A stretch of 35,195 bases of DNA from Caldifarciminota bacterium (GTDB lineage Bacteria; Hydrothermota; Hydrothermia; Hydrothermales; JAJRUZ01): positions 1-35,195 of the forward strand of contig JAJRUZ010000054.1 in NCBI GenBank assembly GCA_024277525.1, given 5' to 3'. The position numbers and the translations under genes were made by a program. Shown here in pieces: positions 1 to 35,195 of the stretch. Positions within the stretch are counted from its first letter, which is position 1; every line of letters starts with the position of its first letter. Under the pieces are notes generated by a model. The model did no database searches. It saw only the letters and a list, made by a program, of their open reading frames with translations, and had not been told where the DNA came from.

Positions 1-58
1 ATGGAAAATTTTTAACCAATCTTTAAATTCTACTTTACTTTTTTAGAGTTTATATTTT

Positions 59-87
59 TTGAATTTTGAGATTTTCTATTTTATAAT
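59..87 (+). promoter_or_regulatory. Promoter of tRNA-Pro
   Basis: A -35 TTGAAT (59-64) and a -10 TATAAT (82-87) are separated by exactly 17 bases. The predicted transcription start falls about one base before the tRNA. The promoters of tRNA-Asp and tRNA-CAT in this window have the same -35/17/-10 design, which supports the call. Confidence 0.75.
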
Positions 88-94
88 TAAAAAT

Positions 95-169
95 CGGGGA
101 GTAGCGCAGTCCGGTTAGCGCGCCTGGTTCGGGACCAGGAGGTCAGGGGTTCAAATCCCCTCTCCCCGA
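95..169 (+). tRNA. tRNA-Pro (anticodon CGG)
   Basis: The sequence folds as a full cloverleaf of 75 nt. The acceptor stem is CGGGGAG/CTCCCCG, the anticodon stem is CCTGG/CCAGG around loop TTCGGGA (anticodon CGG), and the T-arm is AGGGG-TTCAAAT-CCCCT. The discriminator base is A169. The 3' CCA is not encoded, so a CCA-adding enzyme must complete it. A secreted-protein gene follows 48 bases downstream with no obvious promoter between, so the two may be co-transcribed. Confidence 0.96.
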
Positions 170-180
170 TTCTTCCCGCG

Positions 181-201
181 TTAAAGGTTCCATTCCTTTA
201 A
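181..201 (+). promoter_or_regulatory. T-arm-like leader hairpin before the repeat protein
   Basis: This is a perfect 7-bp stem TTAAAGG/CCTTTAA closing a 7-nt loop TTCCATT. The core reads GTTCCATTC, which fits the tRNA T-arm rule GTTCNANNC. It lies 11 nt after the tRNA-Pro 3' end and before the Shine-Dalgarno sequence of the next gene. It is the best-paired member of the hairpin family seen again at 4496, 9631 and 17502 (minus). Confidence 0.55.
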
Positions 202-217
202 TTTTAAGGAGAGGAAA

Positions 218-2908
218 ATGAAAAAATATCTATGGAAAATTATAAACTTTCTTTTCTTCCTCTCAATTCTCTATGCCCAAGATTTCTTAAAAATAAGCGG
301 GAATATCCCTATTTTTCCCGATTTTGAGAGAAAAAAAATAGAATCAAGGCTCTCTTTTCCTAAAAAAACTAACATTTTCAATTTACTACAAAATAACGGG
401 TTTTTAATTGATACCAACCTCATTTATACATCGGCTTTAGGTGCTCAGAGATACCCCTCAGTGGCAATTGATGGAACAAACTATTTCGTTGTATGGGAAG
501 ATACCCGTGCGGGTTCCTATGATATTTATGGTGCAAGGGTAAGCTCATCAGGGGAAATTTTGGATTCAGCAGGAATTTTAATTTCAGGGGCGCCGGGTTT
601 TCAACTTTTTCCTTCGGTGGCATTTGATGGGACAAACTATTTTGTTGTATGGGAGGATTACCGCAACGGAGAAGGGGATATTTACGGAGCAAGAGTAACG
701 CCTCAAGGAACAGTTATTGACACTGCGGGAATTCCTATATCCACCGCACCCGAAACACAGGGCTTTCCTTCAATTATATTTGACGGAAGATCTTATTTTG
801 TTGTCTGGCATGACTTTCGGAGTGGTTCTTATTATGACATTTACGGAGCAAGAATAAGCCCTTCGGGTTTAATTTATGACACCGCAGGCATTCCCATCGC
901 AACTGACTCAACATACCAAGTGTACCCTTCTGTATCTTTTGATGAAACAAATTATTTCATTGTATGGCATGAATATAACGCCAGTTCAGGATACGACATT
1001 TATGGGGCAAGGGTGAGTAAATCCGGAAATCTTATTGATTCTACCGGAATTCCTATTTCCACCGAACCTTATAATCAGTATTTTCCTTCCGTAGCATTTG
1101 ATTTATACGACAGTATCGGATATTTGGTTGTATGGACAGATTATCGGAGTTCAACCGACGGGGACATTTACGGGGCAAGAATAACTGTTGATGGAGTAGT
1201 TTTGGATACGTCCGGAATCCCTATTTCAACTGCTTTAAATACTCAAGAAATTCCCCGTGTGACCTTCGGTGGAAGCGAATATTTTGTGGTGTGGGGAGAT
1301 AAAAGAAACGGGTCTGATGGTGATATATACGGCGCAAGAATCAAAACATCAGGAACAGTTATTGATACTCAGGGTATTCCTATATTAATTGCGTCGGAAA
1401 ACCAATCTTTTCCTTCTTTGCTTTTTGACGGAACAAACTACTTTGTGGTATGGGAGGACCAGAGAGGTATAGGACTTAATATTTACGGAACACAAGTAAG
1501 CGAAACAGGTATAGTGCTTGATACTTCCGGTATTCTCATCTCAATGTCCGGAGCCCCCCAAGGGAACCCCTGCGGAGCATTTGACGGAACAAACTATTTT
1601 GTGGTGTGGGAGGACTACAGGAATGAGAAAGACCTCGATATTTACGGTTCATTTGTAACTCCTTCGGGAGATATAATAGATACCGTAGAAATTGCAATCT
1701 CAACTTTTCCTAATGACCAAGATTTCCCTGATATAGTGTATGATGGTGTAAATTATTTTGTGGTGTGGGAGGATTTAAGAACCGGGGTGAATTATAATAT
1801 CTATGGTGCAAGAGTTACTCCTTCTGGAAAAGTACTTGACACTCTCGGAATCTCAATTTCATCTGCAACATCTCATCAAGCCCTTCCATCCGTGGACTTT
1901 GACGGGACAAATTATTTCGTTGTGTGGCAGGATTACAGAAACGGTTCTGATTGGGATATTTACGGTGCACGTGTTACAACATCAGGAAATGTAATTGACA
2001 TTGCGGGGATCTCCATCTCCGCCGATACTCTCAGCGAATATAATCCTTCAATTGCATTTGACGGTGTAAATTATTTTGTAGTATGGGTGTGCGCGGTTAC
2101 CGGCGGAACCGATATCTACGGTGCACGGGTCACTCCTGCAGGAGAAGTCCTTGACACAGCAGGAATTCCTATCTCAACCGAAATTTTCAACCAATTTCAC
2201 CCCTCCGTGGTATTTGACGGAACAAACTATTTCGTTGTATGGGAAGACTACCGAAATGCCGGAGATGCAGACATCTACGGTGCACGGGTCACTCCTGCAG
2301 GAGAAGTCCCTGATACAGCGGGAATTCCCATCTCAACTGCTCCGGGAGACCAAGAATATCCCACGGTAGCATTTGATGGAACAAATTATATTGTAGTATG
2401 GGAAGATTACCGAAACGGGATTAAATGTGATATTTACGGAGCAAAAGTGACCACCGAAGGCACAATTATTGACACCTTCATCATTTCTGCTGAACGAGGA
2501 AATCAACGTGAACCTTTTGTTATAAAAGGTCCATCAAATCAGGTCCTTTTCACTTATTCCGGGTGGACGGATTATATAAATAATCATCCTGCAAATACAA
2601 TGAGAATTTGGGGCGAGCTTTATCCGGATGTAAGTGTTGCCGAATTTCCAAGCAGTTCTCATCAATTTTCGCTTTTGCTTCCTTTATTCGGAAAAGGTGG
2701 AGTTACCTTCGCATTCTTCATTACCCGAAGGAGTAAAGTGGTTTTAAAAATTTACGATGTTAGCGGTCGGTTGATCGGGACTCCCTTAGCCCGCATACTG
2801 AAAACAGGTTTTCATAAAATTCATTTTTACCCCAAGAGAAAAGGAATTTATTTTTACAAAATTGAATCAAATTATTTTACGAAAAAAGGGAAAATTTTGA
2901 TTTTTTGA
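218..2908 (+). CDS. Secreted 13-repeat beta-propeller-like protein with sorting tail
   Basis: This is an 896-residue exported protein of unknown function. A signal peptide with a hydrophobic core ends near residue 21 (YAQ). The body contains 13 tandem units of about 50 residues, each with a core like FDGTNYFVVWEDYRNG, then DIYGARV, then a GxxxDTAGIPIS-type segment. That periodicity suits a beta-propeller or other stacked beta-sheet fold. The last ~60 residues (VVLKIYDVSGRLIG onward) resemble the FlgD-like/T9SS type A C-terminal sorting domain, so surface delivery is likely. A strong ribosome site, AAGGAGAGG, sits before ATG 218. The gene follows tRNA-Pro and a T-arm-like hairpin. The fold assignment is inference; the repeats, signal peptide and tail are visible. 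Confidence 0.85.
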   Translation: MKKYLWKIINFLFFLSILYAQDFLKISGNIPIFPDFERKKIESRLSFPKKTNIFNLLQNNGFLIDTNLIYTSALGAQRYPSVAIDGTNYFVVWEDTRAGSYDIYGARVSSSGEILDSAGILISGAPGFQLFPSVAFDGTNYFVVWEDYRNGEGDIYGARVTPQGTVIDTAGIPISTAPETQGFPSIIFDGRSYFVVWHDFRSGSYYDIYGARISPSGLIYDTAGIPIATDSTYQVYPSVSFDETNYFIVWHEYNASSGYDIYGARVSKSGNLIDSTGIPISTEPYNQYFPSVAFDLYDSIGYLVVWTDYRSSTDGDIYGARITVDGVVLDTSGIPISTALNTQEIPRVTFGGSEYFVVWGDKRNGSDGDIYGARIKTSGTVIDTQGIPILIASENQSFPSLLFDGTNYFVVWEDQRGIGLNIYGTQVSETGIVLDTSGILISMSGAPQGNPCGAFDGTNYFVVWEDYRNEKDLDIYGSFVTPSGDIIDTVEIAISTFPNDQDFPDIVYDGVNYFVVWEDLRTGVNYNIYGARVTPSGKVLDTLGISISSATSHQALPSVDFDGTNYFVVWQDYRNGSDWDIYGARVTTSGNVIDIAGISISADTLSEYNPSIAFDGVNYFVVWVCAVTGGTDIYGARVTPAGEVLDTAGIPISTEIFNQFHPSVVFDGTNYFVVWEDYRNAGDADIYGARVTPAGEVPDTAGIPISTAPGDQEYPTVAFDGTNYIVVWEDYRNGIKCDIYGAKVTTEGTIIDTFIISAERGNQREPFVIKGPSNQVLFTYSGWTDYINNHPANTMRIWGELYPDVSVAEFPSSSHQFSLLLPLFGKGGVTFAFFITRRSKVVLKIYDVSGRLIGTPLARILKTGFHKIHFYPKRKGIYFYKIESNYFTKKGKILIF

Positions 2909-2919
2909 TTAAATTCAAG

Positions 2920-2948
2920 TTGAATATTAAAAAATTTCGGGTTATAAT
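2920..2948 (+). promoter_or_regulatory. Promoter of tRNA-Asp
   Basis: A -35 TTGAAT (2920-2925) and a -10 TATAAT (2943-2948) are 17 bases apart. The predicted start lies only a few bases before the tRNA at 2959. It begins 12 bases after the stop of the repeat-protein gene. Confidence 0.72.
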
Positions 2949-2958
2949 TTAAAACTAC

Positions 2959-3033
2959 GGGGACGTAGTTCAGCCTGGTTAGAACGCCGGCCTGTCGAGC
3001 CGGAGGCCGCGGGTTCAAATCCCGTCGTCCCCG
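2959..3033 (+). tRNA. tRNA-Asp (anticodon GTC)
   Basis: This is a full 75-nt cloverleaf. The acceptor stem is GGGGACG/CGTCCCC, the D-arm is closed by GTTC/GAAC, the anticodon stem is CCGGC/GCCGG around CTGTCGA (anticodon GTC), and the T-arm is GCGGG-TTCAAAT-CCCGT. The discriminator is G3033, as is usual for tRNA-Asp. CCA is not encoded. No gene follows on the plus strand; the kelch gene converges from the other side. Confidence 0.96.
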
Positions 3034-3159
3034 GTTGAAAGGATTTTGGTATAATTGAAATTAAATAATTTTCACCGCCGGGGAGAGGAAAATATCCCTT
3101 ATAAGAGATCTTCTTGTTTTATCAACCGATTGAGGTTTACGCTGTCCGGCTTTAAATAT

Positions 3160-4299
3160 TTAAGGAATCACAACCTTCTGAGTTCCTTTTTTATCTATAA
3201 TAAAATTAACACCACATTTTATTTTATTTAATCTTCTCCCTGATACATCAAACACTTTGGAAATTTTGTATCTATTTTGTAACATATTAAAGTTTGTTTT
3301 TTCACTAACATAAGTAGAAGGGATAAACACTTCATGAGTATTCAAATAATTCACTTCATCCGTGCCTCCTATCACATGAATTTTATCATTCAGAACTGTC
3401 GAAGATAAGAGACTTCTTGCGGTTGGCATCGGAGTATCTATAAACCATAAGTTATTTATGGGATCATATCTATATACGGAGTTTCTAACGCCCCATCCCG
3501 GAGTGTATCCCCCAATTATGTAAATATAGGAACCACATGAATCTCCCGTGAGCCAAGCTATGCTATCCGGCATCACACTCACCGAATCCCAAACATTAGC
3601 AACCGGGTCAAATTTGAGCACCAAATCACTATAATAATAACTTTCATCAATTCCACCAAATACATATATGTTAGATTTAAAAACAACAACTTTATGTCCC
3701 TTTTTACCTTCGGGCATTGAAGTAGAAGTTTGCCATAAATCATTGATAGGGTCGTAGACTTCATTGGTCGGTAAGCGATTAATACCGTCACTTCCGCCTA
3801 TTACATATATTTTCCCGTTATAAACACCTGCAGAAGGAGCTGTTCGTGCAGTAGGGAGAGGCGTCTTTACCTGCCAGGAATCCGTTAAAGGGTCATATTC
3901 TTCATTTTTATCACTGATTCCTATAGAATCCCTGCCTCCAAAGATATAAATTTTTCCATTTACCACACCGGACGCTATTAAACTTCTGGGAGTCAACATA
4001 GGACTCTTTATCGTCCAAGTCTGGGACACCGGGTCATATTCTTCAACTATATTAAGATAACCCTCATTGTAGCCTCCTATAGCATATATTTTACCATCAA
4101 CACTTACACACGCAAGAGCTCTTCTTGAATAATTCATTCGGGGAAGTGAATCCCAAGAACCCGACAGAAAAACAAAATTCGGTGAAAGTATCCTTTTCGA
4201 AGTCTGGATTTCTTCTTTGGAAATTATCCCGTATGACCTTGAATTTTCTCCCTTTACTCCTGTAAAACTTATTAGAACAACTAAAAATAATTCTTTCAT
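3160..4299 (-). CDS. Secreted six-kelch-repeat protein
   Basis: This 379-residue protein starts with a short signal peptide (about residues 1-17). Six kelch units follow, each with the pattern GKIYxxGG, then a variable loop, then EEYDPxxxxW. Six units are enough for a closed beta-propeller. The C-terminus (KVFDVSGRRLNKIKCG onward) looks like a shortened form of the sorting tail on the 896-residue protein upstream. ATG 4299 is preceded on the minus strand by a very strong AGGAGGAGGG site, which fixes the start. The gene lies 51 bases downstream of tRNA-Leu on the same strand, so it may share that transcript. Ligand and role are unknown. Confidence 0.85.
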   Translation of the reverse strand: MKELFLVVLISFTGVKGENSRSYGIISKEEIQTSKRILSPNFVFLSGSWDSLPRMNYSRRALACVSVDGKIYAIGGYNEGYLNIVEEYDPVSQTWTIKSPMLTPRSLIASGVVNGKIYIFGGRDSIGISDKNEEYDPLTDSWQVKTPLPTARTAPSAGVYNGKIYVIGGSDGINRLPTNEVYDPINDLWQTSTSMPEGKKGHKVVVFKSNIYVFGGIDESYYYSDLVLKFDPVANVWDSVSVMPDSIAWLTGDSCGSYIYIIGGYTPGWGVRNSVYRYDPINNLWFIDTPMPTARSLLSSTVLNDKIHVIGGTDEVNYLNTHEVFIPSTYVSEKTNFNMLQNRYKISKVFDVSGRRLNKIKCGVNFIIDKKGTQKVVIP

Positions 4300-4329
4300 T
4301 AAATTCCCTCCTCCTCATACTATAGGTAT

Positions 4330-4342
4330 GGGAATTCAACCC
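4330..4342 (-). promoter_or_regulatory. Weak T-arm-like hairpin before the kelch gene
   Basis: On the minus strand GGG-TTGAATT-CCC forms a 3-bp stem with a 7-nt loop. It begins 8 nt after the tRNA-Leu 3' end and lies about 30 nt before the kelch start codon. It has the position and shape of the other leader hairpins but differs at the third loop base (G instead of C), so it is the weakest member. Confidence 0.25.
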
Positions 4343-4350
4343 TTTCAATC

Positions 4351-4434
4351 TGCCGGGGGCGGGACTCGAACCCGCACGGGGTCACCCCCAGGGGATTTTA
4401 AGTCCCCTACGTCTGCCGGTTCCGTCACCCCGGC
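4351..4434 (-). tRNA. tRNA-Leu (anticodon TAA)
   Basis: This is an 84-nt class II tRNA with a long variable arm, as expected for Leu. The acceptor stem is GCCGGGG/CCCCGGC. The anticodon loop CTTAAAA gives anticodon TAA. The T-arm is GCGGG-TTCGAGT-CCCGC. The discriminator is A, and CCA is not encoded. Its upstream region is shared with the divergent acpP promoter. Confidence 0.95.
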
Positions 4435-4444
4435 TCAAAATTAA

Positions 4445-4450
4445 ATTATA
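4445..4450 (-). promoter_or_regulatory. -10 element of tRNA-Leu
   Basis: TATAAT on the minus strand lies 10 bases before the tRNA-Leu 5' end. No good -35 is visible at 16-18 bases; the nearest candidate is TGTAAA at 20 bases. The element sits just upstream of, and facing away from, the acpP promoter, so the two promoters overlap. Confidence 0.5.
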
Positions 4451-4457
4451 AAACAAT

Positions 4458-4487
4458 TTGCTTTTAATATTTTACAGGATATATAAT
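4458..4487 (+). promoter_or_regulatory. Promoter of the acpP operon
   Basis: A -35 TTGCTT (4458-4463) and a -10 TATAAT (4482-4487) are 18 bases apart. The predicted transcription start is near 4494, which puts the hairpin at 4496 at the extreme 5' end of the mRNA. Confidence 0.6.
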
Positions 4488-4495
4488 TTTTTTTC

Positions 4496-4512
4496 AAGGG
4501 TTCAATACCCTT
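4496..4512 (+). promoter_or_regulatory. T-arm-like hairpin at the 5' end of acpP mRNA
   Basis: AAGGG-TTCAATA-CCCTT has a 5-bp stem and a 7-nt loop, and its core GTTCAATAC fits GTTCNANNC. It begins about two bases after the predicted start of transcription and ends about 8 bases before the GGAGGT ribosome site. Candidate roles are mRNA stability or a substrate for a T-arm-recognising enzyme; both are inference. Confidence 0.5.
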
Positions 4513-4533
4513 ATAAAAATCGGAGGTGTTTTA

Positions 4534-4770
4534 ATGGATGTTTTTGAAACACTGAAAGAAATAATCGTGGAAGAACTGAATGTGACCCCTGAACAGGTCA
4601 CTCTGGAAGCAAAATTCCAAGAAGACCTGGGAGCAGACTCCCTTGATGTGGTTGAATTGGTAATGAAAATAGAAGAAAAGTTCGGAATAGAAATACCAGA
4701 CGAAGACGCAGAAAAGATAAGAACCGTTAAAGACGCCGTAGACTATATTGAAAGCAAGTTAAAATCATAA
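4534..4770 (+). CDS. acpP: Acyl carrier protein
   Basis: This is a small acidic protein of 78 residues, the normal ACP length. It carries the growing fatty acyl chain on a phosphopantetheine arm. The attachment serine is S36 in the GADSLD motif, followed by the conserved [18 protein letters not shown] helix region. A GGAGGT site lies 7 bases before ATG 4534. It is the first gene of an operon with fabF, whose ATG comes 3 bases after the acpP stop, then recA and a diacylglycerol-kinase-like gene. Its transcript seems to begin with a T-arm-like hairpin. Confidence 0.97.
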
Positions 4771-4773
4771 AGT

Positions 4774-6021
4774 ATGAATAAGAAAAGAGTCGCAATAACA
4801 GGAATAGGAATCTTAACATCTCTCGGAAAAACAAAAGAAGAAAACTTTGAAAACTTCCTCCAAGGAAAGAACGGAATCACAAGAATAGAAAAGTTTGACC
4901 CTTCTCCCTTTCCCTCCCAAATTGCAGCAGAAATTAAAAACTTTGACCCCACAGAAAGGCTTTCACCCAAAGAAACAAAAAGAAATGACCTCTTTACAAT
5001 TTATGCCCTTTATATCCTTGAGGAAACCCTCAAAGATGCAGGATGGGATAGAGAAATTCCTTATAAAGGCGAAGAAATAGGAGTTATTATCTCCTCCGGG
5101 ATCGGTGGAATTATTACCCTTGAGGAAGAAATCAAAAAGATGGATAAAAAAGGTGTGAAATGGGTCTCTCCTTTTCTCGTTCCGATGATGATTCCTGATA
5201 TTGCTTCGGGGATTATTTCAATAAAATACAAGTTTAAAGGACCGAATTTCTGTGTTGTATCAGCCTGCGCATCAAGCGCTCACGCCCTGGGAGAAGCAAT
5301 GAAATTCATCCGGGAAGGATTTGCAAAAGCAATGATAGTAGGAGGAACAGAGGCACCCATTACTCCCATAGCCCTTGCAGGTTTCGGAAATATGAGAGCA
5401 CTTTCAACAAGAAACCACGAACCCGAAAAAGCCTCACGACCTTTTGATAAGGAAAGGGACGGGTTTGTAATGGGTGAAGGCGGAGCGGTATTGATTCTTG
5501 AAGATATGGAAAATGCTCTCAAAAGGGGAGCAAAGGTGTATGCGGAACTTACAGGTTACGGAGCAACCGCGGATGCTTTCCATATTACCGCTCCGTGTGA
5601 AGACGGAGACGGAGCATTCAGAGCAATGAAAATGGCATGTGAAGATGCGGGAATAAGTCCCGAGGAAATTGATTATATAAATTCTCACGGCACAGCAACA
5701 CCCAGGGGGGATGCAGCCGAAACCCTTGCAATTAAGAAATTAATGGGAGAAAAAGCATATAAAATACCGGTCAATTCAACAAAGAGCATGGTAGGGCATC
5801 TTCTCGGAGGCGCAGGAGCATTGGAAGCCGCTGTTACGGTCCTCTCTATATATAACAAAAAGGTCCATCCCACCCGAAATCTTGAAAACCCTGATCCTGA
5901 ATGTGATTTGGATTATGTAAAAGAGGGTTCAAGGGAGATTGAGATAAGATATGCTTTATCCAACTCCTTCGGATTCGGGGGACATAATGCGTCCCTTGTT
6001 TTCAAAAAATTTGAGGGATAA
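4774..6021 (+). CDS. fabF: 3-oxoacyl-ACP synthase II
   Basis: This condensing enzyme extends acyl-ACP with malonyl-ACP in fatty acid synthesis. Its 415 residues match the usual FabF length. The Cys-His-His triad is visible: C165 in [10 protein letters not shown]305 in NSHGTATP and H342 in [12 protein letters not shown]. The Gly-rich end [10 protein letters not shown] is also present. The active-site stretch reads SACASS where many FabF proteins have TACAT or TACAS; this is a mild variation. It starts 3 bases after acpP, with its ribosome site probably inside the acpP end or through coupling, and is followed 2 bases later by recA. Confidence 0.95.
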
Positions 6022-6023
6022 AA

Positions 6024-7034
6024 ATGAAAAACGACAGAAAAAAAGCACTTGAAATAGCTATAAAACAGATAGAAAAAGTGCACGGAAAGGGAGCAATAAT
6101 GAGATTGGGTGAAAGAAAAACCATAAAAGTCCCTGTGATTCCCACCGGCTCCCTTTCCCTTGATATTGCCTTGGGAATAGGAGGTTATCCCAGGGGAAGA
6201 ATTGTTGAAATTTACGGTCCGGAAGCTTCGGGAAAAACAACGCTTGCATTACACGCAATAGCAGAAGTTCAAAAAAAAGGAGGAGTTGCTGCATTTATTG
6301 ATGCCGAACATGCGCTTGATCCTTCTTATGCTGAAAAACTCGGCGTTAACTTATCAGAACTTTGGATTTCTCAACCTGACACAGGAGAGCAGGCGCTTGA
6401 AATAGCAGAAACCCTTGTGAGGTCAGGGGCATGTGATTTAATCGTAGTTGATTCAGTTGCTGCACTCGTTCCGAAAGCCGAAATCCTCGGGGATATGGGA
6501 GAAGCGCATGTAGGACTCCAAGCAAGACTCATGTCCCAGGCAATGAGAAAACTTGCGGGTGTTTTAAATAAATCAAGCACCTGTGCCATATTTATCAATC
6601 AAATCAGACACAGAATAGGTGTATTATACGGAAACCCCGAAACAACTCCGGGCGGTCTTGCTTTAAAATTCCATGCCTCTTTAAGACTCGAAATAAAAAG
6701 AATCGAATCAATCAAATCGGGAGACCAAATAATAGGAAACAGAGTAAGGGTCAAAGTTGTAAAAAATAAACTTGCACCACCTTTCAGAGAAGCGATCTTT
6801 GATATTCTTTATGGAAAAGGAATATCAAAAGAAAGTGAACTTATAGATTTAGCAGTGGAACATGGAATCATTCAAAGATCAGGAGCATGGTACGCTTACA
6901 AAGGAAAACAACTGGGACAAGGCAAAGAAAATGTAAGAAAACTTTTGGAAGAGGACAAAAAATTGTTTGAAGAAATTGAAAAAGAAATTAAAAACAAAAT
7001 ATTACAGGAAGAAAAAACAGAGGTAAAAAATTAA
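6024..7034 (+). CDS. recA: Recombinase RecA
   Basis: RecA forms filaments on single-stranded DNA, drives strand exchange and triggers LexA-type cleavage. The 336-residue protein has Walker A GPEASGKT (65-72), a Walker B region [11 protein letters not shown], and the loop-2 region [10 protein letters not shown]...GNPETTPGG. The C-terminal tail is short and contains both K and E, rather than the long acidic tail of enterobacterial RecA. The start comes 2 bases after fabF, which is an unusual partner; cinA or recX are more common neighbours. Its stop overlaps the ATG of an ATG-TAG pair at the head of the next gene. Confidence 0.97.
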
Positions 7035-7923
7035 TGTAGGAATTTTATTCAACCCCTTTTCAGGAGCAGGAAAATCTTATAAAATTCTGAAATGGATTAA
7101 AAAAAGATTAAAAGAAGATAAAATAAAATTTTTTATTGAAGAGATTAGAAAAAATAAAAAAATATCCGAAAGTCTGGAAAGTTTGAGAAAAAGGGAGGTA
7201 GAGAAAATAATTGTACTCGGTGGAGACGGAACTCTTTTTCATATAGTAAGTGTGATAGATAAGAAATGGAATATTCCTTTTTCCCTGTTCCCCTCCGGCT
7301 CGGGTAACGATTTTATAAAGTCGGTATTCGGTAAAAATAGAAATCTTGATTTTTTTTATGAAAATTTCAAAAAGGGAAAAATTAAAAAAGCAAACGTAGG
7401 GAAAATAGAGGGAAATGAAATAAAACTTTATTTTTCAAATGCCGCGGGATTCGGATTTGATGCAAAGATAGCAAAAAGAGCATTGAAAATCAGAAATTTA
7501 AGAGGGTTAATAAGGTATTTAATATCCCTTTTAATTGAACTTAAAGGGAAAATCTCTTATGAAATGGAAATAATATCACAAAAAATAAATTTAAAAGAAA
7601 ATTTTATAGTTGCCGGATTCGGAATAGGGAAATATCTCGGAGGCGGTTTTTTTCTTTTTCCGGAGGCCTCTCCCTTTGAGGAAAATCTCAGTGTTTGTTT
7701 GATAAGAAAAATGGATAAAATGGATGTCTTAAAAAAATTGCCAAAAGCAATTAAGGGAGAGCACATGGGTCTGAAGGAGGTTGTATATTTTAAAACAAAA
7801 AAGTTATTTATAAGAATCAATGAAGAAATTTCAGCCCAGCTGGACGGTGAGGTTTTCGAAATAAAGGAAAATGAATTCACAATCTCTTTATCAGAAAAGA
7901 AATTGCCGATTCTTTCAATTTAA
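7030..7923 (+). CDS. Diacylglycerol/sphingosine kinase-like lipid kinase (non-canonical start)
   Basis: This is a member of the DAGK catalytic family (YegS/DgkB/LCB5-like), which phosphorylates lipid alcohols with ATP. In frame from 7030 the protein begins [15 protein letters not shown], the family's N-terminal NPxSGxGK motif. Further on come [10 protein letters not shown] (about residues 59-68), SGSGNDF and a C-terminal QLDGE. From 7030 it is about 297 residues, the normal family length. No ATG, GTG or TTG exists in frame before TTG 7183, and starting there would remove the first motif. The best candidate start is ATT 7030, with AGAGGT five bases upstream. ATG 7034 is followed directly by TAG, one frame away, so a 1-base sequence error is an alternative. 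It lies in the acpP-fabF-recA operon and probably acts on membrane phospholipid turnover. Confidence 0.8.
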
Positions 7924-7952
7924 TTGACAAATAAATACCAAAAACTTTAATA
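7924..7952 (+). promoter_or_regulatory. Possible dnaA promoter
   Basis: A perfect -35 TTGACA (7924-7929) directly follows the stop of the lipid-kinase gene. The -10 is weaker: TTTAAT at a 16-base spacing, or TTAATA at 17. A transcript from here would have a leader of about 200 nt that crosses four DnaA boxes and a terminator-like hairpin, which would suit autoregulation of dnaA. Confidence 0.4.
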
Positions 7953-8032
7953 ATTAATATGATTAAATTCAAAATAACTTCTTTAAGGTTTTTTTCAGGA
8001 AAATTAAACACTTGCTTGGGAGAGAGGAATTT

Positions 8033-8143
8033 TGTGGAAAAGGCGGATTTTGAAAGATGTGGAAATTTTTCGGGTGCATCAAAGATTTGCCTGTGCCACA
8101 GGTGTTTTTTATATAAATAAGGTGTGGAAAATTTTGTGGAAAA
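8033..8143 (+). other. DnaA-box cluster upstream of dnaA (origin part 1)
   Basis: Four same-orientation boxes are visible: TGTGGAAAA at 8033-8041, TGTGGAAAT at 8058-8066, TGTGGAAAA at 8123-8131 and TGTGGAAAA at 8135-8143. The last two are spaced 12 bases start to start. The reverse form TTTTCCACA differs in one base from the E. coli consensus TTATCCACA. The cluster probably serves origin function and DnaA autoregulation. Confidence 0.75.
8090..8110 (+). terminator. Terminator-like hairpin in the dnaA leader
   Basis: CCTGT-GCC-ACAGG (8090-8102) forms a compact stem and is followed within two bases by a run of six T. It could end read-through from the recA operon or attenuate the dnaA leader. 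The stem is short, and the surrounding GTGCCAC bases also echo DnaA-box sequence, so an origin role is possible. Confidence 0.4.
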
Positions 8144-8166
8144 CTTAATTTAAAAGGAGGAAAAAG

Positions 8167-9495
8167 ATGAAAAGAAGAAAAACATTATGGGATGAAATAA
8201 ATGAAAAATTAAAAGAAGAACTGTCTGAAAGGCAGTATGGTCTCTGGTTCAAAAGGGTAAAAGGTGGAGACCTGGAGACGGATCATATTCTACGTCTGGA
8301 ATGTGATAATGAATATGTAAAAAGTTTTATAGAAAGGACATACGGTGCTCTTTTAAAAAGGATTTTAACGGATATAGGGTATCCGATGGTTCAGATAAAA
8401 TTTGAGGTTAAAAAAGACGGGGGTCCTAAGGAAGAAATTTTTACAAAAAAGGAAAATAAGATAAAACCGAAGGTGAGTGCTACCGGGCTCCAGGAAAGAT
8501 ATACTTTTGAAAATTTTGTTCCCGGAAAAAACAGTGAAATGGCTTTTTCTGCTGCAAGGGCGGTTGCCTATGCGCCCGGAGAAGAATATAACCCGCTTTT
8601 TATTTACGGAGGAGTGGGACTCGGAAAAACTCACCTTTTACATGCAATAGGAAATGATACTATCAAAAGAAAGAAAAACATAAAAGTTTTACTTATTACA
8701 ACCGAGGAACTCATTTCAAAAATAGTGGATGCCATTCAAAAGAGAAAGCTTAATGAATTCAGGAATAAAATAAGGTCTTTTGACATCCTTTTAATAGACG
8801 ATATCCATTTTCTCTCAGGGACACAATTCATACAGGAAGAACTTTTTCACACATTTAACTCTTTTTATAATGAAAAAAAACAGGTGGTTTTTACCGCAGA
8901 CAGACCTCCTTGGGATTTGGAAAATATTGCTGAAAGACTGGTTGACAGGTTCTCATGGGGACTTGTTACCGATATAAAGCCACCCGAATATGAAACAAGG
9001 CTTGCAATTTTGAAATTAAAAGCTCAGGAAAGGGGACTTGAACTTCCTGATGAGGTATTTGGTCTTATAGCCAGGAATGTGAAAAAGAATGTAAGATCAC
9101 TTGAAAGTTGTATAGTTCGTTTGCACGCAATTTACTCATTAAAAAGAATACCCATAACAGAAGAACTTGCAAAAAAGGAGCTTGCCGATATTTTTTCCTC
9201 TGCCTCTCTAAAAGAACCCGAAGATGTAATTCAATTAATCTCAGAATTTTACAATATCCCTAAAACAGAAATTATGGGAAAAAAGCAAAAAAAGGAACTG
9301 ACACATGCAAGGCATGTTGCAATGTACATAATGAAAAATATTTATGCCATGAAAGTCACCGAAATAGCGAAATTTTTCGGCAGGGATCATACAACGGTTT
9401 TAAATGCAATTCAAAAAATAGAAAAAAGACTCCCGCAAGATGAAAACTTCAAAGAGGAAATAAGAGAAATTGAAAAACTACTCAAATCACTGTGA
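8167..9495 (+). CDS. dnaA: Chromosomal replication initiator DnaA
   Basis: DnaA binds boxes at the origin as an ATP-dependent oligomer and melts the adjacent A+T-rich DNA. The 442-residue protein has an N-terminal DnaB-contact domain (about 1-85), a short linker, then the AAA+ domain with Walker A GGVGLGKT (148-155) and Walker B LLIDDIHF (D211, D212). Domain IV carries the box-binding signature GRDHTTV (405-411). A strong AAAGGAGG site lies 6 bases before ATG 8167. DnaA boxes flank the gene on both sides, and dnaN follows, the classical origin order. Confidence 0.98.
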   Translation: MKRRKTLWDEINEKLKEELSERQYGLWFKRVKGGDLETDHILRLECDNEYVKSFIERTYGALLKRILTDIGYPMVQIKFEVKKDGGPKEEIFTKKENKIKPKVSATGLQERYTFENFVPGKNSEMAFSAARAVAYAPGEEYNPLFIYGGVGLGKTHLLHAIGNDTIKRKKNIKVLLITTEELISKIVDAIQKRKLNEFRNKIRSFDILLIDDIHFLSGTQFIQEELFHTFNSFYNEKKQVVFTADRPPWDLENIAERLVDRFSWGLVTDIKPPEYETRLAILKLKAQERGLELPDEVFGLIARNVKKNVRSLESCIVRLHAIYSLKRIPITEELAKKELADIFSSASLKEPEDVIQLISEFYNIPKTEIMGKKQKKELTHARHVAMYIMKNIYAMKVTEIAKFFGRDHTTVLNAIQKIEKRLPQDENFKEEIREIEKLLKSL

Positions 9496-9512
9496 AAAAT
9501 TCAAAATTTTTA

Positions 9513-9664
9513 TGTGGAAAACTCTTTTACTTAATTTTCCACATAACTTCCACATTAAACTTTTATCTAAAAGGCAACATGATTTTAAATTTCCACAAAC
9601 TTAATATTATAATTAATATATATTTTTTAAAAGGTTCTAATCCTTAAATATCAAATGTGGAAAA
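9513..9664 (+). other. oriC: Probable oriC: DnaA boxes and A+T-rich stretch before dnaN
   Basis: The dnaA-dnaN gap holds boxes at 9513-9521 (TGTGGAAAA, plus), 9535-9543 (TTTTCCACA, i.e. minus), 9546-9554 (weaker, minus), 9589-9597 (ATTTCCACA, minus) and 9656-9664 (TGTGGAAAA, plus). A pure A/T run at 9601-9632 lies next to the 9589 box and is a good candidate unwinding element. The last box overlaps the dnaN start region, so DnaA may also control dnaN. Confidence 0.8.
9631..9645 (+). promoter_or_regulatory. T-arm-like leader hairpin before dnaN
   Basis: AAGG-TTCTAAT-CCTT has a 4-bp stem and 7-nt loop; the core GTTCTAATC fits GTTCNANNC. Possible -10 elements TATAAT (9608-9613) and TATATT (9619-9624) lie just upstream, placing the hairpin at or near the dnaN mRNA 5' end. 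Confidence 0.45.
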
Positions 9665-9665
9665 T

Positions 9666-10754
9666 ATGAAATTTAAAATTTTACAAGAGAACTTTTTGAG
9701 ATTGATTGAAAATGTTTATCATGCGATACCCTCACGGGCAGCGCTTCCTATTCTTGAGAGTATCAAAATAGAGACAAAAGGAGAGGAGATTTTTCTTTCT
9801 TCAACAAATTTGAACTTTTCACTTAAAGTGAAAGGCAGAGCAGAAGTTGAAGAAGAAGGAGCCCTGTGTGTTAAAGGCAAAGAATTAAGGGATGTTACCT
9901 CAAGATTAAAAAATGAAAGAATAACAATTGAGAAAAGGGATGAAAGGGGTCTTTTTATAATTACTTCTCATGCAGAGTATAATTTTTTCATTCAGCCTGC
10001 CGAAGATTTTCCTAACATAGAAGAGTTAGAAAACAATGAAAGCATAGAGATAAATTCCAACGATGTAATAGAAGGGGTTGAAAAAATTGCCTTTTGTGTG
10101 GCAAAAAATGACACAAGACAATTTTTAAACAATGTTTTAATGGATATAAGTGGAAATAAATTAACCTTTGTCGGTTCTGATTCACACAAACTCGGACTGT
10201 ATGAGGTAAATGTTGAAAATCAGGGAATAGAGGGACAATTCTTGCTTGATCCAAAAAGTTTTGATTTTTTAAAAAATCAAAAAAATGAAATTATTAAAAT
10301 AATCTTTTCAGAGACAAAAGTTCAGTTTAATTTTAAAGACGGATATGAGATAGTCAGTTTGGTTGACGATAAATATCCTGATTACAGAGCGGTAATTCCC
10401 TCCGAAATGCCTCACAGATTAAAAATAACAAAGGCGGATTTACTTGAAGTTTTAAGAAGATTAAATATATTTACTTCTCCGCCTAATTATCCTGTTCAAT
10501 TTGATTTAGAACAGGGTAATATTCTTATAAAGGCTGTATCCGGAGAAATCGGAGAGGCTGTTGAGAGGATATCCGGATTTTATGAGGGAGACAAAATAGA
10601 AGTCGGGTATAATTGTAATTATTTAATAGATATAGTGCGGCATATAGATGAAGATGTGGTAGAGATAGGGATAACAGGAAGGGAAAGTGCGACGGTGATA
10701 AAAGGAGAGGACGCGGAAAATTATTTATATCTCTTGATGCCGATCAGGATTTAG
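9666..10754 (+). CDS. dnaN: DNA polymerase III beta subunit (sliding clamp)
   Basis: The clamp encircles DNA and tethers the replicative polymerase. The protein has 362 residues from ATG 9666 and the usual opening MKFKILQENF. Three repeated clamp folds are expected, and the protein ends in YLYLLMPIRI, the typical PMRL-type C-terminal region. A GTG at 9657 would add three residues but lies inside a DnaA box, so ATG 9666 is preferred. No clear Shine-Dalgarno sequence precedes it. The gene is followed by a convergent minus-strand cluster. Confidence 0.96.
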   Translation: MKFKILQENFLRLIENVYHAIPSRAALPILESIKIETKGEEIFLSSTNLNFSLKVKGRAEVEEEGALCVKGKELRDVTSRLKNERITIEKRDERGLFIITSHAEYNFFIQPAEDFPNIEELENNESIEINSNDVIEGVEKIAFCVAKNDTRQFLNNVLMDISGNKLTFVGSDSHKLGLYEVNVENQGIEGQFLLDPKSFDFLKNQKNEIIKIIFSETKVQFNFKDGYEIVSLVDDKYPDYRAVIPSEMPHRLKITKADLLEVLRRLNIFTSPPNYPVQFDLEQGNILIKAVSGEIGEAVERISGFYEGDKIEVGYNCNYLIDIVRHIDEDVVEIGITGRESATVIKGEDAENYLYLLMPIRI

Positions 10755-10771
10755 AAACTATTGAAAAAGAG

Positions 10772-10915
10772 TGATAGGGAACCGAAGAAAATAAGAAAGG
10801 ACAGAGGAAGAAATCAAGGGACCGATGAAGGAAGATTTTTTAAAAATAAATAGTATTTGAGGCTAAAATTAAGGTTTCTTTGCGGAGAGATTCTTTTCGC
10901 ACCTTCTCCCTATCA
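10772..10915. repeat. Inverted and direct repeats in the dnaN/lipoprotein gap
   Basis: TGATAGGGA (10772-10780) is matched by its reverse complement TCCCTATCA (10907-10915). Within the region AGGGAACCGAAGAA (10776-10789) is partly repeated as AGGGACCGATGAA (10817-10829). Genes converge here, so the region may hold a long-range stem or terminators, but no strong short intrinsic terminator is seen. Confidence 0.3.
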
Positions 10916-10928
10916 TAAAGATGAAAAA

Positions 10929-11453
10929 TTAAAGAATAACACTTATATAAGTTGTTCTTGCTGAAATCTTATCAAAGATACAGGTTCCGCCATTTTTAAA
11001 TATCTTGACTTTTATTGCAAGTAAACTACAAAAATTGAACGACTCTATTGTTGTCCCCTTCCATAAGAAATCAAAAACAGCCTTAAAACCCGTTGCTCTC
11101 TTAACCGGTGTTTTAAATAAAGTTAATATATCAAGTTTAAAATAAACAGTAAGATCTTCATTTTCATTTACAACATTGATTCCTCTCTTTTCAAAAAACT
11201 TCTTGATTATTTTTTTAAATTTTTCATCCTTTATCAATTTAACCCTTTGGGTATCATACAAATAATAGGGATTAAAGCAGTAGTCTGTAATTAAGGCACT
11301 ATCACCTATCATGCTTACAATTTTTATTTTTGGTCTTTCCAAAAATTCCTGGTAATTATATTTTGCCGGAGGAATGTTAATAAAAATTCTCCTCTGCTTA
11401 CTTGTTGTTGCACATCCGATGATAAGTAGATACAATAACACCCTCCGCTTCAT
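10929..11453 (-). CDS. Putative lipoprotein of unknown function
   Basis: The 174-residue protein begins with a short charged start and hydrophobic segment ending in the lipobox-like LIIGC (C14), followed by ATTSKQ. It is therefore predicted to be lipid-anchored. The mature part is mixed alpha/beta with many K, F and I, and has no motif that I recognise. Its ATG overlaps the TGA of the upstream small ORF (ATGA), indicating translational coupling. Nearby plsY and dnaE give no clue to its role. Confidence 0.6.
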   Translation of the reverse strand: MKRRVLLYLLIIGCATTSKQRRIFINIPPAKYNYQEFLERPKIKIVSMIGDSALITDYCFNPYYLYDTQRVKLIKDEKFKKIIKKFFEKRGINVVNENEDLTVYFKLDILTLFKTPVKRATGFKAVFDFLWKGTTIESFNFCSLLAIKVKIFKNGGTCIFDKISARTTYISVIL

Positions 11454-11689
11454 TTTTCAGAAATTTTCTTCAAATCTTCTTTAAAGTAATTTTTTAATTT
11501 ATTTCTGATGTAAGGCAGTTTTCTACCTTTGTTAATTATTAAGCCGTACTTTTTCTTCATAATTATGTTATTATTTTTATAAATTTCAATATATGCAAAA
11601 ATTATACTCTTATAAACCCATTCTTTTGTATAAATATTTATCAAATATGAAGCTTGCGAAATTAAACCGAATAAAGAACCGATCAACAA
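11450..11689 (-). CDS. Small membrane ORF with uncertain 5' end
   Basis: From TTG 11689 this encodes 79 residues: a hydrophobic stretch (LIGSLFGLI), then a basic tail ending KKISEK. The open frame continues upstream to 11770 and reads EEIKYVPVERPEEKG followed by NIIIAGGLL, which completes a plausible transmembrane helix, so TTG 11689 probably truncates the protein. No ATG, GTG or earlier TTG exists before the in-frame TAA at 11771-11773. The gene may be 5'-damaged or use a rare start. It is coupled to the lipoprotein gene by an ATGA overlap. I do not recognise the family. Confidence 0.45.
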   Translation of the reverse strand: MLIGSLFGLISQASYLINIYTKEWVYKSIIFAYIEIYKNNNIIMKKKYGLIINKGRKLPYIRNKLKNYFKEDLKKISEK

Positions 11690-11873
11690 TAACCCACCGG
11701 CAATGATTATATTTCCTTTTTCTTCGGGTCTTTCTACAGGGACATATTTAATTTCTTCAACAGATGCTTTTTATTTTAAGAAAAATTTATCATTTCGTCA
11801 AGATGGAGGAGAATTTCAGAATAAACCATAAGTTAATCCAACCGCCTTCTCCGGATTATTAAAAATTAATATT

Positions 11874-12458
11874 TTATTTAAGGGTTATTTTTCTTTCTTC
11901 GCCTTTAATGATTCTTTTTATATTTGACCGGTGTGCCCAGAAAATGAAAAGAACCGTAAAGAAAAGAATGATGTTAAAATAAAGGGGGTATTTTTCAAAA
12001 AATAAAGCAGTAAGAAAAACTGCTAAACAACCTGTCAGAGAACCCACAGAGACCATTCTGAAGAGAATCACCATAACAAAGAAAACAATTGCTCCTATGA
12101 ATATAGGAAAAGGAATTAAGGCTAAAAAGGCTCCAAAAGCACAAGCAACCCCTTTCCCGCCCCTGAATTTTAAAAAAGGCGATGTTATATGTCCAAGAAC
12201 CGTCAGAAAAGCAACAATACTTGCAAAATCAAAGGAGAATAATCTTAAAGCAAAAAAGGTAGGGAAAAAAGCCTTACTTACATCAAAAATTGCTGTCAAA
12301 AGCCCGAGTTTTTTATCAAATCTGAAAACATTTGTCGCACCTATGTTCCCGCTACCGAATTTCCTTATGTCATGCCCTTTTAATTTAACAAAAATATATC
12401 CATAAGGAACAGAACCTGATAAATACGATAGAATTGCATAAAAGATTTTTATTATCAT
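11874..12458 (-). CDS. plsY: Glycerol-3-phosphate acyltransferase PlsY
   Basis: PlsY transfers the acyl group from acyl-phosphate to glycerol-3-phosphate, the first step of phospholipid synthesis, at the membrane. The 194-residue protein shows the family motifs SGSVPYGYIF (near residue 15), GSGNIGATNVFR (about 36-47) and FRGGKGVACAFG (about 97-108), with about five membrane helices and a basic C-terminus. No strong ribosome site precedes ATG 12458. It depends on PlsX, which is not in the window, and complements the acpP-fabF genes 6 kb away. Confidence 0.95.
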   Translation of the reverse strand: MIIKIFYAILSYLSGSVPYGYIFVKLKGHDIRKFGSGNIGATNVFRFDKKLGLLTAIFDVSKAFFPTFFALRLFSFDFASIVAFLTVLGHITSPFLKFRGGKGVACAFGAFLALIPFPIFIGAIVFFVMVILFRMVSVGSLTGCLAVFLTALFFEKYPLYFNIILFFTVLFIFWAHRSNIKRIIKGEERKITLK

Positions 12459-12528
12459 TAAAATATTTTACGAAAAACGAATGTTTTTTTGAAATTTCTT
12501 TTTACCTATTTATGTAACAAAAACTTCT

Positions 12529-15500
12529 TCAATTATCTATCAGACTTTCTATTCTGTTCTCCCCCAGTATATCATTGATTTTTTCAAAAAATTCCTCATT
12601 AAAAGATACTTTAAATACCATTGACTTATAAATTCTTCTCTTTTTGCCATCCTCAACACTGAAATAAAGGTCAAAATTACCTTTATAATTGTTTATAACT
12701 TCTTTTAATTCGTTTATTTTTTTGTTATCAATTTCATCCAAGTAAATCCTGATTAAGATACCCTTTAATTTCTCCTTTATAGCCTTTCTTATAGGCATTA
12801 TGTCATGCGCCAAAATCCTGCCTGAACCCGATGTTATTTCTCCTTCTATGTATAAAGGAACAAGTTTCTCCAAAAACTTCTCTATTTTCTTTTTTAATTC
12901 CTCAAATACTATTACCTGAAAGCCACCCTCAAAATCCTCTAAATGAAGAATATAGTATCCTTTTTTATCATTATTAAATTTTGTTTCAAGTTTTGTCAGT
13001 ATTCCGCATACTCTGACATTTTTCATCTCCGCTTCATCAATCTCCTGCAAATCCATTGAAGAGTGAGTTGCAAGAACATTCACATATTCCTCATAAGGCT
13101 CTAAGGGATGATTTTTTAAATAAATGTTCAAAACTTCTTTTTCCCATTCCATAATTCTTAAAGGATCTTTTTCGGCTTCGATAGTTTCCTCTTTTTGAGA
13201 ACCAAAAAGGGAAGGACCTTCTAATAATTTGGTTTTTTTCTCAAGAAGGGAATACAATTTCTCCCTATCAGTATCAAATATATCAAAAGCCCCTGCTTTT
13301 ATCAAAGCCTCTATTGTTTTCTTTGTAACCTTCTTTGAACTGACCCTTCTTACAAAATCATCAAAAGAAATAAAGGGTTTTTGATTCCTTATTTTTAATA
13401 TATGCTCACATGCCGCTTTACCTACATTTTTAACCGCAAGCAACCCGTATCTTATTTTGTTTTTTCCTTCAACCTTAAAATATATATCCGATTTAAGAAT
13501 GCAAACGGGTAATATTTCTATTCCATCCCTTTTTGCCGCCTGAATGAAAAAGGCAAGTTTTTCAATTTTATTTATCTCACTGTTTAAAGTGGCACAATAG
13601 AATTCCGTTTTATAATGTGCCTTTAAATATGCGGTAATGTAAGATAAAAGTGCATATCCTGTTGAGTGAGATTTGTTGAATGCATATTTTGCAAATGAGT
13701 ATATTTTGTCAACAATATTTCTTGCAGTTTCCTCCGGAATTCCTTTTTCTATCATTCCTTTAACAAATTCCTCCATTATCTCAACTCCCATTAATTCCTC
13801 TTTCTTTTTACCCATTGCTTTTCTGAGAATATCCGCCTTTCCGAGAGTAAAGCCTGCAAGTTCATGTGCTATCCTCATAACTTGTTCCTGATAAACAATT
13901 AAGCCGAAAGTCTCTTTTAATATATTCTCCATTTTCGGATGAGGATATGAAACAGGAGATAGTCCCTTTTTTCTTCTTACATATTCCTCGGTTGCACCTG
14001 CTCCTATAGGACCGGGTCTGTAAAGGGACAGGATTGCAATAAGGTCATTAAAATTATCCGGCTTTAATCTTCTTAATAATTCCCGCATTCCCCTTGATTC
14101 CAACTGAAAAACTCCCTGCGTTTTACCTTTTGAAAGTAATCTGTAAGTCTCTTTATCATCCAAAGGAATATTGTCCAAATTAATTTCTATACCTCTATCT
14201 TTTAACATCTTAACGGTATCATCTATCACAGTGAGTGTTCTCAGACCCAGGACATCAATCTTTAAAAGCCCGACCGATTCCAAGGAATTCATCTCATATT
14301 GAGAACATACGGTTCCTTTCGGGTCCTTATAAAGTGGAACAAATTCTGTTATTTTATAAGGTGATATAACAACTCCTGCTGCATGAACGGATGCATGTCT
14401 TGCAAGTCCTTCAGCCTTTTTAGCATATTCAAAAATCCTTTTATAATCCTCATTCTCCTCAACCATTTTCCTGAATACAGGGTTTTCTTTATATGTATCT
14501 TCTAATGTCGGGAATATACATTCTCTCGCAAGCTTGTCAACAAAACCGTAATCAAAACCCAGAACCCTCCCCATATCCCTCACTGCTTGCCTTGCCTTCA
14601 TTCTACCGAAAGTTATTATTTGTGAAACATTTTCTTCTCCGTATTTTCTTTTAATATACTCTATTATTTCATCCCTTCTCTCATCACCGAAGTCTATATC
14701 AACATCAGGGGGAGAAACCCTTTCAGGATTCAGAAATCTTTCAAATAAAAGATCATATTTTAAAGGATTTATTTTTGTAACCCCGAGGGAATACAAGACA
14801 AGAGAACCGACCGCAGAACCCCTTCCGGGTCCGACCGGTATACCCTCCCTTTTCGCAAAGTCAACAATGTCTTTAATTATCAAAAAATATCCCGAAAAAT
14901 TTAAATTTTTTATAACTTCCAGTTCTTTTTCTAATCTATCCACATATTTTTTAGCCGCATTTTCTCCGAATTTCTCACGCAGCCCTTTAAAACTTAAATA
15001 TTTAAGATATTCAAACTCATTGTCAAATTCATGAGGTATCTCTATTTTCGGAAGATATAATCCGTGATCAACTTTCAATTCCAGCTCAATCATATCCGCT
15101 ACCCTTCTTGTATTTAAAATAGCACTTCTATCGTAACTAAATAACTTCTCCATTTCCTCTTTTGATTTAAAATAAACTTCATTGGTTCTAAATTTAAATC
15201 TATCCGGGTCTTTGAATGTCTTTCCTGTCTGCAAAGCAAGTATTGCCTCATGAAAATCACTTTCATTTTTTTCAAGATAATGGACATCATTTGTAGCAAC
15301 ATAAATTAAATCATATTTTTTTGCAAATTCAAGAAGAACCTTATTTACCTTTATATTTTCTTCCATTCCGAGGTCCATCAATTCTATTATCACATTATCT
15401 TTTCCGAATATGTCCATATAAATTTTTAAGAGGTTTTCAGCCTCTTCTAATTTGTTTTCAAGTATTAAACTGGGGATCTCTGCTTTTAAACAGCCTGTCA

Positions 15501-15906
15501 TAAAAAAAAGACCTTCTGAATATTCCTTTAAAACATCCCTATCAATTCTCGGTTTATAATAAAAACCTTCCAAATAGCCTATTGAAGAAAGCTTTATTAA
15601 GTTTTTATATCCTTTTTCATTTTTTGCAATAAGCGTGATATGATTATAAGGATCAAACCCCTTCGGCAATTCCTTGTCTTTTCGTGATGTTTTGGCAATA
15701 TAAAGTTCTGCTCCTATTATCGGTTTTATTCCCCTTTCTTTTGCTTTTTTGTAAAATTCAATAACCCCGAATAAAGCTCCATGGTCCGTAATTCCGCACG
15801 CAGTCATTCCGTAAGAGATACATTTATCAAGCAATTTATCAATACTTATTACACCGTCAAGGAGTGAATACTCTGTATGTAAATGAAGATGAACAAAATC
15901 ACTCAT
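12529..15906 (-). CDS. dnaE: DNA polymerase III alpha subunit
   Basis: This is the replicative polymerase. Its 1125 residues are within the DnaE1 range. An N-terminal PHP domain (HLHLHTEYSLLDG, CGITDHGALFG, NDVHYLEKNESDFHEA) keeps many histidines and acids and may be metal-binding. The palm has the catalytic DVDIDFGDER with D401 and D403, and a third aspartate in LLKIDVLGL (D551). A helix-hairpin-helix region, a beta-binding region and a C-terminal OB-fold follow. There is no exonuclease domain as in PolC. The ATG overlaps the purN end by 8 bases, so it is co-expressed with purN and the binding-protein gene. Confidence 0.97.
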   Translation of the reverse strand: MSDFVHLHLHTEYSLLDGVISIDKLLDKCISYGMTACGITDHGALFGVIEFYKKAKERGIKPIIGAELYIAKTSRKDKELPKGFDPYNHITLIAKNEKGYKNLIKLSSIGYLEGFYYKPRIDRDVLKEYSEGLFFMTGCLKAEIPSLILENKLEEAENLLKIYMDIFGKDNVIIELMDLGMEENIKVNKVLLEFAKKYDLIYVATNDVHYLEKNESDFHEAILALQTGKTFKDPDRFKFRTNEVYFKSKEEMEKLFSYDRSAILNTRRVADMIELELKVDHGLYLPKIEIPHEFDNEFEYLKYLSFKGLREKFGENAAKKYVDRLEKELEVIKNLNFSGYFLIIKDIVDFAKREGIPVGPGRGSAVGSLVLYSLGVTKINPLKYDLLFERFLNPERVSPPDVDIDFGDERRDEIIEYIKRKYGEENVSQIITFGRMKARQAVRDMGRVLGFDYGFVDKLARECIFPTLEDTYKENPVFRKMVEENEDYKRIFEYAKKAEGLARHASVHAAGVVISPYKITEFVPLYKDPKGTVCSQYEMNSLESVGLLKIDVLGLRTLTVIDDTVKMLKDRGIEINLDNIPLDDKETYRLLSKGKTQGVFQLESRGMRELLRRLKPDNFNDLIAILSLYRPGPIGAGATEEYVRRKKGLSPVSYPHPKMENILKETFGLIVYQEQVMRIAHELAGFTLGKADILRKAMGKKKEELMGVEIMEEFVKGMIEKGIPEETARNIVDKIYSFAKYAFNKSHSTGYALLSYITAYLKAHYKTEFYCATLNSEINKIEKLAFFIQAAKRDGIEILPVCILKSDIYFKVEGKNKIRYGLLAVKNVGKAACEHILKIRNQKPFISFDDFVRRVSSKKVTKKTIEALIKAGAFDIFDTDREKLYSLLEKKTKLLEGPSLFGSQKEETIEAEKDPLRIMEWEKEVLNIYLKNHPLEPYEEYVNVLATHSSMDLQEIDEAEMKNVRVCGILTKLETKFNNDKKGYYILHLEDFEGGFQVIVFEELKKKIEKFLEKLVPLYIEGEITSGSGRILAHDIMPIRKAIKEKLKGILIRIYLDEIDNKKINELKEVINNYKGNFDLYFSVEDGKKRRIYKSMVFKVSFNEEFFEKINDILGENRIESLIDN

Positions 15907-16525
15907 TTTTCGGCAATATTCTCACTCTTCTTCCTTCTATTCTAAGCCTCCCTTCTGCAAATAATTTTATTGCCTCTGAATAAATTTTATGTTCTTCTTT
16001 TAAAATTCTCTGAGCAAGTGTTTCAGGTGTATCATCTTCCAAAACAGGTACACATCTTTGCAAAATAATGGGTCCCCCGTCCACTGTCTCATCCACAAAA
16101 TGCACCGTACAACCTGCAACTTTAACTCCGTATTCCCAAGCCTTTTTCTGGGCTTCAAGCCCTTTAAAAGAAGGTAAAAGGGAAGGATGGATATTCATTA
16201 TTCTGTTTTTAAATTCCCTTAAAAGTGCTCCTTTCAAAATTCTCATAAATCCCGCAAGCACAACAAGTTCAACTCCTTCTTCTTTTAAAATCCTTGCATA
16301 TTCTTCCTCTCTCTCGGGTTCAAGGGTGTGTTTTCTTTTTCCTGGATCCACATAAAGTGCCTTCACTCCGTAACTTTTTGCTATTTTAAGCACATTTGCA
16401 TCTTTGTTATCAGAAATCACAATTCTCATTTCACACGGCAGGGTTCCGTTTTTTATATTTTTTAAAATTGCCTCAACATTGGAACCCCTTCCGGAAGCAA
16501 GTGCACCTATTTTAAGTATTTTCAT
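15899..16525 (-). CDS. purN: Phosphoribosylglycinamide formyltransferase
   Basis: PurN transfers a formyl group from 10-formyl-THF to GAR, the third step of purine synthesis. The 208-residue protein has the substrate loop ASGRGSNVEAIL (10-21) and the catalytic set N111 and H113 in NIHPSLLPSF and D149 in ETVDGGPIILQ. Its ATG overlaps the stop of the upstream gene (ATGA), and its 3' end overlaps dnaE. Grouping with dnaE supplies both purines and polymerase, but this exact neighbourhood is unusual. Confidence 0.96.
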   Translation of the reverse strand: MKILKIGALASGRGSNVEAILKNIKNGTLPCEMRIVISDNKDANVLKIAKSYGVKALYVDPGKRKHTLEPEREEEYARILKEEGVELVVLAGFMRILKGALLREFKNRIMNIHPSLLPSFKGLEAQKKAWEYGVKVAGCTVHFVDETVDGGPIILQRCVPVLEDDTPETLAQRILKEEHKIYSEAIKLFAEGRLRIEGRRVRILPKNE

Positions 16526-17484
16526 TGTAATTTAAAAAGAGGGCTTAAATCCGGTTCTGTATAAAGGAACTCGGTGTTTTTTAAAGCTCTCACTATGGAG
16601 AGATAGGGTAAATCGCTTATCTCATCCGTTTTTTTATAATGCGGAAGAGCAATCTCTATGTCTTTATATCTTTCCTGACCAAGAAAATTTGCATTCAATC
16701 TCTGAATGCAATAGGAAATAAAGAGTTTCTTTGCTTCTTCGGGGTTGTTTCTTATAAATTCAACTGCCTCATCCCATACCTTTTTGAATCTTTCAACCGC
16801 TTTTCTGTTGTAAACAATCGTAACCTTTGAACAAAAGACAAAACCGATAATATAAGGGGATGTAATATATTTTTGGAAAATAGCATCAACAAGTGCTTTT
16901 TGTTTTTCAAATAATAAGAAAGTTCTGAAAGGCTCATAAACAAGCGCTGCTCCCTCCTTTGTTTGAGGCAATAGAGTCGAATATTCATAAAGATTTTTTA
17001 AATCAAACTTATACTTCTCCTCAAATTTCTTTGCTAACACCTTTCCCTCAAGTTTTTGTGAAGGAATAAAAAGAAAAGATTTTTTTATTCTTTTTAAATT
17101 CCTTAATCTTCTTCCGAAGGAGAATATAGCTGCATAGGGATAATCCGAGTCCGCTTCAATATCCGCTATTATCCTGAAATTTACCGCTTCACCTTTCTCC
17201 CTTATGAAAAAATCGATAACGGGAAAACCTACCACAATGTCGACTTTGCCTTTTTTAAGATTATCTATTACATCAGGAGAAGTAGTATAAAAAACTTCCA
17301 CTTGCATTTTTTCATTTTCAAAAAATCCTTTGTTTTCGGCAATAAACACAGGAAAACCTGCAACAGAAGGATATACTGCTATTTTTGCATTAACAATTTT
17401 CGCCTTCTGAATTTCGGGATATTGAATGATAAATATAAGCACACCGAACAGAATAATATTTATTATGTATAAAATTTTTTTCAT
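16522..17484 (-). CDS. Periplasmic-binding-type protein, NMT1/THI5-like
   Basis: This 320-residue protein belongs to the NMT1/THI5/SsuA-like solute-binding fold. An N-terminal hydrophobic segment (about residues 3-21) acts as signal peptide or anchor; no lipobox cysteine is present. The mature start, KIAVYPSVAGFPVFIAENKG then FFENEKMQVEV, is typical of the family, followed by the KKGKVDIVVGFP pocket region. No ABC permease or ATPase is nearby, so the transport partner and ligand are unknown; hydroxymethylpyrimidine, sulfonate or nitrate-like ligands are only family possibilities. It is the first gene of the operon with purN and dnaE, and its leader has a T-arm-like hairpin. Confidence 0.75.
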   Translation of the reverse strand: MKKILYIINIILFGVLIFIIQYPEIQKAKIVNAKIAVYPSVAGFPVFIAENKGFFENEKMQVEVFYTTSPDVIDNLKKGKVDIVVGFPVIDFFIREKGEAVNFRIIADIEADSDYPYAAIFSFGRRLRNLKRIKKSFLFIPSQKLEGKVLAKKFEEKYKFDLKNLYEYSTLLPQTKEGAALVYEPFRTFLLFEKQKALVDAIFQKYITSPYIIGFVFCSKVTIVYNRKAVERFKKVWDEAVEFIRNNPEEAKKLFISYCIQRLNANFLGQERYKDIEIALPHYKKTDEISDLPYLSIVRALKNTEFLYTEPDLSPLFKLQ

Positions 17485-17501
17485 TTATCCGGATTTAAAT
17501 A

Positions 17502-17516
17502 CAGGATTGGAACCTG
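17502..17516 (-). promoter_or_regulatory. T-arm-like leader hairpin of the binding-protein/purN/dnaE operon
   Basis: On the minus strand CAGG-TTCCAAT-CCTG has a 4-bp stem and a 7-nt loop; the core GTTCCAATC fits GTTCNANNC. It ends 17 bases before ATG 17484. A weak TAAAAT-type -10 lies shortly upstream, so the hairpin is near the predicted 5' end of the mRNA. Confidence 0.45.
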
Positions 17517-17547
17517 ATTTTTTTCATTTTATGAATTTTAAATTATT

Positions 17548-17576
17548 TTGCACTCGGGTTTCAACTTCTTTATAAT
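17548..17576 (+). promoter_or_regulatory. Promoter of the trkA operon (leaderless)
   Basis: A -35 TTGCAC (17548-17553) and a -10 TATAAT (17571-17576) are exactly 17 bases apart. The predicted start is near 17583, only about four bases before ATG 17587, and no Shine-Dalgarno sequence exists. The transcript should be leaderless or nearly so. Confidence 0.75.
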
Positions 17577-17586
17577 TTATTTTGAA

Positions 17587-18276
17587 ATGAAAAAAGAATT
17601 CTGTGTTATCGGAATAGGACGGTTTGGAAAATTGCTTGTTGAAAATTTATCAAAACTCGGAGCAAGGGTTGTTGCGATTGATAAAGAAGAAGAGAGAATT
17701 TTATCGGTTCAAGATATGGCTTATGAGTCTTATGTAATGGATGCGACCCAGGAAAAAGCCCTTGATACAATTGATATTCATGAATTTGAGGCGGTAATTG
17801 TCACTATATCAGGTGATATTGAAGCAAGTATATTAACCTGTCTTTTGTTAAAGGAGAAGGGGGCAAAAAGAATAATAGCAAGAGCAAGGGATGAATTGCA
17901 TTCGAGAATACTTGATAAATTAGGGGTTTCAAAAACAATCTTTCCTGAAAAAGAAATGGCAGAGAAACTTGCAAGACACCTTTACTCTCCGGGTCTTTTT
18001 GAAATAATAGAACTTTCGGAAAATTATGTAATGGAGGAAAGGGTCTCTTTACCCGAATTCTCGGGTAAGACACTCTCGGACCTTAAATTCAGAACAAAAT
18101 ACGGCATAAATGTTATTGCAATTAAAAGAAAGGTTCCTGAAGTAAATGAAAGCGGAAAAACAATACTCAAAGAAGAAGTAATAATCGGTCCCGGAGGAGA
18201 CGAAGAAATTAAAGACGGAGATATCCTTTTTGTTCTCGGTGAAAAAAATAAAGTGGAAGGGGTATTTTCAAAATGA
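17587..18276 (+). CDS. TrkA/KtrA-type potassium channel regulatory (RCK) protein
   Basis: This cytosolic gating subunit for K+ uptake or efflux systems has 229 residues. An N-terminal Rossmann RCK_N domain contains VIGIGRFGKLLVENL (GxGxxG) and the acidic strand end VVAID that binds NAD(H)/ATP-type ligands. A C-terminal RCK_C/TrkA_C domain contains SGKTLSDLKFRTKYGINVIAIKR. A TTG at 17548 would add 13 residues but overlaps the promoter -35, so ATG 17587 is chosen. No KtrB/TrkH membrane partner is in the window. It leads a signalling operon and overlaps the TPR gene by ATGA. Confidence 0.88.
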   Translation: MKKEFCVIGIGRFGKLLVENLSKLGARVVAIDKEEERILSVQDMAYESYVMDATQEKALDTIDIHEFEAVIVTISGDIEASILTCLLLKEKGAKRIIARARDELHSRILDKLGVSKTIFPEKEMAEKLARHLYSPGLFEIIELSENYVMEERVSLPEFSGKTLSDLKFRTKYGINVIAIKRKVPEVNESGKTILKEEVIIGPGGDEEIKDGDILFVLGEKNKVEGVFSK

Positions 18277-18521
18277 AAGAGGATCTGCTTGATCAGGCAA
18301 AACTTATGATGTTTTCTCAAAATTACAGAGAAGCAAAAAAAATTCTTGAAAAACTTTATAAAGAGAATCCTTCTGATCCCGAAATTATTTATCATTTCGC
18401 ACTTTTAAAGGAAATTTTGAATGCAAGAGAAGAAGCAAAAAGTTTGTATAAAAAAATTTTGGAAGTGATACCGGAACACAAGGAGGCAAGAGAAAGATTA
18501 AAAAAACTGGAGGAAGAATGA
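18273..18521 (+). CDS. Small TPR-repeat protein
   Basis: This 82-residue all-helical protein has about two tetratricopeptide units: AKLMMFSQNYREAKKILEKL, then PEIIYHFALLKEILNAREEA and PEHKEARERL. TPRs usually mediate protein-protein contacts. Its ATG overlaps the trkA stop, and its own stop overlaps the kinase start, so it is tightly coupled to both and may be an adaptor between them (inference). Confidence 0.75.
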   Translation: MKEDLLDQAKLMMFSQNYREAKKILEKLYKENPSDPEIIYHFALLKEILNAREEAKSLYKKILEVIPEHKEARERLKKLEEE

Positions 18522-21112
18522 TGGAACTCATTGATTTTCTATCAAGGGTAAAAAATAAAAACACCCTCATTGAAGAAGCAAAAAAATTCATAAAGGATAA
18601 ATACAAAACAGAACCGGAATTTTATGAAATAGAAAAAGCAAAAGAATTATTAAATGTTAAAGAACTGAAGGAAATCATTGTTGATAAGAAAGTGATCCAG
18701 AAAAACGGTGAGACCCTTATTCCGATTTTTGATGATGAAAAGATTTATGGAGTAATGAAAATCAGGAAAAGTGACAAAGATCTGATGGATTTTATTCCGA
18801 GATTTCAGGAGATAACGAGAAATCTTTTAAACAGCTTCAGGTTATACGAAGATGCTGAAAAGGAACTTTTTAAATTAAAAATACTTTTTGATTTACATAA
18901 AGCACTTGAATCAAATGTTCCTGAAAATCTGAAAAATGTCTTTAAGGATATTATGTTTTTAAGGGATTTAAAAGGAGTTTATCTTAAAACCAAAAAATAT
19001 GAAATCAAGCTCGGTTCCTTAGAAAATATTGATAGTGACTTAATATCAAGGGAAAGACCGGATTTTGAAACAAAAGGAGAGGTTTTAGAAATTGAGAATA
19101 AAAAGTTTTACTCCTTCACAAGTGAAATATCTATCGTATTGATTGATACCGACCATTTGGAAGATGAAGACAAGGAATTTTTCTCGTCCATAACCTCTCT
19201 TTTAAAGGAATGGGAAGAGGAGAAATTTCCATTTTCCCTTGAGGTTCTTGAGAAAATTTTGGGTTCCGATTTTGAAGAATGTTTCAGGATATTGTGTGAA
19301 TATATAAAAAACGAGTTTAATTTACATGAGCCGAAGGTTTATTTAAGGGAAAATGAAAAATGGAAGGTTCATCCTGTTGAGGAGAAGGAATATATTGAAT
19401 TGGAGGAGATTTCGGATTCCGGGGAAACGGTCTCTTATTATGTAAAAGGAAGAATAAGTGAAGCAATAATTACGGAAAAAACGAAAGAAAAGAAGGAGTT
19501 GCCTTATTTTTATTTGAGTTTTCTTTTTGATTTTATAAATATAAAAAGAAAAATTGAGAGTTTATCAAAACTCAATCATGTATTAAAGAGGATTATAGAG
19601 ATTGTTCCGAAGGTAAAAGAGATAGATGACTTCTTACAGATTGTGGGTCAGATAATAAAAGAAGAACTTGAGGTGCATTATGTAGGGGTTTTGTTAAAAG
19701 AGAGTGAAGATTACATAAGAATGAGGGTCGGGATAGGTTATGAGAGATATGAAGAACTTTTAAAAATAAGATTAAAAATAGGGGTTCAGGGTTTATCAGG
19801 ATATGTTGCAAAGACGGGTGAGACTTTATATGTTCCTGATGTAAGCAAGGATCCGAGATATCGTGAAGCGTCTCCAAAGGTAAAATCAGAGGTTGCGGTT
19901 CCTTTAAAATTTGAGGATGAAGTCTTGGGTGTGATGGTGATTTCCTCACCACGGGTTGACGGATTTACAAAGGAAGACATAAGTATTTTTGAAGGAATTG
20001 CTGGCTTGATTTCCTTTTTTATAAGAGAAAAACAGGAAGTAGAGAATTTAAGGAATAATTTAGAAAAATTAAAAGAGGAAGAAAAATTTATGGATGTTAT
20101 ACTTAAAAACATACCCGTAGGAATAATTTATGCTGATAAGAATCTTCTTGTAAAAAGGGCAAATAAGGCTGCCTTATATACTCTGGGAATTGATGAGGAA
20201 GAGATAAAGGACACTGTCTTATGTCAGATTTTTGAGGCTCATGAGCCCGGGAGCCCGGACTGCATTTTCAGAAGGAGTATGGAAGAAAGGATGCCGCTTA
20301 TCAAGCAAAATGTGAATATTACAAGAAACGGAGAGAGTATTCCTCTTTCACTTTCCTCAACTTTTATTTATGAAGGGGAAAGTATAAGGGGTTTGCTTTT
20401 AATGGTGGAAGACATAAGGGAAGTTGTTGCGCTTGAGGAACAATTAAGAAGGACCGAAAGACTTTCTGCCATCGGAAGAATTGCAGCCCATATGGCTCAT
20501 GAGATAAAAAACCCTCTTGCCAGTATTTCGGTGGGAATAGAATTCATATACTCAAGTTTAAAGGATGATGACCCGAAGAAAAAGCATCTCGGAGTCATAT
20601 TAAAAGAGATTCAGCGTCTTGACAGGTTAATAAAGAACCTCTTATCCTTTGCAAGGAGACCTCCTTTAAAGAGGAAGAAATTGAATTTAAAAGAATTAAT
20701 CGAGGAGATAGTAATTTTCCATAATCAGGAATTTAAAGAAAAAAAGATAGAATTAAAACTTGATTTGCCGGATAAGGATGTATATGCTTTTGCTGATGAG
20801 GATCAGATTAAGGAGGTTTTTGAGAATTTAATAAGGAATGCCATTGAGGCAATGCCGGATGGAGGAGAACTTAAAATTAAGGTAGGAGAAAAATCAGGCG
20901 GTGTTGTTTCAATAATGATAGAGGATACCGGTCCCGGGATAGAGCCTTCTGAACTTCAGCATATATTTGAACCGTTTTATACGACCAAAAAAGGTGGTAG
21001 TGGACTCGGGCTTTCTATTGTGCACAGGGTAATTGAAGATCACGGTGGAAGGATAAGTGTGGAAAGTGAAAAAGGCAAAGGAACGAGGTTTATTATTGAT
21101 TTACCGGTTTAA
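18518..21112 (+). CDS. Soluble GAF-PAS sensor histidine kinase
   Basis: This is an 864-residue kinase without transmembrane segments, so it senses a cytosolic signal. Residues 1-370 are unassigned and may hold degenerate GAF-like domains. A GAF domain spans about 371-505 (GLSGYVAKTGETLYVPDVSK) and a PAS domain about 524-640 (GIIYADKNLLVKRANKAAL). The HisKA domain has phospho-acceptor H661 in MAHEIKNPLASIS. The ATPase domain has the N-box around N774, DTGPGIEP, FEPFYTTKKGG and GSGLGLSIV. GGAGG lies 4 bases before ATG 18518 and 7 before ATG 18521; the latter may be the true start. The partner is probably one of the two receivers downstream. Confidence 0.9.
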   Translation: MMELIDFLSRVKNKNTLIEEAKKFIKDKYKTEPEFYEIEKAKELLNVKELKEIIVDKKVIQKNGETLIPIFDDEKIYGVMKIRKSDKDLMDFIPRFQEITRNLLNSFRLYEDAEKELFKLKILFDLHKALESNVPENLKNVFKDIMFLRDLKGVYLKTKKYEIKLGSLENIDSDLISRERPDFETKGEVLEIENKKFYSFTSEISIVLIDTDHLEDEDKEFFSSITSLLKEWEEEKFPFSLEVLEKILGSDFEECFRILCEYIKNEFNLHEPKVYLRENEKWKVHPVEEKEYIELEEISDSGETVSYYVKGRISEAIITEKTKEKKELPYFYLSFLFDFINIKRKIESLSKLNHVLKRIIEIVPKVKEIDDFLQIVGQIIKEELEVHYVGVLLKESEDYIRMRVGIGYERYEELLKIRLKIGVQGLSGYVAKTGETLYVPDVSKDPRYREASPKVKSEVAVPLKFEDEVLGVMVISSPRVDGFTKEDISIFEGIAGLISFFIREKQEVENLRNNLEKLKEEEKFMDVILKNIPVGIIYADKNLLVKRANKAALYTLGIDEEEIKDTVLCQIFEAHEPGSPDCIFRRSMEERMPLIKQNVNITRNGESIPLSLSSTFIYEGESIRGLLLMVEDIREVVALEEQLRRTERLSAIGRIAAHMAHEIKNPLASISVGIEFIYSSLKDDDPKKKHLGVILKEIQRLDRLIKNLLSFARRPPLKRKKLNLKELIEEIVIFHNQEFKEKKIELKLDLPDKDVYAFADEDQIKEVFENLIRNAIEAMPDGGELKIKVGEKSGGVVSIMIEDTGPGIEPSELQHIFEPFYTTKKGGSGLGLSIVHRVIEDHGGRISVESEKGKGTRFIIDLPV

Positions 21113-21130
21113 AAACTTTAACATATAGGG

Positions 21131-22615
21131 ATGTCTGATGAAAAATGGAGGATACTGGTTGTTGATGACGAGGAGACCCTTGCAAATTTTATTGTAAAAA
21201 ATATAACACAGGATAATCTTGATTATGATGTAAGGGTAGCCCATACAGGAAATGATGCTTTAAAAATAATTGAGGGTTTTAAACCGCATTTAATTCTTGA
21301 GGATATAAGATTGCCTGATATGAACGGTATTGAGATATTGAAAGCAGCAAAGGCGCTTGATCCGGATGTCCAGGTTATAATGATGACCGCGTATGCTTCT
21401 CTTGAATCCTCGGTTGAAGCCCTGAAAGCAGGAGCTTATGATTACTTGATAAAGCCATTTAAAGTGGAGACACTTAAAAATGTAATAAAAAATGCCTTGG
21501 GAAAAAGAAAGTTACAGGAAGAGAACAGAAGATTACTCTCGGAGCTTCAGAAATTAAACAGGGAGTTATCGATAGCAAATGAGAAATTGAAACTTGCAAA
21601 AGCGGATGTGGATAAAAAACTGGAGGAAAAAATAAAGAGGCTTTCGGTTTTGCATACATGGAGTGATAAGTTATCTTCCGAGCTTTCAATTGACAGCCTT
21701 ATTCCGCTTATAGTAGAGGGGGCAAAGGAGGTGGCTGATAAGGGAGATTGTGCACTTCTTTTAAAGGAAAACGGAGCATTTGAAGTGAAGGAAGTTTCGG
21801 GTTTTGACAATTTGATTAATAAAGCAGAAAGACTTGATTTACGAACTCAGGAGGAACCTTATGTAATTAAATATGAGGAGGGTGAAATTAAAGAAGTTAT
21901 AATTATTCCTCTTGAAACCAAAGAGGAGATAATCGGTGCAATAATGATCGGAAACAGGGAAGATTCTACGCTTGAAGAAGAAAAAGACGAACTTTCGATA
22001 TACGGGAATCATGCAGCAATTTCCATTCAAAATGCTTTGCTTTTTAAAAAACTTGAAAGAAGCTATATAGAGTCTTTAATGGCACTTGTGAAGGCAACCG
22101 AGGCAAAGGATCCCTCTTTAAGGGGACATTCCCAGAGGGTATCCGAGCTGGCTGTGAAGCTTGCAAAGGAATTGGGTTTAAATCAAGAAGAAATAAAATA
22201 TATAAGGTACGGAGCACTTTTGCATGATGTGGGAAAAATAGGAATAAGAGAGTATATTCTTGAAAAGCCTGGGACGCTTTCAAGGGAAGAGATGGAGATA
22301 ATGAAGGAGCATATAAAAATAGGCGAAGAAATTTTAAAACCCATTGCCTTTTTAAAACCTGTTTTACCTTATATAAGGTATCATCATGAAAATTATGACG
22401 GGTCAGGATATCCTGAGGGATTAAAGGGTGAGGAGATACCCTTAGGAGCCCAGATAATTTCAATTTGTGATGTTTATGATGCTATAACAAATGAGAGAAG
22501 TTATGCTGACAGGATGACAAAGGAGGAGGCATTGAATTTAATAAAAAATTTAAAAGGAAAGAAATTTAAGCCCGAAATTGTTGACGTATTTATTAAAATG
22601 ATGGGAGGTTTTTAA
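21131..22615 (+). CDS. Response regulator with GAF and HD-GYP domains
   Basis: This 494-residue protein is probably a phosphorylation-controlled c-di-GMP phosphodiesterase. The REC domain has acidic residues D12 and D13, phospho-acceptor D58 (ILEDIRLPDMNG), T86 and K108. A coiled coil (about 125-170) links to a GAF domain (about 175-305). The HD-GYP domain starts near H-S-Q-R-V-S-E-L, with H365-D366 in ALLHDVGKIG and GYP 426-428 in DGSGYPEGLKGEEIP. The catalytic signature is therefore complete. It lies 18 bases after the histidine kinase, with only a weak AGGG before ATG. Confidence 0.92.
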   Translation: MSDEKWRILVVDDEETLANFIVKNITQDNLDYDVRVAHTGNDALKIIEGFKPHLILEDIRLPDMNGIEILKAAKALDPDVQVIMMTAYASLESSVEALKAGAYDYLIKPFKVETLKNVIKNALGKRKLQEENRRLLSELQKLNRELSIANEKLKLAKADVDKKLEEKIKRLSVLHTWSDKLSSELSIDSLIPLIVEGAKEVADKGDCALLLKENGAFEVKEVSGFDNLINKAERLDLRTQEEPYVIKYEEGEIKEVIIIPLETKEEIIGAIMIGNREDSTLEEEKDELSIYGNHAAISIQNALLFKKLERSYIESLMALVKATEAKDPSLRGHSQRVSELAVKLAKELGLNQEEIKYIRYGALLHDVGKIGIREYILEKPGTLSREEMEIMKEHIKIGEEILKPIAFLKPVLPYIRYHHENYDGSGYPEGLKGEEIPLGAQIISICDVYDAITNERSYADRMTKEEALNLIKNLKGKKFKPEIVDVFIKMMGGF

Positions 22616-22987
22616 ATGGAAAAGTTAAAAATTTTAGTTGTGGAGGATGAAGGACCGCTTTCTTTTTTTGTAACCCAAACTTTGGGGGAGGAGCATGATG
22701 TTACCTTAGCAAGAACGGCGGAAGAAGCGCTTGAAAAATTTGAACCGGGTAAATATGACCTTTTGATTACGGATATAAAGCTTCCCGGAATGAACGGGCT
22801 TGAACTCCTCGCAAAAATTCAGATGCAGGATTCCGAAATAAAGTCAATAATTATAACTGCTTATGATTCCTTTGAGACAAGGGAGAAGGTGAAATCATTG
22901 CATGCGGATGCATTTTTACCCAAACCGTTTACGGTTCAAACACTTAAAGAGACAATTAAAAAAATATTTAAGAAAGAAGAGACTTGA
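22616..22987 (+). CDS. Single-domain response regulator (CheY/Spo0F-like)
   Basis: This is a 123-residue lone receiver. The acidic pair sits in VVEDEG, the phospho-acceptor is D53 (LITDIKLPGMNG), with T81 and K103 (LPKPF). There is no output domain, so it acts by contact or as a phospho-relay intermediate, possibly between the kinase and the HD-GYP regulator. A good GGGAGG site lies in the end of the previous gene, and ATG 22616 follows that stop directly. Its TGA overlaps the -35 of the tRNA-CAT promoter. Confidence 0.92.
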   Translation: MEKLKILVVEDEGPLSFFVTQTLGEEHDVTLARTAEEALEKFEPGKYDLLITDIKLPGMNGLELLAKIQMQDSEIKSIIITAYDSFETREKVKSLHADAFLPKPFTVQTLKETIKKIFKKEET

Positions 22988-23012
22988 AAAATTTCTTTAA
23001 ATTTTTTATAAT
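22984..23012 (+). promoter_or_regulatory. Promoter of tRNA-CAT and folP
   Basis: A -35 TTGAAA (22984-22989, overlapping the upstream stop codon) and a -10 TATAAT (23007-23012) are 17 bases apart. The predicted start is at or within two bases of the tRNA 5' end. It is the only promoter visible for folP. Confidence 0.75.
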
Positions 23013-23020
23013 ATATATAA

Positions 23021-23093
23021 GGGCCCGTAGCTCAATTGGCAGAGCAGCGGACTCATAATCCGCGGGTTGGAGGTTCGAGTCCTCCCGGGCCCA
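23021..23093 (+). tRNA. tRNA-Met (anticodon CAT; elongator, Ile2 not excluded)
   Basis: This is a 73-nt cloverleaf. The acceptor stem is GGGCCCG/CGGGCCC, the D-arm closes with GCTC/GAGC, and the anticodon stem GCGGA/TCCGC surrounds CTCATAA (anticodon CAT). The T-arm core is GGTTCGAGTCC. The discriminator is A, and CCA is not encoded. The 1-72 pair is G-C, so it is not an initiator tRNA. CAT could also be tRNA-Ile2 after lysidine modification; the sequence alone does not settle this. folP starts 12 bases downstream. Confidence 0.93.
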
Positions 23094-23104
23094 TTCTATT
23101 TTTT

Positions 23105-23971
23105 ATGTCCAAAACCTTAAAATTCAAAGAGGGAGAAATTGAATTAGATGAGTCTAAAATCATGGGGATCTTAAATGTCACACCTGATTCGTTTTTTGAC
23201 GGGGGAAAATATATTGACACTGACAGAGCGGTTGAAAGAGCCTTGGAGATGGAGAAAGAGGGAGCGAATATAATTGACATCGGTGGGGAATCAACAAGAC
23301 CATTTTCCGAGCCTGTGCCTTTGGATGAGGAATTAAAAAGGGTAATTCCTGTTATTGAAAAAATAAGAAAAAAATCTGACATTCCGATTTCGATTGATAC
23401 GAGAAAATCAAAGGTTGCAGAGGAAGCCCTTAAAAGAGGAGCAAATATCGTGAATGATATTTCCGGTTTAAGGGATGACCCGGAGATGGTGAATGTAATA
23501 AAAAAATTTAATGCGGGTTGTATCATAATGCACATAAGGGGGACACCGAAAACAATGCAGGAGAATCCGTATTATGAAGATACCGTAAAAGAGATAAAGC
23601 AGGAACTTCTTGAAAGGGTAAACATTGCACTCAAAACAGGTATTGAAAAGGAGAGAATTGTTATTGATCCTGGGATCGGGTTCGGAAAGAGGGTGATTGA
23701 TAACCTTATAATTTTGAAAGATATAGATAAATTTAAAGAACTCGGATTCCCTTTATTGATCGGGCATTCAAGAAAATCGTTCATAGGAAAGGTTTTAGGA
23801 AAGGAGAACCCCGAAGAGCGTTTAGCCGGAACCCTTGCTGTTTCTTCTTATCTTTATTTAAAAAAAGTTGATATACTGAGGGTTCATGATGTAAAAGAGA
23901 CAAGGGAAGTTTTCAAAATTTTAAAGGCTATATGGGAGGGGTCAGCAGTTGTCCGAAAATTAGCATTTTAA
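23105..23971 (+). CDS. folP: Dihydropteroate synthase
   Basis: FolP joins p-aminobenzoate to dihydropterin pyrophosphate in folate synthesis, feeding enzymes such as PurN. From ATG 23105 it has 288 residues. The family motifs are present in order: IMGILNVTPDSFFDGG, IIDIGGESTRPFSEP, SIDTRKSKVAEEAL with NDISG, DPGIGFGKR and GHSRKSF. A longer frame opens at TTG 23036, but that lies inside the tRNA and yields tRNA-derived residues, so it is rejected. No Shine-Dalgarno sequence stands before ATG 23105, and only 11 bases separate it from the tRNA. The mature mRNA probably arises when the tRNA is cut away. Confidence 0.95.
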   Translation: MSKTLKFKEGEIELDESKIMGILNVTPDSFFDGGKYIDTDRAVERALEMEKEGANIIDIGGESTRPFSEPVPLDEELKRVIPVIEKIRKKSDIPISIDTRKSKVAEEALKRGANIVNDISGLRDDPEMVNVIKKFNAGCIIMHIRGTPKTMQENPYYEDTVKEIKQELLERVNIALKTGIEKERIVIDPGIGFGKRVIDNLIILKDIDKFKELGFPLLIGHSRKSFIGKVLGKENPEERLAGTLAVSSYLYLKKVDILRVHDVKETREVFKILKAIWEGSAVVRKLAF

Positions 23972-24205
23972 GGAGCAAGTGTTTGAGAGAACATTTTTGA
24001 AAGATAAAATAAAAATAAATTCATTTAATTTTTTCTTCAAATAATTTTTCATCTTCCTTAATTTGTATTTGACTTTCCTTTCTTTTAACATCTTGTGCAT
24101 CTTCTTTATATTATGTGCAATACAAATCAGATTAAATTCTCCTTTAACTTTTTTAAGTCCCCTCAAAAGAAAATACGTAAATTCTAAAAAATTCGGAGTT
24201 AGAGG
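23960..24205 (-). pseudogene. Relic of a DDE transposase C-terminus (IS1182-like)
   Basis: The open minus-strand frame reads FLLRGLKKVKGEFNLICIAH and then NIKKMHK. This is the familiar C-terminal 'RGLxKVKxEFxLIxxAxNIKK' segment of IS1182/IS5-type transposases. Only about 80 residues remain. The frame is closed upstream by a TAA at 24206-24208, and no catalytic residues or terminal inverted repeats are visible. Its end overlaps the end of folP by 12 bases. It is a decayed insertion-sequence remnant. Confidence 0.65.
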
Positions 24206-24375
24206 TTATAATAAAAACACTAATTTTAAATTTGTCTAAAAATAGGGGTATATCAAAAGGAAAGGGAGCTCCGGTAGGTATCCCTTCTACAGCAATATAC
24301 CAAAATTCATATAAGTACAACCACTACCGAATTTAAATTTTATTATTAATACAAGATATCTTATAATTTATATCT
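23972..24375. other. 404-bp gap between folP and apgM
   Basis: The first half holds the transposase relic. The second half (24206-24361) has no convincing gene. It contains a nested palindrome: GGTATAT (24247-24253) pairs with ATATACC (24295-24301), and inside it AAGGGA (24262-24267) pairs with TCCCTT (24281-24286), with GGAGCTCC at 24265-24272. Short open frames of about 50 codons run on both strands (TTG 24320 to 24153 minus, and plus up to the TAA near 24339), with no ribosome site. A -10 element for apgM closes the region. Confidence 0.5.
24362..24367 (+). promoter_or_regulatory. -10 element of apgM
   Basis: TATAAT lies 8 bases before ATG 24376, so transcription should begin at or next to the start codon. 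No good -35 is seen at 17-18 bases and no Shine-Dalgarno sequence is present. Confidence 0.45.
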
Positions 24376-25578
24376 ATGGAAGAAAAAATAATTAAAGAAA
24401 TTTATTCAAAAAGTGATAAAAAAATCCTTTTGTTTGTGATTGACGGTGTTTCAGGACTTCCTGTTAACGGAAAAACAGAACTTGAAGCCGCAAACAAGCC
24501 TAATCTTGATAATCTTGCAAAAAAATCAACTTGCGGAAGGATTTTACCTCTTGAATGGGGCATTACACCCGGAAGCGGTCCTGCTCATTTATCATTGTTC
24601 GGGTATGATCCATTCAAATACCAGATAGGAAGAGGTGTTTTGGAAGCACTGGGAGTTAATGCAGATTTAAGAAAAGGAGATATTGCGGTAAGATGCAATT
24701 TCTGCACAATTGATGAAAATGAAATTGTGATTGACAGAAGGGCAGGAAGAATTGAAACCGAGAAAAATAAGCAACTTGTTGAAAAAATTAAAAATGAAAT
24801 AAAAGAAATAGAAGATGTTGAAATTCATCTTTATCCGGGAAAAGAACATAGATTTGTTCTTATTTTGAGAGGAGAAGGACTTTCCGAAGATCTTAATGAT
24901 ACAGATCCCCAAAAAGAAGGTAAAAAACCTGTTAAATTAAAACCTTTTGATAAAAAATCAGAAAAAACCGCGAATATCGTTAATGAATTTCTTAAAAAAG
25001 TAAAAGAAATTTTAAGAAATGAAGAAAAAGCAAATTTTGTTCTTTTAAGGGGTTTTTCTTCTCTCCCTGATTGGGAAACATTTGAAGAAAAATGGAAATT
25101 AAAGGCTTGCGGTATTGCATATTATCCCATGTATAAAGGGCTTGCAAAACTCGTGGGAATGGATGTTAAGGAAAACATTGAAAATTTTGAACAGGCTGTT
25201 GAAATTTTGCCGGATGTTTTCAAAGAATATGATTATGTATATTTACATTATAAAGAAACGGATAAAAAGGGAGAGGATGGGGACTTTGAGGGAAAAGTTA
25301 AGGAGATAGAAAAGGTTGATAAATTTTTGCCCGGTATTTTAAATTCAGGAGCGGATGTAATAGCAATAACAGCGGACCATTCAACTCCGTGTACATTAAA
25401 AAGCCATTCATGGCATCCTACACCTCTTTTAGTGCATTCGCCCTTGGCAGAGCCTGATCCGTGCGAAAAATTTGAAGAGAAAGAAGTCTTAAAAGGATAC
25501 CTGGGAACAATTAAAGGCTATAAATTAATGCCCCTTTTGCTTGCCTTAGCAGGAAAACTGAAAAAATTTGGAGCCTGA
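24376..25578 (+). CDS. apgM: 2,3-bisphosphoglycerate-independent phosphoglycerate mutase, archaeal type
   Basis: This enzyme interconverts 3- and 2-phosphoglycerate in glycolysis and gluconeogenesis. The 400-residue protein belongs to the alkaline-phosphatase superfamily. FVIDGVSGLP carries metal ligand D23. PGSGPAHLSLFGYDP (65-79) holds the likely nucleophile S67. The substrate region DRRAGRIE follows, and late metal ligands lie in ITADHSTPCTLKSHSWHP. The archaeal ApgM form, about 400 residues, also occurs in deep-branching thermophilic bacteria. Its 3' end overlaps the methyltransferase gene by 11 bases. Its product feeds the same 3-phosphoglycerate pool used by serA downstream. Confidence 0.93.
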   Translation: MEEKIIKEIYSKSDKKILLFVIDGVSGLPVNGKTELEAANKPNLDNLAKKSTCGRILPLEWGITPGSGPAHLSLFGYDPFKYQIGRGVLEALGVNADLRKGDIAVRCNFCTIDENEIVIDRRAGRIETEKNKQLVEKIKNEIKEIEDVEIHLYPGKEHRFVLILRGEGLSEDLNDTDPQKEGKKPVKLKPFDKKSEKTANIVNEFLKKVKEILRNEEKANFVLLRGFSSLPDWETFEEKWKLKACGIAYYPMYKGLAKLVGMDVKENIENFEQAVEILPDVFKEYDYVYLHYKETDKKGEDGDFEGKVKEIEKVDKFLPGILNSGADVIAITADHSTPCTLKSHSWHPTPLLVHSPLAEPDPCEKFEEKEVLKGYLGTIKGYKLMPLLLALAGKLKKFGA

Positions 25579-26389
25579 AAAGGAAAAAGTATTTCTCGAA
25601 TTTGAAAAAACATGGAAAGATTATAAAATCAAGGAAAAACAAGCAGGAGCAATTCTTGCGGATATTTATTACAAACTGAGAAGCAATGAATTAATACATT
25701 TTTTTAAAAATAAGTTACCCGAAGGAGCAAAAATTCTTCATGTTGCATGCGGAACAGGAAAATGGTCTTTGCCCCTTTTAAAACAAGGGTATAAAGTTTT
25801 TCATCTTGAAATTTCTATTAATGCTTTGAAGATTGCAAAACAAACTGTAAAACCTTATTATGTGTATTCGGTAAGAGGAGATGCTTTTAATTTACCTTTT
25901 AAGGATTCCTGCTTTGATGCAGTAATCAGTTTTGGATTTTTTGAACATTTTAATAATATAAAACCTTTATTTTATGAAATGCGAAGAGTTTTAAAAAAGG
26001 ATGGGATTTTTTTTGCAGATATTGCGCCGGGTAAGACTTTTATCACCAAGATTGAGCGTCTCATAAATTTTATTATTTACTTACCCTACGCGTTTTTAAA
26101 ATTTGACACAAATAAGATAAAAAATTCTATTTGGTTTATAAAAAGAAATTATTATGAAAATAATTATGCTCCTTATTATTATGTAAAAATTATGAAAGAG
26201 GTCGGGTTTAGTAATATAAAAGTAAGAGCAGTGAGGTTTTTCCCTCTGTTAAAAATTCCTTACAGAATTGAGCAAATATTAATTACTCTTTTAAAAAAAA
26301 CTGAAAAAATATTTATACCGCGAAAAAATTTCCAAAAGTTTGCCCTTTTAAAATCTGCTGTATGGGAATTCACAGCAATAAAAAGCTGA
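25568..26389 (+). CDS. Class I SAM-dependent methyltransferase
   Basis: This is a 273-residue protein with a Methyltransf_11-type core. Motif I is ILHVACGTGKWSLPLL (near residues 56-71). The acidic residue after strand 2 lies in VFHLEISINAL, motif II is CFDAVISFGFFEHF, and post-motif residues are RRVLKKDGIFF. The C-terminal part is basic and aromatic with hydrophobic stretches (NFIIYLPYAFL), so it may sit at the membrane. The only usable start is TTG 25568, inside the apgM end; there is no in-frame ATG early in the protein. The genes downstream suggest a role in glycan or lipid modification, but the substrate is unknown. Confidence 0.8.
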   Translation: MEPEKEKVFLEFEKTWKDYKIKEKQAGAILADIYYKLRSNELIHFFKNKLPEGAKILHVACGTGKWSLPLLKQGYKVFHLEISINALKIAKQTVKPYYVYSVRGDAFNLPFKDSCFDAVISFGFFEHFNNIKPLFYEMRRVLKKDGIFFADIAPGKTFITKIERLINFIIYLPYAFLKFDTNKIKNSIWFIKRNYYENNYAPYYYVKIMKEVGFSNIKVRAVRFFPLLKIPYRIEQILITLLKKTEKIFIPRKNFQKFALLKSAVWEFTAIKS

Positions 26390-26441
26390 ATTTCAGATAG
26401 TGTTATTTTTAAAATTAAAAATAAATCATTTAAAATAAAAA

Positions 26442-27380
26442 ATGAAAAACAAAAAGATATCAATTATTTTGCCGATATTTAATGAAGGAGAAAACATTAA
26501 AGATTTAATATTTAAAATAAAGGAAGATGTTAAAAAAAACAGTGATATAACATACGAAATTATTCTTATTGATGATGGTTCAAAAGATAATTCATGGGAA
26601 TTAATAAAGAGTTTAGCGAAAGAGGATAAGAATATAAAAGCAATAAAATTCAGTAGAAATTTCGGAAAGGAATATGCAATAATGGCAGGGTTGGAACATT
26701 CAAAAGGTGACGCGGTTATTGTCATGGATGCTGACGGTCAGCATCCGCCGGAATTAATCACAGAAATGATAAAAATATGGGAAAACGAAGGGACAGAGAT
26801 AGTTGAGGGTGTGAAAAAAGAAAGAGAGAGGGAAGGAATTCTGAAAAGAATGGGAGCATATTTTTTTTATAAAATTTTGAAAATTCTATCAGGTTTTGAC
26901 CTTGAAGGAAAATCTGATTTTAAACTGCTTGATAGAAAAGTTGTTGATTATCTTTTAAATTTAAAGGAAAGAAGCCTATTTTTTAGAGGAGTTACCGAAT
27001 GGTTGGGATTTAAAAAAAATCAAATCCCCTTTATTCCATTAGAGAGAAAACAGGGAAAAACAAAATGGTCATTTATTAAGATCTTAAGATATGCAATAGA
27101 TAATATAACTTCCTTTTCCTCAACTCCCCTCCATTTTGTAACCATAGCAGGTTTAATTTTCTTATTTTTTTCAATATTTCTGGGGATTCAAACACTTTTC
27201 ATGAAATTTACGGGTAAAGCAGTAAGTGGCTTTACGACTGTTATTTTGCTTTTACTTATAATCGGGAGTCTATTAATGATAAGTTTGGGAATAATAGGAG
27301 AATATATTGCTAAAATTTATGAAGAAATAAAAGCAAGACCGAGATACATTGTAGAGGAGATGTTAAATTTTGAAAGATGA
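26442..27380 (+). CDS. GT2 polyprenyl-phosphate glycosyltransferase (GtrB/CsbB/DPM1-like)
   Basis: This enzyme charges undecaprenyl phosphate with a sugar from a nucleotide sugar on the cytosolic face. The 312-residue protein starts with the GT-A fold ISIILPIFNEGENI and IILIDDGSKDNS. The metal-binding DAD lies in VIVMDADGQHPPELI, followed by the family WSFIKILRYAIDNITSFS segment. Two C-terminal membrane helices (about 227-250 and 262-288) are as in GtrB and CsbB. Its stop overlaps the yfhO start (ATGA). That pairing matches the CsbB-YfhO type of three-component glycosylation system. Confidence 0.9.
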   Translation: MKNKKISIILPIFNEGENIKDLIFKIKEDVKKNSDITYEIILIDDGSKDNSWELIKSLAKEDKNIKAIKFSRNFGKEYAIMAGLEHSKGDAVIVMDADGQHPPELITEMIKIWENEGTEIVEGVKKEREREGILKRMGAYFFYKILKILSGFDLEGKSDFKLLDRKVVDYLLNLKERSLFFRGVTEWLGFKKNQIPFIPLERKQGKTKWSFIKILRYAIDNITSFSSTPLHFVTIAGLIFLFFSIFLGIQTLFMKFTGKAVSGFTTVILLLLIIGSLLMISLGIIGEYIAKIYEEIKARPRYIVEEMLNFER

Positions 27381-29551
27381 GTTCAAAAAAACACATTAAA
27401 ATTTTTCTTGTATATCTTTTATTAAGTATTATTTATTTTATCAAGCCCTTAATAGAAGGGAAATTACTTGCCATAGGTGACGCATTTATAGAGATATTGC
27501 CTCTAAAATATTTTTACAAACATGAATTTCTCAAAGACGGTTTAAATTTATGGATTCCATATTTTTTTCTAGGTATGCCATTTGTCGGGTTATTACAAAC
27601 AGGTGCTTTTTATCCCTTAAATTTCATTTATTTTTTCCTTCCGGTTTCCTATGCATTTAATTTTCTTTTCTTACTTCATTATACATTAGCAGCATTTTTC
27701 ACCTTTGTTTACTTAAAAGAAATAAGTTTGAAAGACTATCCTGCCTTTATAGGGGGATTTTTATTTGGATTCTCTGGCTTTTTAATTCTCCAAAAGACAC
27801 ATATTACCGTTATTAACACTTCTATATGGCTTCCTTTAATCTTATTTCTTTATGAAAAATTAAAAAAAGAAATAAACATTAAATGGAGTATTCTAATAGC
27901 TTTTGTATTGAGTTTACAAATATTTGCAGGACACTTTCAAATGTTTGTTTATTCCTCTATGTTTGTTATTTTATATATATTTTTTTTATTTTTAAAGGTC
28001 AAAAGAAATAAATTTTTGTTTTACAGTTTTTTACCTTTTGTCTTAGCAATTCTTTTATCCTTACCACAGATTTTAAGTTCTTATCAACTTGCTTCTTATT
28101 CAGTCAGAGCTAACTTTCCCTATAGAGTCTTCACTGAGGGTGCATTAAGACCCTATTTTATTATTCAATCTATTTCCCCGTTTATATTCGGAGGAGGCTA
28201 TGCCGGAAAATATTGGGGACCTCAATTTTTAAAAACAACTTCCTGGTTTATCAGTAGTTTTGCTTTTTGTCTTTCCCTTTTCACTTTTTTAAAAATACGT
28301 GATAAAGAACATTATGTTCTATTTTTTGGAATAACCACAGTAATATTCCTCATTTTGGCATTCGGTAAATTTATTCCTATTTATAAATATTTCTATCACT
28401 TACCTGTATATAATAAATTCAGGGGAACTTCAAAACATTTACTCGAGTGCACCTTTGCTATTGTAGTCAGCTTTGCATATGGTTTAGAAAACATCTTATA
28501 TAACAAAGAAAAAAACTATTTAAGGGAATTTTTAAAATTTTTTATGGCGTTTATTTTAATATTTATATCAATTTTATTTATTATTTCCTCATTCCTTTCT
28601 GATGATAAATTTAAGATACTTATATTTACAGAAGAATCAAATAAAATATTATTAAATTACTTTTCTATTAGTCTAAAAAATAAAGCCTTTATTATACCAT
28701 TTAGTTTTATGATGTTATACATGATGGTTCTCGGATTTATAAAATTGAAAAAAAGAATTTCATTAATGTCTTTTTTATTTATAATCATTTTTACAGAAGC
28801 CTTTGTTTTTGGATACTTTCACGAAAAAGATTTAATTAGAGCGAAAGTTAAAGATATTCCGCAAATTTTTGTAGAAAAACCAAATAAATATTTTCTGAAT
28901 TACTTAAGAAAAGACACTTCTATTTTTCGAGCATTAATAATCGAAGAAAATCTATTTCCTTTATTTAATATATTTGCTCAAATAAATTATCTTAATGGAT
29001 ATGACCCCTTAATTATTAAAAATTTTCATAAATTATTAGATATTCGTAAAAATGGAGTTGCTGATTTTAGATTAATATCAAATAACATTCTAATAAGTCT
29101 ATTGAATGTAAAATATATTATTGTTAAGAAAGAGTTAGAAAAATTGATTGAAAATATCACCTATGTTGACACACCGAGTAAGAAAACAATCCTTGAAATT
29201 CCCTATATTATACACTTCCAAGCTGTCTCAAAAGACACTCCTCATAAAATTAAAAGAGGAATTAGGATTAAAGCAAATACTTTCTACTTAATATCTGCTG
29301 AGATAAAAGGAAAGGCTAACGGAGCTTTTACGATAGACCTTTTTAAATGGAGACCACATTATGATAATAAAGAACAACAAATGTGGATCCCTTCAGATAG
29401 AATTAAAGAGGATTCCTTTACATTATTTTTCAAAATAATAAACACAGGAGAAAATGCTCCTCAAAAAGTATGGTTAAGAATTATCAGTTATTCTACAACT
29501 CCCCTTGAAGTCAAAAATATAAAATTAATTGAATTAGGAACAAAATACTAA
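27377..29551 (+). CDS. YfhO-like membrane glycosyltransferase, N-terminal part (interrupted gene)
   Basis: This 724-residue piece has about 11-12 membrane helices. The GT-C-like first loop contains IGDAFIEILPLKYFYKHEF and later SISPFIFGGGYAG and HLPVYNKFRGTSK, typical of YfhO proteins. A soluble beta-rich segment (about 630-720) follows, and then TAA 29549-29551. The same frame continues after this stop with the rest of YfhO, so the gene is cut by one nonsense codon. YfhO proteins move a sugar from the lipid carrier to an extracellular acceptor. ATG 27377 overlaps the GT2 stop. Confidence 0.82.
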   Translation: MSSKKHIKIFLVYLLLSIIYFIKPLIEGKLLAIGDAFIEILPLKYFYKHEFLKDGLNLWIPYFFLGMPFVGLLQTGAFYPLNFIYFFLPVSYAFNFLFLLHYTLAAFFTFVYLKEISLKDYPAFIGGFLFGFSGFLILQKTHITVINTSIWLPLILFLYEKLKKEINIKWSILIAFVLSLQIFAGHFQMFVYSSMFVILYIFFLFLKVKRNKFLFYSFLPFVLAILLSLPQILSSYQLASYSVRANFPYRVFTEGALRPYFIIQSISPFIFGGGYAGKYWGPQFLKTTSWFISSFAFCLSLFTFLKIRDKEHYVLFFGITTVIFLILAFGKFIPIYKYFYHLPVYNKFRGTSKHLLECTFAIVVSFAYGLENILYNKEKNYLREFLKFFMAFILIFISILFIISSFLSDDKFKILIFTEESNKILLNYFSISLKNKAFIIPFSFMMLYMMVLGFIKLKKRISLMSFLFIIIFTEAFVFGYFHEKDLIRAKVKDIPQIFVEKPNKYFLNYLRKDTSIFRALIIEENLFPLFNIFAQINYLNGYDPLIIKNFHKLLDIRKNGVADFRLISNNILISLLNVKYIIVKKELEKLIENITYVDTPSKKTILEIPYIIHFQAVSKDTPHKIKRGIRIKANTFYLISAEIKGKANGAFTIDLFKWRPHYDNKEQQMWIPSDRIKEDSFTLFFKIINTGENAPQKVWLRIISYSTTPLEVKNIKLIELGTKY

Positions 29552-30091
29552 CCTTTTAGACTCAATGTCAAAAATAATAAAAAAAGTAGAAGGGTATATA
29601 AAAAAGAAAAAAAATTTAAGGAATATACCTTATACAGAAACACAAACTATTTGCCTCGTGTTTTCTTCGTAAAGAACATACGACTTGTAAAAAGTTTAAA
29701 TGAGATAAAAAAATTATTTTACGCCTTTGAAATTAATCCCTACAATACAGCTTTGCTTTTTAAAAAGGATTATAATAATCTTAAATACCGGAACTTCAAT
29801 AGAGGAAAAGCGAAGATTCTGAATTACACCTCGAATAAAATAATAATAAAAACCGAAAACACCAACGTCGGGTTTCTTGTTTTATCTGATCAATATTACC
29901 CAGGTTGGGAAGCTTATATTGATGGAAAAAAAACTAAAATTTACAAAGTCAACGGATTTTTAAGAGGCATAGAGATACCGCCAGGTGACCACATTGTTGA
30001 ATTCAAATTTGAACCAAAAATTTTATATTTATCTCTTTTTTTAAGTTTTCTAATTTATATCTTTGGAAGTATTTACTTAATCGTATCTTGA
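29552..30091 (+). pseudogene. YfhO C-terminal part, in frame after the TAA
   Basis: This 179-codon open frame continues the YfhO reading frame with no shift. It has the conserved TLYRNTNYLPRVFFV segment about 30 codons after the stop, then FLVLSDQYYPGWEAYIDGK and EIPPGDHIVEFKFEP, and a last membrane helix (LYLSLFLSFLIYIFGSIYLI). All are standard YfhO C-terminal features. No ATG or ribosome site is present; the only alternative start is TTG 29651, inside the conserved block. It is therefore most likely the remainder of a nonsense-interrupted gene, or of one corrected by read-through or sequence revision. Confidence 0.75.
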
Positions 30092-30115
30092 TATTTATTG
30101 ACATTCTTTTATAAA
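30088..30115 (+). promoter_or_regulatory. Promoter of serA (leaderless)
   Basis: A -35 TTGATA (30088-30093) and a -10 TATAAA (30110-30115) are 16 bases apart; the -35 overlaps the end of the yfhO remainder. ATG 30124 follows the -10 by 8 bases, so the transcript should begin at about the start codon. No Shine-Dalgarno sequence is present. Confidence 0.55.
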
Positions 30116-30123
30116 ATTGATGT

Positions 30124-31038
30124 ATGAATGAAAAAATAAAGGTTCTTATAACTGACAAAGTTCATAAAGCAGGAATTAATTTACTCAAAGAAAAAGGATT
30201 TGAAATAGAAGAGAAATTAAATCCGGATAAAAAAGACTTAATTAAGATTATTCCGGAATACCACATTTTAATTGTCCGAAGTGCAACAAAGGTAACAAAA
30301 GAAGTAATTGAAAATGCAAAGAAACTTAAAATTATCGGAAGAGCCGGTGTGGGTCTTGATAATATTGATTTAAAAACTGCAAAAGAAAAAGGAATTAAGG
30401 TTCTGAATTCACCAGAAGCTTCATCGGTTTCTGTTGCTGAACTCACACTGTTATTCATTTTATCAGCACTCCGAAAATTACCTCATGCCCATATTTCAAT
30501 GCAACAAGGGAAATGGGAAAAGAAGAAATTTATGGGAAATGAATTAAAAGGAAAAAGGGTCGGAGTAATAGGACTCGGAAGAATAGGGAAGGAGGTTGCA
30601 AAAAGAATAAGATGCTTTGAAGCAGAAGTTTACGGATTTGACCCTTATGTAAAGGACTTCAAATACGGAACTTTAAAAAACTCCATTTACGATATTTTCT
30701 CGGAATGTGACATAATTACAATCCATACTCCTTTGACACAGGAAACGAAGAACCTTATTAATAAGAACATACTTTCAAGAGCAAAAAAGGGCATAATTAT
30801 TGTAAATTGTGCAAGAGGGGGTATCATAAACGAAAGTGACTTACTCTGGGCTCTGAATCAAGGTATTGTTTCGTGTGCCTGTCTTGATGTTTATGAAAAA
30901 GAACCCCCGGATAATAAAGAGCTTTTATCCCACCAGAATGTTATATTAACACCCCATATAGGAGCCCAAACCGAGGAAGCACAAAAGAATGCAAGTTTGA
31001 TTTTAGCAGAAAAAATATTAAATGAACTGAATGTTTGA
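30124..31038 (+). CDS. serA: D-3-phosphoglycerate dehydrogenase (short form)
   Basis: SerA oxidises 3-phosphoglycerate to 3-phosphohydroxypyruvate, the first step of serine synthesis. The 304-residue protein has the NAD-binding GVIGLGRIG (147-155), catalytic R231 in NCARGGIIN, E260 in DVYEKEPP and H278 in LTPHIGAQ. It lacks the C-terminal ACT/ASB domains of long SerA, so it should not have the classical serine feedback. It overlaps the DUF1015 gene by 8 bases. The likely promoter gives a leaderless mRNA. Confidence 0.93.
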   Translation: MNEKIKVLITDKVHKAGINLLKEKGFEIEEKLNPDKKDLIKIIPEYHILIVRSATKVTKEVIENAKKLKIIGRAGVGLDNIDLKTAKEKGIKVLNSPEASSVSVAELTLLFILSALRKLPHAHISMQQGKWEKKKFMGNELKGKRVGVIGLGRIGKEVAKRIRCFEAEVYGFDPYVKDFKYGTLKNSIYDIFSECDIITIHTPLTQETKNLINKNILSRAKKGIIIVNCARGGIINESDLLWALNQGIVSCACLDVYEKEPPDNKELLSHQNVILTPHIGAQTEEAQKNASLILAEKILNELNV

Positions 31039-32116
31039 TTCAATTTCACCTTTTTCCGCAATCTATTTTAGAAAAGATTTGATAAAAGATTACGCAACAA
31101 GGGTGGAGAATTATTTTTATTTTATAGAAGCACGAGAAGAATATAAAAATTACCCGTTTTTTGAGTTTATCCAGAATTTAAAAAAACACGGAGAAAACTT
31201 CTTGAAAGCTTTGTTTGATAATAAAGTACTGATAAAAGAAGAAAAACCGAGTTTTTACCTCTATGAACAGGAATTTGGTATTTATGAAAAAAAATATAAA
31301 AGAAAAGGACTTTTAGCCTCTTTTAATTTAAGTCTTTCAAATTTTGTGTTTCCTCACGAAGACACATTTGAATGGGCTGTTGATGTTCATAAGGAGTTCT
31401 ATGAAAGAAGCAAAATAAATTTTGAACCCGTTCTGCTTTTATATAAAGGTGAAAAAATTGATAACTATATAAGAGAAATAAAAGAAACAATTTTTGAGTT
31501 TGAAGATGAATATAAGGAGGTACATCGGATAAATAGAGTGAATTTAGATAATGCTTTTTTTGAAGAAATTCTTAAAACAAATTTTGTTATTGCGGACGGG
31601 CATCACAGATTTAAAGCAATGCAAAAAGCAAAATTTAAAAAAAGACTCGTTCTTTTATTTTCAATTTATGACGAGAATCTGAAAATATTACCAACACATC
31701 GGGGATGCAATTTGGAAAAGGAAAAAATTTTGAATCTTATTAAAAAATCAAAGGAAATTAAAAAAGAAGAATTTGAAAACAGGATAAAAAATCTCTCAAA
31801 TCCCGAAATTTTGTTTTTTTATGAAAATAAGTTTTATTACCTGAAAGAAGGACAAAATCCTTTATCCGTATTCAATCTCCATAACGAAATAATTGGTAAT
31901 AAAAAAGAGGGCATCGGATTTTACAGAAACTATATTGAACTTGTTAAAGAGGTGAAAAAAAATAAGTTTAATATCGGTTTTTTCCTTCCTCCTGTGACTC
32001 CCCATGATGTTTACGAGCATGCGATTAATAAAATCAGAATGCCCCCAAAATCAACGGACTTTTATCCCAAACCCTTATGCGGTTTTATAGGAATGTTGCT
32101 GGAAAATAGCATCTGA
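31031..32116 (+). CDS. DUF1015 protein, SerK/SbnI-like
   Basis: This 361-residue protein belongs to the DUF1015 family, which includes the ADP-dependent serine kinase SerK of Thermococcus and the staphylococcal SbnI. The visible motifs are FVFPHEDT (about 106-112), FVIADGHHRFKAM (ADGHHR at 188-193) and LPTHRGC. It is somewhat shorter than the usual 400 or more residues. Its start lies inside the serA end, so the two are translated together. A serine or phosphoserine function is likely from family and context; the activity itself is inferred. Confidence 0.82.
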   Translation: MFDSISPFSAIYFRKDLIKDYATRVENYFYFIEAREEYKNYPFFEFIQNLKKHGENFLKALFDNKVLIKEEKPSFYLYEQEFGIYEKKYKRKGLLASFNLSLSNFVFPHEDTFEWAVDVHKEFYERSKINFEPVLLLYKGEKIDNYIREIKETIFEFEDEYKEVHRINRVNLDNAFFEEILKTNFVIADGHHRFKAMQKAKFKKRLVLLFSIYDENLKILPTHRGCNLEKEKILNLIKKSKEIKKEEFENRIKNLSNPEILFFYENKFYYLKEGQNPLSVFNLHNEIIGNKKEGIGFYRNYIELVKEVKKNKFNIGFFLPPVTPHDVYEHAINKIRMPPKSTDFYPKPLCGFIGMLLENSI

Positions 32117-32134
32117 GTATTTTAAAATTAAATT

Positions 32135-34795
32135 ATGAAATGGTCAATAACATCATTATTTATATTCTTATATGCTTGTATTTATGTTCATCATTATCAG
32201 CATCCGCCTCTACCTTCCAAACAAGTAAAAAAGCCTGAGAAAAAACCGTTTAAACCTTGGAATGAAGTCCTTAAAGATACAAAGCTGATAGAAGGATTTT
32301 TAAAACTTCATCAAAAAAGGGATAACACCCTTTATCTTGAACTTTCGCCATCTGATTTTGAAAAAGATTTTGCTCTTGTCATGCATCTATCATACGGGCT
32401 CGGTGATTTTAATGTAATAGAAGGTCTCCCTTTAAGTGATACAAGGCTTTTAAGATTCAAAAGAATAGGAGATGAAGTCTTTCTGATTCACAGGAATGCA
32501 AGATTTAAGGCTGAAAGAGAGGAATTCAAGCATTTTATTGAGGAAAATATAGGACATTCCGTAATAGGTGTTTTCAAAATAGAAAGTGAAAATGAGAAAA
32601 ACAAACATATTTTAATAAATATCACGGACTTTCTTGTTTCCGACTATCCTTCTCTTTCAAACTGGTTAAAGATTTATTACGGAAACAAACCCGTAGTCTT
32701 TGATAAAAAAAGAAGTATAGTTTATAAAGTTAAGAATTTTCCTAAGAACACGGAAATAGATGTTCTTTTGAGTTATAAAGCTCAGGAATATCCCGCTTTC
32801 GGAGGAGAGGGGGTTTCCGATTACAGGTTTTTAACAGTGGGAGTCAGATTTTCATTTTTTGCCTTGCCTGAGAAACCGATGAGACCGAGATATGCTGATG
32901 AAAGAGTAGGATATTTTTTAACAGCAATTATGGATTTTGAAAGAGAAAAAGAGGAAACTCCTTTTATAAGACTCATTCAGAGATGGAGACTTGAAAAGAA
33001 AGATAATTCAAAGGAATTATCCGAACCTGTTAAACCCATTGTTTTTTATTTAGATAAAAGCATTCCGCAAGAATACAAAAAATATGTAAAGGAGGGGATT
33101 CTTGCATGGAATAAGGCTTTTGAAAGAGCAGGCTTCAAAAATGCGATAGTAGTTAAGGACGCCCCTGATGACCCTAACTGGGATCCCGAAGATATAAGGT
33201 ATTCAACAATAAGATGGGTATCCGCAAGAAGAATGGGATTTGCAATAGGTCTATCACAAGTTGACCCCAGAACAGGCGAAATTTTGAATGCGGATATATT
33301 GATATCAGCAAGTTTTGTGAGAGGCTGGTTGTATGATTATCAGGAATTGGTAGATCCTTTGAAAATCGAAAAAGAATTTGAAAGAATCGAAAGATTAAAA
33401 GAGGCTCTTCCGCCCGAATTGGAACATAAACTATGCTTTTATGAAACGGGTTTATCACATCAGATAGGATTTCAGTATGTATTTTTGAAAGCATACGGTT
33501 TGATTAAAGATGATAAAGAATTTCCCGAGGAGTTTATAGGAGATGCTATAAGAGACCTTGTGATGCATGAAGTAGGACACACACTCGGGCTGAGGCACAA
33601 TTTTAAATCCTCTGCTGCGGTTAAATATGAATTTTTAAATGACACCTCTTTTACACGAAAATATGGAGTAAGTGTATCTGTGATGGACTACACTCCTGTC
33701 AATGTCTCCAAGGATCCTAAAAAGCAAGGAGATTACTGGAATAAAACGGTAGGAGAATATGACAAATGGGCTATAATGTACGGATATGCACCCGTTTATA
33801 AACAAAAAGAAAATGAACCCTTTAAAATGAAAGGGGAATTAATAACTGATCCCGAAGAGGAATTTAAATATCTCAAAAAAATAGCAAAATTAAATACAGA
33901 ACCCCTTCATGTTTACGGAACGGATGAAGACGCAGGATATACAATGGGAGTTGATCCTTTGACAAACAGATGGGATTTGGGTTCTGACCCTTTAAAATAT
34001 GCTGAGGAGAGGGCTGAGATAGTAGAAAAAATTATTCCGAAACTTGAAAAAACTTTAATTAAAGAAGATGAAAGTTATCTCAGATTAAGAAGTGCATTTA
34101 TCAGGCTCATTTATGAAAGGCTTATATCATCAATTCCGCTTGTGAAATTCATAGGAGGGGTTTATTTTAACAGATTCCACAAAGGAGACCCTGAACCCCC
34201 TCTTTCACCCGTTCCTTCTGAAAAGCAGAGGAAAGCACTTGATTTTTTAATTAAGAAGATTTTCAATAAAAATGCTTTTAAATTTGATAAAGACCTTTTG
34301 AACAAACTTGCACCCAATAGATGGGCACACTGGGGCATGTGGAGTCAATTTTATCCCACCGATTTTCCTATTCATAATTATGTTATGCTTGTCCACAGGG
34401 TTATTATCAATTTACTTTTCACTACCGAGAGATTAAGGAGAATAATAGATAATGAAATAAGGAGTTCAAAGCCCTTCAAATTGAGTGAGCTATTTGAAAA
34501 TGTCACCTACGCTGTGTGGGAGGAAATAATGGGTAAAAATGTTATGAACATAAATTCTTTCAGAAGGAATCTTCAGAGAATATATATTGATAAATTATCG
34601 GATATTCTTTTGAGTAAGAATTATCCAGGTGATGCAAAATCTTTATCCAGATACGAACTTGAGAAAATATATAAAAAAATTGATATTGCTTTAAAACACG
34701 GGAAAATTGATTTATATACAAAGGCGCATTTAAAAGAGATAAGAGAGAAAATCAAAAGAGTTCTTGAAGCATCAATTTCTATAATTATAAAATAA
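32135..34795 (+). CDS. Zinc-dependent metalloprotease (DUF5117-type), probable lipoprotein
   Basis: This 886-residue exported protease has a short hydrophobic N-terminus ending LYAC (C15), which suggests a lipoprotein, though Y at -2 is not ideal. An N-terminal domain (about 70-130, with FALVMHLSYGLGDF) matches the DUF5117 layout. The metzincin-like zinc site is HEVGHTLGLRH (478-488), followed by a Met-turn candidate at M517 (SVMDYTP). The C-terminal third is helical and basic. It starts 18 bases after the DUF1015 stop with no clear ribosome site. Its substrate is unknown; a role in envelope protein processing or nutrient digestion is inference. Confidence 0.88.
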   Translation: MKWSITSLFIFLYACIYVHHYQHPPLPSKQVKKPEKKPFKPWNEVLKDTKLIEGFLKLHQKRDNTLYLELSPSDFEKDFALVMHLSYGLGDFNVIEGLPLSDTRLLRFKRIGDEVFLIHRNARFKAEREEFKHFIEENIGHSVIGVFKIESENEKNKHILINITDFLVSDYPSLSNWLKIYYGNKPVVFDKKRSIVYKVKNFPKNTEIDVLLSYKAQEYPAFGGEGVSDYRFLTVGVRFSFFALPEKPMRPRYADERVGYFLTAIMDFEREKEETPFIRLIQRWRLEKKDNSKELSEPVKPIVFYLDKSIPQEYKKYVKEGILAWNKAFERAGFKNAIVVKDAPDDPNWDPEDIRYSTIRWVSARRMGFAIGLSQVDPRTGEILNADILISASFVRGWLYDYQELVDPLKIEKEFERIERLKEALPPELEHKLCFYETGLSHQIGFQYVFLKAYGLIKDDKEFPEEFIGDAIRDLVMHEVGHTLGLRHNFKSSAAVKYEFLNDTSFTRKYGVSVSVMDYTPVNVSKDPKKQGDYWNKTVGEYDKWAIMYGYAPVYKQKENEPFKMKGELITDPEEEFKYLKKIAKLNTEPLHVYGTDEDAGYTMGVDPLTNRWDLGSDPLKYAEERAEIVEKIIPKLEKTLIKEDESYLRLRSAFIRLIYERLISSIPLVKFIGGVYFNRFHKGDPEPPLSPVPSEKQRKALDFLIKKIFNKNAFKFDKDLLNKLAPNRWAHWGMWSQFYPTDFPIHNYVMLVHRVIINLLFTTERLRRIIDNEIRSSKPFKLSELFENVTYAVWEEIMGKNVMNINSFRRNLQRIYIDKLSDILLSKNYPGDAKSLSRYELEKIYKKIDIALKHGKIDLYTKAHLKEIREKIKRVLEASISIIIK

Positions 34796-34889
34796 CCTAA
34801 ATTCCTCTTTCCTATTACTTAAAAAATTTGATTTAAAGTATAATTTTCACATTTCTTTTTCCGATACATCAGGGATGCAAGGCTTATGT

Positions 34890-35195
34890 TTACTTAATTT
34901 TAAATATTGAATTCACTTTATTGACGAGTTTGGTAGGAGTGAAGGGTTTTTCAAGAAAATTAAATCCTTTGCTTTCAAGTTCTTCTATATCAATATCCTC
35001 TAAATAACCGCTTGTTATCAGTATTTTAAGATCCTCTATCTTTTCTAGCAATTATTTGGAAAATGACACTCCGTTTCCATCCGGTAATATAAAATCGGTT
35101 ATAATCATGTCTATTTCGTAATTTTCCCTTTCAAGTATTTCCCTCGCTTCCTTTATATTTTTTGCTTTTAAAACTTTATAATTGTTCTCCTCTAA
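34890..35195 (-). pseudogene. Receiver-domain gene end with an in-frame TAA (partial)
   Basis: The minus-strand frame, open from the window edge, reads NYEIDMIITDFILPDGNG, the phospho-acceptor region of a REC domain. It continues VSFSK, then TAA (35052-35054), then without a frame change LLEKIEDLKILITSGYLED and FNFLEKPFTPTKLVNKV, with the expected T/S and K residues, to a final TAA at 34890. The receiver is complete in sequence but cut by one nonsense codon. Its N-terminus and any kinase domains lie beyond the window. It may be the tail of a hybrid kinase. Confidence 0.78.

Follow-up and report, generated by a model that had tools for sequence, protein, structure and literature searches.

A probable bipartite replication origin around dnaA in an uncultured relative of Hydrothermus pacificus, with a tandem DnaA-box pair shared with mraZ

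The dnaA locus and its DnaA boxes

The window, that is, the whole stretch of 35,195 bases analyzed here, is contig C44 of a 2.34-Mb genome (G000) in 102 contigs. In the window, recA and fabF precede dnaA and dnaN, all on the same strand. A large Met-zincin-type metalloprotease gene with the domains DUF4953, DUF5117 and DUF5118 is also found at 32135–34795. Together with G001, G002 and G003, whose DnaA proteins are 65–69% identical, the genome constitutes family f1. Candidatus Hydrothermus pacificus (G004, contig MTOH01000006.1), assigned to Caldifarciminota by NCBI and formerly placed in WOR-3, belongs to the same order, with a DnaA that is 44% identical. In most relatives the true dnaA was recovered by a whole-genome search. 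The features of the locus are as follows.

8033–8041, plus strand: DnaA box TGTGGAAAA, upstream 1; not conserved in relatives
8058–8066, plus strand: DnaA box TGTGGAAAT, upstream A; precedes box B by 65 bases, kept in both family f1 and family f2
8123–8131, plus strand: DnaA box TGTGGAAAA, upstream B; first member of a 12-base tandem pair
8135–8143, plus strand: DnaA box TGTGGAAAA, upstream C; second member of the 12-base tandem pair
8167–9495, plus strand: dnaA, replication initiator, 442 aa; TIGR00362, E 4.8e-141, domain IV DHTTV signature intact
9513–9521, plus strand: DnaA box TGTGGAAAA, downstream 1; conserved in G001 and G003
9535–9543, minus strand: DnaA box TGTGGAAAA, downstream 2; conserved in family f1
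9546–9554, minus strand: degenerate DnaA box TGTGGAAGT, downstream 3; not conserved in relatives
9589–9597, minus strand: DnaA box TGTGGAAAT, downstream 4; probable anchor box beside the unwinding element, aligned in all f1 origins
9598–9632, no strand: probable DNA unwinding element, next to box 9589–9597; aligned across f1
9656–9664, plus strand: DnaA box TGTGGAAAA, downstream 5; ends just 5' of the dnaN ATG, not conserved
9666–10754, plus strand: dnaN, DNA polymerase III sliding clamp (ATG at 9666); TIGR00663, E 2e-64

The preliminary description of this DNA had placed four plus-strand boxes 5' of dnaA and five boxes of mixed orientation between dnaA and dnaN, and all nine were found where it had put them. 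It had also asked whether the box is equally dense elsewhere, which is not the case. Exact TGTGGAAAA has 91 copies in the genome, 6 of them in these 1,632 bp and 85 elsewhere; the latter give an expectation of 0.059 per 1632 bp and a Poisson P(≥6) of about 6e-11. The exact box is absent from the rest of the 35-kb window and reaches at most two copies per 1.6 kb anywhere else in the genome.

The box form TTTTCCACA is not new, as it is the usual form in cyanobacteria: it has been described as the species-specific box of Cyanothece, Anabaena and Synechococcus, where it is bound by DnaA (PMC4674748). Cyanobacteria are, however, an unrelated lineage, and the description of the Cyanothece origin places it beside the dnaN start and does not present it as a pair of clusters flanking dnaA (PMC4674748).

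Conserved layout, unwinding element and strand asymmetry

Three upstream boxes on the same strand, spaced by exactly 65 and 12 bases, recur in all four f1 genomes and in Candidatus Hydrothermus pacificus, while the sequence between them has diverged. In the ungapped upstream block of G000, G001, G002 and G004, 21 of 27 columns are invariant within the boxes, versus 10 of 72 outside them. A genome from another family of the same class (G031) has an upstream spacing of 65/11. Downstream of dnaA, minus-strand boxes lie at about +40 and at +82 to +94 from the stop codon in all f1 genomes, and the second is followed by an A/T tract that aligns across the family. The dnaA locus of Candidatus Hydrothermus pacificus thus has the same 65/12 upstream layout as the window, but its upstream boxes are TGTGGATAA and its downstream box is followed by a clear 7-unit run of DnaA-trios.

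The 32-base pure A/T run reported in the preliminary description (9601–9632) was confirmed exactly, and no other in the window is as long (the next, at 27966, has 31 bases); given the A/T-rich background, its length alone is unremarkable. In the basal unwinding system, a DnaA box is followed by a short spacer and then by three or more NAN trios, which lie within 16 bp of the box (PMC8287927); the window has the same orientation of box and A/T tract. Trios were read as 5'-box-spacer-(NTN)n-3' on the plus strand of the dnaA–dnaN gap. Runs beside a box in this gap reach 7 units in G004, G011 and G019 and 6 units in G014, G016 and G031, with shuffle p values of 0.0055–0.047 for these sister lineages. 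In the window, box 9589–9597 is followed, after a spacer of 3, by three trios, a run that formally reaches the published minimum but is matched by shuffled sequences (p=0.66); the claim of a DnaA-trio element was dropped for the window. Trio runs within family f1 were likewise not above chance in the shuffle comparison, so the trio signature is faded in this family. The A/T element of the window nevertheless aligns with the 7-unit trio run of Candidatus Hydrothermus pacificus. By alignment, the probable place of the unwinding element is the dnaA–dnaN gap, at the A/T tract 9598–9632.

A cumulative GC-skew minimum lying elsewhere had been named as an outcome that would speak against an origin. 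The window's own contig of 35 kb is too short to decide this, and its raw cumulative skew minimum, 9.2 kb after dnaA, is confounded by the minus-strand genes found there (dnaE and its neighbors). The dnaA-bearing contigs of G001 (146 kb), G002 (287 kb), G003 (180 kb) and G004 (185 kb) were analyzed instead. Third-position GC skew was compared to the left and right of dnaA within plus and minus genes separately, so that gene direction does not confound the comparison, and a step was fitted in a weighted model with contig and direction effects. Steps at dnaA were obtained with F=45.5 in G002, 50.9 in G001 and 31.4 in G003; pooled over these f1 relatives the step is 0.22 (F=129) and runs from low to high, as expected of an origin. 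The differences between left and right were mostly concordant in plus genes and in minus genes. The best single-contig steps lie at +10 kb (G002), −8 kb (G001) and −8 kb (G003) relative to dnaA, so skew locates the origin only to about 10 kb. At this resolution, the origin proposed in the preliminary description withstands the check in three same-family contigs. G004 shows a weak step at dnaA (F=4.5), its best step being 54 kb from the gene. Cumulative minima at four-fold sites were also tried; they spread from −57 kb to 0 and were set aside as less stable than the step fit.

A bipartite origin and its alternatives

Taken together, the dnaA locus is very probably the chromosome origin oriC, in bipartite form and with unwinding in the dnaA–dnaN gap. 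DnaA-box clusters occupy two intergenic regions with dnaA between them, which agrees with the preliminary description and with the definition used for Bacillus subtilis, whose bipartite origin has the same arrangement (PMC5295017); a box followed by an A/T run is aligned across f1, and the skew switch lies within about 10 kb in three family members, though it is weak in G004. By homology with known systems, DnaA-ATP would bind the tandem plus-strand boxes 5' of dnaA and, in the dnaA–dnaN gap, the boxes of mixed orientation, and would spread from box 9589–9597 onto the adjoining A/T tract 9598–9632, melting it. The opened tract would then allow helicase loading and bidirectional replication. 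DnaA might plausibly bridge the clusters into a loop around dnaA, as it does in Bacillus subtilis (PMC5295017). The upstream cluster probably also serves DnaA autoregulation, since the tandem pair lies 24–44 bases 5' of the dnaA start codon. Around dnaA, sigma-70-like matches did not exceed the frequency seen in shuffled sequences.

Compared with known bipartite origins in a dnaA–dnaN context, the window shares the two dnaA-flanking clusters and the probable unwinding element in the dnaA–dnaN gap. It differs in its boxes, which are TTTTCCACA and not TTATCCACA, in the rigid 65/12 upstream triplet and, for its family, in a trio run not above chance. In Helicobacter pylori, looping between the parts of oriC has been shown; box sequence and gene context differ there from those of the window. 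The oriC of this Gram-negative bacterium is, like that of the window, a two-part origin (cited in PMC5295017).

Three other explanations of the locus were considered. Mere chance would have A-rich 9-mers such as TGTGGAAAA arise from A/T-rich sequence, and the genome-wide count of 91 is indeed only slightly above the 74 of the reversed control; with a local density about 100 times the background, at the Poisson probability given above, and a box spacing conserved across an order, the likelihood of this is practically nil. It is also quite improbable that the box cluster at the dnaA–dnaN operon serves solely for autoregulation or DnaA titration, with replication beginning elsewhere. Such a role has precedent, as DnaA boxes at dnaA promoters mediate autorepression in many bacteria. 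Nor is the tandem pair specific to origins, since it recurs at the mraZ promoter, and oriC of Escherichia coli lies apart from dnaA (PMC5295017). The strand-asymmetry switch within about 10 kb of dnaA in three family members argues against it, as do the maximum of two exact boxes per 1.6 kb elsewhere in the genome and the positional conservation of the downstream cluster and A/T tract, which autoregulation alone would not need.

A closer contender retains the origin but makes it continuous (monopartite): the dnaA–dnaN gap would suffice and the upstream boxes would be purely a promoter element. All unwinding signals are indeed in the downstream gap, the upstream boxes are close to the dnaA start, and in some relatives from the class strict boxes are scarce or absent in one of the two gaps. 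However, the spacing of the upstream cluster is more rigidly conserved than that of the downstream one, and in Bacillus subtilis a layout with two dnaA-flanking clusters has been shown to matter (PMC5295017). A monopartite origin is thus considered possible but rather doubtful, and the bipartite reading is preferred.

A leader hairpin and the tandem pair beyond the origin

The dnaN leader carries a separate genome-wide element that resembles a tRNA T-arm. Three examples lie in the window.

186–196, plus strand: T-arm-like element, leader of ORF 218
9631–9645, plus strand: T-arm-like hairpin AAGG-TTCTAAT-CCTT, dnaN leader
17504–17514, minus strand: T-arm-like element, leader of gene 17484–16522

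The element, GGTTCNANTCC, has a 7-base T-loop TTCNANT closed by G-C and mostly lies 17–29 bases before start codons. Among 50 sites read in the genome, 41 are not tRNA sites, and on the contigs read the element precedes roughly 5–10% of genes, among them (judged from sequence) groES, rpmH, efp and a cold-shock gene. The pattern GGTTCNAATCC occurs 125, 102, 108 and 58 times in G000, G001, G003 and G002, respectively, and just 11–38 times, the tRNA background, in the other 37 relatives (reversed control 0–6). Over 95 sites in leaders, the third stem position is Watson–Crick paired in 74% and the fourth in 56%, against 36% for either in shuffled sequences. No matching Rfam family was found for the element, which looks like an undescribed 5' UTR hairpin specific to family f1. 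A role as a Shine–Dalgarno substitute was considered and found no support: an SD-like word is present in 35 of 94 leaders with the hairpin and in 114 of 445 other genes.

The tandem-pair pattern TGTGGAWAWNNNTGTGGAWAW was searched in 41 genomes. In the roughly 2-Mb genomes G001 and G003 it has exactly two sites, upstream of dnaA and of mraZ. These two are also the only sites in G002, where three boxes stand in tandem at mraZ; the window's genome has two further intergenic sites, on C83 and C97. Pfam matches established the identity of MraZ in G000, G001 and G002. The sites other than dnaA are given below.

G000, C56 (L009:2011–2031), and, in the other f1 genomes, L060, L052 and L059: tandem pair at mraZ, 12-base spacing
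G000, C97 (L011:1932–1952): tandem pair 5 bases before a perfect TTGACA-17-TATAAT promoter; pilin-like gene, named by eye
G000, C83 (L010:2037–2057): tandem pair, followed after about 100 bases by a small gene whose leader is T-arm-like

In all four f1 genomes a perfect sigma-70 promoter of mraZ (TTGACA-17-TATAAT) lies directly 3' of the boxes, at a distance of 15 bases in G000, 5 in G001 and G003, and 14 in G002, so that the offsets differ by about 10 bases, or about one helical turn. GTGGGAA repeats, presumably the operator of MraZ itself, come after the promoter. The conservation of the boxes across the diverged genomes G000–G003 is in keeping with a DnaA-regulated promoter, and no direct report of DnaA boxes at mraZ emerged from literature searches. 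On these grounds, direct control by DnaA of the division and cell-wall (dcw) cluster of family f1, through the 12-base tandem pair used at its own gene, is slightly favored, and a small candidate DnaA regulon that includes the division cluster is likely.

Two further observations concern related sequences. In G014, from a different family of the class, a similar tandem pair (C79:8122, L055) has a promoter region containing TTGACA on one side and, on the other, a gene that by eye resembles ribonucleotide reductase. In the window's genome, C92 (L107:2190–4058) encodes a protein of 622 aa that matches the DnaA-type ATPase domain (PF00308, E 3e-18) but not the DnaA DNA-binding domain; its gene adjoins one for a TPR-repeat-like protein, and similar open frames of about 600 aa are present in G001–G003.

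The dnaA locus provides an evidence-backed origin for an uncultured, little-studied and heat-loving lineage that shares its order with Hydrothermus pacificus. Its rigid 65/12 layout persists across the order even though the box is TTATCCACA in one family and TTTTCCACA in the other, and DnaA-trios have faded in one of the two families; together, these features offer a natural test of what an origin truly requires. The recurrence of the tandem pair at the promoter of the division cluster suggests that replication and division are wired together. If this is true, the origin initiator would be a switch linking initiation to division, and a functional pair at mraZ would tie replication initiation to the division gene cluster in a simple, testable way.
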